A DNA stretch of 64,000 nucleotides, taken from Holophagales bacterium. GTDB lineage: Bacteria > Acidobacteriota > Thermoanaerobaculia > Multivoradales > Multivoraceae. Every line of letters starts with the position of its first letter. Within the stretch, counting starts at the first letter, position 1. Where the stretch lies: assembly GCA_009843505.1 (NCBI GenBank), contig VYDI01000031.1:1-64000 (forward strand), written 5' to 3'. This document shows, one piece after another, positions 1 through 64,000 of this stretch. The position numbers and the translations under genes are program-made. A model generated the notes under the pieces. That model was not told where the DNA came from. It worked only from the letters and a program-made list of their open reading frames with translations, and searched no databases.

Positions 1-769
1 GCGTCGGGTCCGGGTGGTTTACCGCCAGGCGGATGCCGTAGGCCCCCGGATCCGTGTCGACCTGCCAGCGTTCCCACTCGTCGTCCTCGTCGTCGCGAGC
101 CCGGAACGCCCGCCGCCCGCCGGAGCCGTCCTCGTCGACCGCGAGGAGCTTCGTGTTGTCGAACGGGTTGCCGCGCGTCCAGGAAACGGCGACCCAGACC
201 TCGCCGGCGTTCAACTCCAGGCCCGCCACGGCGCCGCCGATCTCGAAGCAGGCGTAGGTGCCGGCCTCCGGCAGCCGCGCCGGGACATCGAAGGCAGCGA
301 GCAGGGTCCCGGGCACGTTTCCGGCGCCCGAGTAGAAGTTCAACGAGAATGGCGCGTCGGCGCTCGTGTCGTCCTGGTGCCTCGCCATGCACGCCACCGC
401 ATACTCGACGGTCCCCGCTTCCGGCAGCCGGAACCGCTGGGCGAACTCCATCTCGTAGAGGAAGTCGTTCGTGGTGTTGTCGACGAGGCGATAGAAGCCT
501 TCGAAGACGTTGTCGTCGTACTGGTAGAGCTCGGTGGCCGGCTGGCGCACGCCGACGGCGGCCTGGTCGACGGACGCCGCGCCGCGATCACGCGCCGTGA
601 CGCGGACGGCGTCCACATGCTCGACGAGGCGCAGGCGCTCAGCCTGGACCGCCGCTGTCGATTCGGGCAACAGCAGGTCGCGGCCGGTCTGGGCGGCCGA
701 CGGCGCCGCGAGGATGAGGGTCGAGGCCAGGAAGGCGAGGCAACCGGCAACTTGGGTCCGACACGTCAT
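1..769 (-). CDS. secreted protein of unknown function, C-terminus beyond window
   Basis: The C-terminal end runs off the left edge of the window. The ATG at 769 has a strong AAGGAGG Shine-Dalgarno about 8 bases upstream. The first 27 residues form a signal peptide (MTCRTQ, a hydrophobic run, then a PSAAQ cleavage region). The mature part contains YDDNVFEGF, EFAQRF and LNFYSG segments that recur in the same order in the neighbouring gene at 947-2221, so the two look like tandem paralogues with a beta-rich extracellular domain. I recognise no enzyme motif. The gene lies downstream of 947-2221 on the same strand but is separated from it by a terminator at 881-912, so it is probably transcribed independently. 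Function unknown. Confidence 0.8.
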   Translation of the reverse strand, partial: MTCRTQVAGCLAFLASTLILAAPSAAQTGRDLLLPESTAAVQAERLRLVEHVDAVRVTARDRGAASVDQAAVGVRQPATELYQYDDNVFEGFYRLVDNTTNDFLYEMEFAQRFRLPEAGTVEYAVACMARHQDDTSADAPFSLNFYSGAGNVPGTLLAAFDVPARLPEAGTYACFEIGGAVAGLELNAGEVWVAVSWTRGNPFDNTKLLAVDEDGSGGRRAFRARDDEDDEWERWQVDTDPGAYGIRLAVNHPDPT

Positions 770-880
770 GGGCGATTCCTCCTTGGTCGTCTGTGAACGA
801 GCACCCTGCGGCAGGAGTTCACCGCAAGAGACGTGCCAGACGGGGCCCGCGTATCGTAGCGACCGGAGGCTCCGCGCCCC

Positions 881-912
881 CGAAAAGAAAGAGCCGGCCC
901 GAGGGCCGGCTC
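881..912 (-). terminator. intrinsic terminator after 947-2221
   Basis: Read on the minus strand, a perfect 10-bp stem GAGCCGGCCC / GGGCCGGCTC with a two-base loop (891-912) is followed at once by TTTCTTTTC. It lies 35 bases past the stop codon of the gene at 947-2221 and is a textbook rho-independent terminator. Confidence 0.85.
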
Positions 913-946
913 GTTCCATGGGCCGTCTACAACGGCAACTCGTTGC

Positions 947-2221
947 CTACTGGGCGCAGGGGAAGGCCATGAGATTGGCCCTGATCTCGCCCTGGTCACC
1001 CGCCTTGTTGAAGTACGTCCAGGTCGGGTTCCGACCGTCGTTGATGTACATGTTGAACGCCACGTCGGTCAGGGGCGCCACGTAGACCCAGCGGTGCTGG
1101 TTGATCATGCAGCCGTCGAGCACCTTGACGAAGACCTCCGCGTTGTCGGGCTCGAAGAAGTAGAGCAGGCCCGAGTTGTCCGACCGGTAGACGGCGCTGG
1201 CGTCGTCCATCTCACCCTTCGCCTCGTAGCAAAGGCTGACCTTGATGTCGCCCTCAAGGGTGAGCGGCGCCACCGTGGGACGGCAGGCTGAGTAGCCGGC
1301 GCCGGTGGGCGGCGGAACGATCACGCCCGGATCGGCATCGGGTCCGGGCGGCGGGTCGGGAGTGGGCGTGGGATCGGGGGTGGGATCGGGCTCGGTCCCG
1401 TGGGTCCTCTCGACCACCAGGCGGACGCCGATCGCCTTGATGCCGCTGGCTGTCTGGGTGCGGTCGCCGCTACGGGGATCCATCCAGCCATCGCTGTCCG
1501 CATCTGCCGCCACCGGCAGGGTCCGATGCCTCACCTCCGTCTCATGGACGGCGTTGCCGTTCCGGTCCGTCTCCGCCTCGTCATCGCGCGTGTAGTGGTC
1601 GCCGCCGAGACGCTTCTGCGTCGCCCGGTTCCACTCGATTCCGACCCAGTACGTGCCCCGCGAGAGCGGCTTGCCGACGAGGTGGCCTCTCAGGAGAACG
1701 CAACTGTCGTCTCCGGCGCGCCGGATGCTCGACTCGATGATGTAGGTCAGCCCGCTCCGGCGACCCGGGTTGCTGATCCGGTTCTCGACCACGTTGCGGT
1801 AGAAGCGCAGGTTGAAGTCCAGGGACCTGCTCAGATCGCCCTCGGGCCGGAGGAAGCACACCGTGGCGCTGACCAGAGTGCTGTCCGCCGCCATCACGAA
1901 GCGCTGCGCCCACTCGACCGTGTCGGTGCCCGTCGTCGGCTCCAGAAAGGTGCGCGTCTCGTCGAAGTTCTCGAACATCCCGTCGTCGAACTGAAGGGTG
2001 TCCCTGACGTGCGTCGCCTGCGTGAGACCCGTCGGTGTATCGGCCAGCATGGCCCGAACGGTCGTTGCCCCGTTCGACTGGACGGGCGACTCGCCGGCTC
2101 GCAGCACCTGCTCCGGGTCAAGCAGGTCGATGCCCGTCTGGGCCAGGAGCGGCATCGAAACGAACGCCAGCAGGCTCGTCAGGCAGATGAGATGTCGAGT
2201 GGTACGGCGGCTCAGTCTCAT
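947..2221 (-). CDS. secreted protein with paralogous N-terminal domain and C-terminal VKVLDGC domain
   Basis: A 424-residue protein. I chose the ATG at 2221 over an upstream GTG at 2245 because it begins a clear signal peptide (MRLSRR, hydrophobic core, PLLAQTG) and has GGGAAG just upstream. Residues of about 60-290 align by eye with the gene at 1-769 (FDDGMFENF, EWAQRF, LNLRFYRN, AIGVRLVV). A Pro/Asp-rich linker (PDPTPDPTPTPDPP) follows. The last ~110 residues contain YFFEPDNAEVFVKVLDGC and a WVYVAPLTDV segment, a domain also found twice in the protease at 2380-4842. It is presumably exported and attached to or released from the outer surface. Function unknown. A promoter is visible at 2265-2292 and a terminator at 881-912, making it a single-gene unit. 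Confidence 0.85.
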   Translation of the reverse strand: MRLSRRTTRHLICLTSLLAFVSMPLLAQTGIDLLDPEQVLRAGESPVQSNGATTVRAMLADTPTGLTQATHVRDTLQFDDGMFENFDETRTFLEPTTGTDTVEWAQRFVMAADSTLVSATVCFLRPEGDLSRSLDFNLRFYRNVVENRISNPGRRSGLTYIIESSIRRAGDDSCVLLRGHLVGKPLSRGTYWVGIEWNRATQKRLGGDHYTRDDEAETDRNGNAVHETEVRHRTLPVAADADSDGWMDPRSGDRTQTASGIKAIGVRLVVERTHGTEPDPTPDPTPTPDPPPGPDADPGVIVPPPTGAGYSACRPTVAPLTLEGDIKVSLCYEAKGEMDDASAVYRSDNSGLLYFFEPDNAEVFVKVLDGCMINQHRWVYVAPLTDVAFNMYINDGRNPTWTYFNKAGDQGEIRANLMAFPCAQ

Positions 2222-2264
2222 GGTCTTCCCTTTCCGGCGGAGCACCCCGGTGTTAACTGGGAAA

Positions 2265-2292
2265 TCTATACGTCCCAGTAGATTACGCTCAA
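2265..2292 (-). promoter_or_regulatory. promoter for 947-2221
   Basis: On the minus strand TTGAGC (2292-2287), a 16-base spacer and TATAGA (2270-2265) form a sigma-70-like promoter in a locally AT-rich stretch, about 44 bases upstream of the chosen ATG at 2221. The -10 lies upstream of the alternative GTG at 2245 as well, so it does not decide the start alone. Confidence 0.55.
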
Positions 2293-2330
2293 GTTATAGA
2301 AGAATGCAAATCGGCAACAAGCCCATCGCC

Positions 2331-2372
2331 GTGTCGCCGCAGGCAGAAGCCGCACGGACCCGGCGCACCGAC
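2331..2372. repeat. degenerate copy of the GCGCACC palindromic repeat
   Basis: GTCGCCGCAGGC followed by GACCCGGCGCACCGAC resembles the right half of the copies at 20399-20468 and 51384-51430. It lies just past the stop codon of the protease gene (2380-4842). The central hairpin is eroded, so the call rests mainly on the tail. Confidence 0.4.
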
Positions 2373-2379
2373 GGGCCGG

Positions 2380-4842
2380 CTAGGGCGCCGAGCAGGCGAA
2401 CGCGTTCAGATCCTGCACCGGCTGGAACGGCGTTCCGAGCGAGCTCTCGTAGACCTTCTCCTCGCCGGTCTCGGTGTCGGTGACGGTCATCGTCACGCCG
2501 ACATCGGTCAGGCCGCCCGCGAACACCCAGCGGTGGCCGTTGACGCCGCAGCCGTCCAGCACCTTGAGCACCATCTCGACGTTGCTCGGCTCGAAGAACC
2601 AGTAGAGGCCGGTGTCTGCGGTCAGCGGCCAGGCGATGGCTTCGCCCGTTCCGCCGTCCGGCTTCTCCCACGTTGCCTGGACCGCGTAGCGCCCGTTCTC
2701 GAGGCAGAGGGTCCGTTCGTCGGCCACGCAACTGCCGTCGCCGTCCTGGGCGAGCCCGACCTGCAGGGGCGCCGGCCACTCGAACGCGGCCTCGGTGGAC
2801 GCGGCCACGAGGTCCATGCCGCCGCGCACGGCCTCCATCTCCTCGTCTCCGAGCAGGTACCGGCTCTCGCCGTAGAGGTTGGCGCCCTGGGAACAGACGG
2901 CGAACGTGTCCTGGTCCTGGACGGGCTCGAAGGCGGTGCCCGGCCGGTTGTAGTAGGTGGCGGCCACCCCGGTCTCCGAGTCGATCACCTTCATGATGAC
3001 CTTGACGTCGGTCAGCCCGCCGGCGAACACCCAGTAGCGCTGGTTGAAGGCGCAGCCGTCGAGCACCTTGACCACGACCTCGACGTTGTCCGCGTTGAAG
3101 AACCAGAGATAGCCGGTGTCGTTGGTCAGCGGCACGGCGGCGCCAGCGCCGGCGTCGTCCGCCGACTCCCACTGGAGCTCCACGCGGAAGCGCCCCTGGT
3201 TCAGGCAAACCGTGTCGCCGTCGTCTGTGCACTCGGCAACTTCGGCGAGCGTCGTGGCGCCGACCTCGATCGTCGGGCTGGACCTGCCGCGGTTGTTCGT
3301 GGCGACGACCTGGTAGGCGCGGAACGTGGCCGGCGGGATGTTCTGGATGACGACGGAGGTCGTGTTCGCGGGCAGGGTATCGATGCGCATGAACTCGCTG
3401 TCGACCATCCGCTCGTGGATCTCGAAGCCCGTCTCGTTGCCGGAACGGTCCTGCCATCGGAGCTCGAGTTCCGTCTGGCTGATCGCGCTGACGGTCAGGT
3501 CGGAGGGCGCCGCCGGCCCCACCGGACCCACCGGGCCGGTCAGCGGGTAGAGGAAGCGCACGGCGTTCCGGTCGTCGCGGTTGAGCGCCCCGCCGCGGCC
3601 GTCGCCGTGGGCGAGCGCGCGCATGATCGCCTCGCCGGTCAAGTCGTTGCAGGAACCGCTGCCTTCGTCACCGCAGGAGTGGCCGACACCGAGGACATGA
3701 CCCAGCTCGTGGGTCATGATCTCGTCGTGCTCCCGGCGCGGGTTCGCGCTGCGGGCCAGCCACTCGTGGTAGCCGTCCTGGGTGGCGATGTTGGCTTCGA
3801 CGATCTCGTAGGCCTCCGCGCGGCCGCCTCGCGGCACCGGGTGTGGCGGGTCCGCCGCGCCGCAATAGAAGTACGCGGCGGTGATGGCGAGGATGCCGCC
3901 GGTCTCCGGATTGAACGAGCCCAGAATCTCGTCCTGCGGATCCTCGAAGCCGATCGAGTTCTCGCCGTTCGGCGCCAGCGTGAACTCCTCGTTCGTGAAG
4001 CCGCTCTGCACCAGATGCACGCGGCTCCTGGGATCCCCGTTCCAGGCCCGCATGCCGGCCAGCACCGAGGAACGGCCCCCGCCCGGGGCGCCCGGCTGAC
4101 CGCTTTCCTGAACCACCATGTCGATGCTGTCGCCCCGCTCGAAGCTGCGCCAGCGCAGCCGGGTTCCGGGCCGCTCGCAACCCGACGGGGCGCGGGTCAG
4201 GTTGTAGGGGGACGCGACCGCGACGGGCCCCTCGGCCAGTTCGGTCGCGAAGTAGTCCGCCGGTTGGTCGCGGCCGGCCGCGTGGTCGGCGATCCAGCGC
4301 CGGAACGGCTCCGCGTGGCGCGGCAGGCTCGCCCGAAGCCGCTCATTCAACGGAGAGTCGTCGGGTAGCGGCGCCACCTGCTGCAGCGACGGCTCGCGCA
4401 TCAGCAACGTCCGGCCGCCGGTCTGCACCTCGAAGAACATGCCGAGAGCGAGTTCGACGGTGCGGTAGACGCCCTCGACCGGGTCGAGGAAGAGCAGCAT
4501 CCGATCCCCCTCGACGAGATCGGGGAGCCCCATGATTCGCGCCGCCATGCCGCCGGCGCCGATGCCGCCCGGCTGGCGCACGACGATCGTGCCGCCGGGA
4601 ACGAAGCCCTTCAGCACATCCTCGACCTGGAACATGAAGTCGGTCGACGGGATGCCTTCCACCGGCGCCGGTTCGGCGGCGATGACTTCGCCGAAGACGA
4701 TGACGGGCGAACGGTCGACCATCGCCTCGTCGGCCGGCATGACGTAGACGATGCCGGCCGCCGGGGCGGTGAGAAGAAAGGCCGCGGCCACCACGCACCC
4801 AGAGGCACGGAGAAAAATGTCGATGGAACGATGGGTAGGCAT
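2380..4842 (-). CDS. secreted metzincin-type zinc metalloprotease with FnIII and two VKVLDGC domains
   Basis: An 820-residue protein. The zinc site HELGHVLGVGH (about residues 378-388) fits HExxHxxGxxH exactly, followed by a SIMRALAHG-like Met-turn region (GEAIMRALAHG), as in matrixin/M10-like metzincins. Order: signal peptide, about 300 residues of pro/N-terminal region with the DVLKGFVPGGTIVVRQPGG segment, catalytic domain, a fibronectin type III domain (PSDLTVSAISQTELELRWQD), then two ~110-residue repeats each with an FFxxxNVExVxKVLDGC core and a WVFAGGLTDV segment. The start at ATG 4842 is preferred over GTG/ATG codons near 4900 because a TAGAAT -10 box overlaps that region. Likely an extracellular protein-degrading enzyme. 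Zn ligands seen; substrate unknown. Confidence 0.88.
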   Translation of the reverse strand: MPTHRSIDIFLRASGCVVAAAFLLTAPAAGIVYVMPADEAMVDRSPVIVFGEVIAAEPAPVEGIPSTDFMFQVEDVLKGFVPGGTIVVRQPGGIGAGGMAARIMGLPDLVEGDRMLLFLDPVEGVYRTVELALGMFFEVQTGGRTLLMREPSLQQVAPLPDDSPLNERLRASLPRHAEPFRRWIADHAAGRDQPADYFATELAEGPVAVASPYNLTRAPSGCERPGTRLRWRSFERGDSIDMVVQESGQPGAPGGGRSSVLAGMRAWNGDPRSRVHLVQSGFTNEEFTLAPNGENSIGFEDPQDEILGSFNPETGGILAITAAYFYCGAADPPHPVPRGGRAEAYEIVEANIATQDGYHEWLARSANPRREHDEIMTHELGHVLGVGHSCGDEGSGSCNDLTGEAIMRALAHGDGRGGALNRDDRNAVRFLYPLTGPVGPVGPAAPSDLTVSAISQTELELRWQDRSGNETGFEIHERMVDSEFMRIDTLPANTTSVVIQNIPPATFRAYQVVATNNRGRSSPTIEVGATTLAEVAECTDDGDTVCLNQGRFRVELQWESADDAGAGAAVPLTNDTGYLWFFNADNVEVVVKVLDGCAFNQRYWVFAGGLTDVKVIMKVIDSETGVAATYYNRPGTAFEPVQDQDTFAVCSQGANLYGESRYLLGDEEMEAVRGGMDLVAASTEAAFEWPAPLQVGLAQDGDGSCVADERTLCLENGRYAVQATWEKPDGGTGEAIAWPLTADTGLYWFFEPSNVEMVLKVLDGCGVNGHRWVFAGGLTDVGVTMTVTDTETGEEKVYESSLGTPFQPVQDLNAFACSAP

Positions 4843-4889
4843 GGCAAAGCCCGTCGCCCTGGATGGACGGGCGAGGGAAAAGCGCGCGG

Positions 4890-4895
4890 ATTCTA
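4890..4895 (-). promoter_or_regulatory. -10 box TAGAAT upstream of the metzincin gene
   Basis: TAGAAT on the minus strand is a 5/6 match to the -10 consensus and lies 47 bases before the ATG at 4842. I see no convincing -35. If used, it excludes starts further upstream. Confidence 0.4.
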
Positions 4896-4975
4896 GCATC
4901 CTCAACGGGTTTCGCGATGTTTCCGTGCAGCGGGAACACAGGCTTCAACCAGTTCCGGCACGGCAGGATTCCCGC

Positions 4976-5644
4976 TCAGGAGAGCAGTTGGCCGGCCCGC
5001 GCCGTCAACTCGTCGAGCCTGGCGCCGAGTTGAAGCCTCGCCTCCTCACGCTCCGCGGCCGTCGACCTGCGCTCGAGCACCAGCGGTTCGCCCACCGCGA
5101 CCGCCACGCGGGTGAACGGCGCGCCGATCCTCATGCGGTCCCAGCTTCGCAGCCGGAACCCGCGGGCGGCGGCGATGCCGGCGGGAACGATCGGCGCGCC
5201 CGACGTCGCCGCCAGCACGATGCCGCCGGGCTTGGCCTCGCGGGCCGGCCCGCGCGGACCGTCGGGCATGAGGAGCAGGGTCGACCGGACCCTGCGGAGC
5301 TCGCCGTAGAGGTGGAGCGCAGCCTCGCGGCCGCCCCGCGAGGTCGAGCCCCGGGTGACGCGGATGCCCCAGGCTCGGCCGATCCGCGCCGACAGCTCAC
5401 CGTCGGCAGAGTGGCTGGCGAGGATGGACACCGGTCCGCCGGCGGGCAGCAGGTACCTGCGCACGAGCAGAAGGGAGAGCGCCGTCTGCTCGTGCCAGCA
5501 GGCGAGCATGGCCGGGGGCTGGAGCGCCCGCTCGAGGTGCTCCTCGCCTTCAAGGTGGCGGAGGCGCCAGGTGGCGGTCACGGCCTGGGAGAGAAACCGC
5601 AACGCCACGGCGGCGGGCGCCAGGGCGGCGCCGCGGACTTTCAT
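4976..5644 (-). CDS. lysophospholipid acyltransferase-like protein (DUF374 family)
   Basis: A 222-residue protein with the hallmarks of the DUF374 acyltransferase-like family: ACWHEQTALS near residue 49, ILASHSADGE, RGSTSRGG and LLMPDGPRGPARE. The N-terminus is hydrophobic, consistent with inner-membrane association. Members of this family are often encoded beside lipid A genes and are thought to transfer acyl chains to lipid A precursors or related lipids; that assignment is by family and context only. It begins 6 bases after the stop of the MsbA-like exporter (5651-7549), so the two are almost certainly one operon for outer-membrane glycolipid assembly. ATG start at 5644. Confidence 0.85.
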   Translation of the reverse strand: MKVRGAALAPAAVALRFLSQAVTATWRLRHLEGEEHLERALQPPAMLACWHEQTALSLLLVRRYLLPAGGPVSILASHSADGELSARIGRAWGIRVTRGSTSRGGREAALHLYGELRRVRSTLLLMPDGPRGPAREAKPGGIVLAATSGAPIVPAGIAAARGFRLRSWDRMRIGAPFTRVAVAVGEPLVLERRSTAAEREEARLQLGARLDELTARAGQLLS

Positions 5645-5650
5645 GCGCGG

Positions 5651-9644
<3,994 letters not shown>

Positions 9645-9688
9645 CGCCGAAGTAGACTCCGCTCCAGGCTCTATCCCGAGAGGTGCCG

Positions 9689-10813
9689 ATGACCCGTCCG
9701 ACTGCCGTCCGTCCCAACCGATGCCTGCCTGGCGTCTCTACCGCGCTCGCCGCCGCAACCCTGCTGCTGGCCGTCAACCCCGACTCCCTCAGGGGGCAGC
9801 GGCCCTACCCACCGGAGATGGAGGGCACGACCTCCGAGGTCTACCGGACGGTCGGCGACGTCGAACTCAGGATGTACCTCTGCAACCCCGAGGGTCACAC
9901 GGCGGATGACGAGCGACCCGCCATCGTCTTCTTCTTCGGCGGTGGCTGGCGCTCGGGCTCGCCGCAACAGTTCCTGCCGCATTGCCGGTACCTCGCGGAA
10001 CGGGGCATGGTCGCCGCGGTCGCCGACTACCGCGTAGCCAGCCGGCATGGCGTAACGGCGGATGAATGCGTCAAGGACGCCAAGAGCGCGGTCCGCTGGC
10101 TGCGGTCGAACGCGGACCGGCTCGGCATCGACCCCAACCGCATCGCAGCCGGCGGAGGCTCGGCCGGCGGTCACCTGGCGGCCGCCACCGCAACGCTGCC
10201 GGGCCACGACCCCGATCCCGAAGGCCCGAGCGCCGTGCCCAACGCGCTGGTCCTGTTCAACCCGGCGACTGTCCTGGCGCCGGTCGACGGCGATCCGCTG
10301 CCGACGGAAGAGCAGCGTGAGCGTTTCGACGCGTTGGCGAAGCGCTTCGGAGCGCCGCCCGAGTCCATGTCGCCCTACCACCACCTCCGGGAAGACCTGC
10401 CGCCCACGATCATGTTCCATGGCGCCGCGGACGAGACGGTGCCCCACAGCACGGCAGACCAGTTCTGCCGCGGCCTGCGGGAGCACAAGAACCGATGCGA
10501 TTTCGTCAGCTACCACGACCAGGGCCACGGTTTCTTCAACTTCGGCCGCGGCGAGGGCGAGGAGAAGAACAGGTGGTACGAGGACACCGTCTCCCGCATG
10601 GACGGCTTCCTCTACTCGCTCGAGTGGCTCGATCCGAAGCCGAACCCCGACGGCACGCCGGGCGAGCGCCTCACCTGGCGGGAGTCGCTCAGCCGGGCGC
10701 TCGGCAACCAGCGTCTCCCGGCAGCGGTCCAGGAGATCAAGGAACAGCTCGAGGCCGAAGCCCGCGCCACCGCGGCTTCGGAGGACCCGCCGAACGACGA
10801 GGAAGACGCCTAG
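9689..10813 (+). CDS. secreted alpha/beta hydrolase (esterase-like)
   Basis: A 374-residue protein with an N-terminal signal peptide ending near SLRGQ. The alpha/beta hydrolase core shows an oxyanion loop FFFGGGW, nucleophile elbow GGGSAGG (Ser158), acid ADETVPH (Asp248) and a histidine in DQGHGFFNF (His280), so the triad is complete. The HGGG motif of the hormone-sensitive-lipase group is altered to FGGG. The last 40 residues are charged and probably disordered. Likely acts on an ester in the periplasm or outside the cell; substrate unknown. ATG 9689 has GAGAGG 5 bases upstream; the GTG at 9683 lies within that site. Its 3' end overlaps the convergent toxin gene by 4 bases. Confidence 0.85.
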   Translation: MTRPTAVRPNRCLPGVSTALAAATLLLAVNPDSLRGQRPYPPEMEGTTSEVYRTVGDVELRMYLCNPEGHTADDERPAIVFFFGGGWRSGSPQQFLPHCRYLAERGMVAAVADYRVASRHGVTADECVKDAKSAVRWLRSNADRLGIDPNRIAAGGGSAGGHLAAATATLPGHDPDPEGPSAVPNALVLFNPATVLAPVDGDPLPTEEQRERFDALAKRFGAPPESMSPYHHLREDLPPTIMFHGAADETVPHSTADQFCRGLREHKNRCDFVSYHDQGHGFFNFGRGEGEEKNRWYEDTVSRMDGFLYSLEWLDPKPNPDGTPGERLTWRESLSRALGNQRLPAAVQEIKEQLEAEARATAASEDPPNDEEDA

Positions 10814-11343
10814 CTCAGAAAGCGGACAGCGGCCAACAGCGTCTCGTCCGGCCGGCCTTCGAAAACCGCCCGCCACCCGGTCAGGTCCGGCCTTCCGCCG
10901 AACAGGACAATCGTCTGGCCGTCCCGTTCAGCGCCCGCTCGCAGGCCCGCGTCAACACGCCATCCTCCGGCCGCGCCCGCCATCAGCGCAGCGGATCGCG
11001 CCATGAGGCCCGAAGACCCTGCCGACCGCAGGCGCCGGGCCTCCTCTCTGCACGCCGCGTAGGACCCGGCGTCGCCGGTCAGGGTTTCCGCGGGCAACTC
11101 GGCGCTGGCCAGGTGTTCCGACCCGAGGTCAACCACCCATAGCGACCGGCGTACATAGGACAGCTCTTCGGGATCGCGAATGTCCTCGTGTCGCAGAAAC
11201 TCCGCCCACGCGCCGTCGGGCGTATCGCTCAGGTACTGCACCGGCCCCTCACCTTCCACGTGCCACCGGGCGGCCGGTTGCGAGCCCACGCCTTCCTCCC
11301 ACAGGAATGGGTAGCGGGGGTCGGCGTTACGCCAGCCGATCAC
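10810..11343 (-). CDS. RES-domain toxin of a type II toxin-antitoxin pair
   Basis: A 177-residue protein from a GTG at 11343 whose GTGA overlaps the TGA stop of the antitoxin by 4 bases. From that start the protein begins IGWRNADPRYPF, and the RES hallmarks follow: AARWHVEGEGPVQYLSDTPD with the conserved Arg and Tyr, AEFLRHEDI with Glu, and GSSGLMARSAAL near the end. A longer reading from 11415 would bury the start inside the antitoxin gene and adds low-complexity sequence, so I reject it. RES toxins of the Xre-RES family degrade cellular NAD (established for family members such as MbcT); this activity is inferred here. It lies 3' of the antitoxin, as is usual in this family. Confidence 0.85.
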   Translation of the reverse strand: MIGWRNADPRYPFLWEEGVGSQPAARWHVEGEGPVQYLSDTPDGAWAEFLRHEDIRDPEELSYVRRSLWVVDLGSEHLASAELPAETLTGDAGSYAACREEARRLRSAGSSGLMARSAALMAGAAGGWRVDAGLRAGAERDGQTIVLFGGRPDLTGWRAVFEGRPDETLLAAVRFLS

Positions 11344-11888
11344 GTGGCAGGCGACCACACCAGGGCCCCGGCCAGGTCGCGGACCCGCCGCGGACCCGGA
11401 TCCTCCGGCTGCCATTCGGCCTCCAGCAGTTCCGCCGGGCTCCGGCCGTCCAGCAGCGTACGCGGTCGGTCGAACCAGCGCCGGACGCCGATGTCGTTGT
11501 AGGCCCCTGCAAGATCGCCCGCGACCAGCGCCAGGAAGTGCAAGCGCGCGGCAACCGCGTCGGGCACCGCCCTTTCGCCGGCCAGGTAGCGTCGCAGGCT
11601 CACGGCGGAAACCTGCAGCAGTCTGGCAAGGAGTTCACGCCCCAGCAGGCTGTCGAGCCGAGGTCCCTCCGCCACCGGAACCGGCGAAGCCTCCAGCGCG
11701 TCGCTCAGTTGCTGAAGTTGACGGACGAATCCCTCACGTTCGCCCTCGCTCTGCGGGACGATTGCCGGTAGGTGGCGCCCCACACCGGCACGCCGTAGCC
11801 GGGCCAGCACGTTCTCCCAAACTGACGCGTCCAGCCTGTCGATGGCGCCCTTGCCCAGGATCCCCATCGCTTCTGCCCGGGTCAGCAC
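11340..11888 (-). CDS. Xre/MbcA/ParS-type antitoxin
   Basis: The C-terminal ~55 residues carry the Xre/MbcA/ParS toxin-binding signature (GAYNDIGVRRWFDRPRTL, then LDGRSPAELL), which blocks the RES active site in known pairs. Before it is a helix-turn-helix-like stretch (LLARLLQVSAVSLRRYLAGE). The start is uncertain. The frame is open to a TTG at 12014, but codons upstream of about 11890 have much lower third-position GC than the rest and overlap a promoter and inverted repeat, so I favour GTG 11888 (182 residues, GGGA upstream); ATG 11867 and GTG 11960 are alternatives. It should bind both the toxin and the operator at 11947-11978, giving autorepression. Confidence 0.8.
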   Translation of the reverse strand: MLTRAEAMGILGKGAIDRLDASVWENVLARLRRAGVGRHLPAIVPQSEGEREGFVRQLQQLSDALEASPVPVAEGPRLDSLLGRELLARLLQVSAVSLRRYLAGERAVPDAVAARLHFLALVAGDLAGAYNDIGVRRWFDRPRTLLDGRSPAELLEAEWQPEDPGPRRVRDLAGALVWSPAT

Positions 11889-11946
11889 CTGGATTCCCAG
11901 GGGCAAAGACTGGCGGTCATCGAATGGCTCGCCAACGGATCGGATA

Positions 11947-11998
11947 CGGATACCACTCACTGATCCGAACGGTATCCGAGTCGGCGCCGGGACGTCAA
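11947..11998 (-). promoter_or_regulatory. promoter-operator of the RES/Xre pair
   Basis: Inverted repeat CGGATACC (11947-11954) / GGTATCCG (11971-11978), perfect over 8 bp with centres 24 bp apart. On the minus strand TTGACG (11998-11993) and GATACC, 16 bases apart, form a plausible promoter whose -10 lies inside one arm. Binding by the antitoxin would block it. Nearby partial repeats of the TATCCG unit suggest more than one binding half-site. Confidence 0.55.
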
Positions 11999-12020
11999 CG
12001 GACGCCTCGCCCAAGGATCG

Positions 12021-13406
<1,386 letters not shown>

Positions 13407-13412
13407 GGCGCG

Positions 13413-13418
13413 ATCCTA
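13413..13418 (-). promoter_or_regulatory. -10 box TAGGAT before the sigma-54 regulator
   Basis: TAGGAT on the minus strand, 6 bases before the ATG at 13406; identical box and gap to that before pdxJ. Consistent with leaderless transcription. Confidence 0.45.
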
Positions 13419-13424
13419 GAGCAC

Positions 13425-14144
13425 TCAGCTAGCGCGCATCGCCTCCAGCATCTCCGTCACCGCGGCGGGCATGCCGATCAGGACCGCTCGCGACACGATC
13501 GAGTGGCCGATGTTCAGTTCGCTGACGCCGGGAAGGGCGGCCACCCGGCCGACGTTGGCGACGGTCAGGCCGTGGCCGGCGTACACCTCCCGGCCCGCGG
13601 CGAGGCCGCGCTCGGCCGCCGCTTCGATCCTGGCGAACTCGGCGTCGGCGTCGCTGCCTGAGACGCGCGTGTAGGCGTCGGTGTTCAGCTCGAAGCCGGT
13701 GACGTCGTCCTGGTCGTCGAGCGCCGCGAGCTGTTCCAGGTCGGGATCGACGAAGACGGCGACACGAATCCCGGCCTCGACCAGGCGGCGGGAGGCGCGG
13801 CGCACCTGCTCGTCGCATCCGATCAGGTCGAGGCCCCCTTCGGTTGTCACCTCGTCGGGCCGCTCGGGCACCAGCGTCACCTGGTCCGGCTTCACTCGCT
13901 CCGCGAACTGGAGCATCGGCTCCTCCGCCGCGATCTCGAGGTTGAGCCGCCCCGTGACCGTCTCGCCGAGGTCGACGACGTCCTGGTCCTGAATGTGACG
14001 ACGGTCCTGGCGGAGATGCACGGTGATGCCGAAAGCGCCGGCTTCCTCGGCGAGCCGGGCCGCTTCCAGCGGGCTCGGGTAGCCGGCAAGTCGCGCCTGC
14101 CGCAGGGTCGCGACGTGGTCGACGTTGACGGAGAGGTGTGTCAT
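13425..14144 (-). CDS. pdxJ: pyridoxine 5'-phosphate synthase
   Basis: A 239-residue PdxJ, normal family length. Begins with the diagnostic LSVNVDHVATLRQAR and contains AGAFGITVHLRQDRRHIQ, NLEIAA, VTLVPERPDEVTTEGG and the C-terminal ELNIGHSIVSRAV. It condenses 1-deoxyxylulose 5-phosphate with 3-amino-2-oxopropyl phosphate to give pyridoxine 5'-phosphate in the DXP-dependent B6 pathway. It starts 9 bases after glmM. No Shine-Dalgarno; TAGGAT, which begins with the TAG stop of glmM, lies 6 bases before the ATG. Confidence 0.97.
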   Translation of the reverse strand: MTHLSVNVDHVATLRQARLAGYPSPLEAARLAEEAGAFGITVHLRQDRRHIQDQDVVDLGETVTGRLNLEIAAEEPMLQFAERVKPDQVTLVPERPDEVTTEGGLDLIGCDEQVRRASRRLVEAGIRVAVFVDPDLEQLAALDDQDDVTGFELNTDAYTRVSGSDADAEFARIEAAAERGLAAGREVYAGHGLTVANVGRVAALPGVSELNIGHSIVSRAVLIGMPAAVTEMLEAMRAS

Positions 14145-14150
14145 GGGTTG

Positions 14151-14156
14151 ATCCTA
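14151..14156 (-). promoter_or_regulatory. -10 box TAGGAT before pdxJ
   Basis: TAGGAT on the minus strand, overlapping the glmM stop codon, 6 bases before the pdxJ ATG. Suggests that pdxJ can also be transcribed separately as a leaderless message. Confidence 0.4.
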
Positions 14157-15542
14157 CGCGCCGAGTTCGGCTTCGAGGACGCTGGTGATGCTGCCGCAGA
14201 GTTCTTCGATGCGGTTCTGGTCGGGGCCTTCGATCATCACTCGCGCGAGGGCTTCGGTGCCGCTGTAGCGAAGCAGGACGCGGCCGGAGGTTCCGAGTTC
14301 GCGTTCGACGGACGCCACGGCTTCGCTCAGGCCGGGGACGCTCTCGAGCGGCTGCTTCTCGCGCACCTTGACGTTGCGCAGGGTCTGGGGGAAGCGCCGG
14401 AAGCCGGCGGCCAGGTCGGCAAGCGAACGGCCGGACGCGGCGACGATTGCCGCGACGGCGGCGGCGGTGAGCAGGCCGTCGCCGGTCGTGCCGAGCTCGA
14501 GATCGACCAGGTGACCGGACTGTTCGCCGCCGAGGCGGACGCCTTCGCGCCGCATGACCTCGACCACCTCGCGGTCGCCGACGCCGCAGCGGACCACGTC
14601 GACCTTCCCGACTTCGAGCGCCTTCTCCAGGCCCATGTTCGACATCGTCGTGGCGACGATGCGGCGGCCCGGGAGCTGGCCGCACGCGGCGAGATGCGTG
14701 GCCCAGACGTAGAGCAGGATGTCGCCGTCGCAGATACGCCCCTGGTCGTCGCAGAGCAGCGCGCGGTCGGCGTCACCGTCGAGGGCGACGCCGAGGTCGC
14801 TGCCCGTGGCACGGGTGAACGCCGCGATGCGCTCGGTGCAGGTCGAGCCGCAGTCGAGGTTGATGTTCCGGCCGTCCGGCTGATCGCAGGTGACGTCGCA
14901 GTTGGCGCCCAGACCGGTGAAGAACCGCTCGGCGTAGGGAGCGCCGGCGCCGTTCGCGGCGTCGACGGCGATCCGCAGGCCGGCCAGCGGCCGGTCCGCC
15001 GGCAGCGACGCCGTCAGGTGTTCCAGGTAGCGGTCCGCGAGTTCGGATTCGTCCTCGAGATCGCCGGGTGCGCGGATCGGAAGGTCGGCCTTCGGCCGGC
15101 GCTTTCTGGCCGCCTTCGGCGGCAGCCGGCGGGGACGCCGGCGCACCCAGTCTTCAATCCGGTCTTCGATCGCCTGTTCGACGGAGGGATCGACCTTGAA
15201 GCCGTCCGCGCCGATCAGCTTGACGCCGTTGTCCGTGTACGGGTTGTGACTGGCCGAGACGACGATGCCCCCGGCGGCGCCCAGCTCGGTCACGAGCCAG
15301 GCCACCGCGGGCGTGGGCACGACGCCGGCCGAGCGCACCTGGCAGCCCGCGGCGCGGATGGCCGCGGCGAGCCAGCCGGCGATCTCGGTGCGGCTGGCGC
15401 GGGTGTCGCCGCCGAGGATCAACGCCCCGTCGCCGCACAGCCTGGCGAACCAGTAGCCGACCGCCTGTACGGTCGGACGGTCGAGCGGCGTTGTGCCGAA
15501 GACGGCGCGCATGCCGTCCGTGCCGAACAGGTGTCGCGTCAA
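14154..15542 (-). CDS. glmM: phosphoglucosamine mutase GlmM with in-frame palindromic-repeat insertion
   Basis: A 462-residue alpha-D-phosphohexomutase converting glucosamine-6-P to glucosamine-1-P for UDP-GlcNAc, hence peptidoglycan and lipid A. Shows LFGTDGMRAVFG, active-site phosphoserine in VSASHNPYTDNGVK (about Ser98), metal site ALDGDADRA and phosphate loop RYSGTEALARVMIEG. The start is a TTG whose TTGA overlaps the TGA of cdaR by 4 bases; an in-frame reading further upstream has shadow codon use. Compared with E. coli GlmM (445 residues) there is an extra, very basic segment of about 22 residues after IEDWV (RRRPRRLPPKAARKRRPKAD), encoded exactly by the repeat at 15083-15150. Confidence 0.93.
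   Translation of the reverse strand: MTRHLFGTDGMRAVFGTTPLDRPTVQAVGYWFARLCGDGALILGGDTRASRTEIAGWLAAAIRAAGCQVRSAGVVPTPAVAWLVTELGAAGGIVVSASHNPYTDNGVKLIGADGFKVDPSVEQAIEDRIEDWVRRRPRRLPPKAARKRRPKADLPIRAPGDLEDESELADRYLEHLTASLPADRPLAGLRIAVDAANGAGAPYAERFFTGLGANCDVTCDQPDGRNINLDCGSTCTERIAAFTRATGSDLGVALDGDADRALLCDDQGRICDGDILLYVWATHLAACGQLPGRRIVATTMSNMGLEKALEVGKVDVVRCGVGDREVVEVMRREGVRLGGEQSGHLVDLELGTTGDGLLTAAAVAAIVAASGRSLADLAAGFRRFPQTLRNVKVREKQPLESVPGLSEAVASVERELGTSGRVLLRYSGTEALARVMIEGPDQNRIEELCGSITSVLEAELGA
15083..15150. repeat. palindromic repeat inside glmM
   Basis: Three hairpin modules: GTCGGCC-TTC-GGCCGGC, GCCGCC-TTC-GGCGGC, and GCCGGCG-GGGA-CGCCGGC, then the tail GCGCACCCAG. Highly similar to copies at 20399-20468, 22971-23028, 46811-46855 and 47961-48032. 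Here it lies in frame within glmM and adds a basic insertion without breaking the gene. Confidence 0.85.
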
Positions 15543-16285
15543 TTGCCCGCGCCGGAAGGCGGATTGCCCGTGCCGGAAGATAGGGGCTGCCGGGAGATCA
15601 TCGGCACGAACACGTCGACGATGGTCGGGAACTCGACCCGGACGTGTTCGCTGGCGAACCGCACCCGCACCTGCCTGGCGGTGAAGTCGAGCCCGCGGCC
15701 GGTGAGGTCGATCGGCCCGGCGAGCGCGTACTCCAGCTTGTTGATCTCGGAGCGTGCCCCCTGCACGGTGACGGAAACCGGCTCGATCCGGACGTTCTCG
15801 TCGTCGACGCTGATGCCGCCGATCGGCTCGCCGACCCAGTCGACCTGCACCGGCACCGCGACCGAGATCTCCTCGTCGACGTTCAGGACCAGGCGATCCG
15901 GCGTCACCGACACGACCTGGACCTGGTCGTCGGGCCGCACAACGTCCTCCGCGGCCAGCACGACCTCGACTTCCCGCGGGCCGCTGTAGGGGCCGGCATC
16001 GAACACGTTGTCGGGCAGGGGAACCTGGACCCGGACCTGATCGAGTTCCAGGGAGTCGATCAGCTCGTCGGTGCCGCGAATGCGGACCTGAACCGCTTCG
16101 GGCTCGATGCTCAGCACCGTCAGGCGCTCGTGGTCGGGGATCGTCAGCCGTCCCGCCACGTTCGTCTCGATGGGCGGCGTCGTGATCTCGCGCAGGCGCG
16201 GACAGAACGACGCGGGCAGCCAGATGCCGATCGCGATCACGACCGCGAGGGCGCGAGACGTCCACCGGTTGCCGTTCTCGCTCAT
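15539..16285 (-). CDS. cdaR: YbbR/CdaR-domain membrane-anchored regulator of diadenylate cyclase
   Basis: A 248-residue protein: N-terminal TM helix (ALAVVIAIGIWLPASF), then extracytoplasmic YbbR repeats (VSVTPDRLVLNVDEE and similar VxPxxVxV segments). In Firmicutes CdaR binds and controls CdaA, and genes are ordered cdaA-cdaR-glmM exactly as here. Start ATG 16285 overlaps the cdaA stop in ATGA; its own stop overlaps the glmM TTG start in TTGA. The repeats are divergent, so the name is by context plus YbbR architecture. It probably acts in the periplasm, signalling to CdaA through the membrane. Confidence 0.85.
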   Translation of the reverse strand: MSENGNRWTSRALAVVIAIGIWLPASFCPRLREITTPPIETNVAGRLTIPDHERLTVLSIEPEAVQVRIRGTDELIDSLELDQVRVQVPLPDNVFDAGPYSGPREVEVVLAAEDVVRPDDQVQVVSVTPDRLVLNVDEEISVAVPVQVDWVGEPIGGISVDDENVRIEPVSVTVQGARSEINKLEYALAGPIDLTGRGLDFTARQVRVRFASEHVRVEFPTIVDVFVPMISRQPLSSGTGNPPSGAGN

Positions 16286-17055
16286 CCCGAAGGCCTGCTC
16301 GTGCCGGGCGCCAGCAACAGTTCGAAGAGCTGGTTGCGCAACTCACGCAGCGTGAGGTCGCCAGTCAGGCGGCCCTCGTGCGCGATCGAGATCCTACCGC
16401 TCTCCTCCGAGACGACGACCACCACCGCGTCCGTCTCCTCGGTGATGCCGATCGCGGCCCGGTGCCGGGTGCCGAGTTCGAACTTCTCGGCCGGTTTCGT
16501 CTCAGGACGGCTCCGGACACTCTGTTCGATCGAAACACCGACGCTCGTCGTCAGCGGCAGAAAGCAGGCCGCGGCGGCGACGCGGTCCTTCTGGACGATC
16601 ACGGCGCCGTCGTGGAGCGGAGTGCCGCGGGCGAAGACCGTCAGTAGCAGGTCGTAGGAGATCTCCGCGTCGAGCACGATGCCGTTCTCAGCGTAGTCGC
16701 GCAGACCGTCGACCCGCTCGATCACGATCAGCGCGCCCAGCTTCCGGAGCGACAGGGCCTGCGCCGCGATCACGATCTCCCCGATTCCGGACTCGTCTGT
16801 CTGGTCGGTCGTCAGCCGCAGCAGTGGATTCCGGCCGACGCGGGCGAGCGCTCTCCGGATCTGGTTCTGGAACAGGACGACGATGACGACCGGCAGCGCC
16901 GGCAACAGGTAGTTCAGCGAGGCCTGGAGCGTGTCCAGGCGAAGCAGCGCCGCGATCCAAGCCGCTCCGGCCAGCACCAGGATGCCGACCAGGATGCGAA
17001 CGCCCCCGGTGCCGCGGATCAGGAGCAGAAGGTTGTAGACGACGAGGCCGACCAC
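16282..17055 (-). CDS. cdaA: diadenylate cyclase CdaA (c-di-AMP synthase)
   Basis: At least 257 residues: three N-terminal TM helices followed by a DAC domain with TPLHDGAVIV (DGA, about Asp149) and GTRHRAAIGI (RHR), the two motifs needed to join two ATP into c-di-AMP. The first canonical start downstream of ftsH is GTG 17055, but the frame upstream encodes LLGWRDLVDLL, which looks like the normal N-terminus of the family. The true start may therefore be a rare codon (for example CTG near 17100), or translation may begin inside the ftsH end. Followed by cdaR (4-base overlap) and glmM. C-di-AMP usually controls potassium and turgor. Confidence 0.92.
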   Translation of the reverse strand: MVGLVVYNLLLLIRGTGGVRILVGILVLAGAAWIAALLRLDTLQASLNYLLPALPVVIVVLFQNQIRRALARVGRNPLLRLTTDQTDESGIGEIVIAAQALSLRKLGALIVIERVDGLRDYAENGIVLDAEISYDLLLTVFARGTPLHDGAVIVQKDRVAAAACFLPLTTSVGVSIEQSVRSRPETKPAEKFELGTRHRAAIGITEETDAVVVVVSEESGRISIAHEGRLTGDLTLRELRNQLFELLLAPGTSRPSG

Positions 17056-17117
17056 CAGGAGGTCGACCAGATCCCTCCAACCCAGAAGTCCGAGCGGTTG
17101 CGCCAGATCCGCCGTCT

Positions 17118-19121
<2,004 letters not shown>

Positions 19122-19211
19122 GCTTCTGAGCGGGGCTTCACCTGCGGGGACAACGGTCCCGAAGCCCGCAGGATTCCGTAACCACTGTACGAGCGGGTGC
19201 CCGGAAGGTTG

Positions 19212-20258
19212 TCATTCCAGCCCACCGACTTCAAGGGATCCAATCCCTTGATTCTCCCGGGAATGTGGACGAAGCACGCGGAGCCGGTCGCGATTCTGTT
19301 CCCAACGCCAGCCGCCGCCGCAGTCGCAGCCGACGGACCGTCCGCTCGACCTCCGCCGGCCGAGCTGCCGCGCCAGCTCCCGGCGGGCGTTCCGCGTGGG
19401 TGGATAGGCCGCGCCCGCCAGCCGGTGCAGCCGGGCCAGCGCGGCCGGCCACAGCGACGGCGGCAGCCGCACGAGCGACTCGACCTCGACCTCGCAGGAC
19501 TGGTCGCCGGGACGCGGCGCCAGCGCCTCGTCGAGCAGCCGCCGCACGGTGGGCTCGGCCCGCCGGGCGGCCCGGGCCAGACGGACGAGGCGGTCGCCGA
19601 GATCGGGGGTCTCCGCCGCGAGGACCGGCAGCAGGCGGCGGCGGACGAAGTTGCGCCGCGGACCGGAGTCGCGGTTGGTCGGATCGTCGACGGGCTCGAC
19701 GCTGCTCCGGGCGGCGTAGGCCCTCAGGCTGCCGGGCTCCAGGTCCAGCAGCGGACGGAGCAGCGGCAATCCGAGCCGGTTGGAGACCTTCCGCATCGCG
19801 CCGAGACCGGCGGTGCCGCTGCCGAAGAGGATGCGAAGAAGAACCGTCTCGGCCTGGTCGAGGCGGTGATGAGCGGTCAGGACCGCCGCCGCCTGAAGCG
19901 AGCGGGCGGCCGCGGCGAGCAGCCGGTAGCGCTCGGCGCGGGCCCACTCCTCCAGGCTCCTGCCCGGCGCCAGGGGGCGCGCGACCTGGACCTGGAAGGG
20001 GACCCCGAGGCGCTCGGCGATGCGGCCCGCCGCCCGGGCCCGCTGAGCGGAGCCGTCGTCCAGCCGGTGGTCGACGTGGACGGCCACGGGCCTCCAGCCG
20101 AACCGCGGCGCGCCGACCCGCATGGCGCGCAGCAGCGCCGTCGAGTCGGGGCCGCCCGAGAAGGCGACGGCCAGCGGAGCGTCGCGGACCGCCCGGGCGA
20201 GCTCCGGGCGCCGGGAGAAGAAACCGGCCACGGCGGCGTCGACCGGTCGAACGGTCAT
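19212..20258 (-). CDS. tilS: tRNA(Ile)-lysidine synthase TilS
   Basis: A 348-residue protein. N-terminal PP-loop ATP pyrophosphatase motif AFSGGPDSTALL (about residue 33), LTAHHRLDQAETVLLRIL, RPLLDL and DPTNRDSGPRRNFVR, all diagnostic of TilS. It converts C34 of tRNA-Ile(CAU) to lysidine so that AUA is read as isoleucine. I use ATG 20258; the frame stays open into the adjacent tRNA gene, which produces a false PPPPPL extension. The C-terminal substrate-binding domain is shorter than in E. coli (432 residues). No Shine-Dalgarno seen. Confidence 0.93.
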   Translation of the reverse strand: MTVRPVDAAVAGFFSRRPELARAVRDAPLAVAFSGGPDSTALLRAMRVGAPRFGWRPVAVHVDHRLDDGSAQRARAAGRIAERLGVPFQVQVARPLAPGRSLEEWARAERYRLLAAAARSLQAAAVLTAHHRLDQAETVLLRILFGSGTAGLGAMRKVSNRLGLPLLRPLLDLEPGSLRAYAARSSVEPVDDPTNRDSGPRRNFVRRRLLPVLAAETPDLGDRLVRLARAARRAEPTVRRLLDEALAPRPGDQSCEVEVESLVRLPPSLWPAALARLHRLAGAAYPPTRNARRELARQLGRRRSSGRSVGCDCGGGWRWEQNRDRLRVLRPHSRENQGIGSLEVGGLE

Positions 20259-20291
20259 CGTCGCACCCCGGCAGCCCGCGGAAGCGTGAAG

Positions 20292-20368
20292 TGGTGGCGG
20301 TGGAGGGACTCGAACCCCCGACACAGCGGATATGAGCCGCTTGCTCTAACCGGCTGAGCTACACCGCC
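20292..20368 (-). tRNA. tRNA with CAU anticodon, probably elongator tRNA-Met
   Basis: A 77-nt cloverleaf with acceptor GGCGGTG/CACCGCC, encoded CCA (20292-20294), anticodon loop CTCATAT (anticodon CAT) on an AGCGG/CCGCT stem and a GGTTCGAGTCC T-arm. Not initiator-like (the 1-72 pair is G-C). Could instead be tRNA-Ile2, the substrate of TilS encoded next door; sequence alone does not settle it. Confidence 0.85.
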
Positions 20369-20398
20369 GGATCGACGCGGAACCCTACCGCGAAAGGA

Positions 20399-20468
20399 GC
20401 CGGCCTGGCGGCCGGCGCGTCTTCCGGCCGCCTTCGGCGGCAGCGGGTCAGAAGACCCGCGCACCGAC
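20399..20468. repeat. palindromic repeat, AGAA-loop subtype
   Basis: Modules: GCCGGCC-TGG-CGGCCGGC, GGCCGCC-TTC-GGCGGC, and GCGGGTC-AGAA-GACCCGC, then the tail GCGCACCGAC. The third hairpin differs from the GGGA subtype at 15083. It lies just 3' of the ArsR-type gene. Confidence 0.8.
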
Positions 20469-20498
20469 AGGCGCCCCGGCCCCACGAGCAAGACCCTG

Positions 20499-20891
20499 TC
20501 AGGGGCCGGGCTTGCGCAGCGAGTCCTGACAGCTCCGGAACTGACCGAAGAAGCTGCGCATCGACTCGGACAGCGCCTCGTCGTTCAACCGGTAGATCAC
20601 GTTCTGGCCGCGCCTCTGGTCGATCACCAGATCGGCTTCCTTGAGCACGGACAGATGGCGCGAGATGGTCGGCTGGGAGAGATCGAACTCGCCCACGATG
20701 TCGCCGACGCATCTCTGCTCGTCTTCCAACAGCCGGAGTATGTTCTGCCGGGTCGAGTCGGACAGCGCCTTGAAGACCTTCGTCATGTGACGGGAGCGCC
20801 GGTCGCGAGGCTCGAAGCCGCTCAGCGAGCCGCCCAGGCGTACAGGCCGATCGCCCATGCGTACGCGCGGATGTTCTGTCTTCTGGTCCAC
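20499..20891 (-). CDS. ArsR/SmtB-family transcriptional regulator
   Basis: A 130-residue protein with an ArsR winged helix: FKALSDSTRQNILRLLEDE, then CVGDIVGEFDLSQPTISRHLSVLKEA (recognition helix) and RRGQNVIYRL (wing). Only one cysteine (RCVGDI) sits where arsenic sensors have CVC, so metal sensing is doubtful. The GTG at 20891 has GGAG 10 bases upstream; ATG 20786 (MTKVFKALSD) is where most family members begin and would give 95 residues. A short palindrome at 20928-20938 upstream is a candidate self-operator. No metal or efflux gene is adjacent. Confidence 0.85.
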   Translation of the reverse strand: MDQKTEHPRVRMGDRPVRLGGSLSGFEPRDRRSRHMTKVFKALSDSTRQNILRLLEDEQRCVGDIVGEFDLSQPTISRHLSVLKEADLVIDQRRGQNVIYRLNDEALSESMRSFFGQFRSCQDSLRKPGP

Positions 20892-20927
20892 GATCAGGTA
20901 TCTCCAGGGAATGAAGAGAGTTAGCCA

Positions 20928-20938
20928 TTATGGCATAA
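20928..20938. promoter_or_regulatory. possible operator palindrome TTATGGCATAA
   Basis: An 11-bp near-perfect palindrome (TTATG-G-CATAA) in a locally AT-rich gap, 37 bases upstream of the ArsR-type GTG. Position and size fit an autoregulatory site; only one copy is seen, so this is tentative. Confidence 0.35.
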
Positions 20939-20958
20939 CTTCGGCCCGAAGTGGGGCT

Positions 20959-21648
20959 TCAGGCACTCGAAGTGAGCCGCGCCGGCATGAAGAGGCCCCT
21001 GCGACGGAGCTCCCGGCGCATCCGGCTGAGCACCGTGGCCACGGTTGCCGGCGCCAGCTGGACCACGCGCGCCGCCTCGCGGGAGTTCCATCCGTCGACC
21101 ACCATGCGCTCCGTGATCCAGATGTCGCGGCGGGCGGTGCAGCCGTGTCTCGCGACACACCAGCACTCTCGCCGGAACCGGCGACGGAGTTCCTGCGCGT
21201 AGAGGGCGTCGAGCGGACTCGAGGCCCGGCTCGGGACGTCGAAGCCGTCGACGTCGCCGGCAAGCGCATCGAGGGCATCGATGCTGAGTTCGACGGCCGG
21301 ACCGCGCTTGAGCGCCCGGCGGGCGCGCAACCAGTCGATCAGTGTGCTCCGGGCGACCCGGCGCAGGTAGGACAGGATGGTCGTTTCGGATCGTCCGCGG
21401 CAGCCACGCAACACTCTGCGATCGTTCTGAAGCAGGCGGACGTAGGTCTCCTGGATCACCTCGTCGAGGAGATCCCGGTTCAGGTACACGCCGTAGCTCC
21501 GCCCGAGGCCGGCGACGGTGCTCCGCAACATCGGGTCGACGCGCCGAACCAGGGATGCCCAATCCGCATCCCGGGCGACGCACTGGCGCCAGAGCACAGG
21601 GAAGTCGCGCGGGTCCTTGCTCTGCTGGTAGAAAGTCTGTGGGGTCAT
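20959..21648 (-). CDS. ECF-like RNA polymerase sigma factor
   Basis: A 229-residue protein with region 2 (DLLDEVIQETYVRLLQND, then TILSYLRRVARSTLIDWLRA) and a region 4-like helix-turn-helix at the C-terminus (WNSREAARVVQLAPATVATVLSRMRREL). An unusual Cys-rich segment (ECWCVARHGCTARRD) lies just before region 4. ATG 21648 is preceded by GGAGCGGAAG, a good ribosome site; the ATG 12 bases upstream at 21660 overlaps that site. No anti-sigma gene is adjacent. Targets unknown. Confidence 0.8.
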   Translation of the reverse strand: MTPQTFYQQSKDPRDFPVLWRQCVARDADWASLVRRVDPMLRSTVAGLGRSYGVYLNRDLLDEVIQETYVRLLQNDRRVLRGCRGRSETTILSYLRRVARSTLIDWLRARRALKRGPAVELSIDALDALAGDVDGFDVPSRASSPLDALYAQELRRRFRRECWCVARHGCTARRDIWITERMVVDGWNSREAARVVQLAPATVATVLSRMRRELRRRGLFMPARLTSSA

Positions 21649-21782
21649 CTTCCGCTCCATGCAAGTGGAGCGGAGGCGCCCGGGCCGGCCTAACCAGGGT
21701 TTGGCGAGGGCGGCGAAGAGTAACACTCTCCGCGGCTCAATTGGAGATTCGCGAGGCGCATCAGGCCGGCGCCCCCAGCGGT

Positions 21783-21938
21783 TTATCGCATCTTCTCTTC
21801 GACGAACTCGACGTGGCGGCGGATCTTCGGGTCGTACTTCTTCAGCTTCAGCTTCTCCTGGCTGAGCTTCTTGTTCTTCGTCGTCGTGTAGAAGTACCCG
21901 GTACCGGCACTCGATACGAGCTTGATCTTTTCTCTCAC
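21783..21938 (-). CDS. rpmG: 50S ribosomal protein L33
   Basis: A 51-residue protein from GTG 21938, with [20 protein letters not shown] followed by [17 protein letters not shown], plainly L33. GAGGTG lies about 6 bases before the start. No zinc-binding CxxC pairs, so it is the zinc-free form. It stands beside tRNA-Asp and tRNA-Val, a common arrangement for rpmG. Confidence 0.95.
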
Positions 21939-21987
21939 GTCGTCACCTCAACATGCGGTCCGGCGGCTTTGAGGGCTGGGAGCGGAA

Positions 21988-22064
21988 TGGCGGGGCCGAC
22001 GGGACTCGAACCCGCGACCTCCGGCGTGACAGGCCGGCATTCTAACCAGCTGAACTACGACCCC
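21988..22064 (-). tRNA. tRNA-Asp (GTC)
   Basis: A 77-nt cloverleaf. Acceptor GGGGTCG/CGGCCCC, CCA encoded (21988-21990), anticodon loop CTGTCAC on a CCGGC/GCCGG stem (anticodon GTC), T-arm GGGTTCGAGTCCC. Confidence 0.96.
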
Positions 22065-22139
22065 GTGGGTCCGTCTCCTCGTCTTTCTCCCTCGCTTGCT
22101 TCGTCCTGTTCCTGGTCGCGTTGTACTCCGGAACCTCCG

Positions 22140-22214
22140 TGGTGGGAGGTGGGGGATTCGAACCCGCGACCCCCTGCGTGTAAAGCAGGTGCTCTACCCC
22201 TGAGCTAACCTCCC
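22140..22214 (-). tRNA. tRNA-Val (TAC)
   Basis: A 75-nt cloverleaf with acceptor GGGAGGT/ACCTCCC, encoded CCA (22140-22142), anticodon loop TTTACAC on a CCTGC/GCAGG stem (anticodon TAC). The T-stem has one mismatch (GCGGG/CCCCC). Confidence 0.95.
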
Positions 22215-22362
22215 CGGCGGCGACCCTTCGGCCGTCCGGCGGACATCGCAGGCCGCGGGATCTTAGGGCAGGCGGAGGGCATCGTCAATGAACGCCCAGG
22301 CAGCCTCACTCCGTGGCACAATCGCGGCGGCAGAACCACCTTCCCCTGAGGAGTACTCACTC

Positions 22363-22962
22363 ATGCACGAAGTTCCCGATCTGGCCTACCCGTTCGACGC
22401 TCTCGAGCCCCACATCGACGCGCGGACGATGGAGATACACCACGACAAGCACCACGCGGCCTACGTGGCCAACTTGAACGGGGCGCTCGAAGGCCGCGAC
22501 GACCTCGCAGCGAGGAGCGTCGAGAACCTGCTCAGCAACTTCGACGAGGTGCCGGACTCCATCAAGGGCGCCGTGCGCAACCACGGCGGCGGCCACGCCA
22601 ACCACTCTCTGTTCTGGTCGGTCATGAGCCCGAACGGCGGCGGCGCGCCGAGCGGCGACCTGGCCACCGCCATCGACATCCGGTTCGGCAGCTTCGACCA
22701 GTTGAAGGAGCGCTTCGTCAGCGCCGCCATGGGCCAGTTCGGCAGCGGCTGGGGCTGGCTGGTGAGCGGCGACGACGGCTTGGCCGTGATCGCACGGCCC
22801 AACCAGGACTCACCGCTGATGGAAGGCCTGACGCCCCTGCTCGGAGTCGACGTGTGGGAGCACGCCTACTACCTGAACTACCAGAACCGGCGGCTGGACT
22901 ACCTGAACGCGTTCTGGAACGTGGTCGACTGGGACGCCGTGGCGGCGCGGTTCCGGGGATAG
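22363..22962 (+). CDS. superoxide dismutase, Mn/Fe family
   Basis: A 199-residue protein of standard length. Metal ligands are in [11 protein letters not shown] (first His), [12 protein letters not shown] (second His) and [13 protein letters not shown] (Asp and His). The Gly-rich GGGHANHS and GSGWGWLV signatures favour manganese but do not prove it. No signal peptide from the ATG at 22363, which has GAGGAG about 9 bases upstream; an upstream open frame from 22288 lacks this. Cytoplasmic superoxide removal. Convergent with the S41 protease gene; a palindromic repeat separates them. Confidence 0.95.
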
Positions 22963-22970
22963 CAGGAAAG

Positions 22971-23028
22971 GTCGGCCTTCGGCCGGCGTCCTGTTGCCGC
23001 CTTCGGCGGCGGCGGGTCAGAACCCGAC
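22971..23028. repeat. palindromic repeat between sod and the S41 protease gene
   Basis: Modules: GTCGGCC-TTC-GGCCGGC, GCCGCC-TTC-GGCGGC and a short GCGGGT-CAGA-ACCCG hairpin. The GCGCACC tail is lost. It lies 3' of both convergent genes; the TGA of the protease gene falls inside the last hairpin. Confidence 0.8.
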
Positions 23029-24681
23029 ACCGGCTACGAGGCCGGAGGGGCGGTCGCGGCCGCGGGTCTGGCGATCCTGTTCCATGCGGCGTTCCAGCAA
23101 CTCCTCCGCTTCGTCGAGGAGTTCGAGCGCCCGGGCGAGCTGGTTGTCGAGCTGCCGCTCGGCCTTGAAGCCCTCGGTCAGTCCGAACGCGGTGTTGAAG
23201 ATCTCGTAGCGGAGCCGCACGCGGGCGTGGCGCTCGACGGCAGGATCCTCGAACGCCTCTTCCAGTTCCTCGGCGGTGACGAGATCCTCCTCGACGATCC
23301 ACTTCCAGAAGCGCTCCAGGTAGTCGTCGGGCACCTGCCAGTCGGTGGAGTCGACCCCCTCGGGCACGCCCTCCTCGAAGGGGAAGCGGTGGAAGCCGCT
23401 CCGCGTTCGCAGGCGCAAGATGACGGGCGGATCGTCTTCCAGTTCGACCACGTAGTCGGGGGTCACGCCGCCGCCGCCGTAGACCTCGCGGCCGAGATCG
23501 GTGTGGAAGACCGGGCGTTCATCCTTCTCCCCCGGATCGAGCGGCGGCAACTCGCCTTCCTCGCTGTCACCGTTGTCGCCGTTCGCGTCGTACCCGGTGT
23601 AGTAGTCCCAGTACGAGGAGTAGTCGCGCTGGATCAACCGCCCCGCCGGCGTGTAGTAGCGCGCCGTCGTCAGGGCCAGCCCGGCGCCGTAGGACAGTTC
23701 GTAGACCGTCTGCACCAGGCCCTTGCCCCAGGTGGACTCGCCCACGACCAGGCCGACGTCGTGATCCTGGATGGCCCCCGAGACGATCTCGGAGGCGGAA
23801 GCGGAGCTGCCGTTGACGAGCACGACGACCGGCAGGCCGAGCGGCTCGTGACGGCCCGTGGAACGGTACGACTGGTGGGAACTGTCGATCCGGCCCCGGG
23901 TCTCGACGATCGTGGTGCCCGGAGGCACGAACTGGTCGGAGACGGCAATCGCCTGGTCGAGCAGGCCGCCGCCGTTGAACCGGAGGTCGAGAATCAACCG
24001 TTGCATGCCCTGTGCCTTGAGCTCGGCCAGGGCGCGCGCCACCTCTCCGCCGGTCGAGCGGGAGAAGTCCGTGATCCAGAGGAAGCCGGTTTCCGGCGTC
24101 AGCATGTGAGCGTGGCGGACGGTCTCCTGCGGGATCTCGGCCCGGGTCACCGTGACCTCCAGCGGTTCGTCAAGGCCGGGACGAAGCAGCGTCACCGTGA
24201 CGTCCGTTCCCTTCGGCCCCTTGAGCTTCCGGATCGCCTCGTTCGGGTTCATCTCCTCCGTCGGCTCGCCGTTGATCAGGTGGATGATGTCGCCGGCCCG
24301 GATGCCCTTCTCGTAACCCGGCGTGCCTTCGATCGGCGAGATCACGGTCAGGCGGTTGTTACGCGTTCCGACGTAGATCCCCAGGCCGTAGAAGGAACTC
24401 TGCTGGCGCTCCCGCATCGTGTCGTAGGCAACGGGCGGCAGGAAGTTCGTGTGCGGATCGAGGTTGCGCAGCATGCCACCGATCGAGGCGTAGACGAGAT
24501 CCCGATAGGTGACGTCGTCGACCGCGTAGTTGGCGTGGGCCGCCTCGATCAGCTCCGTGTAGAGGCGGACCTGGGCCACCTGGTCCGCGTCGATCGCCAG
24601 CAGGTTGTGGCCCGCCAGCCCACCGACGACCACGGCCGCGGCAAAGAGAAGAAGTGCCAGATTGCGCCAGGGTTGCTTCAC
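23017..24681 (-). CDS. C-terminal processing peptidase (S41/CtpA family)
   Basis: A 554-residue protein with an N-terminal TM/signal segment ([18 protein letters not shown]), PDZ domain ([33 protein letters not shown]) and S41 catalytic core: [15 protein letters not shown], nucleophile in [15 protein letters not shown] and general-base Lys in [14 protein letters not shown]. The C-terminal third is a charged helical extension. Acts in the periplasm on C-termini of envelope proteins. GTG start at 24681; TACACT lies 12 bases upstream. Divergent from tatA. Confidence 0.93.
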
Positions 24682-24712
24682 GGCAGCCCGGGAGTGTACC
24701 AGCCGCTTGGCG

Positions 24713-24718
24713 TATCAT
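24713..24718 (+). promoter_or_regulatory. -10 box TATCAT, leaderless start of tatA
   Basis: TATCAT (5/6 match) is 8 bases before the tatA ATG at 24727, with no Shine-Dalgarno between. A transcript from it would start at about the A of ATG. Confidence 0.5.
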
Positions 24719-24726
24719 GCCGGGCC

Positions 24727-25023
24727 ATGTTCGGCCCGATCGGCATGCAGGAGATGTTGTTCATCATGGCGGCGGCTCTCCTCATCTTCGGTCCCAGGAA
24801 GCTGCCCGAGCTCGGCCGCACGCTCGGCCGCGGCATGGCCGAGTTCCGGCGCGCCACGAGCGACCTGAAGCGGTCGATCGACGTCGAACTCGACGAGGAG
24901 AAGCGACCCGCGCCGGCGCGCCGCATCGACACTCCCAGGAGAAGCGCCAGCGGCTCGGACCCGGGTAGCTCGAAGAAACCGCGCGAATCGGGCGCCGGGG
25001 CCCCGAGTGACCCCGCAGTCTGA
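24727..25023 (+). CDS. tatA: twin-arginine translocase subunit TatA/TatB type
   Basis: A 98-residue protein. One N-terminal TM helix ([19 protein letters not shown]), the [10 protein letters not shown] hinge and an amphipathic helix ([19 protein letters not shown]) followed by a charged tail. Only one such gene is visible, so it may serve both A and B roles. tatC overlaps its 3' end by 17 bases. With TatC it exports folded, RR-signal proteins. Confidence 0.92.
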
Positions 25024-25858
25024 GGACGACGGTCCGGTCCAGCCGCCCGAAGCGCCGGAACCGGAGCGGTTGCCCGAGACGGGGCTGCGCAAGCAAGGGC
25101 CCGAGGAGGAGGAAGAAGAACTCCCGCGGATGACGCTGCTCGAGCACCTCGACGAGCTGCGCCGCCGCATCCTGCGCACGCTGATCGTCGTGGTGGTCGC
25201 GTTCTTCGGCTGCTTCGCGTTCGCCGAGCAGATCTACAACCTGCTGGCGAAACCGATCGAGCCCCACGTCGATCAGCTCGTCTTCGACGGCGTCGCGGAT
25301 CCGTTCATCGTGCAGGTGAAGGTGGCGCTGCTGGCCGCCGTCTTCGTCACCTCGCCCTATCTCGTCGCCCAGCTCTGGGGTTTCGTCGCGCCCGGGCTCT
25401 ACCGCCGCGAGAAGCGCTACGCGATCCCCTTCATCTTCTTCGGCTCGCTCTTCTTCCTGGGCGGCGGCGCCTTCGGCTACTTCGTCGCCCTGCCCTTCGC
25501 GACCGAGTTCCTGGTCAACATGGGCCTTAGCGCGAACTGGGACGCCGACATCCGGATCGAGCGCTACTTCAGCTTCGCGGTCAACGTGCTGCTCGGGCTG
25601 GCGGTCATGTTCCAGCTTCCCATCGTCATCTTCATGTTGTCGCAACTCGGGGTGGTGACGCCGCGGTTCCTGATGCGACACTTCCGCTGGGCGGTGCTCA
25701 TCATCATCGTCGTCTCCGCGGTGATCACGCCGACGCCGGACGCGGTGAACATGACGATCGTGGCGGGGCCCACCGTGCTGCTCTATCTCGTCGGCGTCGG
25801 CGCCTCGGCGCTGGTGCAGCGGCGCCGCAAGCGGATAGAGGAGGAGGAAACGGAGTAG
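25007..25858 (+). CDS. tatC: twin-arginine translocase subunit TatC
   Basis: A 283-residue protein with six predicted TM helices, starting with the conserved [19 protein letters not shown] and the periplasmic [18 protein letters not shown]; the signal-binding first cytoplasmic segment and Glu in [10 protein letters not shown] are present. It has an unusually long acidic N-terminal tail (about 40 residues with EEEEEELP). GTG start inside the end of tatA gives translational coupling. Confidence 0.95.
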
Positions 25859-25890
25859 CAGGTGTCGGTGCGCGGGTCTTGCACCCAGTG

Positions 25891-26385
25891 CTACGAAACC
25901 GGGCCGAGGGCGTCGACGATGCGGTCGACCAGTTCGCGGGCGGCGCCGCGGCCGCCGCGGGCGTCGAGCACGAGGTCGACGTTGTCGCGGACTTCCTCCA
26001 CGGCGTCGGCCGGGGCCGCGGACAGGCCCGCGGCGCGCAGCACCGGCAGGTCGACCAGGTCGTCGCCGACATAGGCGACCTCGGACGCTTCGAGTCCGCG
26101 GCGCTCCAGCAGGTCGGCGAAGGCGGCGGCCTTGTCACGGCAGCCCAGGAGGACCTCGTCGAAGCCGAGGTCGGCGGCGCGGCGCTCGACGGCCGGGGAA
26201 ACCCTCCTCGCGCTCAGGAGACCAACCCCGAGGCCCGCATCGCGCGCTCGCCGCACGGCCAGGCCGTCCCGGGTGTCGAACGCCACGGCCACCTCGTCGC
26301 CGACGTAGTAGAGCCGGCCGTCGGTGAGCACGCCGTCGACGTCGAACAGCAGGAAACGCAGTCGCAGGACAACGGAGGAGAGCAT
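25891..26385 (-). CDS. kdsC: KDO-8-phosphate phosphatase
   Basis: A 164-residue HAD phosphatase lacking a cap domain. Catalytic aspartates in LLFDVDGVLTDG (about 15 and 17), LLSARRVSPAVERRAADLGF and VAYVGDDLVDLPVL. Dephosphorylates KDO-8-P to KDO. Last gene of the kdsB-pyrG-kdsA-kdsD-kdsC run, 18 bases after kdsD, and convergent with tatC. Normal family length (about 170-190). Confidence 0.93.
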   Translation of the reverse strand: MLSSVVLRLRFLLFDVDGVLTDGRLYYVGDEVAVAFDTRDGLAVRRARDAGLGVGLLSARRVSPAVERRAADLGFDEVLLGCRDKAAAFADLLERRGLEASEVAYVGDDLVDLPVLRAAGLSAAPADAVEEVRDNVDLVLDARGGRGAARELVDRIVDALGPVS

Positions 26386-26403
26386 GGAAGGACTCCGTGG
26401 GAG

Positions 26404-27432
26404 CTACTTGCGGCCCAGGCCCCAGAGGTCGTGAATGTGAACCAGGCCCTCGAGACGGCCGTCGGCGTCACAGGTGAACAGCGACGTGATGCGGTGACGC
26501 TCCATCGCCTCCTGGGCGACGGTGACCAGGGCCTGCGCGGGGATCGTCTTCGGTTCGGGCGTCATGTAGTGACGCACCGAGCGGTCGAGGAAGGCGCCGC
26601 CGCCCGCGTCCACCGCCGGCTCCGTGTTCAGCAACCGCCGCAGGTCGCCGTCGGAGATCACGCCGCACAGACCGCCGGCATCGTCGATGACGGCGGTGAT
26701 GCCGAACGACTTCTCTGTCATCTCGAACAGCGCCTCGCGCAGGGACGATTCGAGCCCGACGCGGGGCAGGGCGTCGCCGCGGTGCATGACCTGCTCCACC
26801 GTCATCAGCCGGCGGCCGAGTTCACCGCCGGGATGCAGCGTGGCGAAGTCCTCCAGCGTGAAGCCACGAGCCTCGAGCAGCGCCATCGCCAGCGCGTCGC
26901 CGAGGGCCAGGGTGGCAGTGGTCGAGGCGGTGGGCGCCAGGTTCAGGGGGCAGGCCTCCTGGTCGATCGCGGCCGAGAGGTGCAGGTCGGCCCGCTCCGC
27001 GATCGTGCTCCGAACGGCGCCGGTGATCGCGATCAGGGGAACGCCGCGGCGATGCAGCACGTCGATCATCCTGAGCAGCTCTTCCGTGCCGCCGGACGAC
27101 GACGCGGCCAGGACGACGTCCCCCGGCACGATCATGCCGAGGTCGCCGTGGATCGCCTCGGCCGGGTGGATGAAGAGGGCCGGGGTTCCGGTGGAGGACA
27201 GGGTCGCCGCCACCTTCTTCATCACGTGGCCACTCTTGCCCATCCCCGTACAGACCACGCGACCGCGGCAGTCGCGCATCCGCCGCACCGCCTCCGCGAA
27301 GTCCTCGCCGAGCTGGTCGATCAGCCCCTGAATGGCCGCCGCCTCGATCTCCAGCACCTTGCGGGCGATCTCCAGGCTGCGGTTGGCACCGACCGCCGCC
27401 GTCACGGGTCCGACTACCTTCGACCCGGTCAC
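26404..27432 (-). CDS. kdsD: D-arabinose-5-phosphate isomerase
   Basis: A 342-residue protein with a SIS sugar isomerase domain (RVVCTGMGKSGHVMKKVAAT, then SSSGGTEELLRMI) and two C-terminal CBS domains (VMHRGDALPRV; YMTPEPKTIPA). Interconverts ribulose-5-P and arabinose-5-P, the first step towards KDO. Its start overlaps the end of kdsA by 4 bases (ATGA), giving translational coupling. Confidence 0.95.
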   Translation of the reverse strand: MTGSKVVGPVTAAVGANRSLEIARKVLEIEAAAIQGLIDQLGEDFAEAVRRMRDCRGRVVCTGMGKSGHVMKKVAATLSSTGTPALFIHPAEAIHGDLGMIVPGDVVLAASSSGGTEELLRMIDVLHRRGVPLIAITGAVRSTIAERADLHLSAAIDQEACPLNLAPTASTTATLALGDALAMALLEARGFTLEDFATLHPGGELGRRLMTVEQVMHRGDALPRVGLESSLREALFEMTEKSFGITAVIDDAGGLCGVISDGDLRRLLNTEPAVDAGGGAFLDRSVRHYMTPEPKTIPAQALVTVAQEAMERHRITSLFTCDADGRLEGLVHIHDLWGLGRK

Positions 27433-28265
27433 ACCCAGGGTCCCTCGGCGGTCCGCGAGCGGTGGATCTCGAGCGCGGTCAGGAGCAGGTTCTCGGCCCG
27501 CGGGAGCGGTAACTGCGTCTCCCGGTCGCAGCGCGCGCTGTCCGGATCGGGGTGCACTTCGAGGTAGAGGCCCGCCGCACCGGCGGCGATCGCGGCCCGG
27601 GTGAGGGGTTCGGCGAAGCGGCGGTCGCCGCCGCTCTCCTTCTCCCGCGCGCCGGGAAGCTGCAACGAGTGGGTCACGTCATAGAGGACGGCGATCCCGT
27701 GCTCCGCCAGGATCTGGAAGCTCCGCATGTCGACGACCAGGTTGTGGTAGCCGAACGAGCTGCCGCGCTCGGTGACGGCGACCCGCGCGTTGCCTGTCGC
27801 CCGCGCCTTGTCGACGGTCCTCACCATGTCGGCGGGCGCCATGAACTGGCCCTTTTTGATCAGGAGCGCTCTGCCGGTCGCCGCGGCTTCGACCACCAGG
27901 TCGGTCTGCCGGCAGAGGAAGGCCGGGATCTGGAGCACGTCGCACACTTCGGCGGCGGCGCCGCAGTGCCCCGGCTCGTGGACGTCGGTCAGCACGGAGA
28001 GGCCGGTGGCCGCCTTGACCTCCTCGAGCGCCTTGAGCCCGTCGCGAAGTCCGGGACCGCGGAAGCTGTCGCCCGAGCTGCGGTTCGCCTTGTCGAAGGA
28101 GGACTTGAAGATCAGCGGCAGACCCAGACGATGGCTCATCGCCTGGAGTTCCTGGCCGAAGCCGACCAGCCAGTCGCGGCCCTCGATCACGCAGGGACCG
28201 GCGATCACCGGCAGCGCGCCGCCGCCGAGCGCGACCCCCGGCGCTAGCTCGAAGCCGTCTGCCAA
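27429..28265 (-). CDS. kdsA: KDO-8-phosphate synthase
   Basis: A 278-residue protein. VIAGPCVIEGRD, FKSSFDKANRSSGDSFRGPG, LTDVHEP, QIPAFLCRQTDLV and GSSFGYHNLVVDMRS are diagnostic. Condenses PEP with arabinose-5-P. Starts at TTG 28265 with GAGG 6 bases upstream, 7 bases after pyrG. The Cys in IAGPC and the metal-ligand pattern are those of metal-dependent KdsA forms; I have not verified all ligands. Confidence 0.94.
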   Translation of the reverse strand: MADGFELAPGVALGGGALPVIAGPCVIEGRDWLVGFGQELQAMSHRLGLPLIFKSSFDKANRSSGDSFRGPGLRDGLKALEEVKAATGLSVLTDVHEPGHCGAAAEVCDVLQIPAFLCRQTDLVVEAAATGRALLIKKGQFMAPADMVRTVDKARATGNARVAVTERGSSFGYHNLVVDMRSFQILAEHGIAVLYDVTHSLQLPGAREKESGGDRRFAEPLTRAAIAAGAAGLYLEVHPDPDSARCDRETQLPLPRAENLLLTALEIHRSRTAEGPWV

Positions 28266-28272
28266 GATGTCC

Positions 28273-30755
<2,483 letters not shown>

Positions 30756-30760
30756 GGCCC

Positions 30761-30790
30761 ACACTACCCGCGCGCCGCGCCGGGGGTCAA
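30761..30790 (-). promoter_or_regulatory. promoter of the kdsB-pyrG-kdsA-kdsD-kdsC operon
   Basis: Minus strand TTGACC (30790-30785), 18-base GC-rich spacer, TAGTGT (30766-30761), then GTG at 30755. Good -35 match and leaderless spacing. Confidence 0.55.
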
Positions 30791-30803
30791 ACCAACCCGG
30801 CTG

Positions 30804-30809
30804 TAGGCT
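30804..30809 (+). promoter_or_regulatory. -10 box TAGGCT before the lipoprotein gene
   Basis: TAGGCT 6 bases before GTG 30816, in the divergent gap with kdsB; no Shine-Dalgarno. Confidence 0.4.
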
Positions 30810-30815
30810 TCGCGC

Positions 30816-31733
30816 GTGACGGACGCGCCTCGATCACCGGCGGCACGGACGGTGGTCGCCGTCGCGTTACTGGTCATGGGACTCGGGCAGCTCGGCTGCG
30901 TGAGCGGGCCGGCGCCGACCGGCGCCGCGGAGTGGATCTGGGCCGACGGCAGTGATGCGGAGCCGGGCAGGCCGGCGTCCTACGTGTTGCTGCGCGACTT
31001 CGAGCTGCCGGCGGCGCCCGAGGCGACGGCGCGGCTGTTCGTCGCCGCGGATCACGAGTACGCGGTGCACCTGAACGGACACCAGATCGCCCGGGGCTCG
31101 TTCCGCCGGGATGAACCGATCGACGAGTTCCAGGTCGCCCACCTGCTGCGCGCGGGCTCGAACCGCCTGACCATCGAAGCACGGACGCCTCACGGCGACG
31201 GCGGCCTGCTCGCCGGCATCGAACTCGACGATGGCTCGATGCCGGTGGTGACGGATACCGACTGGTGGTTCACGGAAGCCTGGGATCCCCGGCTGGTCAA
31301 GGGAGAGAAACCGCTTTCGGACGCCGCCCCGACGCTCCGACCGGTCCGGGTCTGGGGACGGCCGCCGGTCGGCCGCTGGGGCAGGGTGAGCCGCGGCGAA
31401 CTGCAGAAACCCGATCAGATCTGGCGTTCCGCCGTCGCCTGGCGCATCGTTCGCGTCACGGCGTCGCCGGGCCTCGAGATCGAGCCCGGGATGCGGTCCT
31501 CGCACCGGGTCGACTTCGGCCGGGAGGTAGCCGGCGTGCTCGAACTCGACTTCCGACCGGCGGCGGCAGAGGCCCACCGGGAAGTCCGCATCTGCCTCGC
31601 CGGCGACTGCGAGCAGTGGCCGCTGGTGCTGACTTCCGGCAGGCCGGCCTGGCGCGATTCGGACCGGCGCAGCTTCGACACCGTGATCGTCACCGGCGTG
31701 CCCGGGCTGCGGACGGTCCGGGCGCGGAGATAG
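30816..31733 (+). CDS. lipoprotein with alpha-L-rhamnosidase N-terminal-like (jelly-roll) domain
   Basis: A 305-residue protein. Signal with lipobox GLGQLGC (about Cys28). The mature part begins AEWIWADGS, then SYVLLRDFELPAAPEATARLF-type and EYAVHLNGHQIARGS strands, which resemble the beta-sandwich that precedes the catalytic domain of bacterial alpha-L-rhamnosidases. No (alpha/alpha)6 catalytic barrel follows, so the protein is a stand-alone carbohydrate-binding-like lipoprotein or a truncated enzyme. No partner hydrolase is adjacent. Function unknown; the fold call is by pattern. Confidence 0.75.
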   Translation: MTDAPRSPAARTVVAVALLVMGLGQLGCVSGPAPTGAAEWIWADGSDAEPGRPASYVLLRDFELPAAPEATARLFVAADHEYAVHLNGHQIARGSFRRDEPIDEFQVAHLLRAGSNRLTIEARTPHGDGGLLAGIELDDGSMPVVTDTDWWFTEAWDPRLVKGEKPLSDAAPTLRPVRVWGRPPVGRWGRVSRGELQKPDQIWRSAVAWRIVRVTASPGLEIEPGMRSSHRVDFGREVAGVLELDFRPAAAEAHREVRICLAGDCEQWPLVLTSGRPAWRDSDRRSFDTVIVTGVPGLRTVRARR

Positions 31734-31742
31734 GTCAGTGGT

Positions 31743-32405
31743 CTACGGTTCCTCCCAGGCAACACCTTCAGGCGGCTCGAAGCGGCCGGGCGGCGCGCCG
31801 GACCGGTAGTCGCCCAGCAGGAACCGGTTCTCGTTGCGCTGGGCGTCGTAGTAGGTCAGTTCCCGCAGCCGCTGGTCGTCGCGGTCGATGACGACCTGCA
31901 CTTCCACCACGTCCTCGCTCGGTTCGAGCGGCCGCAGAACGAGACGCAGGCGGTTCCCTTCCGCCGCGTCCAACTCGGCCTGGTAGCGGTCCCGGAGGTC
32001 GCTGGTCGAGAGCAGAAAGAAGTCGAGCCCGGGCGCGGGCTGTTCCGAGAGGTCGTAGCGCTGGCCGACCGTCTCGCCCGGATTCCAGTGGTGAACGGTG
32101 CGCCCGCAAAGCAGGAATGCTTTCTCGAACGGCGGGAAATAGTCCCAGCGCAGGCAGCCCGGAATGTCGACGGCGAGGCTGCCGCGCTCGGTCTCGCCGT
32201 CCTCGGGCGCGAAGCCGAAGGGGACGAAGGTCTGCACGAAGCCCGCCGACAGCGGCCCCGAACCCTCGAGACCTCGCCGGAAGTCGTCGAGCACGCGCCA
32301 GGGGTCGTCGGCGGCCGGCGCGGCCGCGGCGAAGCCGAACGCGGAGGCGACCACGGTCGCCAGCGCCGCCGCCCGGACGGTTGACTTCACTGCTCGCCGG
32401 GCCAC
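31743..32405 (-). CDS. outer-membrane lipoprotein carrier LolA-like protein
   Basis: A 220-residue periplasmic protein with signal peptide (ending AAAPAADD). LolA-like features: LSAGFVQTFVPFGF, ERGSLAVDIPGCLRWDYFPPFEKAFLLCGRTVHHWNP, and RLVLRPLEP strands of an open beta-barrel. Contains two cysteines (GC..LLC) not found in E. coli LolA. Would ferry lipoproteins or lipids across the periplasm. GTG start; 41 bases after the convergent-side purH stop on the same strand. Confidence 0.85.
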   Translation of the reverse strand: MARRAVKSTVRAAALATVVASAFGFAAAAPAADDPWRVLDDFRRGLEGSGPLSAGFVQTFVPFGFAPEDGETERGSLAVDIPGCLRWDYFPPFEKAFLLCGRTVHHWNPGETVGQRYDLSEQPAPGLDFFLLSTSDLRDRYQAELDAAEGNRLRLVLRPLEPSEDVVEVQVVIDRDDQRLRELTYYDAQRNENRFLLGDYRSGAPPGRFEPPEGVAWEEP

Positions 32406-32446
32406 ATCACTGGTCGCCGAACGACATCAGCGACTGCCCGATCTCA

Positions 32447-34006
32447 TCAGTGCTTGAAGTGACGGCGGCCGGTGAGCACCATCGCGATGCCGTGCTCGTC
32501 GGCGGCGGCGACGATCTCGTCGTCGCGCACCGAGCCGCCCGGCTGGGCGATCGCCGTCACACCGGCGGCAGCCAGCGTGTCGACGCCGTCACGGAAGGGG
32601 AAGAAGGCGTCGGACGCCGCCACCGTCCCGCCGAGTTCCAGTTGCGCCTTGTCCAGCGCGATCCGGCAGGAGTCGACGCGGCTCATCTGGCCGGCGCCGA
32701 TCCCCACCGTCTGGTGCTCGTTGGTGACGACGATCGCGTTCGACTTGGTCGCCCGGCAGACCTTCCACGCGAAGTCGAGAGCGCGAAGCTGGGCCGCGTC
32801 CGGCCGCGCCCGGGTCGGACAGTTCCAGCCGGCCGGGTCCTCCGGTGCGGCGTCGATCTGCTGGCCGAGGAAACCGCCCTCGATCGCTCGCAGCTCCCAC
32901 TGGCCGGCGACGGGCGCAAAGGCCGGGCATTCGAGCAGGCGCAGGTTCTTCTTCCGGCCCAGCCGCTCGAGCGCGGCCGGCTCGTACGCGGGCGCAGTCA
33001 CCACCTCGACGAAGAGCTTCGCCATCGCTTCCGCGAGAGCGCCGTCGAACGGCCGGTTGACGGCGATGATCGAACCGAACGCCGACACAGGATCGCAGGC
33101 CAGCGCACGTTCGTAGGCCTCGACCAGCGTGCCGCCACGACCAACGCCGCAGGGGTTGTTGTGCTTGACGATGACCACGACGGGGTCTTCCTCCGGACCG
33201 TCGAACAGCGCCGACAGCTTGCGCGCCGCGTCGGCGTCCAGGAGGTTGTTCCACGAGAGTTCCTTGCCCTGGAGCTGGCGGAAGCCACCGAACACCCCGT
33301 CGCCGCCTACCTGCCGGTAGACCGCGGCCGCCTGGTGCGGGTTCTCGCCATAGCGTGGCTGGAGCACCCGCTCGAGTTCCAGGCGCACCGTGGCGGGGAG
33401 CGCGCCGGACGCCGGGGCCGCACCGTTGGCCAGCCAGTCGGCGATCGCCGCGTCGTAGCTCCGCGTGTGCTGGAAGGCCTTGAGCGCCAGGCCACGGCGG
33501 ACCTCCTCGGACAGGCCGCCCTCGCTCTCGAGCGCCGCGAGGACGACCGGATAGTCGGACGGATCGACCACGACGGCGACGTTGGCGAAGTTCTTGGCCG
33601 CCGCCCGGACCATGCTGGGCCCGCCGATGTCGATCATCTCCACCGTGCCGTCGACCGACGCGTCCGGCGCCGCGGCGGCGTCCGCGAACGGGTACAGGTT
33701 GACCGCCACCAGGTCGATCGGCGGAATCTCGTGCTGCTCGAGTTCGTCGCGGTGTTCCGAACGCCGGCGGTCGGCGAGGATGCCGCCGAAAATGCGCGGA
33801 TGCAGGCTCTTGACCCGGCCGTGCAGAATCTCGGGGTGGCCCGTGATCTCGGACACCGCGGTCACCGGCACACCGCCTTCGGCGAGCTGTCGCGCCGTGC
33901 CGCCGGTGGAGACGATCTCGACACCCAGTTTCGCCAGACCCGACCCGAGATCCTCCAGCCCCGTCTTGTCGAAGACCGAAACCAGTGCGCGGCGAACGGG
34001 GAGCAT
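32447..34006 (-). CDS. purH: bifunctional AICAR formyltransferase/IMP cyclohydrolase
   Basis: A 519-residue protein of standard length. N-terminal IMP cyclohydrolase (MGS fold): RRALVSVFDKTGLEDL, GVEIVSTGGTARQLAEGG, GRVKSLHPRIFGGIL. C-terminal AICAR transformylase: LRYGENPHQAA-like PRYGENPHQAAA, KHNNPCGVG and the KSNAIV segment near residue 405. Last two steps of purine synthesis to IMP. ATG start; divergent from tRNA-Phe. Confidence 0.97.
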   Translation of the reverse strand: MLPVRRALVSVFDKTGLEDLGSGLAKLGVEIVSTGGTARQLAEGGVPVTAVSEITGHPEILHGRVKSLHPRIFGGILADRRRSEHRDELEQHEIPPIDLVAVNLYPFADAAAAPDASVDGTVEMIDIGGPSMVRAAAKNFANVAVVVDPSDYPVVLAALESEGGLSEEVRRGLALKAFQHTRSYDAAIADWLANGAAPASGALPATVRLELERVLQPRYGENPHQAAAVYRQVGGDGVFGGFRQLQGKELSWNNLLDADAARKLSALFDGPEEDPVVVIVKHNNPCGVGRGGTLVEAYERALACDPVSAFGSIIAVNRPFDGALAEAMAKLFVEVVTAPAYEPAALERLGRKKNLRLLECPAFAPVAGQWELRAIEGGFLGQQIDAAPEDPAGWNCPTRARPDAAQLRALDFAWKVCRATKSNAIVVTNEHQTVGIGAGQMSRVDSCRIALDKAQLELGGTVAASDAFFPFRDGVDTLAAAGVTAIAQPGGSVRDDEIVAAADEHGIAMVLTGRRHFKH

Positions 34007-34043
34007 CGGCGTCGGCGCAGCGTAGCACGCAGGAGCTGCCGCG

Positions 34044-34073
34044 TTGACGTAGTCGCCGCCTCCCTGCTAGAAA
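34044..34073 (+). promoter_or_regulatory. promoter of tRNA-Phe
   Basis: TTGACG (34044-34049), 18-base spacer, TAGAAA (34068-34073), 37 bases before the mature tRNA 5' end. Confidence 0.5.
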
Positions 34074-34110
34074 ACCCTGCTCTGCCGTGCGGCCCGTCGC
34101 GCGCGACTCT

Positions 34111-34186
34111 GCCCAGGTAGCTCAGTTGGTAGAGCACCTGACTGAAAATCAGGGTGTCGGTGGTTCGAATCCGCCCCTGGGCACCA
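34111..34186 (+). tRNA. tRNA-Phe (GAA)
   Basis: A 76-nt cloverleaf: acceptor GCCCAGG/CCTGGGC, D-arm GCTCAGTTGGTAGAGC, anticodon loop CTGAAAA on a CCTGA/TCAGG stem (anticodon GAA), T-arm GGTTCGAATCC, CCA encoded at 34184-34186. Confidence 0.97.
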
Positions 34187-34372
34187 TGTACGCGACCCCG
34201 GCCAACGACTCCGTTCCGGGTCGCCGGCGCGGGGAACTCCGAGAATCCGCAGCAATTCCGCAGTGGCTTCCAGAGGTTCCCAACCGGAAGTGGGACGCTG
34301 CAACTGACGGCAAAGAAAAACGGTTACGGCCGAACCGGGAGACTCCTCCCGCTACCGGCGAGATACACCGTC

Positions 34373-34402
34373 TTGACACACCCTTCATACGGCCTGTACG
34401 TT
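34373..34402 (+). promoter_or_regulatory. promoter of the large ncRNA
   Basis: Consensus -35 TTGACA (34373-34378), 18-base spacer, -10 TACGTT (34397-34402). The expected start near 34409 coincides with the first base of the RNA's closing helix. It is the best sigma-70 -35 I noticed in the window. Confidence 0.7.
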
Positions 34403-34408
34403 GTTTCG

Positions 34409-35046
34409 CGGATAGGGACTGTGACCAAGAATCGCATCCTGATCCACCGGTCCTGAGACGCGACCTTCGGATCGGAGCCTGAGAAGGGCGAAAGTCACGT
34501 TCGCGTGGTGGGCGCCCCTTGAAGGCGAAGGTTGGAGGGTCACGACTCGGAAGCCGGGCTCGGCGGCAGGGGCCGCTGGGAATTCGGGGACCCGGAGGCG
34601 CAAGCCAAAGGAGAACCAGATTCCACGCGAACCTTAGGTTCCTTGGGCCCCAGTCATCGAGTGGCTCCCGTGGCCGACAGTCTTCCCGGGAGCGGCGCCG
34701 AAGGGCGAAAGCCGGACGGAGGCGCAACTGGGGAGACGGCTTCAGGGAAGCGGACGGCTGGAAGTTGCCCGGCAGCAACGAAAGGTCGACCGGCAACTGA
34801 AGCGCTTCAGTCGGTAGACCCTGCGGGGGCTTCGTCGTGAGACCCGACCAGTCGAGCGACGGAGTGCCCCGGAGGCGTCAGGTCGGCAGAAGCCAGGCTT
34901 CGGCGAGCCGTCCGGCTAGGTGGCGCGCTCGCGCTCCAGGATCCATGCCCGCCAAGCTGTAGAGGTCCGGGAGATGCGAACGGCAGGGTGAGAGGCTGAG
35001 GTCGATTCGGGTGAGATTCCTGAAGCGGTCCCTATCCTCTTTTTTT
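34409..35046 (+). ncRNA. candidate large structured non-coding RNA (about 640 nt), unknown class
   Basis: No protein is credible here on either strand, yet the stretch behaves as one transcription unit: promoter at 34373-34402, U-run at 35040-35046. Its ends pair perfectly over 10 bp, GGATAGGGAC (34410-34419) with GTCCCTATCC (35028-35037), extended by three more pairs including wobbles, and the U-run follows 2 bases later. Inside: GTTCGCGTGG (34499-34508) / CCACGCGAAC (34623-34632), 10 bp; AGCCGGACGG (34710-34719) / CCGTCCGGCT (34908-34917), 10 bp; GCTCCCG (34664-34670) / CGGGAGC (34687-34693); AGTTGCC (34763-34769) / GGCAACT (34792-34798); CCGGG (34554-34558) / CCCGG (34591-34595) enclosing a GCGGC-AGGG-GCCGC hairpin; and GGC-GAAA-GCC (34704-34713). 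I do not see tmRNA (no CCA end or tag), RNase P (no GGAAAGTCC core) or SRP motifs. Confidence 0.7.
35028..35046 (+). terminator. terminator of the large ncRNA
   Basis: The 3' strand of the closing helix (35028-35037) is followed by TC and seven T. A second possible closing stem, AGAGG (34991-34995) with CCTCT (35036-35040), abuts the T run and could act as the terminator hairpin. Confidence 0.6.
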
Positions 35047-35366
35047 GCCCGGCGGAAACCTAGCACGGTACGCCCGTAAGTGCAACCCCGCCAGTAACTT
35101 ACAGGCACCGACCAGGGCAGGTCAGGCCCGCCGCCGGCACGAACGGCCGGCCGCCGGGACCTGTCGTCGGCCGAGAGACATGCATGGGCGGGCACGCTCG
35201 TCCGCGGTCAGACACTGGTCAGCCAAGCGTCACGCATCGGCTGGATTGCTCGGACCGTAGTGTCCTTTAGAGTTATCGAAAACTCGGGGTCCGGTGCCGC
35301 GATCGCGGCGGCCGGGATCCCCGCGCAGGGAACCTCCGCACCACGTAGCAGTCGAGAAACCAGCCC
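35047..35366. other. 320-base gap with a small inverted repeat only
   Basis: No convincing gene. Contains the inverted repeat GTAAGT (35076-35081) / ACTTAC (35097-35102) with a 15-base loop, just after the ncRNA terminator, and GC-rich sequence leading to the ToxR-like gene. I see no clear promoter for that gene. Confidence 0.5.
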
Positions 35367-36359
35367 ATGCAGCGCGGTAACGGCACGTCGCAAGAGGCAG
35401 CGCCCAGGCGCCGCAGGGGCCGGGGCGCCGCCAGCGGCCGGTCGCGCCGCCTGCGGTTCGGCAACTTCGAGTTCGACCCCGAGACGCTCGAGCTGCACGG
35501 CGACAGAGAGACGATTCGGCTCCAGCCCCAGCCGGCCAAGCTGCTTCACCTGCTGATCGCCAGTCGCGGCGCCGTCGTATCGCGCGACGCCGTTCGGCGT
35601 CACCTCTGGCCCGACGAAATCCACGTCGAGTTCGACCAGAGCATGAACTCCTGCGTCAAGCGGATTCGCGTGGCGCTCGGGGACAACGCGGAGGCTCCCC
35701 GCTACATCGAGACACTTCCCCGGATCGGCTATCGATTCCTGCAACCCGTGCTGGAAGTCCGCGACGGTGGTCCGCCGCTCCCGCCCGCGCGGGCGGCGCC
35801 AACCGCCCCGAACCCCCGTGCGCGGTCGCGACGGATAGCGGCCGCGGTGCTTGCGGCGGTGGTCGGCGCCGTTGGCATCATCCTCACGGTCCTGGTCTGG
35901 CATGACCTGGATTCCCGGCCCGGCACCGCCGACGAGGCGCCGCGTCAGGTGCTGGCGGTCCTGCCCTTCGCCGCCCTCGAGAACTGGACCGGCGCCGAGC
36001 CCTTCCGCCAGGCCCTGGCCCAGGAACTCATCACTTCCATCGCCCGCCAGGGTTCGCAGAACCTCGCGGTCGTGGCCCAGGACGCCGGGCCCGACGAGGA
36101 GACCGACGTGCCGGTGCCCGGTGTCAACGCCGACTTCGTCCTCGACGGTCGCGTTCAGCTCGAACAGGGCAGGCTCCGGGTGTGGGCGCGCCTCCTGCTC
36201 GCGAAGGACGGCACCGTGCTGTGGACCGAGGCCTACGACGGCGCCGAGGACGAGATCCTCGTCTTCCAGACCGAGGTGAGCGCGCGGATCGGCGACGCCG
36301 TCCTGGGCCGGTTGGCGCAACTCGTCGAGCCACCCGCGGCTCGGCAACGGCAGAGCTAG
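35367..36359 (+). CDS. ToxR/CadC-type membrane-anchored transcriptional regulator
   Basis: A 330-residue protein. Basic tail, then an OmpR/PhoB-type winged helix (about residues 28-130: LRFGNFEFDPETLELHGD, RHLWPDEIHVEFDQSMNSCVKRIR, YIETLPRIGYRFL), a single TM helix (AAAVLAAVVGAVGIILTVLVW, about 155-176), and an extracytoplasmic domain (VLAVLPFAALENWTG, ELITSIARQG, DFVLDGRVQLEQGRL) like the TolB-N/FlgO-like sensor domains of many such regulators. It would bind DNA while sensing a periplasmic signal. It is the first gene after the large ncRNA, but no link is shown. Overlaps convergent aat by 4 bases. Confidence 0.88.
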   Translation: MQRGNGTSQEAAPRRRRGRGAASGRSRRLRFGNFEFDPETLELHGDRETIRLQPQPAKLLHLLIASRGAVVSRDAVRRHLWPDEIHVEFDQSMNSCVKRIRVALGDNAEAPRYIETLPRIGYRFLQPVLEVRDGGPPLPPARAAPTAPNPRARSRRIAAAVLAAVVGAVGIILTVLVWHDLDSRPGTADEAPRQVLAVLPFAALENWTGAEPFRQALAQELITSIARQGSQNLAVVAQDAGPDEETDVPVPGVNADFVLDGRVQLEQGRLRVWARLLLAKDGTVLWTEAYDGAEDEILVFQTEVSARIGDAVLGRLAQLVEPPAARQRQS

Positions 36360-37054
36360 CAGTCGCGCCAGGAACCGGAGCGACCCGGCAGGCCGACGGC
36401 CGCCGCCAGTTCACTGAGGAAACGCGGCCGCGCGACCTCGTCGGCCCCGAACCGGAGGAGATGCTCGGTGACCTGCTGGCAATCGATGAACGCGAAACCC
36501 CAGTTCCGAAGACGGTCGACCAGATGAACCAGGGCGACCTTGGACGCGTTCGAACGCCGCGCGAACATCGACTCGCCGAAGAACGCGCCGCCGACGGCGA
36601 CCCCGTAGAGACCGCCGGCCAGCTCGCCGTCCGCGAAGCACTCGACCGAGTGAGCGAAGCCCCGGCGGTGCAGGCGATCGAAGGCATCGATCAGGGGCCG
36701 GGTGATCCAGGTGCCAGGCCTGCCCGGACGGTCCTCGGCGCAGGCGGTCATAACGTCCCGGAAGCACGCGTCGACCGTGACCTCGAAGCGGCTCTGCCGC
36801 AGCTCCTTGCGGAGGCTGCGCGAGACCCGGAACCGGTCCGGATAGAGCACCAGCCGCGGGTCGGGCGAGAACCAGAGCATGGGGCCGTCGACTCCCAGCA
36901 GCGGCCAGGGAAAGATGCCCGCCCGGTACGCCGCCAGCACGCGCTCCGGTTCGAGGTCGCCGCCCACCGCCAGCAGGCCGCTCGGATCAGCCAGCTCCGG
37001 TGGCGGAAAGTCCAGGCTCCGCTCGTCGAGCAGGAAGGGGCCCCGCCGGTTCAC
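36356..37054 (-). CDS. aat: leucyl/phenylalanyl-tRNA-protein transferase
   Basis: A 232-residue protein. FPPPELADPSGLLAVGGDL, YRAGIFPWPLL, WFSPDPRLVL, GESMFARRSNASKVALVHL and FIDCQQVTEHL are the family signatures. Adds Leu or Phe to N-terminal Lys/Arg, marking proteins for ClpAP in the N-end rule pathway. GTG start at 37054 has TAACCT 7 bases upstream and no Shine-Dalgarno. Confidence 0.95.
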   Translation of the reverse strand: MNRRGPFLLDERSLDFPPPELADPSGLLAVGGDLEPERVLAAYRAGIFPWPLLGVDGPMLWFSPDPRLVLYPDRFRVSRSLRKELRQSRFEVTVDACFRDVMTACAEDRPGRPGTWITRPLIDAFDRLHRRGFAHSVECFADGELAGGLYGVAVGGAFFGESMFARRSNASKVALVHLVDRLRNWGFAFIDCQQVTEHLLRFGADEVARPRFLSELAAAVGLPGRSGSWRDC

Positions 37055-37061
37055 TTCCGGC

Positions 37062-37067
37062 AGGTTA
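37062..37067 (-). promoter_or_regulatory. -10 box TAACCT, leaderless start of aat
   Basis: TAACCT on the minus strand, 7 bases before GTG 37054, in the 39-base gap after the YchF-type gene stop. Confidence 0.4.
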
Positions 37068-37093
37068 CCGCTCCTTCGGGACCGAAGCGTCCG

Positions 37094-38158
<1,065 letters not shown>

Positions 38159-38170
38159 CCGCCGCGTCCT

Positions 38171-39349
38171 TCAGACGCCGGCGCCGAAGTTGGCGGCGAG
38201 GATGGCCAGGTCCTCACCGTCGACCTGGCCGCTGCCGTCGACGTCGGCGTCGGCGTCGTAGCGCCGCGACCTCGCGCCGGCGCCGAACGCCAGGCCGAGG
38301 CGGACCAGATCCGAGCCGGTGACCCGTCCGTCCCCGTCCACGTCGCCCGGCGGTACGACCGCACCGTAGACCTGGAAGCGCCCGAGCAACCGGTTGTAGA
38401 CGTTCCCGTGCAGGTCCCACGCACGGAGGGTCATCGTGACCACCCCGCTCAGCGGGACAGGCGGCTTGTAGCTCCACAGCAGGCTTCGCCCATCCTCGTC
38501 CGCAACGGGAGCCGGCGCCGGCGCCCCGCCGACCACGAGGCTTGTCGACCCTTCCACGATGCCGCTGCCGAAGTCCCTCATCTCCACTTCCACCGTGGCT
38601 TCGGCCGGGACCTGACTCGCGCCGTGCGCCGGCACCAGTCGGGTCGGCACAGGCGGCACGGTATCGGTCGCCAGCAGGGCGTCCGCGAAAACCCTCGCCA
38701 GCAGGTCGTAGCCCGGTCCGTTCGGGTGACCCACAGGGTCCTCCTCGCCCGCGTAGTAGTACTCGCTGAAGAGCCGCGGCCGGGTGCTGAACACTTCAAA
38801 CGGATCGACCAGGCCGCGGCCATGTTCCGCGGCCAGCCGCCGGATCGCCTGCACGAGGTCCTGGTTCTCCACGTTGTTCGGGTCGAAACGGGCATTCTGC
38901 AGGCGGGGAATCAACGTCGAGTGGTACGGCGTCCGGCCGGCCTCGGTCGCCCGCGAGGCCATCCGGTCCAGGTTGAACAGGGTCGTCTCCGGCGAGATTC
39001 CGCGGCTGATGTCGTTCGTGCCTTCCATCAGCAGCAGGCAGTCGCCGGGTTCGGCGAGCACCCCGTCGATACGCGCGAGTCCCTCCGGCGTCCGTTCGGC
39101 GCCCACGCCGCGGTTGTCGACGACAAGCCCGGGAACGAGGTTCTCCAGGCGTGGCGGGTAGCCGGGCGTTTCCCGCCCCGGATCGTCGCCCACGCCGGCC
39201 GTGATGCTGTCGCCGAACGCCTTGCAGCGGGTCGGGGTCTGCGCCGTTGCCGCGCCGGCGAAGACGAACGCGAGGACAGCGGCGGCGGCGGCCAGCCGGA
39301 GCGCCCGCGAGGCGCCGCCAGGGGGCCCGATGAGGTAGTTACCGGCCAA
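38171..39349 (-). CDS. secreted SGNH/GDSL hydrolase with C-terminal dockerin
   Basis: A 392-residue protein. Signal peptide ends near GAATAQT. SGNH domain: block I CKAFGDSITAG (nucleophile Ser), Asn in the MEGTND block, and a late His in DPVGHPNGPGYDLLA. A beta-sandwich linker (PPVPTRLVPAHGASQVP, then a CHU-like strand set) leads to a type I dockerin: two calcium loops, DVDGDGRVTGSDLVRLG and DADVDGSGQVDGEDLAIL. Likely an extracellular esterase acting on glycans or lipids. A TTG start at 39349 is assumed because no ATG/GTG precedes the signal peptide in frame. Confidence 0.88.
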   Translation of the reverse strand: MAGNYLIGPPGGASRALRLAAAAAVLAFVFAGAATAQTPTRCKAFGDSITAGVGDDPGRETPGYPPRLENLVPGLVVDNRGVGAERTPEGLARIDGVLAEPGDCLLLMEGTNDISRGISPETTLFNLDRMASRATEAGRTPYHSTLIPRLQNARFDPNNVENQDLVQAIRRLAAEHGRGLVDPFEVFSTRPRLFSEYYYAGEEDPVGHPNGPGYDLLARVFADALLATDTVPPVPTRLVPAHGASQVPAEATVEVEMRDFGSGIVEGSTSLVVGGAPAPAPVADEDGRSLLWSYKPPVPLSGVVTMTLRAWDLHGNVYNRLLGRFQVYGAVVPPGDVDGDGRVTGSDLVRLGLAFGAGARSRRYDADADVDGSGQVDGEDLAILAANFGAGV

Positions 39350-39418
39350 TGGGCGGCCATCCTACAAGCGCCGGTTCCGACCGTTCGACGGGTTTCTTCC
39401 TTCTTGTTTATGTGCTAT

Positions 39419-39434
39419 TGTGCATGTTTGCACA
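39419..39434. promoter_or_regulatory. inverted repeat TGTGCA-TGTT-TGCACA
   Basis: A perfect 6-bp inverted repeat with 4-base gap in an unusually AT-rich stretch between the divergent genes at 38171-39349 and 39491-40873. Looks like an operator or promoter region, but I cannot assign -35/-10 boxes with confidence. Confidence 0.35.
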
Positions 39435-39490
39435 TCCGGTCAGTCTTCCTTGTACGCGGGCCCCTCGCGCCCTGAGAGGAGAAGAACGGA

Positions 39491-40873
39491 ATGATGAGGC
39501 AAACCTTCGGTCTGGTTCTCGCAGCGGCACTCGGAGTCCCCGCCGCTCTCTCGGCACAGGGCACGTCCTACGTCCTGATCGGCGACAGCGACGACACCAG
39601 GGAAGTTCTACTCAGCGTTCACAACCCGACCGCCCAGGGTCAGAGCTTCGACGTGCTTCCGATCGCGGCGGGAACCAACGGCGTCGATCGCTCGACTCCC
39701 TCGACCCGCATCGACGTTCCGGCCGGACGCACGATGGTCTACTCCGATCTCGCCGACGGTGGTCCCGCGATGGTCGAACTGACGGCTCACGGCGAGCTGA
39801 CGTTCCAGGCCTATCTGAAGCCCCTGGACTCGATCGGCAGCCGGGTCGGCCTGCGCCAGCAGGTCCCGATCGTCGACTCGGAGAGCCTCATCCGCGGCGG
39901 TACCTGGGCCTATGTGAGCGGACTGCGTCGCGACTCCTACGATCGTTCCGACTACGCGATCCTGAACCTCTCCCATTCGACCAACAGGTGCGAGCACCGG
40001 GTCCGCAGCCGCGAGGGCTACTGGGCCCGGGAGTCGAGCATCCTGAACCATCCGCCCCTCTCGCTGACCTACGTGGCCGACGTGCTCGCGGTGGTTGGGG
40101 TGGAGCTTGGCGACCGCTACACCATCTCGACCAACTGCGGCGACAGCTTCTACGTGGCGGCACTCGTCTCGGACGACAGAAGCGACAGGCTGACCGTGCT
40201 GGAACCATCGCAGAGCGGCGTATCCAGTCTGAGGCCGCCCGGCTACGGCGAGCCGCCGACGACGCCCAACCCCGGGACGCCGGATCCGCCACCCTCCTCC
40301 GGCTGCACCCAGGGATGGGTCTGCGTCGACCTGAAGGGTACGTTCCACCGCGCCACCACGGCCCGGCCCAGCTACGAGACCAGGCTGAACACCCCGGCGG
40401 GCACCTACCGGCGCGTGGTCTTTCGCTTCAAGGTGCACCACGGCGGCTGGAATCGCGTTTCGTCACGCAACCAGAACCTGTTCTGGCTGGCTCGCGAGAA
40501 GCACGTCGACCTGTTCGGTTTCGGGGTCGCCAAGGGCCCAGGCGGCCCCCCCCAGGTCTTCTACCGCACGGACTGGGGCATCAACCACGTGAACAAGCAG
40601 CGGGTCGTCAAGCACTACCTGATGCGGGCCGGCCAGACCTACAACGTGCTGTACGACTTCGACGCCGCCGGCGGACGCATCACGCTCACCCTGACTGACT
40701 CGAACGGGAACGAGGTCATGAGGTCCGAAGGGCAACCCAACATCTCCGAGATCCCCTTCGCCCAGGGCCAGCGGATCGCGGTCGGTTTCGGCTTCCGCGG
40801 AGAGCACGACAACGAGCCCGCCCAGCCCGGCTGGCGCTGGTCCGACCTGCACATCGAACTGCTGCCCAGGTAG
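39491..40873 (+). CDS. secreted protein of unknown function
   Basis: A 460-residue protein with a clear signal peptide (QTFGLVLAAALGVPAALSAQ) and GAGGAGAAG 5 bases before ATG 39491, one of the few strong Shine-Dalgarno sites. The N-terminal half is beta-rich (SYVLIGDSDDTREVLLSVHN), linked by a Pro/Thr-rich segment (PPTTPNPGTPDPPPSSG) to a C-terminal domain starting CTQGWVCVDLKGTFHRAT and containing KVHHGGWN, YNVLYDFDAAGGRITLTLT and GFRGEHDNEPAQPGWRWSDL; the latter resembles a concanavalin-type lectin fold by strand pattern only. No enzyme motif recognised. Confidence 0.8.
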   Translation: MMRQTFGLVLAAALGVPAALSAQGTSYVLIGDSDDTREVLLSVHNPTAQGQSFDVLPIAAGTNGVDRSTPSTRIDVPAGRTMVYSDLADGGPAMVELTAHGELTFQAYLKPLDSIGSRVGLRQQVPIVDSESLIRGGTWAYVSGLRRDSYDRSDYAILNLSHSTNRCEHRVRSREGYWARESSILNHPPLSLTYVADVLAVVGVELGDRYTISTNCGDSFYVAALVSDDRSDRLTVLEPSQSGVSSLRPPGYGEPPTTPNPGTPDPPPSSGCTQGWVCVDLKGTFHRATTARPSYETRLNTPAGTYRRVVFRFKVHHGGWNRVSSRNQNLFWLAREKHVDLFGFGVAKGPGGPPQVFYRTDWGINHVNKQRVVKHYLMRAGQTYNVLYDFDAAGGRITLTLTDSNGNEVMRSEGQPNISEIPFAQGQRIAVGFGFRGEHDNEPAQPGWRWSDLHIELLPR

Positions 40874-40892
40874 CCGGGCCGCGCCGCCGCCA

Positions 40893-40898
40893 TAAGGT
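40893..40898 (+). promoter_or_regulatory. -10 box TAAGGT before 40906
   Basis: TAAGGT 7 bases before ATG 40906 with no Shine-Dalgarno, in the 32-base gap after the preceding gene. Confidence 0.4.
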
Positions 40899-40905
40899 TG
40901 CCGGC

Positions 40906-42375
40906 ATGAGGCGACGTCCGGCCGGAAACCGACTGGCGGCGGCGATCGTCGCGGCGGCCCTCTGGACGAGTTGCGCCGAGGCGCCGCCGGTGCACCGCGG
41001 ACCCATCGTGCTGATCACGATCGACGCGCTGCGCGCCGATCTGGTCGGCACCGGCCTGTTGCCGAACCTGGATGCTCTCGCGGCCCAGGCGGACTGGGCC
41101 GGTGAGGCGATCACGACGTCGAGCTGGACGGTGCCGTCCATGGCGTCCCTGTTCACGGGCCAGCAGCCCTGGCGTCACGGCAGTTGGCACAGCGCCCGCG
41201 CCCACCTGCGCGACGACGTGCCGACGCTGCCCGAGATCCTCCGTGAACTGGGCTACGAGAACGCGGCCTTCCGCTCGAACAGTTGGCTCACCCAGACCTT
41301 CGGCTACGTCCGCGGCTTCGACCGCTTCGGCCCGGTGAGCCGGATGGAACGGGTCACGGAGGTCCTGGCGGCGCTCGACGGTGGACAGCAGTTCGTGTGG
41401 ATGCACCTGCTGCCGCCACACGCGCCCTACCGCCGGCACGCCCGCTATCTCGACCGCCTGGACGAGCCGCGCGACGACCTGCCGGAGCGAATCACTCCGC
41501 TCGACATGCGGCCGTTCGCGGACCCGGAGAGGCCCCTCGATCCGGATCAGCGGGAAAGGGCCTGGCAGCTGTATCAATTGACCGCCGCTCACGCGGACAG
41601 CCAGGTCGGCCGGATGCTGGACGCGCTGCGCGACAGCGGGCACTTCGACGAAGCCCTGATCGCCGTGACCTCAGACCACGGCGAGGAGTTCGGCGAGAAC
41701 GGCCAGGTTCTGCACGGCAACAACCTGCACCGGGTGCTGATCGAGGTGCCGCTGATCGTCAAACTGCCGGTGGACTGGCCCCGTGAGATCGACCCCGGCG
41801 CGACGGTGGCCAACCACCGCCTGTTCTCCACGCTGATCGAAGCCGCCGGCGGGACGCCCCCTCCCGGCAGTCCGCCCAGCCTGTTCGAGCCCAGCGCGGA
41901 CGGCGCCCTGTCCGAGCTCTACCTGGGCAACGGCGTGAACCGGATGTCCCTGGTCGAGGGCGACCGTCAGCTCCTGTGGACCAGCCGCTTCGCGCCAGCG
42001 GAGGAGCGCTACTTCGACGCGATGCTGGCGCTAGCCGGCGCCGAGCCTCCATCGCCGCTGCCGGAGCCGCCGGAGGAGCTGACCGCACGCCTCGAACGGG
42101 AGTTCGAGAACGCGCCGCCGCTCATGGGGGCGCCCGGAACACGCCCCGATCTCCAGGCCTTCGAGTGGGGCGCCGGCGGCACGATCGAGCCGGGCGCCGC
42201 GGAAGACGACTTCGCGCGCCGGTTGCAGGACCGCTGGCAGGCGGAGAACGGTTCCGACCTGGCCGCCAGGCTCGCCGAACGGGGCGAGCCCGAGATCAGT
42301 CCGGAAGAGATGGAACGGCTGCGCGCGCTGGGCTACGTCGTGACGTCGCGCAAGCCGGCACCGGACGGCGAATAG
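40906..42375 (+). CDS. sulfatase-like lipoprotein, threonine-nucleophile alkaline phosphatase superfamily
   Basis: A 489-residue protein. Lipobox ALWTSC. Alkaline phosphatase superfamily metal motifs: IVLITIDALRADLVG (first Asp pair) and VTSDHGEEFGENG (Asp/His), with a distal His in VLHGNNLHRV. In place of the sulfatase Cys/Ser-x-Pro-x-Arg it has WTVPSM with Thr75 at the nucleophile position, so formylglycine cannot form. This pattern suits phospho- or phosphoethanolamine-type transferases and related enzymes rather than a sulfatase. It is anchored in the envelope; substrate unknown. It ends in LGYV(V)T, the ending shared with the paralogue at 48049-49872 (MGYL). Confidence 0.85.
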   Translation: MRRRPAGNRLAAAIVAAALWTSCAEAPPVHRGPIVLITIDALRADLVGTGLLPNLDALAAQADWAGEAITTSSWTVPSMASLFTGQQPWRHGSWHSARAHLRDDVPTLPEILRELGYENAAFRSNSWLTQTFGYVRGFDRFGPVSRMERVTEVLAALDGGQQFVWMHLLPPHAPYRRHARYLDRLDEPRDDLPERITPLDMRPFADPERPLDPDQRERAWQLYQLTAAHADSQVGRMLDALRDSGHFDEALIAVTSDHGEEFGENGQVLHGNNLHRVLIEVPLIVKLPVDWPREIDPGATVANHRLFSTLIEAAGGTPPPGSPPSLFEPSADGALSELYLGNGVNRMSLVEGDRQLLWTSRFAPAEERYFDAMLALAGAEPPSPLPEPPEELTARLEREFENAPPLMGAPGTRPDLQAFEWGAGGTIEPGAAEDDFARRLQDRWQAENGSDLAARLAERGEPEISPEEMERLRALGYVVTSRKPAPDGE

Positions 42376-42394
42376 TCGGAAGCCGGCGCCCCGG

Positions 42395-43126
42395 CTACAG
42401 CCGCGGCTTGCTGGCCGGCCGGATCCGCAGGTCGTAGACCTCGGCCGACGGCGGCAGCGCTGCGGCGTCGACGATCGCGGTCGCAACGTCCGCGGGGTCG
42501 AGAAAGCGCTCGGCGTCGTAGCGCTGGCCGAGACCGCGGCAGACCTCCCGCTGCATCCGGCCGCGGGTCCTTCCGGGGTAGACGCTCAGCACCCGGACAC
42601 CGTCGGCGTTCACTTCGGCGCGCAGGCCGTCGGCGACCGCCCGCAGCGCGTGCTTGCTCGCGGCGTAGGCGGCGCTACCCGCGCCCGTTCCGAGGCCCGC
42701 CGTCGAGTTGACGAAGACGATCAGGCCCCGGCGGGCGCGGAGCGCCGGCAACAGTCGCCGGGTCAGAAGGTATGGAGCGCGGACATTGACGGCGAACTGG
42801 AGATCGAGGTCCCCTTCCGGCGCCGATTCGACCGGACCCGCGCGGAAGGCGCCGGCGGCGTGGACGAGGAAATCCACGCCGTCGCCCAGCGACTCCGCGG
42901 CCGCGCAGGCGTCCCCGACCGCCGCCTGCCCGGTGAGGTCGCCGGCGACGGTCCGAACGGCGCCGCCTCCCGCCTCGAGTTCCGCGCCCATCTCCCGCAG
43001 CCGCGCCTCGTCCCGGCCCAGGAGCAGCAGGGACGCCCCTTCGGCGGCGAGCGTCCGGGCGACCGCCCCGCCGATCGCGCCGGTGGCCCCGGCCACCACC
43101 GCTATTCGATCGGCAAACCTCGACAC
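42395..43126 (-). CDS. short-chain dehydrogenase/reductase
   Basis: A 243-residue classical SDR. NAD(P) site VAGATGAIGGAVA, LVHAAGAF for the NNAG position, catalytic Ser in FVNSTAG, and YAASKHALRAVADGLRAE. Arg46-like GRDEARLRE after beta-2 suggests NADP preference. Substrate unknown. GTG start 43126; it diverges from 43160-44224 and shares with it the 20-bp palindrome at 43133-43152. Confidence 0.88.
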   Translation of the reverse strand: MSRFADRIAVVAGATGAIGGAVARTLAAEGASLLLLGRDEARLREMGAELEAGGGAVRTVAGDLTGQAAVGDACAAAESLGDGVDFLVHAAGAFRAGPVESAPEGDLDLQFAVNVRAPYLLTRRLLPALRARRGLIVFVNSTAGLGTGAGSAAYAASKHALRAVADGLRAEVNADGVRVLSVYPGRTRGRMQREVCRGLGQRYDAERFLDPADVATAIVDAAALPPSAEVYDLRIRPASKPRL

Positions 43127-43132
43127 GCGCGG

Positions 43133-43152
43133 AGCTTACCGGCCGGTAAGCT
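43133..43152. promoter_or_regulatory. 20-bp perfect palindrome with two opposed -10 boxes
   Basis: AGCTTACCGGCCGGTAAGCT reads the same on both strands. Each half ends in TAAGCT pointing outwards, 6 bases before GTG 43126 (minus) and 7 before ATG 43160 (plus). A symmetric divergent promoter, and a good shape for binding a dimeric repressor. Confidence 0.6.
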
Positions 43153-43159
43153 GCGGCTG

Positions 43160-44224
43160 ATGCCGAGGTCGCTTCGCCTGACGCTGACGATCCTCGCCTT
43201 GGCCGGCGCGTCTCCCGGGGGAATCGCGGCCGACGGGCTGACCGCCTACCGCGGATCGGCCTGGGCGCACCTGCAGGCGACCGCCGAACCGCCCATCCTG
43301 TGGCTGGGGACCGAACGCTCCGTGGAGTTGCCCGCGCCCGGAGTGGCCGGCTCTGCCCGCTACGACGACCTGGTTCTGCTCGACCCGCAACCTGACGGCC
43401 CACAACCTGACGGAAGGGCGGAGTGGGCGGTCGCCGGCGTCGCCCGGGGCGCGGACGGGACGCGCTTCCTGCTCTACGCCGGTCGCGACGGGGGAGTGAC
43501 CGCTCTGCCCGCGCCAGAGCGGGCGCGACCGGGAAACCGGCTCGTCTCGGCCCGGTGGCTCGCGTCGGGCGGTCCCGAGCCCCTGCACGGCCTTGCCTGG
43601 CTCGAAGCGAGCCGTCCCCGCGGCCAGGAAGTCTGGCTGGCGCCCTGGCGCGACGGCGGCTTCGAGCCCTCCGTCCGGCTCGTCGCCGATGGTCCCGGTT
43701 CCCAGACCGCGCTGGACGCCGCGGTGCTCGCCGACGGTTCCTGGCTACTCGTCTGGTGCGCCTTCGACGGCGAGGACGACGAGCTCGTCTGGCGGCAACG
43801 GCAAGCGAACGGGAACTGGGTCGGCGGCCGAGTCTCGCCCGACAACGGCGTGCCCGACATCACGCCGCGGCTCCTGGTCACCCGGGACGGCGCCGCCGTC
43901 GCCTGGAGCCGCTACGACGGCCGCGTCTACCGGGTGCGCACGGCGCGCTTCGAGGAAGGACGCTGGAGCGACGAAGACTGGGCAGGTCCTCCCGATTCGC
44001 TCTACCCCGAGTGGACGGGCGACAACGAAACGCTGCTCTACCTCGAAGGCGCGACCCGGACCTGGACCGCGGCCGGGCCGGCGTCGACGCTGCGCTTCGA
44101 GGCGGCGACCCCGGCGACGCCCGTTCTCGACCGGGACCCCACATCGGGCCTGCTGCGGGCGCTCTGGCCGGGGACGTCCGGCTGGCGCGCCGAGCCCGGA
44201 CGGCCCGCCGGGGTACGACCGTGA
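43160..44224 (+). CDS. secreted repeat protein, probable beta-propeller
   Basis: A 354-residue protein with signal peptide (LRLTLTILALAGASPGGIAAD). Repeating blocks of the form LVSARWLAS, LVWCAFDGEDDELVWRQRQ, AVAWSRYDGRVYRVRTARFEEGRW look like sialidase/BNR-type propeller blades; I recognise no catalytic residues. A 15-base unit is duplicated (PQPDG PQPDG, near residue 80). The stop overlaps the next gene's GTG start by 4 bases (GTGA), so it is coupled to the membrane glycosyltransferase-like gene. Start ATG 43160 is fixed by the promoter palindrome. Confidence 0.78.
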   Translation: MPRSLRLTLTILALAGASPGGIAADGLTAYRGSAWAHLQATAEPPILWLGTERSVELPAPGVAGSARYDDLVLLDPQPDGPQPDGRAEWAVAGVARGADGTRFLLYAGRDGGVTALPAPERARPGNRLVSARWLASGGPEPLHGLAWLEASRPRGQEVWLAPWRDGGFEPSVRLVADGPGSQTALDAAVLADGSWLLVWCAFDGEDDELVWRQRQANGNWVGGRVSPDNGVPDITPRLLVTRDGAAVAWSRYDGRVYRVRTARFEEGRWSDEDWAGPPDSLYPEWTGDNETLLYLEGATRTWTAAGPASTLRFEAATPATPVLDRDPTSGLLRALWPGTSGWRAEPGRPAGVRP

Positions 44225-46548
44225 GGAGAGCCATCCGGGCACTGGCGGTGCGCTTCCAGGCCCGGCTCCGGGACCGCGAGGGACTCTTCGCGAGCCGCAC
44301 CGCGACTGTGACGCTGGCGGCCCTGAGCTGCTTCCTGCTGGCGGTGCCGCTGACGATCGGGAAGCCCGGCCAACCGGCGACGCTCAAGGCGGACGAGCCC
44401 GCCTACTACCTGATGGCGCTCAGCCTCGCCCGCGACCTCGACCTGAGCTATGAGCCGCGGGACGGCGACCGGTTGCTCGAGGAGTTCCCGTTCAGTTCGA
44501 CCGGCAACCTGATCCTGATGACCTCGGACGGCTGGCAGACCGTCCACTACGGCAAGCCGCTGGCCTATCCGCTGTTCGGGGCGCCCTTCGCCGCCCTGTG
44601 GGGCGCCAATGGGCTGCTGTTCCTCAACATGGCGCTGTTCGTCGCCATGCTGTGGCTGGCCGCGATGTTCCTGGCGCGGCGCGCCTCGCCCGGCGTCGCC
44701 GCCACCTTCGCCTGCGGCCTGCTGCTGCTCTCGGCCTGCTCGCGCTACGTGTTCTGGATCCAGCCGGAAGTGTTCAACATGTTCGGCGTCTTCGGCGCCC
44801 TCTACTGGGGCTTCGAAAACCGCCGGCGCGCCTGGTGGCTGACGGCCCTCTCCGGCGTGCTGCTGGCGCTGCCGGTCTACAACAAGCCGATGTTCGCCGC
44901 GATCGCGCTGCCTCTCGCCGGCGCCTTCCTGCTGCGCCGGCAGTGGCGGACGGCCGCCCTCTGGATCGCCGGCTTCGCGGCCACGCTGGCGCTGCTCTCC
45001 GCGATGTCGCTCGGCTGGACCGGCCAGTTCCTGCCCTACCTCGGCTCCGACGTGCGGGCGGCGGTGCGCGTGTGCGAGCCGGGCGGCTGGCCGCCGGAGA
45101 TTGTCGAAGCCCGCCGCATCGCCGCCGGAGCCGCTCCGACGACCGGCGAAGCAGCCGCCGCGGTCACCATCCCGGACTCGCCGACCGGCAACACGTTCTC
45201 CTGGCTCTTCCGCATTCCCCGCCAGTCGGTCGGCGAGGTCGTCGAGAACGTCGGCTACTTCCTGGTCGGCCGCCACGCGGGGCTACTGCCCTACCACCCG
45301 TTCGCGGTCATCGCCTTCGGCCTGTTCCTGTTCAGCGGTCGCCGCGACCGGGACCGCTGGCTGCTGGTCCTGGCGCTGGCCGTGATCGCAGGCTACTTCC
45401 TGCTCTTCATCGGCTGGAACTGGCAGGGCGGCGGCGGCTTCATCGGCAACCGCTACTTCGTGAGCGTGATGCCGGCGTTTCTCTTCCTCGTGCCGGGCCG
45501 GATCCCGCCGTGGACGCTGCCGGCCGGCTTCCTCGCCGCCGGCCTGTTCGTCGGCGCGATGGTGCTGGCGCCCTTCGGCGTCACCGTGCCCGCGCCGACG
45601 CTGCAGGCGCACACCCGCAACGCGCCGCTCCGCTACCTGCCGTTCGAGTTCTCTCTGCGCAACGTGCCCGGCTACGAGCGGAGAAGCATCGCCGGCATGA
45701 GGATCCTCGGCCGGGCCGACCGTGTGCTGGAACGCGGCGGTTCCTGGTGGGTTGCCGCCCGCGGTCCGAGCGAGCTGTTCATCGAGTCCAGGCACCGGTT
45801 CGACAGCCTGACGCTCTTCGTCACTTCGCCCGTGGCGCCGAATCGCCTGCGGCTGAGGCTCGACGGCGGTCCGGCGGTCGACGTGGAGTTCGCCGAGGCC
45901 GGCCGGCGCCAGCGGGTGACTCTCGGTTCATCCAGGCCGCACAAGACGCGACGGCGCGACGGCCACCGCAGCTACGTCCATCGCCTGCGCGTCGAGACGG
46001 ACCGCGGCGCGCCGACCATCTGGACCAGGGTGCGGCCGCCGGCCCCGTGCGCCGCCTACGCCTGGAACCGCGAAACCGACGAGACCTTCTACCTCGGCGC
46101 CGAACTGCGGTTCCTGGGTAGTGAGGAACACATGAACGCGGAGGTCTTCGCAGCGCGGATCGGCACCGTCGGCCTGATGCCGGCCACGCTTCCGGCCGGT
46201 GCGGAAGTCGAACTCCCGGTCGGCGTGACGAACGAGTCCCAGATCACCTGGCGTCGCCAGGGCTACGTCGGCGTGAACCTCGCGTCCCGCTGGCGGCAGG
46301 GCATCGCGACGGGCGAAGACGAAGAGCCCGGTCCCCGGATCGCCCCGGAAGGCAGGCGCACCCTGCTGCCGGAGCTGGACCCCGGCGCCTTCGCGACGGT
46401 GATGCTGCGGGTGCGCGCACCGGACGAACCAGGCGACTACACCCTGGATATCGACCTCGTCTACGAGCAGGTCGCCTGGTTCGAGCAGCGCGGCGGCGTA
46501 CCGCTACGGCTGCCGGTCCGGGTGGAGGCGCCCGGCACGCTCGAGTAA
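44221..46548 (+). CDS. GT-C-like membrane glycosyltransferase with periplasmic C-terminal domain
   Basis: A 775-residue protein from GTG 44221. About ten TM helices over the first 490 residues; the first extracytoplasmic loop has KADEPAYYLMALSLARDLDL, with the acidic motif near TM1 typical of GT-C enzymes (PMT/ArnT-like) that use polyprenyl-phosphate sugars. After the membrane part come about 280 residues of periplasmic beta-rich sequence (DSLTLFVTSPVAPNRLRLRL; VELPVGVTNESQITW), the last part Ig-like. Likely glycosylates an envelope polymer or protein. Coupled to the gene upstream. Specific donor and acceptor unknown. Confidence 0.82.
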   Translation: MRRAIRALAVRFQARLRDREGLFASRTATVTLAALSCFLLAVPLTIGKPGQPATLKADEPAYYLMALSLARDLDLSYEPRDGDRLLEEFPFSSTGNLILMTSDGWQTVHYGKPLAYPLFGAPFAALWGANGLLFLNMALFVAMLWLAAMFLARRASPGVAATFACGLLLLSACSRYVFWIQPEVFNMFGVFGALYWGFENRRRAWWLTALSGVLLALPVYNKPMFAAIALPLAGAFLLRRQWRTAALWIAGFAATLALLSAMSLGWTGQFLPYLGSDVRAAVRVCEPGGWPPEIVEARRIAAGAAPTTGEAAAAVTIPDSPTGNTFSWLFRIPRQSVGEVVENVGYFLVGRHAGLLPYHPFAVIAFGLFLFSGRRDRDRWLLVLALAVIAGYFLLFIGWNWQGGGGFIGNRYFVSVMPAFLFLVPGRIPPWTLPAGFLAAGLFVGAMVLAPFGVTVPAPTLQAHTRNAPLRYLPFEFSLRNVPGYERRSIAGMRILGRADRVLERGGSWWVAARGPSELFIESRHRFDSLTLFVTSPVAPNRLRLRLDGGPAVDVEFAEAGRRQRVTLGSSRPHKTRRRDGHRSYVHRLRVETDRGAPTIWTRVRPPAPCAAYAWNRETDETFYLGAELRFLGSEEHMNAEVFAARIGTVGLMPATLPAGAEVELPVGVTNESQITWRRQGYVGVNLASRWRQGIATGEDEEPGPRIAPEGRRTLLPELDPGAFATVMLRVRAPDEPGDYTLDIDLVYEQVAWFEQRGGVPLRLPVRVEAPGTLE

Positions 46549-46555
46549 GGCTCCC

Positions 46556-47932
46556 TCAGGCCAGCTCTTCGAGCAGTCCGGCCTCGCGCAACGCGTCGGC
46601 CGCCTCGCCGACGACGCCTGGCGGCAGGCCGGAGCGCTCAGCGATGTCGTCCAGCGAATGCTCGCCGTCGCTCTGGTTGAGCACCCACAGCATCGCGATC
46701 TCGAACTCCTTGCGGCCGGCGCCGCCGAGGCCGCCGTAGAGGCCGCGGCGGCCGAGCTGGGGTTCGCCGAAGGGCTCGAGGTTGCGATAGCGGCGGCCGC
46801 CGCCGCTCTTCCGGCCGCCTTCGGCGGCAACCGGTGGGGGCGCCGGCGCACCCAGCCTTTCCTCCAGCGCGGCCGCCGTCGCCAGATACGCCGCCAGGGA
46901 GCCGGCGAGGGCTTCCGCGCCGATGAAGGACAGATCGTCGGCGGAGGTGTGGTACTCGGGGTAGCGGCCCCAGGGCGTGCGGGTCAGCACCCCGACCGGC
47001 AGGTCGAAACCCGGGGAGCAGTACTGGCGCTCGTCGTAGCCGAAGGGGAAGAAGTCCTCGGTGACGAGGTCCTCGCCGAGACCGGCCAGGGCGGCGACCA
47101 CGGCGCGGTCGATCTCGTGCTCGCCGTAGCGGCTCCTCTTGTAGTGGAAGCCGCCCCCGTCGCCGAGGTTGGCGGCGATCAGCCCGTGGCGAAAGCTGTC
47201 GAGGCGGTCGCGGTTCCGGGCCAGCCAGGCGATCGCGCCGATGGCGCCCGGGGCGAACAGGAAACGGTAGCTGTAGCGGCGTTCGGGCACCGCGGCCAGC
47301 GCTTCGGCCAGGTGGACCGCGACCGCGATCCCCGAGAGATTGTCGTTGGCGAGCTGCGGGTGGCAGACGTGGCTCGAGATGAGCACCTCTTCGGCGCTCG
47401 ACCCGGGGAGCAGGCACTCGCCCCAGGTCATCGAGCCGTCCTCCAGCGAGGCGTCGACGAAGACCTCGTACTCGCCGTCCGGCAGCGATTCCAGGAGACG
47501 ATGAGGCAGGCAGAAGCCCCAGGTTTCTTCGTAGTAGGAGGTGCGGTAGGGGATCAGGTCCGGCTGTTCGGACAGGCTGTGGAGGTGCGGCCGCAGCTCG
47601 TCGAGCCTCATCGTGCGATGCACGGGGACGCTGTAGCCGACGAGGTGGAGGTTGTGGTCGGCCAAATCGACGACGCGGCGGCCCGAGGGACCGCGAATCC
47701 ACGCCTGACGCGGGTTCCACTCCCGCGGCACGGTCCAGTCGAGGACCTGCGTGCCGGTCGGCAGTTCGTGGACCTGCAACGGGATGCGGCGGGCAATCCG
47801 ATCGAGGGTCTCGCGCACGCCGTCGCCGGTCAGGCTGCGAGGGATGGGGTAGAGCCCGGCGGCGAGGTCCATCATCGACCGTCCGGCCGCGTCGCGGTCG
47901 AGGGCGGTGAGCGCCTGCCGGACGGTGGACAT
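46556..47932 (-). CDS. DUF4910-type aminopeptidase-like protein with C-terminal winged helix
   Basis: A 458-residue protein. ISSHVCHPQLANDNLSGIAVAV carries metal-ligand His and Asp as in M28-related peptidases; NLHLVGYSVPVHRTM, YEVFVDASLEDGSMTWGE, EDFFPFGYDERQYCSPGFDLP and EYHTSADDL follow the DUF4910 pattern. A C-terminal winged-helix domain (EIAMLWVLNQSDGEHSLDDIA) is usual in the family. Members are often found in surface polysaccharide loci; role unproven. Start ATG 47932 gives MSTVRQALTALDRD. The segment LGAPAPPPVAAEGGRK before RYRNLEPFGEPQL is encoded by a palindromic repeat (46811-46855). Confidence 0.85.
   Translation of the reverse strand: MSTVRQALTALDRDAAGRSMMDLAAGLYPIPRSLTGDGVRETLDRIARRIPLQVHELPTGTQVLDWTVPREWNPRQAWIRGPSGRRVVDLADHNLHLVGYSVPVHRTMRLDELRPHLHSLSEQPDLIPYRTSYYEETWGFCLPHRLLESLPDGEYEVFVDASLEDGSMTWGECLLPGSSAEEVLISSHVCHPQLANDNLSGIAVAVHLAEALAAVPERRYSYRFLFAPGAIGAIAWLARNRDRLDSFRHGLIAANLGDGGGFHYKRSRYGEHEIDRAVVAALAGLGEDLVTEDFFPFGYDERQYCSPGFDLPVGVLTRTPWGRYPEYHTSADDLSFIGAEALAGSLAAYLATAAALEERLGAPAPPPVAAEGGRKSGGGRRYRNLEPFGEPQLGRRGLYGGLGGAGRKEFEIAMLWVLNQSDGEHSLDDIAERSGLPPGVVGEAADALREAGLLEELA
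46811..46855. repeat. palindromic repeat inside the DUF4910 gene
   Basis: GGCCGCC-TTC-GGCGGC then CCGGTGGGGGCGCCGG and the tail GCGCACCCAG; the left module is absent. In frame, but read in a different frame from the glmM copy. Confidence 0.8.
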
Positions 47933-47960
47933 GGACCTATTCTGCGCGAAGCCTGAATGG

Positions 47961-48032
47961 AGCCGGCCTGGCGGCCGGCGCGCCTCACTGGCCGCCTGCG
48001 GCGGCAGCCGGCGGGGACGCCAGCGCACCCAG
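47961..48032. repeat. palindromic repeat 3' of the membrane phosphodiesterase-like gene
   Basis: All three modules: GCCGGCC-TGG-CGGCCGGC, GGCCGCC-TGC-GGCGGC, GCCGGCG-GGGA-CGCCAGC, tail GCGCACCCAG. It fills the gap between the stop at 48049 and the start at 47932 of two same-strand genes. Confidence 0.85.
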
Positions 48033-48048
48033 TGTGCGGCAGCGCCGG

Positions 48049-49872
48049 TTACAAGTACCCCATCGCCTTCAGGCGCTCGATCTCCTGCCGCGTCCGCTCG
48101 ACGTTGGTGCCGCCCACCGTGTCGACCGGCTGCCACGCGTCGCGGTAGGTCGCCACGCGCCCGGACGAACCCACATCGAGCGGCGCCTCGAACGCCTCGC
48201 TCAGCACCCTGCCCTCCGCATCCTCCGGCAGAGGCAGACCCAGCAGCGCCACCATGGTCGGGAAGACATCGAGCACGTGGCTAGTCTCCAGCCGGTGACC
48301 GCGGCGGATGCCGGGGCCGTACATCAGCAGGACGCCGTCCGGGCCGTGCCGGTGCTGGGTGTACAGCCGGTGGACGAAGGTCGGCGACTGGCCGTGATCC
48401 GAGGCGACGACGAAGACCGTCTCCGGACCCAGGGCCCGGCGCAACTCGCCGACCAGGCCGTCGATCCGCCGGTAGACATCGGCCACCGCTTCCCCGTGCT
48501 CTTCGATGCCCGCCCGAGAGACGAACGGGAAGAACTCCGGCTCGGCCCAGCGCCAGCGCTGGTGCGAGACGGTGTCCGGTTCATGGGTGTAGAGGTTGAG
48601 GAAGCGCGGCGGCGGCTCGCCCTGCGCGGAGCGGTGCTCCAGCAGGGCGATCACGGCCCGGTGCTGCCAGTCGAGGTCCGGCCGGCCGGCGGCCGCGTCC
48701 ATGACCTCCCGGGGCAACTCCGGCGGCTGCGCGAACCACTCGAGCGTCGTGTCCACGGTGCCGGACGCCGCCAGCGTGTCGTTCAGGCCGTAGCCGAGAA
48801 GCCGGCTCGACGGATCGAACATCCGCTGAGCCGGAAACGAGTAGAAGTAGCCGTCGACGACGACGGTCGCCAGCCCGGCCCGATCCGCGATCTCCCAGAT
48901 CGGCGGCGACGCCAGATCGAGCCGGTTGACGAAGCGCCGCGAGATCCCCGGCGCCCCGGCCACCAGGTCGATCAGCTCCTTGAAGCTGGTGCGGTGAACC
49001 GGAAACAGGCCGGCTCCCGAACCCGGAAACCGAATCCGGTAGAAGTCGTGCACGCCGTGCCGCCGGGGCGTCTCGCCGGTGTAGATCGACGCCCAGATCA
49101 CCGCGGAGTTGGCGTCGCTGATCGTCGCGAGCCGGCTCGACGTGCCCTCGCGGACGAACTCCGCCAGGTTCGGCAGCTCGCCGTCGTCGATCAGGTCCTG
49201 GAGCATGTCGGGGTCCACCCCGTCGAACCCCAGCAGGGCCACCGGCGGCCCGTCGCCGGCGACCAGCGCCGTCGGGTCGAAGGACGCCGTCCTTTCCTCC
49301 GGAGCGAGCCGGAACGCGATCGGCAGCACCACATGGGCCACGACCAGGGCCAGCGCGAGCGCGCCCACCAGCCGCGGCAGTCGACCGGAGGCGGCGAGAC
49401 GGGCCGCCCGAGCCGCAAGCGCCCAGGTGACGATCCAGATGACGGCGCCGGTCAGGACGCCGGCCACGGCAAGAAACAGCGCCATGCTCCGGAAGCCGCG
49501 GGGCGTGAACCAGGGGACCTGCCCGTAGGTCAGGCCGTAGAACAGGACGAGCTCGAGGAAAACGAGATTGAAGAGGCAGGCGGCGAAGACGACCGGGTTG
49601 CCCGCGGGCCTGCGGCGCAGTTGGGCGAGCGTCCGCCACAGCAACCCCAGACCGCCGAAAGCGGCGCCCGCCCAGACCCCGTAGAGCAACGCGAACAGCA
49701 GGAGCGCGGCGACTCCGGTGACGGCGCTCTCCGTCCGGTTGTGCACCAGGTGCGCAAGCGAGATCGGGCCGCCGAACAGCAGCGCGCCGAACAACAGACC
49801 GGCGCTCAGGTCGCGGCCGCAGGCGACCAGCGACTCGCGAACGAAGGAAGCGGCGCCAGCACGTTCGGCCAC
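48049..49872 (-). CDS. membrane alkaline-phosphatase-superfamily phosphodiesterase/sulfatase-like protein
   Basis: A 607-residue protein. About five N-terminal TM helices (for example AGLLFGALLFGGPISLAHLV; VVFAACLFNLVFLELVLF), then a periplasmic type I phosphodiesterase/nucleotide pyrophosphatase-like domain: VALLGFDGVDPDMLQDL (metal Asp), Thr/Ser of SDANSAVIWASIYTG at the nucleophile place, and VVASDHGQSPTFVH. No CxPxR. Such proteins are common in Acidobacteriota and may modify lipids or glycans. GTG 49872 has TATCAT 8 bases upstream. It shares a C-terminal IERLKAMGYL ending with other sulfatase-like proteins. Confidence 0.85.
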   Translation of the reverse strand: MAERAGAASFVRESLVACGRDLSAGLLFGALLFGGPISLAHLVHNRTESAVTGVAALLLFALLYGVWAGAAFGGLGLLWRTLAQLRRRPAGNPVVFAACLFNLVFLELVLFYGLTYGQVPWFTPRGFRSMALFLAVAGVLTGAVIWIVTWALAARAARLAASGRLPRLVGALALALVVAHVVLPIAFRLAPEERTASFDPTALVAGDGPPVALLGFDGVDPDMLQDLIDDGELPNLAEFVREGTSSRLATISDANSAVIWASIYTGETPRRHGVHDFYRIRFPGSGAGLFPVHRTSFKELIDLVAGAPGISRRFVNRLDLASPPIWEIADRAGLATVVVDGYFYSFPAQRMFDPSSRLLGYGLNDTLAASGTVDTTLEWFAQPPELPREVMDAAAGRPDLDWQHRAVIALLEHRSAQGEPPPRFLNLYTHEPDTVSHQRWRWAEPEFFPFVSRAGIEEHGEAVADVYRRIDGLVGELRRALGPETVFVVASDHGQSPTFVHRLYTQHRHGPDGVLLMYGPGIRRGHRLETSHVLDVFPTMVALLGLPLPEDAEGRVLSEAFEAPLDVGSSGRVATYRDAWQPVDTVGGTNVERTRQEIERLKAMGYL

Positions 49873-49880
49873 GGGCCGGG

Positions 49881-49886
49881 ATGATA
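49881..49886 (-). promoter_or_regulatory. -10 box TATCAT before 49872
   Basis: TATCAT on the minus strand 8 bases before the GTG; the same hexamer and gap as tatA. Confidence 0.45.
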
Positions 49887-50024
49887 CGGCAGCGATGGCC
49901 CGTCGCTGCTAGGGTCGCGCTCCCCGCGTCGGCGCGATGCGGGCCGAACCGCGAGTTGCCTGAAGGAACTGGACATGGCCACTTCTGAAGCAGCAGGGTC
50001 GGTCATGGGACTTGCGACGGACTC

Positions 50025-51380
50025 GTGACAGCGAAATCCAACGTAGTCGTCGTCGGCATGCAGTGGGGCGACGAGGGCAAGGGAAAGATCATCGATCTCC
50101 TGTGCCCCGCCTTCGACGCCGTGGTCCGCTTCCAGGGCGGCAACAACGCCGGCCACACGGTGAAGTTCGGCAGCGGCGAGGGCGACGAGCACTTCGCGTT
50201 GCACCTGATCCCCTCCGGCATCCTGCACGAGGGAGTGGCCTGCTACCTGGGCAACGGCATGGTGATCAACCCGGACGCCTTTCTCGCCGAGGTCGCCCAA
50301 CTGGAGCGACGAGGCATCGAAACGGCCGGCCGGCTGCGGCTTTCCGACCGGGCGCACGCCCTGACGCCGGTGCACGTGGCGCTCGACATCGTCCGCGAGG
50401 AGGCTCGGGGAGCGAACCGAATCGGCACGACGGCCAAGGGCATCGGCCCGGCCTACGAGAGCAAGATCGGCCGCACCGGCATCCGCCTGGCAGAGCTCGT
50501 CGCCGGCGGCGAGGCGATGATGAACCGGCAGATCGTACGAGTCGCGGACTTCGAGCGCGCCGCCGCCGAAGGCGCCGAACTGGACCCCGAAGCCGCCGCC
50601 GAAGACTTCACCCGCTGGGCCGAACGCCTGTCTCCCTACCTCTGCGACCTGTCGGTCGAGCTCGACGGTCTGATGCGGAGCGGGCGCACCGTGCTCTTCG
50701 AGGGCGCGCAGGGCGCCCTGCTCGACGTCGACCACGGGACCTATCCCTACGTGACGAGCTCGAACTCGACGACCGGCGGCGCCGCGACCGGCAGCGGCGT
50801 GCCGCCGACGGCGATCGACGGCGCGATCGGGGTAGTCAAGGCGTACACGACCCGGGTTGGCGAAGGGCCGATGCCCACCGAGCTGTTCGACGACGTGGGA
50901 AGCCACCTGCGAGACCGCGGACACGAGTTCGGCACGACGACCGGCCGGCCCCGGCGCTGCGGCTGGCTCGACCTGGTCGTCCTGCGCCACGCCAGCCGGG
51001 TCAACGGGGCGCGCTGCCTGGCGCTGACGAAGATCGACGTGCTCGACGAACTGGACGAACTCCAGGTCTGCGTCGCCTACCGCATCGGCGGCGAGGTGGT
51101 GCACAACCTGCCGGCGGTCACCGACCGCCTGGAAGCCGCCGAGCCCATCTACCGCAGCTTCCCCGGCTGGAAACAGGACACGCGCGGGGTACTCGAGCGG
51201 AGGGACCTGCCGCAGGCCGCCCTCGACTACATCGACTTCCTGGAGCAGGAACTCGAGGCCAGCGCGGATCTGATCTCGTCCGGTCCACGGCGTGAGGAAA
51301 CCGTCGTCAGCGGCGGTGGCGCGCTCGGGGAGTGGCTGGGCGACCGTCTCGGAGCGGTGCAGGCGGCCGTCGGAGAGTAA
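50025..51380 (+). CDS. purA: adenylosuccinate synthetase
   Basis: A 451-residue protein. VVVVGMQWGDEGKGKIIDLL, FQGGNNAGHTVKFG, GTTAKGIGPAYESKIGRTGIR, FEGAQGALLDVDHGTYPYVTSSN and GTTTGRPRRCGWLDLV are all diagnostic. Joins IMP and aspartate using GTP. GTG start 50025 without a clear Shine-Dalgarno. Followed by a palindromic repeat and tRNA-Lys. Confidence 0.97.
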   Translation: MTAKSNVVVVGMQWGDEGKGKIIDLLCPAFDAVVRFQGGNNAGHTVKFGSGEGDEHFALHLIPSGILHEGVACYLGNGMVINPDAFLAEVAQLERRGIETAGRLRLSDRAHALTPVHVALDIVREEARGANRIGTTAKGIGPAYESKIGRTGIRLAELVAGGEAMMNRQIVRVADFERAAAEGAELDPEAAAEDFTRWAERLSPYLCDLSVELDGLMRSGRTVLFEGAQGALLDVDHGTYPYVTSSNSTTGGAATGSGVPPTAIDGAIGVVKAYTTRVGEGPMPTELFDDVGSHLRDRGHEFGTTTGRPRRCGWLDLVVLRHASRVNGARCLALTKIDVLDELDELQVCVAYRIGGEVVHNLPAVTDRLEAAEPIYRSFPGWKQDTRGVLERRDLPQAALDYIDFLEQELEASADLISSGPRREETVVSGGGALGEWLGDRLGAVQAAVGE

Positions 51381-51383
51381 ACC

Positions 51384-51430
51384 GGATTCCGCCTGCGGCG
51401 GATGCCGGCCAGAGGGCCCGGCGCACCGAC
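51384..51430. repeat. palindromic repeat 3' of purA
   Basis: TTCCGCC-TGC-GGCGGA hairpin, GCCGG-CCAGAGGGCCCGGC and the tail GCGCACCGAC. It starts 3 bases after the purA stop codon. Diverged from the other copies in the third hairpin. Confidence 0.65.
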
Positions 51431-51453
51431 AAGCCGGCACGTCCCCCGGGGCG

Positions 51454-51459
51454 TATACT
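51454..51459 (+). promoter_or_regulatory. -10 box TATACT of tRNA-Lys
   Basis: TATACT (5/6 match) ends 5 bases before the mature tRNA; no good -35 is present. Confidence 0.45.
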
Positions 51460-51464
51460 GCGCC

Positions 51465-51540
51465 GGGCCGTTAGCTCAGTTGGTAGAGCAGTGGACTTTT
51501 AATCCAAGGGTCGGGGGTTCGATCCCCTCACGGCCCACCA
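51465..51540 (+). tRNA. tRNA-Lys (TTT)
   Basis: A 76-nt cloverleaf: acceptor GGGCCGT/ACGGCCC, anticodon loop CTTTTAA on a GTGGA/TCCAA stem (anticodon TTT), T-arm GGGGGTTCGATCCCC, CCA encoded at 51538-51540. Confidence 0.97.
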
Positions 51541-51550
51541 CGGTCAAGCG

Positions 51551-53617
51551 CTAGCGGGGCGCGTAGTACCAGATCGGCGACGACCAGGCTCGCTCCTGGA
51601 TCGTCACCGGAACGCCGGCTCGCGGCTCGACGCCCGCCCGTAGCGCGTCCCAGGTGGTCCAGCGGCAGGTCGGGTTCTCGAGCACCCGCACGTAGTACAC
51701 GGCGTCGGCACCCGGGTCGAAGTCCGGATCCTGCCAGACCGCGGCGAGTTCGCCGGCGCCCAGGTCTTCACTGAAGGAGCAATCCGTGAGATCGACGGTG
51801 GCCCCGTTGTCGGGGCAGCGATGGGTTTCCGGATCGACCGTTCCGCCGTCCGAGCAGGCCACGTCGTAGACCTGCTCCCGGATCTCCTTGCGGTAGCCGC
51901 TGTCGTACCAGCCCTTGACGACCTGGAGCCGCTGCAGCGGGGCGCTGAGTCGGTCCTGCTGAGCCCAAACCAGGAAGCGGGGTGACGCGTCCGTCTCGGC
52001 GAGCAGGTCGCCGCCCATCGGCACGCCGCCGGCGTAGGCCTGCCCGATCAGGTCCGGACTGGCCGGATCGAGGCCCTCGTAGTCGAAGCCGCCGAAGAAG
52101 CGCAACCGGATGCGGGTGCCGGAGGTGGCGTACGTTTCCTTGCGGCGCATCCCCTGGAAGATGGCATCGCGGGTGTTTTCCTCGGCCCACACGGCGGCCA
52201 GGCCGGAGGCCGAGAACTGGGCGCGTCGCATCCCGAAGTACGGCCCCAATGCATCGTCGACCACATCGCCGAACGCCTGCTCGGCCGGGGGCAGGCTGCC
52301 GATGTAGTCCAGCCGCTCCTGCGAGACCGGCACCGACCCCCGGTTCTCGGCCGTCCCCGAGACCGGCGACGACCCGAAGGTGTTCGACTCGTCGAAGGAG
52401 GGCGCCCCGTTGTGGGTGTCGCTCGAACCGACGAAACCGATCTTGAACGGATTGCCGCGGCCCTCCTGCTCGAGCGCCAGCCCGCTGACGAGGGCCTGCC
52501 GCGCGTAGCTGCGGCTCGGATCGCTGTGCGCGGAGATCTTGCCCTTGCGAGTGTTCAGGATCTCGAAGTCGGCCCACTCGTCGTCGGGCGAGAGCCTGGG
52601 GTGGGTCTCCGAGGTGCCCTTGACCTGGGTCAGCTCGACCAGCGGCTCGTTCCGCATCCGCTGCTCGGCGAAGGCGTTGTCGACGGCGCGGCCGTCGGAG
52701 TACTTCAGCCGGAACACCTGGCCGTGGGACTGGTTCGAGTTGTGCGGGATCGCCAGGCTGTCTACGCCCTGCTCCCGCAGCCGGTCCATCCAGCTCCAGA
52801 GCTGTTCCGGCTCGTGGGAATCGATCCGCGTGAACGGCCGGGCCGGCGCCTTCGACCCGGCGAAGATGACGTTGCGGTGGTACGCCGCCGACTCGGGCGC
52901 AGGCGTCGAGGAGGTCCACTCGTAGGCGATGAAGGTGGTGAAGTTGCCCGGGTCGTTGTGACGCTCGGCGGCCAGGATCGAGTCCTCCCAGGCCGACCGG
53001 TGGGCAGCGTCGTCGAAGGACGCGTACTGCATCTGCGGGTGGTTCGCCATCCGCGCCCGCTGGCGCCGCAGGAAGCCTCCATCGGTACGCATCTGGCGTC
53101 CGAAGCTCTGGCGGAACAGGACCGAGCGCGTCTGCACCGAGTAGGGGTGCAGGTTGTCGCCCTCGTTCACGCCGTGGAACTCCCCCGCGCCGGGAAGCTG
53201 GCCCACGCGGGTCGACGGGTCGGCCCACAGCGGCACCATGCCGAGAAAGAAGCCGTGGTCCGAGACGGCAAGGAAGTCGAGGGGTTCGCGGAGCTTCATC
53301 GGATCGCCGAAGGAACTCTCGATCTCCTCTCCCTTGGCAAACCGGTAGCTCTCGTCGGGCGTAACCTCGGCGCCGAGAAGGTAGGCGTCGAAGGAGTAGC
53401 GGGTGTGGATGTGGACGTCGCCGAAGTAGACGTTCCGGTGCTCGCTGTAGCCCTCGGTCGGCGAGGCGGGCGCGGGCATCTCGGCGTAGTCCCTGACGGA
53501 CAGCGAGGTGTCGGAGCAACCGAAGGCGGTGAGACCCAGGATCACGGCCGCGGCGGAGAGCTTCGGCAGGGTCGTTCGACGCTTTGATAGGGGCATCTCC
53601 ACAGGGTAGCGCGCCAT
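51551..53617 (-). CDS. DUF3604-family lipoprotein (PHP-like)
   Basis: A 688-residue protein. Lipobox LTAFGC. Begins RNVYFGDVHIHTRYSFDAYLLG, the PHP-like HxH metal motif at the start of DUF3604 proteins, with FLAVSDHGFFLGM, AIPHNSNQSHGQ, FEILNTRKGK and GFVGSSDTHNG supplying more His/Asp ligands. It ends ERAWSSPIWYYAPR, the normal C-terminus. Probably a metal-dependent hydrolase at the cell surface; substrate unknown. Start ATG 53617; a second ATG at 53596 is possible and gives a shorter signal region. Divergent from the serine hydrolase at 53630. Confidence 0.87.
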   Translation of the reverse strand: MARYPVEMPLSKRRTTLPKLSAAAVILGLTAFGCSDTSLSVRDYAEMPAPASPTEGYSEHRNVYFGDVHIHTRYSFDAYLLGAEVTPDESYRFAKGEEIESSFGDPMKLREPLDFLAVSDHGFFLGMVPLWADPSTRVGQLPGAGEFHGVNEGDNLHPYSVQTRSVLFRQSFGRQMRTDGGFLRRQRARMANHPQMQYASFDDAAHRSAWEDSILAAERHNDPGNFTTFIAYEWTSSTPAPESAAYHRNVIFAGSKAPARPFTRIDSHEPEQLWSWMDRLREQGVDSLAIPHNSNQSHGQVFRLKYSDGRAVDNAFAEQRMRNEPLVELTQVKGTSETHPRLSPDDEWADFEILNTRKGKISAHSDPSRSYARQALVSGLALEQEGRGNPFKIGFVGSSDTHNGAPSFDESNTFGSSPVSGTAENRGSVPVSQERLDYIGSLPPAEQAFGDVVDDALGPYFGMRRAQFSASGLAAVWAEENTRDAIFQGMRRKETYATSGTRIRLRFFGGFDYEGLDPASPDLIGQAYAGGVPMGGDLLAETDASPRFLVWAQQDRLSAPLQRLQVVKGWYDSGYRKEIREQVYDVACSDGGTVDPETHRCPDNGATVDLTDCSFSEDLGAGELAAVWQDPDFDPGADAVYYVRVLENPTCRWTTWDALRAGVEPRAGVPVTIQERAWSSPIWYYAPR

Positions 53618-53622
53618 AGGAT
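53617..53622 (+). promoter_or_regulatory. -10 box TAGGAT before 53630
   Basis: TAGGAT 7 bases before ATG 53630 with no Shine-Dalgarno; it overlaps the start codon of the divergent DUF3604 gene. Confidence 0.45.
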
Positions 53623-53629
53623 CGAGTCC

Positions 53630-55006
53630 ATGCGAATCCCATCGATGGCACGGCCCCTCCTTCTCTCAACGTTGGCGGCAACGCTCGCGCCGGCGGCGGC
53701 CGTCAGCGACGACCGCGGCGCCCTGCTCGAACGAATCGACACACTCGTCTCCGAATCGATGGAGGCAACGCAGACCCCTGGCATCTCCGTCGCCGTGCAG
53801 CACCGCGGCGAACTGATCCTGGCCAGGGGTTACGGCCTCGCCGACGTCGAGAACCGGGTGCCGGCAACGGAGCACACCGTCTACCGCATCGGTTCCGTCA
53901 CCAAGCAGTTCACCGCGGCGGCGGTGATGAAGCTGGTCGAGCAGGGGAAGGTCGCGCTCGACGACCCGATGACGAAGCACTTCCCCGACTACCCGGTGGG
54001 CGAGTTCCACATCACGGTAGGCCAGTTGCTGGATCACACCAGCGGCATCAAGGGCTACACCGAGATGCCGGCGTTCTGGGAGCAGGGCCGCCTCGACCTC
54101 TCGCACGAGCAGATGATCGAGCTCTTCTCGACCGTGCCATACGAGTTCGAACCTGGCGACCGCTACCAGTACAACAACTCCGGCTACTACCTGGCGGGCC
54201 TGCTGGTCGAAGAGGCGAGCGGCAAGTCGTACGCGGAGTACCTCGAAGAAACGTTCTTCCGGCCCCTCGGAATGCGCGAGTCCCACTACCTCTACAACGA
54301 TCCGATCGTGCCCAACCGCGCCGAGGGTTACCGGGTCGAGGACGGAGTCCTGCTGAACGACGAACCGCTCTCAATGCACCTGCCGTTCGCCGCCGGCGCG
54401 CTCGGCTCCAGCGTCCTCGACCTGGTGCGCTGGATCGTGGCGCTCGGCGCGAGCGACGTGGTCGGGCCGAACGGTCTCGAGGCGATGACGACCCGGCGAC
54501 GCCTGCCCGGCGGCGACGAGATCGGCTACGGCCTCGGTCTGTTCGTCGGCGAGATGGCCGGCCGGCCGAAGATCGAGCACGGCGGCGGCATCAATGGTTT
54601 CCTGAGCCAGCTCTCCTGGTACCCGGACGATGAAGTCATCGTCGCGGTGCTCAGCAACAGCACGTCGGCTGAACCGGGTCCGCTCGAAGCCCGGATCGCC
54701 CGCGCCGTCCTTGGCGTGCCGGAACCGAACCACCAGGCAGTGGACCTGGACGAAGACGAGCTCGAGCGCTACGCCGGCGTCTACGACTTCGGGCGGAGTC
54801 CGCTACCCGCCGCGGTGAAGGACGGCGTCCTGCTCATCGCCGGACGAGAGACCGTGCCGATCGGCGACCACCGCTTCGCCGGCACCCGCGACCAGGAGCA
54901 GATCGCGATCTTCGAGGTCGATTCAGAGACCGGCGTGGCCACCCACCTGCGCCTCGAGCGCTGGGGTCAGGTCCAGCGCGGCCAACGCGCCGGCGCCGAC
55001 CCGTAG
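53630..55006 (+). CDS. secreted serine hydrolase, beta-lactamase/class C-like
   Basis: A 458-residue protein with signal peptide (LLLSTLAATLAPAAAVS). Beta-lactamase-like motifs: SxxK as RIGSVTKQFTAAAV (about Ser86), YxN as QYNNSGYYLAG, and HGG as IEHGGGINGF. The C-terminal ~100 residues (ELERYAGVYDFGRSPLP) form the lipocalin-like domain seen in many serine hydrolases and D-aminopeptidases of this group. It could be an esterase, peptidase or beta-lactamase; the family does not tell. Convergent with the sulfatase gene, 5 bases apart. Confidence 0.88.
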   Translation: MRIPSMARPLLLSTLAATLAPAAAVSDDRGALLERIDTLVSESMEATQTPGISVAVQHRGELILARGYGLADVENRVPATEHTVYRIGSVTKQFTAAAVMKLVEQGKVALDDPMTKHFPDYPVGEFHITVGQLLDHTSGIKGYTEMPAFWEQGRLDLSHEQMIELFSTVPYEFEPGDRYQYNNSGYYLAGLLVEEASGKSYAEYLEETFFRPLGMRESHYLYNDPIVPNRAEGYRVEDGVLLNDEPLSMHLPFAAGALGSSVLDLVRWIVALGASDVVGPNGLEAMTTRRRLPGGDEIGYGLGLFVGEMAGRPKIEHGGGINGFLSQLSWYPDDEVIVAVLSNSTSAEPGPLEARIARAVLGVPEPNHQAVDLDEDELERYAGVYDFGRSPLPAAVKDGVLLIAGRETVPIGDHRFAGTRDQEQIAIFEVDSETGVATHLRLERWGQVQRGQRAGADP

Positions 55007-55011
55007 CTGCC

Positions 55012-56409
55012 TCAGATGTGCCACTCGATCGAGTCGCCGTTGTAGGTCGTCGTCACTCGCCGACCCGGCGGGGACTCGCGGCCGTCCTGCATCTCCTCGT
55101 TCCAGCGCGCGAACGCCTCCTTCAGCTTCGCGACGACCTCCGGGTTGGCGGCGGACAGGTCCTCGGACTCGCCGGGATCCCGGTCGACGTCGTACAGGCG
55201 GACCCGGTCGCCCGCCATCAGCAGCTTCCAGGAGCCGTGACGGACGGCCGCGTTAGGGCCGGACCGCCAGAACAGGTACTCGTGCGGCGCGCCCTCCGTC
55301 TCCCCTGACAGGTAGGGGATGAGGTCGACCCCGTCGAGCCGGTAGCTCTCCACGTTCGGGACGCCCGCCAGGCTTGCCGATGTGGCGAAGAGGTCGAGCG
55401 AGCTGATCGGGTGCTCGTAGACGGTGCCGGCCGGGATGCGGCCGGGGAAGCGCATCAGGAAGGGAACACGGATGCCGCCCTCGTAGAGGTTCCGTTTGTG
55501 GCCGATCAGCGGGCTGTTGTGGATGCGCTCCGTGTCCTGCGTGGACATCGCCCCATTGTCGGAGGTGAAGATGACGAGGGTGTTGTCGGCGAGGCCGTGC
55601 TCCTCGAGCTTGGCGAGCACCGTGCCGACCGCGTCGTCGAGTGCGCTGACCATGCCGGCGTAGACGCGACGGTACGGGTCGTCGAAGTCCGGGAAGCGCT
55701 GATAGTGCTCGTCCATCACCTGCATCGGGGCGTGGACCGCGTAGAAGGCGAGATAGAGGAAGAAGGGCTTGTCCCTGTTGCGATCGATGAACTCGATCCC
55801 TTCGCGGGCGAGTTGCGTGGTCTGGTACTCCTTGAGCTCGTCCTCCTCGCGGCCCTTGAACATGGCCACGATGCGGTCCGGGTTCCCGCGGGTCACCGGC
55901 TTCATCTCCAGCGCATGCGCGTCCGGCCAGCTCGGGTCGACGTAGTTCATGCCTGACGGCATGCCGTAGAAGTAGTCGAAGCCACGGTCGAGGGGATGCA
56001 GGAGCCGCCGCATGCCGAGTTGCCACTTGCCGATCGCGGCGTTGGTGTAGCCGGCGGTCTTGAGCGCGCCGGCGATCGTGCGGTGGTGAATGCCGAGCGT
56101 TCCGCGGGCGGCGCCGATCGGCGGCACGGTCTGGGAGTTCAGCTCCTTGCCCCAGCGCTGCTGGTAGCGGCCCGTGATCAGCCCGTTGCGCGACGGGTTG
56201 CACACCGGCGCGGTCATGTAGCCGGAGACGAAGCGCACGCCGTCCTCGCCGAGCGAGTCGATGTTCGGTGTCGGGATGCTCGCGCCGCCGTAGGCCGAGA
56301 TGGCGCCGTAGCCGAGATCGTCGGCGAACAGGAGGACGATGTTGGGCGGATCCTCGGCGGCGGTCGCAGCCGTCGCCAGCAGAAAGCAGGAGATTACGAG
56401 TCTCTTCAT
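55012..56409 (-). CDS. secreted arylsulfatase with formylglycine motif
   Basis: A 465-residue protein. Signal peptide CFLLATAATA. Metal Asp pair in NIVLLFADDLGYGAIS; formylglycine site APVCNPSRNGLITGRY (Cys70, CxPSR); further sites AAIGKWQLG, VHAP and FTSDNGAMS. Removes sulfate esters from glycans or aryl compounds; maturation of Cys70 needs a formylglycine-generating enzyme or anaerobic maturase, which is not encoded here. ATG 56409 has GGGAG 7 bases upstream. It diverges from the PQQ dehydrogenase gene. Confidence 0.92.
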   Translation of the reverse strand: MKRLVISCFLLATAATAAEDPPNIVLLFADDLGYGAISAYGGASIPTPNIDSLGEDGVRFVSGYMTAPVCNPSRNGLITGRYQQRWGKELNSQTVPPIGAARGTLGIHHRTIAGALKTAGYTNAAIGKWQLGMRRLLHPLDRGFDYFYGMPSGMNYVDPSWPDAHALEMKPVTRGNPDRIVAMFKGREEDELKEYQTTQLAREGIEFIDRNRDKPFFLYLAFYAVHAPMQVMDEHYQRFPDFDDPYRRVYAGMVSALDDAVGTVLAKLEEHGLADNTLVIFTSDNGAMSTQDTERIHNSPLIGHKRNLYEGGIRVPFLMRFPGRIPAGTVYEHPISSLDLFATSASLAGVPNVESYRLDGVDLIPYLSGETEGAPHEYLFWRSGPNAAVRHGSWKLLMAGDRVRLYDVDRDPGESEDLSAANPEVVAKLKEAFARWNEEMQDGRESPPGRRVTTTYNGDSIEWHI

Positions 56410-56494
56410 CGGGTATCTCCCTTCGAACATCGTTCGGGTTTCTTCCGTTCAGGATACACGCGCCTCGGGCGGGGATCGGCCTTCCGCGAGCAAG

Positions 56495-56500
56495 TACGAT
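56495..56500 (+). promoter_or_regulatory. -10 box TACGAT before 56509
   Basis: TACGAT 8 bases before ATG 56509, with no Shine-Dalgarno. Confidence 0.45.
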
Positions 56501-56508
56501 TGCTCGCC

Positions 56509-58542
56509 ATGCGATCCGCCAGCGCCACGAACCCGACCGCCGCCGTCGCGGCGGTGCTCCTCCTCACTGCCTGCGGCCCGACCGACGAAGACTGGCCGGT
56601 CTACCTCGGCGACTCCGGACGCCGGCACTACAGCCCGCTGACCGAGATCGACCGGGACAACGTGAGCCGGCTCGAGGTCGCCTGGGTCTACGACGCGGGC
56701 GAACCCCGGGGGCCGGGCGCCACGATGTACACGAGCCCCCTGGTCATCGACGGCGTGCTCTACGCCCTCTCGCCCCATCTCGACGCCTTCGCGCTCGACG
56801 CCGCCACCGGCGAGGAGATCTGGCGCAGCGAACTGGAGCTTCCCGGCAACGCCCAGCGCGGTCTCATGTGGTGGGAGAAGGGCTCCGACCGGCGGCTCTT
56901 CTACACCCACGGCAAGGACCTGATCGCGCTCGACGCCGCCGACGGCAGCCTGGTCGAGGGCTTCGGCGACGGCGGTGTCCTCGACGTGACGCCGGACGTC
57001 GACCGGGCCGGCGTCATCTTCGTCACCGTGCCGGGACTCGTCTTCGAAGACAAGCTGATCCTCGGCTTCTCGACGAACGAGGACGCGAACGCGTACCCGG
57101 GTTCGATCCGGGCCTTCAGCGCGGTCGACGGCAGCCTGGTCTGGCAGTTCGACACGATTCCCAGGCCCGGCGACACTGGCTCCGAAACCTGGGCCGAGGG
57201 CTCGCTCGAGAGCGCGGGCGGCGCCAACGTCTGGACCGGCATGGCGCTCGACGAGGAGCGCGGCATCGTGTTCGCGCCGACCGGGTCGGCGACCCCCGAC
57301 TTCTACGGCGCGAGCCGTCTCGGCGACAACCTGTTCTCCGACGCCCTGGTGGCGGTGGACGCGCGGACCGGCGAACTCAAGTGGCACTTCCAGGTCGTCC
57401 GCCACGACCTCTGGGACAAGGACAATCCGTCGCCGCCGACCCTGGTCCGGCTCGAGCGGGACGGCCGAACGATCGACGCGGTCGCGATCACGACGAAGAC
57501 GGGGCAGCTCTACGTCTTCGACCGGGAGACCGGCGAGTCGATGTACCCGATCCACGAGATCGAGACGCCGATTCCGAGCACCCTGCCGGGCGAGGTGACG
57601 GCGCCGACCCAGCCGATGTCGGCGGTGGTCATCAGCCGCCAGGACTTCGAGATCACGAACCGCACCCCGGAAGCGCGCGCGTTCGTCGAGGAGCGGATCA
57701 AGGACTGGGACCTCCGGCCCTGGGCGCCGCCGAAGGTCGGCACCGTCCTCTTCATGCCGTGGTACGACGGCGGCGGCGAGTGGGGCGGCTCGGCGTTCGA
57801 TCCGGGCGCCAACCATCTGATCGTCAACGCGAACGACGTCGCCGGCATCCTCGAACTGACCGAGGTGCCGGTCGGCTTCAGCCGCTACGGCACCTACGCG
57901 CTTCACTGCGGCCGTTGCCACGGGCAGAAGCTCGAGGGCACCGACATGGGCGGCCCCCTGCTCGGCGTCGGCGACCGCCTGTCCCGAGGCGAGATGCGCC
58001 GGATCATCCGCGAGGGCAGCGGCCGGATGGAGGGTTTCGCGCACCTCAACCGGATCGAGCTGGGTGCGATCGAGGCCTACATCCTGTCGCCGGAGCCCGA
58101 GGAAGACGAGCCAAGAGGGGAGCTCGCCTACGCGCTAGGCGGCTACGTCTATCTCCGCGACCACGAGAACCTGCCCGGCAACTCGCCACCCTGGGGAACG
58201 CTCAACTCGATCGACCTGGCGACCGGAGAGATCGCCTGGAAGGTGCCGTTCGGGGACTACCCCACGCACCCCGGCCTCGGCTTCGGCGCGGTGAACTACG
58301 GCGGCCCCGTGGTGACGGCGTCGGGTCTCATCTTCATCGGAGCGACGCCGGACGAGATGTTCCGCGCCTACGACACGAGGAACGGCGAGATCCTCTGGGA
58401 AGCGAAGCTGTCGGCCGCCGGCTACTCGACGCCGGCCGTCTACAGCGTGGACGGCAAGCAGTACGTCGTGATCGCCGCCGGCGGCGGCCGGACGGGCGGG
58501 CCTTCCGGGGGCGAGTACATCGCGTTCAGCCTGCCGGAGTAG
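56509..58542 (+). CDS. PQQ-dependent quinoprotein dehydrogenase lipoprotein with internal heme c domain
   Basis: A 677-residue protein. Lipobox LLLTACG. Eight-bladed PQQ propeller repeats (YTSPLVIDGVLYALSPHLDAF, ALDAATGEEIWRSEL, ALDEERGIVFAPTGSATPDF, VDARTGELKWHFQVVRHDLW). One cytochrome c site, LHCGRCHGQKLEG (CxxCH, about 467-471), is inserted between blades, with a candidate Met ligand in SGRMEGF. Resembles membrane quinate/glucose-type dehydrogenases that pass electrons to the respiratory chain. Substrate (an alcohol or sugar) unknown. PQQ synthesis genes are not in the window. Confidence 0.9.
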   Translation: MRSASATNPTAAVAAVLLLTACGPTDEDWPVYLGDSGRRHYSPLTEIDRDNVSRLEVAWVYDAGEPRGPGATMYTSPLVIDGVLYALSPHLDAFALDAATGEEIWRSELELPGNAQRGLMWWEKGSDRRLFYTHGKDLIALDAADGSLVEGFGDGGVLDVTPDVDRAGVIFVTVPGLVFEDKLILGFSTNEDANAYPGSIRAFSAVDGSLVWQFDTIPRPGDTGSETWAEGSLESAGGANVWTGMALDEERGIVFAPTGSATPDFYGASRLGDNLFSDALVAVDARTGELKWHFQVVRHDLWDKDNPSPPTLVRLERDGRTIDAVAITTKTGQLYVFDRETGESMYPIHEIETPIPSTLPGEVTAPTQPMSAVVISRQDFEITNRTPEARAFVEERIKDWDLRPWAPPKVGTVLFMPWYDGGGEWGGSAFDPGANHLIVNANDVAGILELTEVPVGFSRYGTYALHCGRCHGQKLEGTDMGGPLLGVGDRLSRGEMRRIIREGSGRMEGFAHLNRIELGAIEAYILSPEPEEDEPRGELAYALGGYVYLRDHENLPGNSPPWGTLNSIDLATGEIAWKVPFGDYPTHPGLGFGAVNYGGPVVTASGLIFIGATPDEMFRAYDTRNGEILWEAKLSAAGYSTPAVYSVDGKQYVVIAAGGGRTGGPSGGEYIAFSLPE

Positions 58543-58623
58543 CTGCTACCGGCAGAAGGTTGTGGTGTCCGGGCAAAACTGCGGCAGATCTACCCACTTC
58601 CACGCCGACGACCGCGCTGAAGG

Positions 58624-59691
58624 TCACGGCGCCATGCCGTGGCGGCGCAGAAAGTCGAGCAGTAGCTCGACGGTCGCATCGCCTTCCTTCGCCATGTTCG
58701 GCCGGATCGAGTTGTGCGTGCGGTCGACCAGCCACTCGAACTCGACTTCGGCGCCCGCGGCCTCCATCGCCTCGAACATCTCCACGTTCTGCGTACGGCG
58801 GTTCTCCGTGTCGCCGTCGGCGACGGTGATCAGCATCGGCGGCAGGCCGGACGCAACGTAGCGGATCGGCGAGGCTTCGCGTACGAGTTCCGGGTCGGCA
58901 CGCCAGGTCAGGAGGTGGCGCTCCCGGCCGGCGCGTTCGGCGTTCATCAGACCGGTGATCGGCAGCGACGCGCGAACGTACTGGAGACCCAGTTCGTGGG
59001 CCCGGAGGTAGCGCTCGTCGACGGAGAGCAGCGCCGCGATGTGGCCGCCGGCGGAGCCGCCCGAGACGGCGATGCGGTCCCGGTCGCCACCGTGGTTCCC
59101 GATGTGGTCCCGGACCCAGCGGAACGCCGCGGCCGCGTCCTCGATGTAGGCGGGGTAGGCGTACTCGGGCGACAGCCGGTAGTTGGGCGCCGCGACGAGA
59201 TAGCCGAGCGAGGCGAACCGCGGTCCCAGATCGACGAGGCTGTGCTTGTCTCCGTTGTAGAGCCCGCCGCCGTGGAAGAAGACGATGACGGGGTGCGGGC
59301 CGTCGCCGGCCGGGAGGTAGAGGTCGAGCTTGCCTCGGCCGCCGGCGTAGGCGTCGCCGCTGGCGTACTCGAGGTTGCGGACGACGCGGATTCCGTTGGT
59401 GGTCTCCACGGCGAAGTCCCAGTTGTCGGGCCCGCGCCGGGTCTTGCGTCCGCGGCCGGCGCCGCCGCGGCCGATCGTGTCGAGTTCGTCGGCTGAGAGG
59501 ACGCCGTCGTCGTCGGCGTCCAGCGCGAAGAGGAGGACGCGCCGGGCCTGGGAGGGGAGTTCGGATGAGGCCAGAGTGCCATCGCCGTCGGCGTCCAGGG
59601 CGGCAACGAGTGGCGCCGGGGTCTCGGTCTGCGCCGGGCTCGGCGCCGGAAGAAGCGCGATGGCGATAGCGGAGGCGAGCGAGCGGATCAT
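58624..59691 (-). CDS. secreted alpha/beta hydrolase with N-terminal EF-hand pair
   Basis: A 355-residue protein. Signal peptide, then two EF-hand loops (DADGDGTLASSEL and DADDDGVLSADEL, about residues 33-70), a Gly/Arg-rich linker, and a hydrolase domain with FFHGGGLYNGD (oxyanion), SGGSAGGHIA (nucleophile Ser), VADGDTENR (acid) and DRTHNSIR (His). Same hormone-sensitive-lipase-like group as 9689-10813 but with the normal HGGG. Calcium-regulated or calcium-stabilised extracellular esterase, by inference. ATG 59691 has TACGAT 9 bases and GAGGG about 6 bases upstream. Confidence 0.88.
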   Translation of the reverse strand: MIRSLASAIAIALLPAPSPAQTETPAPLVAALDADGDGTLASSELPSQARRVLLFALDADDDGVLSADELDTIGRGGAGRGRKTRRGPDNWDFAVETTNGIRVVRNLEYASGDAYAGGRGKLDLYLPAGDGPHPVIVFFHGGGLYNGDKHSLVDLGPRFASLGYLVAAPNYRLSPEYAYPAYIEDAAAAFRWVRDHIGNHGGDRDRIAVSGGSAGGHIAALLSVDERYLRAHELGLQYVRASLPITGLMNAERAGRERHLLTWRADPELVREASPIRYVASGLPPMLITVADGDTENRRTQNVEMFEAMEAAGAEVEFEWLVDRTHNSIRPNMAKEGDATVELLLDFLRRHGMAP

Positions 59692-59700
59692 CCTGCCCTC

Positions 59701-59706
59701 ATCGTA
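59701..59706 (-). promoter_or_regulatory. -10 box TACGAT before 59691
   Basis: TACGAT on the minus strand 9 bases before the ATG; a GAGGG lies between, so the start may be leadered or leaderless. Confidence 0.35.
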
Positions 59707-59742
59707 GCGCCGCCCAGAGAGCCGGCCGACAGTGGGCGACGA

Positions 59743-61785
59743 TCAGCCGGCGAGGAGTTGCCGCGCGCGGTCCGCGATCGCGGCGGCGTTGATGCCGAGG
59801 TTCTCCACGAGATCACCGTAGGGCGCCGAGGCGCCGAAGCGGTCGAGGCCGAGGACATCGCCGTCGGAACCGGTCCAGCGCTCCCAGCCCAGGGTCGCGG
59901 CGGCTTCGACGGCGAGCCGGCGGCGGACGCCGGGTGGCAACACCTGGTCGCGGACCTCCTGCGGCTGCGCGGCGAAGGCCTCCCAGGAGGGCATGCTGAC
60001 GACGCGGACGGCGTGGCCTTCGGCGGTGAGCTCGGACGCCGCGTCGAGAGCGGGAGCGACCTCGGAGCCTGTGGCGATCAGGATCAGGTCGGGTTCGCCG
60101 GCGCAGTCGCTGACGACATAGGCGCCGCGGCTTACTCCCTCCAACGCGCCGTCGGCGGTCGCTTCGAGCACGGGGAGCTTCTGGCGCGTGAGGACCAGGG
60201 CGCAGGGGCCCGGCGTCTCCAGGGCCAGCGCCCAGGCGGCGGCGGTCTCGTTCGCGTCGGCCGGGCGGACGACGACCAGGCCCGGCACGGCGCGCAGGTG
60301 CGCCAGGTGCTCGATCGGCTGGTGGGTCGGGCCGTCCTCGCCGAGGAACACGGAGTCGTGGGTGAAGACGTAGATCGCCCGGAGTTCCATCAGCGCCGCC
60401 AGCCGTAGGCTCGGCTTGAGGTAGTCGAGGAAGCAGAGGAAGGTGCCGCCGTAAGGGCGAAACAGCCCCGAGAGCGCCAGGCCGTTCATCGCCGCGGCCA
60501 TCGCGTGCTCGCGGACGCCAAAGCGGAAGTGGCGCGTTGGCGCGCCGGCCGCGTAGTCGCCTTCGCCTTCGAGCAGCGTGTTGTTCGATCCGGTCAGGTC
60601 GGCCGAGCCGCCGGCGAGCTCCGGCACCAGGTCCTTCAGCGCGTTGAGGGTGACCCCGGATGCGGAACGCGTGGCGATCGGGCCGGCATCGGGCTCGAAA
60701 CGCGGGAGTGCATCGCGCCAGCCCTCCGGCAGGCCGACGGCCAGACGGCGGTCCAGCTCGGCAGCCGCCTCCGGGTACTCGCGGCGGTAGGACTCGAGCA
60801 ACCGTTGCCACTCGGCGGCGGCCTCGGACCCGAAGTCGGCAGCCGGCGCGAACGCCGCGCGGGCCGCTTCCGGGACGAGGAACTCCGGCTCGAGCGGCCA
60901 GCCAAGAGCTTCCTTGGTCGCCACCACTTCGTCAGCGCCGAGCGGCGCGCCGTGAGACGACGCGCTGTCCTGCTTGTTCGGGCTGCCGTAGCCGATGTGG
61001 GTGCGAACCTGGATCAGGCTCGGCCGTCCGGTCTCCGCGAGCGCTGCCTCGAACGCCGCGTCGAGGGCCTCGATGTCGTTGCCGTCCTCAACGGACAAGG
61101 TGTGCCAGCCGTACGCCCGGTATCGCCCGAGCACGTCCTCGCTGAAGCTGAGGTCCGTCGGACCGTCGATCGTGATCCGGTTCGCGTCGTAGAGCACGTT
61201 CAGCTTGCCGAGGCCGAGGTGACCGGCCATCGAGCAGGCCTCGGAGGCGACTCCTTCCATCAGGTCGCCGTCGCTGGCGAGCACCCAGGTGCGGTGGTTG
61301 AACAGGACGTGGCCCGGACGGTTGAAGCGCGCCGCGAGCAGTTGCTCGGCGATCGCCATGCCGACAGCGGCCGAGATGCCCTGGCCGAGCGGGCCGGTCG
61401 TGACTTCGACGCCGGGGGTGAGTCCGTGCTCGGGATGGCCCGGGGTGAGCGAACCGTACTGCCGGAAGTTCCGGATCTCGTCCAGGCTCAGGTCGTAACC
61501 GGCCAGGTGCAGCAGGCCGTAGATCAACGCCGAGGCGTGGCCGCAGGAAAGCACGAAGCGGTCGCGGTTCGGCCACTGCGGATCCGCGGGGGCGAAGCGC
61601 AGGTACTTCGTCCACAGCAACGCCGCCATCGCCGCCTGGCCCATCGGCGCGCCGGGATGGCCGCTGTTCGCCCGCTCGACCATGTCAACGGCGAGGAAGC
61701 GCAGCGTGTCCGTCGCGACATCCAGCGGCTGACGCTGCGGCGGCCCGCCGGCCTCGGGCGTTCCGGCGGCCTCGACCTGACTCAT
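59743..61785 (-). CDS. tkt: transketolase
   Basis: A 680-residue protein (E. coli 663). TPP enzyme with [73 protein letters not shown] and [17 protein letters not shown]-like [19 protein letters not shown]. Transfers two-carbon units in the pentose phosphate pathway; it can supply ribulose-5-P pools used by KdsD. ATG 61785 begins [11 protein letters not shown]; the longer open frame upstream reads as non-coding. No Shine-Dalgarno noticed. Confidence 0.95.
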
Positions 61786-61873
61786 CGACGCGTGGTTCTC
61801 GTGGGTCGTGGGCGCGGCGGACGAAGGCGTGGCGAGGGGCCGGTCAAGCGGCGCCAAGCATACACCTCGCGGC

Positions 61874-62695
61874 CTAGGGCTCCCGGAAGCTGGCAAAGCT
61901 ACGGGAGCACGGGTTCTCCAGGTCGAATTGGGCGAGTTCGACCGCGCGCGCCACGGCATCCTTCAGTGCATCGGGGGCAGCAGGGTCGTCGGCATCGAAC
62001 CCCACGAGGTCGGTCAAATCGATACCCATCGTTTCCATGTGCAAGCTGAACAGGGCTTCCCCGCGCAGGATGCGCTGCAGTCCCACGTTCACGTCCGTGA
62101 TCGCCCCGACCAGGCGCGGGTACGCCTCGAGGTGGGGGAGCAGATTGCCCTCGTCATCGTAGTAGCGACGGTCGCCGTCTCGCTCCATCGGCCCCAGAGT
62201 CGTGGTCATGAACACGTTCAGGCGGTCGACGTACTGTCCGAGGGACAGGAGCAGGACTCTGCCCCTCACGACCGCCTGCACCAGGAAGCTGTCCAGCGAC
62301 TCGAAGTTCTGGCTGTCGAAAGCGGCCTGGAGGACCCGATCGTCGTGCAAGTAGTAGAACTCGCCCAACGGAATGTCCGGTGCCAGGCCCTCCTCGATCT
62401 GCTGGACGACCTGTCTGTGGGGCCGCATGTCCTCCAGTTGGTCGTGCAGGAACGAGACGAGGATCTCGAAGTCGCAGATGAGGACTTCGCGGTACTTCAG
62501 CGCGACTTCCTGTTCGCTCGCCGCCTCCTGGCGGTTGCCGAGGAGGAAAGCCAGGTAGACGCCGACGAAGACGACCAGGAGCTCGATGGCGAAGAACGGC
62601 AGGTTTCTCCGCAATCTGGTGCCGAACCCCGGAAGGGTCGCCGGCGTCTCAGCCATCTCGTCTTCCTGTGCGCGTCGCAACCGGTTCCAGAACAT
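61874..62695 (-). CDS. single-TM protein of unknown function (DUF6090-like layout)
   Basis: A 273-residue protein. A short cytoplasmic N-terminus, one TM helix ([20 protein letters not shown], about residues 34-53) and a helical C-terminal part ([38 protein letters not shown]). Layout resembles DUF6090-type proteins, in which a VVIGILIAL-like helix precedes coiled helices; no function is known. Low similarity, so only the layout is claimed. 37 bases before it on the same strand lies the small phosphatase gene. Confidence 0.75.
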
Positions 62696-62733
62696 GACGG
62701 AGATGACGTCGGTCCGTCAGGAGCCGCGGACTC

Positions 62734-63249
62734 TCAGGGCCGCGAATCAAGATAGCGGTCGACCGCCTTCTCGAGCGCGGCGCTTCGCAGCCCGTTCTCC
62801 TTCGCGCGGGTGCGGGCCTCTTCCCGGTCCACACCCTTTCCGGCGACCAGATAAGCGTAGTAGAGGGCGCCGACCCGGTTGCCCGAGGCGCAGTGGACGA
62901 GCACCGGGCCGTCCACCTTGTCCATCGCTTCGATGAAGCGCTCGAAGGTCTCGGGTTGCTCGAGGCGTTCCGCGTCTACCGGCACGTTCAGGTAGGGAAC
63001 GTCGAGGCTCTGGAGCGCAGCCTGTTCGTCGAAGCCCCGGTTCTCGCCTTCGGCGCGCAGGTCCAGGACGAAGGACAGGCCGTCGGCGGCCATCGCCTTG
63101 AGCTGGTCCTCGGTCGGCTGGCCGCCGAAGAGAACGCCGGGCTCCGGGTGCTTCGCGCCGCGCAGGCCGTGGTCCTTCTGTTCCGCGGCGATGGCGGGCG
63201 CGCCGAGGACGAGGGCGGAGAGGGCGGTCGCAAGAAACACGCTACGCAT
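62734..63249 (-). CDS. periplasmic DUF442/dual-specificity-type phosphatase-like protein
   Basis: A 171-residue protein with signal peptide (ATALSALVLGAPAIAAE). GGQPTEDQLKAMAADGLSFVLDLR and VLVHCASGNRVGALYYAY (Cys120, HCxSGxR) match the DUF442/Blh phosphatase-like family related to tyrosine phosphatases. Export of a phosphatase of this type is uncommon; periplasmic role unknown. The ATG overlaps the sufT stop by one base (TGATG), so translation is coupled. Confidence 0.85.
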   Translation of the reverse strand: MRSVFLATALSALVLGAPAIAAEQKDHGLRGAKHPEPGVLFGGQPTEDQLKAMAADGLSFVLDLRAEGENRGFDEQAALQSLDVPYLNVPVDAERLEQPETFERFIEAMDKVDGPVLVHCASGNRVGALYYAYLVAGKGVDREEARTRAKENGLRSAALEKAVDRYLDSRP

Positions 63250-63590
63250 CAGAAGAACCCCAGTTCGAGTTTCGCGGCCTCGCTCATCATCGCCGGGTTC
63301 CACGTCGGATCCCAGACCACCTCGACTTCGGCGTCTTCGACGCCCTCGACGTCGCGAACCGTCCGCTCCACGTCGCCGGGCAGCGACTCGGCGACCGGGC
63401 AGTGCGGCGAGGTCAGGGTCATCTGCAGCTTGACGTGTGCTTTCTCATCGATCCGCACGTCGTAGATCAGGCCGAGCTCGTAGATGTCGACCGGAATCTC
63501 CGGGTCGTAGACCGTCTTGAGCGCCTCGACGATGCGGGCCTCGAGGGCCGCCGTGTCCACCTGGACTCCGCTCGCGGCGATGTCGTCCAT
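63249..63590 (-). CDS. sufT: SufT-like MIP18/DUF59 iron-sulfur assembly protein
   Basis: A 113-residue protein. LKTVYDPEIPVDIYELGLIYDV and LTSPHCPVAESLPGDVE are the MIP18 family signatures with the conserved Cys. Helps mature Fe-S proteins alongside the SUF system. Lies 30 bases downstream of sufU. Confidence 0.9.
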   Translation of the reverse strand: MDDIAASGVQVDTAALEARIVEALKTVYDPEIPVDIYELGLIYDVRIDEKAHVKLQMTLTSPHCPVAESLPGDVERTVRDVEGVEDAEVEVVWDPTWNPAMMSEAAKLELGFF

Positions 63591-63620
63591 TGTCAGTTTC
63601 CTCCCGTCCGACGGTACAGC

Positions 63621-64000
63621 CTACTCGGTGGACACCGTCTCCGAGTCCCCACCCTCGAGCGCCGCCCGGAGAGCGTGCCACGCCAGCGTCGCGCATTTGA
63701 TCCGCACCGGGTAGTCCTTGACGCCGCTCAGGACCTCCAGCTTGCCGAGGTCGACGCCGGCCGCCCCGTTGCCGTCGCCGGTCATCAACTTCAGGAAGGA
63801 AGCGATCAGCGCCTCCGCCTGCGGCCGTTCGAGCCCGCGGACGGCCTCGGTCATCAGGGAAGCCGAAGCGGTCGAGATCGCGCAGCCGACACCCTCGAAG
63901 GTCACGGCGTCGACAACGTCGCCGTCGGTGCGCAGGTAGACCTTCACCTGATCGCCGCAGAGCGGGTTGTAGCCCTCGGCGGAGGCACACACCGGCTCCA
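63621..64000 (-). CDS. sufU: SufU-type Fe-S scaffold/sulfur-transfer protein, N-terminus beyond window
   Basis: The 5' end is cut by the right edge; about 126 residues remain. AEGYNPLCGDQVKVYL, VTFEGVGCAISTASASLM and YPVRIKCATLAWHALRAAL carry the three cysteines of SufU, and GDGNGA replaces the usual insertion seen between the second and third in SufU relative to IscU. Works with SufS in Fe-S assembly. Upstream suf genes are expected beyond the window. Confidence 0.92.
   Translation of the reverse strand, partial: EPVCASAEGYNPLCGDQVKVYLRTDGDVVDAVTFEGVGCAISTASASLMTEAVRGLERPQAEALIASFLKLMTGDGNGAAGVDLGKLEVLSGVKDYPVRIKCATLAWHALRAALEGGDSETVSTE

Follow-up and report, generated by a model that had tools for sequence, protein, structure and literature searches.

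A large structured non-coding RNA gene beside tRNA-Phe, a probable new family in one genus of Acidobacteriota

The window analysed here, a stretch of 64,000 nucleotides from a Holophagales bacterium, carries on its forward strand at 34410-35046 a self-contained RNA gene, with a promoter region, a helix joining the two ends and a T-run, and without a conserved reading frame. The preferred reading, to which a probability of roughly 78% is given, is that this is a chromosomal gene, present in a single copy and dedicated to a new family of large structured non-coding RNA found in one genus; a scaffold role is the mechanism proposed within it. The family and the fold are well supported by the comparison of 19 species. 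Evidence for the gene comes from the strength of its fold (z -6.5 against shuffled sequences), its 19 homologues, covariation, and the edges of conservation which coincide with its predicted boundaries.

Locus and boundaries

The tRNA-Phe gene (GAA), located by ARAGORN and synteny at 34111-34186 (+), lies outside the RNA and is its 5' neighbour in all 19 RNA-bearing genomes, the RNA beginning about 190-230 nt 3' of it. The promoter region is composed of a -35 hexamer TTGACA (34373-34378, +), which is the same in 18 of the homologues and TTGACT in one, and, after an 18-nt spacer, a -10 hexamer TACGTT (34397-34402, +) kept in all 19. A promoter of the form TTGACA-18-TACGTT had been part of the original prediction. 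The region is indeed conserved in every homologue despite a -10 element far from the consensus, but a consensus promoter scan makes no call there, because TACGTT matches TATAAT at only three of six positions.

The seven T at 35040-35046 (+), directly after the terminal helix P1, form the presumed terminator, and the homologues have at least four T at this place in all cases and at least six in most. The 5' end of the RNA (about 34409/34410) is set by promoter spacing and the conservation edge, and the 3' end is placed in the T-run. When the sequence was re-read, all the coordinates of the original prediction proved exact.

The next gene 3' of the RNA encodes a Trans_reg_C regulator (35367-36359), the first aligned codon of which lies from about 220 to more than 700 nt 3' of the RNA depending on the species. 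With purH, aat and ychF nearby, the neighbourhood of the RNA gene is one of housekeeping genes. The regulator itself diverges fast, its best local alignments in the other of the two clades described below having 56-75% amino acid identity, while the RNA has a nucleotide identity of about 78%. The aat gene (36359-37054), encoding a Leu/Phe-tRNA-protein transferase with Phe-tRNA as a possible substrate, is close to both tRNA-Phe and the RNA, probably by coincidence. Further along, 38174-39349 encodes an esterase of the GDSL type that has a dockerin type I domain at its C-terminus.

Distribution and conservation

A BLASTN search over 60 related genomes found strong relatives of the RNA within the same genus, in 18 of its 20 other genomes, and none in any other genus. 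Including the window's own, 19 species carry the RNA, as a single copy and at the same chromosomal place in every carrier, between tRNA-Phe and the same Trans_reg_C gene. Of the short BLAST matches elsewhere in the genome, among them one in C33 and one in C10, which were considered as a possible second copy, that in C33 was rejected as it lies inside the reading frame of an ATPase-like gene. All 19 units start with GGATAGGGACTGT and end with CGGTCCCTATC(C/T)TC followed by the T-run. The RNA is not essential everywhere in the genus, because one complete, one-contig genome (G019; L133 8034-9600) does without it: tRNA-Phe and the regulator are kept there, and the spacer is unrelated and holds no trace of the RNA. 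In a PurH tree this genome has a long branch and is grouped, with modest support, with two members of the five-species clade, and loss and late gain are hence indistinguishable. The absence of the RNA from another genome (G012) is uninformative, since its assembly has no tRNA-Phe and the contig with purH stops 2.5 kb further along.

The carriers fall into two clades of 14 and 5 species. Among the 14 species of the larger clade the identity of the RNA is 93.9%, whereas the spacer preceding the promoter has 70.8% and the 100 bases that follow the T-run have 76.9%; across the two clades the figures are 78.1% for the RNA and 49-57% for the spacers. Hence, conservation goes up at the promoter and drops beyond the T-run, and, judged by these identities, selection is acting on the putative transcript unit. 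Gaps of 1, 2, 17, 78, 81 and 164-166 bases occur among the homologues, and those of 1, 2, 17 and 164 bases break every reading frame, which agrees with the prediction that the region encodes no credible protein.

The wider distribution was followed with an 18-base motif from an invariant hairpin and with two covariance models, R1 built on 34739-34870 and R2 on the 5' domain. The motif occurred in 26 stretches of a genome-contig collection, 16 of them with a strong R1 match (one being incomplete at the stretch edge). These 16 belong to MAGs labelled Acidobacteria, Acidobacteriota, Holophagales or Thermoanaerobaculia, one of them 'Candidatus Multivorans thiocomprendens', and the other ten are without a strong R1 match and look like chance. 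NCBI taxonomy places Candidatus Multivorans in Acidobacteriota, Thermoanaerobaculia, Candidatus Multivoradales. The carriers, being 'Candidatus Multivorans'-type Acidobacteriota, are presumably sponge symbionts. R1, run on 72 genomes of the order and 396 of the phylum, found only this genus, and so did R2, run on 149 genomes of the class and, with laxer filters, on 30 chosen genomes; stray matches of the two models at 22-28 bits are at chance level for so many genomes. Likewise, nine tRNA-Phe-adjacent loci of other genera, read by eye, hold no comparable unit.

Architecture of the RNA

The predicted fold is closed by the terminal helix P1, the 5' strand of which (34410-34422, +) pairs with 35025-35037 and is nearly invariant, with 100% of cells paired. 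The complementarity of GGATAGGGAC (34410-34419) to GTCCCTATCC (35028-35037), on which the original prediction was centred, is present in the sequence. The terminal helix is conserved (190 of 190 cells paired), but its length is 13 bp and not the 10 bp proposed. The 5' strand of P2 follows (34423-34440, +) and pairs with 34985-35003 in 97% of cells. The 5' domain (34444-34551, +), comprising the 5' strand of P3 and helices P4-P7, is mostly invariant in the 19 species and is the source of R2. The adjoining segment (34553-34662, +) contains the 5' strand of P8 and the arm P9-P12, which ends in a GCAA-capped hairpin, CGGAGGCGCAAGCCAAAGGAG, and shows compensatory changes in P9. In the alignment, a 17-nt insertion within it (34628-34644, +) is present only in the window's species and in L010. 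The insertion contains CCTTAGG and is absent in 17 relatives, some of them closer by overall identity, a pattern that suggests exchange or repeated gain.

The central domain P13-P20 (34663-34909, +) consists of the GAAA-capped P14-P16, P17-P19 and a long P20 arm bearing a GA/GA internal loop and an invariant CCGACCA loop, with compensatory changes in P14, P15, P16, P18 and P19. The loop of P19 has a palindromic CCGG, with which a symmetric kissing loop is conceivable, and this motif is common by chance. The consensus fold is completed by the 3' strands of P8 and P3 (34912-34923, +), the 3' arm P30-P31 (34926-34982, +) with compensatory changes in P30, and the segment 34985-35037 (+), which holds the P2 3' strand, hairpin P32 (35006-35024) and the P1 3' strand (35025-35037). 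A 9-bp pairing of 34506-34514 with 34946-34954, paired in 170 of 171 cells, cannot form together with P7 and P31. It could represent the true pairing, a switch or a tertiary contact; with so little variation at these positions, the alignment gives no choice between it and P7/P31.

The homologues range from 611 to 858 nt in length, varying mainly through one insertable domain. The long forms (691-858 nt) carry it at the point matching 34910/34911 (+) of the window, where the alignment, the L015 fold and repeats place about 80-245 nt with GNRA hairpins in other species; in the L015 fold the domain is structured. Its hairpins resemble the P10-P12 arm. For example, L010 has CGGAGGCGCAAGCCAA in identical form at the two sites, and L018 and L019 contain three similar copies of a P10-P12-like hairpin, which suggests that the RNA grew by copying GNRA-capped arms. 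Hairpins with GNRA loops, some of which had been noted at the outset, number 5 in the 630-nt form, where 1.2 are expected, and 14 in the 854-nt form, where 1.6 are expected; the expected numbers overall are about 1.2-1.9.

Fold strength and covariation

The minimum free energy of the + strand is -335.2 kcal/mol, whereas dinucleotide shuffles have -286.5 +/- 7.5 kcal/mol (z -6.5), far below the shuffles as would befit the predicted structured RNA; the antisense (-) strand has a z of -2.8. The original prediction also named three perfect 10-bp helices, and all three inverted repeats (34410/35028, 34499/34623 and 34710/34908) are present in the unit, against a mean of 0.44 and a maximum of 4 in 100 shuffles. 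As shuffles reach up to four, inverted repeats alone are weak evidence and the comparison with relatives decides. By that comparison only the terminal 34410/35028 helix is conserved: the 3' arm of 34499/34623 lies inside the 17-nt insertion, the origin of this helix, and is thus present in two of the 19 species, and 34710/34908 is fully formed only in the window's own species.

RNAalifold with RIBOSUM scoring gave 32 helices for the 19 sequences. By a second tool, 95.9% of cells are paired in the consensus fold against 33-44% in slid controls, a comparison which favours the fold in that it was derived from the same alignment on which it was scored. Two-sided changes were counted at 18 pairs and in 53 cells, against 10.2 +/- 2.0 and 17.3 +/- 3.9 with shuffled partners (0 of 500 reaching either) and at most 6 pairs and 14 cells in slid controls; as many of them separate the two clades, a single deep split (14 versus 5 species) underlies the covariation in large part and the independent events are fewer than the cells. 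Among the helices concerned are P5, P9, P14-P16, P18, P19 and P30, together with three of the extra domain. P1 and P2 hardly vary: they are conserved, yet covariation gives no test of them. Two-sided changes were found in helices other than those originally named, of which the terminal one is invariant and the other two are not conserved. A systematic search for extra covarying helices yielded no new one with strong support. Folded by itself, the L015 homologue (854 nt, 79% identity) reproduces essentially this P1-P20 layout, with a z of -5.45. On this alignment the predicted fold is conserved over 22% sequence divergence with compensatory changes.

Search for known families and mobile elements

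In Rfam 15, the unit at the gathering threshold and the region 34190-35360 at E<=10 gave only chance-level scores apart from the tRNA, and no known class was matched at either setting. Similarly, the homologous loci L010, L015 and L018 had no match except tRNA at E<=0.5. These results, together with the homologues showing compensatory changes, bear out the prediction of a large structured RNA gene of unknown class, comparable in size to OLE, ROOL or GOLLD. Hallmarks of tmRNA, RNase P and SRP had been stated from the beginning to be lacking; tmRNA and RNase P RNA are indeed without an Rfam match at this locus, and both genes are found elsewhere in the genome, RNase P RNA at C21:39612-40027 (233.6 bits) and tmRNA at C31:152669-153015 (139.7 bits). 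BLASTN against phage and plasmid collections produced no match, nor did a scan of viral contigs for three invariant motifs. No description of this RNA was found in the literature searched.

Proposed function and rival explanations

Once folded, the putative transcript would be a compact and long-lived particle, with P1 and P2 closing it. Its GNRA-capped arms may dock within the molecule, onto other copies or onto proteins, and the RNA would serve, as OLE, ROOL and GOLLD do, as a scaffold; pairing with mRNAs or a leader function for the following gene would not be its way of working. By analogy with ROOL and GOLLD, the domain inserted at 34910/34911 would be a linker that tolerates change, either peripheral or interior. 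The scaffold reading is put forward because the size, the closed ends, the GNRA-rich arms, the single length-variable domain and the lack of a protein frame recall these three RNAs; given a real RNA gene, a scaffold or particle function has about an even chance. Transcription, abundance, partners and oligomeric state are inferred. A bolder version, rather unlikely on the present analysis, would have the RNA form a host-encoded, RNA-only particle, homo-oligomeric and possibly hollow, as a fourth ornate assembly besides OLE, ROOL and GOLLD; such a particle would be chromosomal and not of phage, and enlarged in some species by copied GNRA-capped arms.

The main rival is regulation in trans, in which the RNA would bind mRNAs or a regulatory protein, in the manner of 6S or a CsrB-type sponge, with the fold as a stable carrier. 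A free-standing unit with its own promoter region and T-run is what such a regulator would have, and binding sites could lie in nearly invariant stretches such as the CCGACCA loop and a large part of the first 140 nt. However, conservation tracks the global fold and covariation is found in many arms, which exceeds the needs of a sponge or an antisense RNA, and the repeats seen are capped hairpins and not short single-stranded protein-binding motifs; we regard this explanation as unlikely. A highly diverged member of OLE, ROOL or GOLLD, or a ribozyme or intron core missed by the Rfam models, would fit the size range, the tRNA adjacency, the GNRA richness and the variable domain (PMC12286853). 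Against this stand the Rfam scores of the window and of the three homologous loci, the lack of any match in the phage collection or, for the three invariant motifs, in viral contigs, and a single-copy gene in a constant place among housekeeping neighbours, which make it very unlikely.

The position of the RNA, always between tRNA-Phe and the Trans_reg_C gene, invites the thought of a cis element, either a long 3' extension of tRNA-Phe or a leader or attenuator of the gene at 35367. The RNA has, however, a conserved promoter region of its own, 187 nt beyond the tRNA, and its T-run ends 320 nt before the gene; the distance to the regulator varies widely among species, and the genome without the RNA keeps both neighbours, all of which leaves a cis role barely credible. 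GC-rich sequence folds easily and open frames of 100-200 codons are present in the region, but the fold energy relative to dinucleotide shuffles, the covariation, the conservation edges and the lack of a conserved frame refute, for practical purposes, both a coding region and a structure that arose by chance in GC-rich intergenic DNA.

The family is new to Rfam 15 and is host-chromosomal, not phage-borne, and no such report was found for the phylum in the literature searched. Few bacterial RNAs of more than 600 nt have a complex fold that is conserved. The 19-species alignment includes both long and short natural forms; it reveals which arms the RNA can do without and offers ready constructs for structure work; the complete relative without the RNA is a natural comparison for its role.

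Comparison with known large RNAs

RNase P RNA and tmRNA are likewise large, structured and independently transcribed bacterial RNAs, and their models (RF00010 and RF00023) have no match at this locus. OLE, about 600 nt long and among the most structured bacterial ncRNAs (PMC12054373), is alike in size and degree of structure. It differs in being mostly of Bacillota, and there is no Rfam match to OLE here. OLE forms a membrane-bound complex with partner proteins; the neighbours of the present gene are purH, Trans_reg_C, aat and ychF.

OLE is a dimer, and ROOL and GOLLD are cages, assembled via kissing loops and A-minor contacts, the variable linker of ROOL and GOLLD being kept inside the cage (PMC12286853). 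GOLLD is often longer than 800 nt, lies near tRNAs and has a variable linker between two conserved parts (PMC12286853). Compared through its Rfam model and description rather than arm by arm, it resembles the present RNA in size and tRNA adjacency, and the length-variable domain at 34910/34911, which is structured, may correspond to its linker; it differs in its phage and prophage carriage near tRNAs, the RNA here having no Rfam and no phage or viral match. ROOL (Rumen-Originating, Ornate, Large), of which the solved one has 659 nt, is found near tRNA genes and has a multi-arm fold with a variable linker (PMC12286853). It shares with the present RNA a similar size, the tRNA adjacency, an elaborate multi-arm fold and a variable part. 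ROOL is phage- or prophage-borne, often near tRNA islands, whereas here a single tRNA and a housekeeping context are seen in 19 genomes, with no phage match and no Rfam match. The cage that ROOL forms is a homo-octamer of RNA. With the large structured ncRNAs as a class, the gene has in common a free-standing unit, a conserved complex fold with covariation, and the lack of a reading frame.
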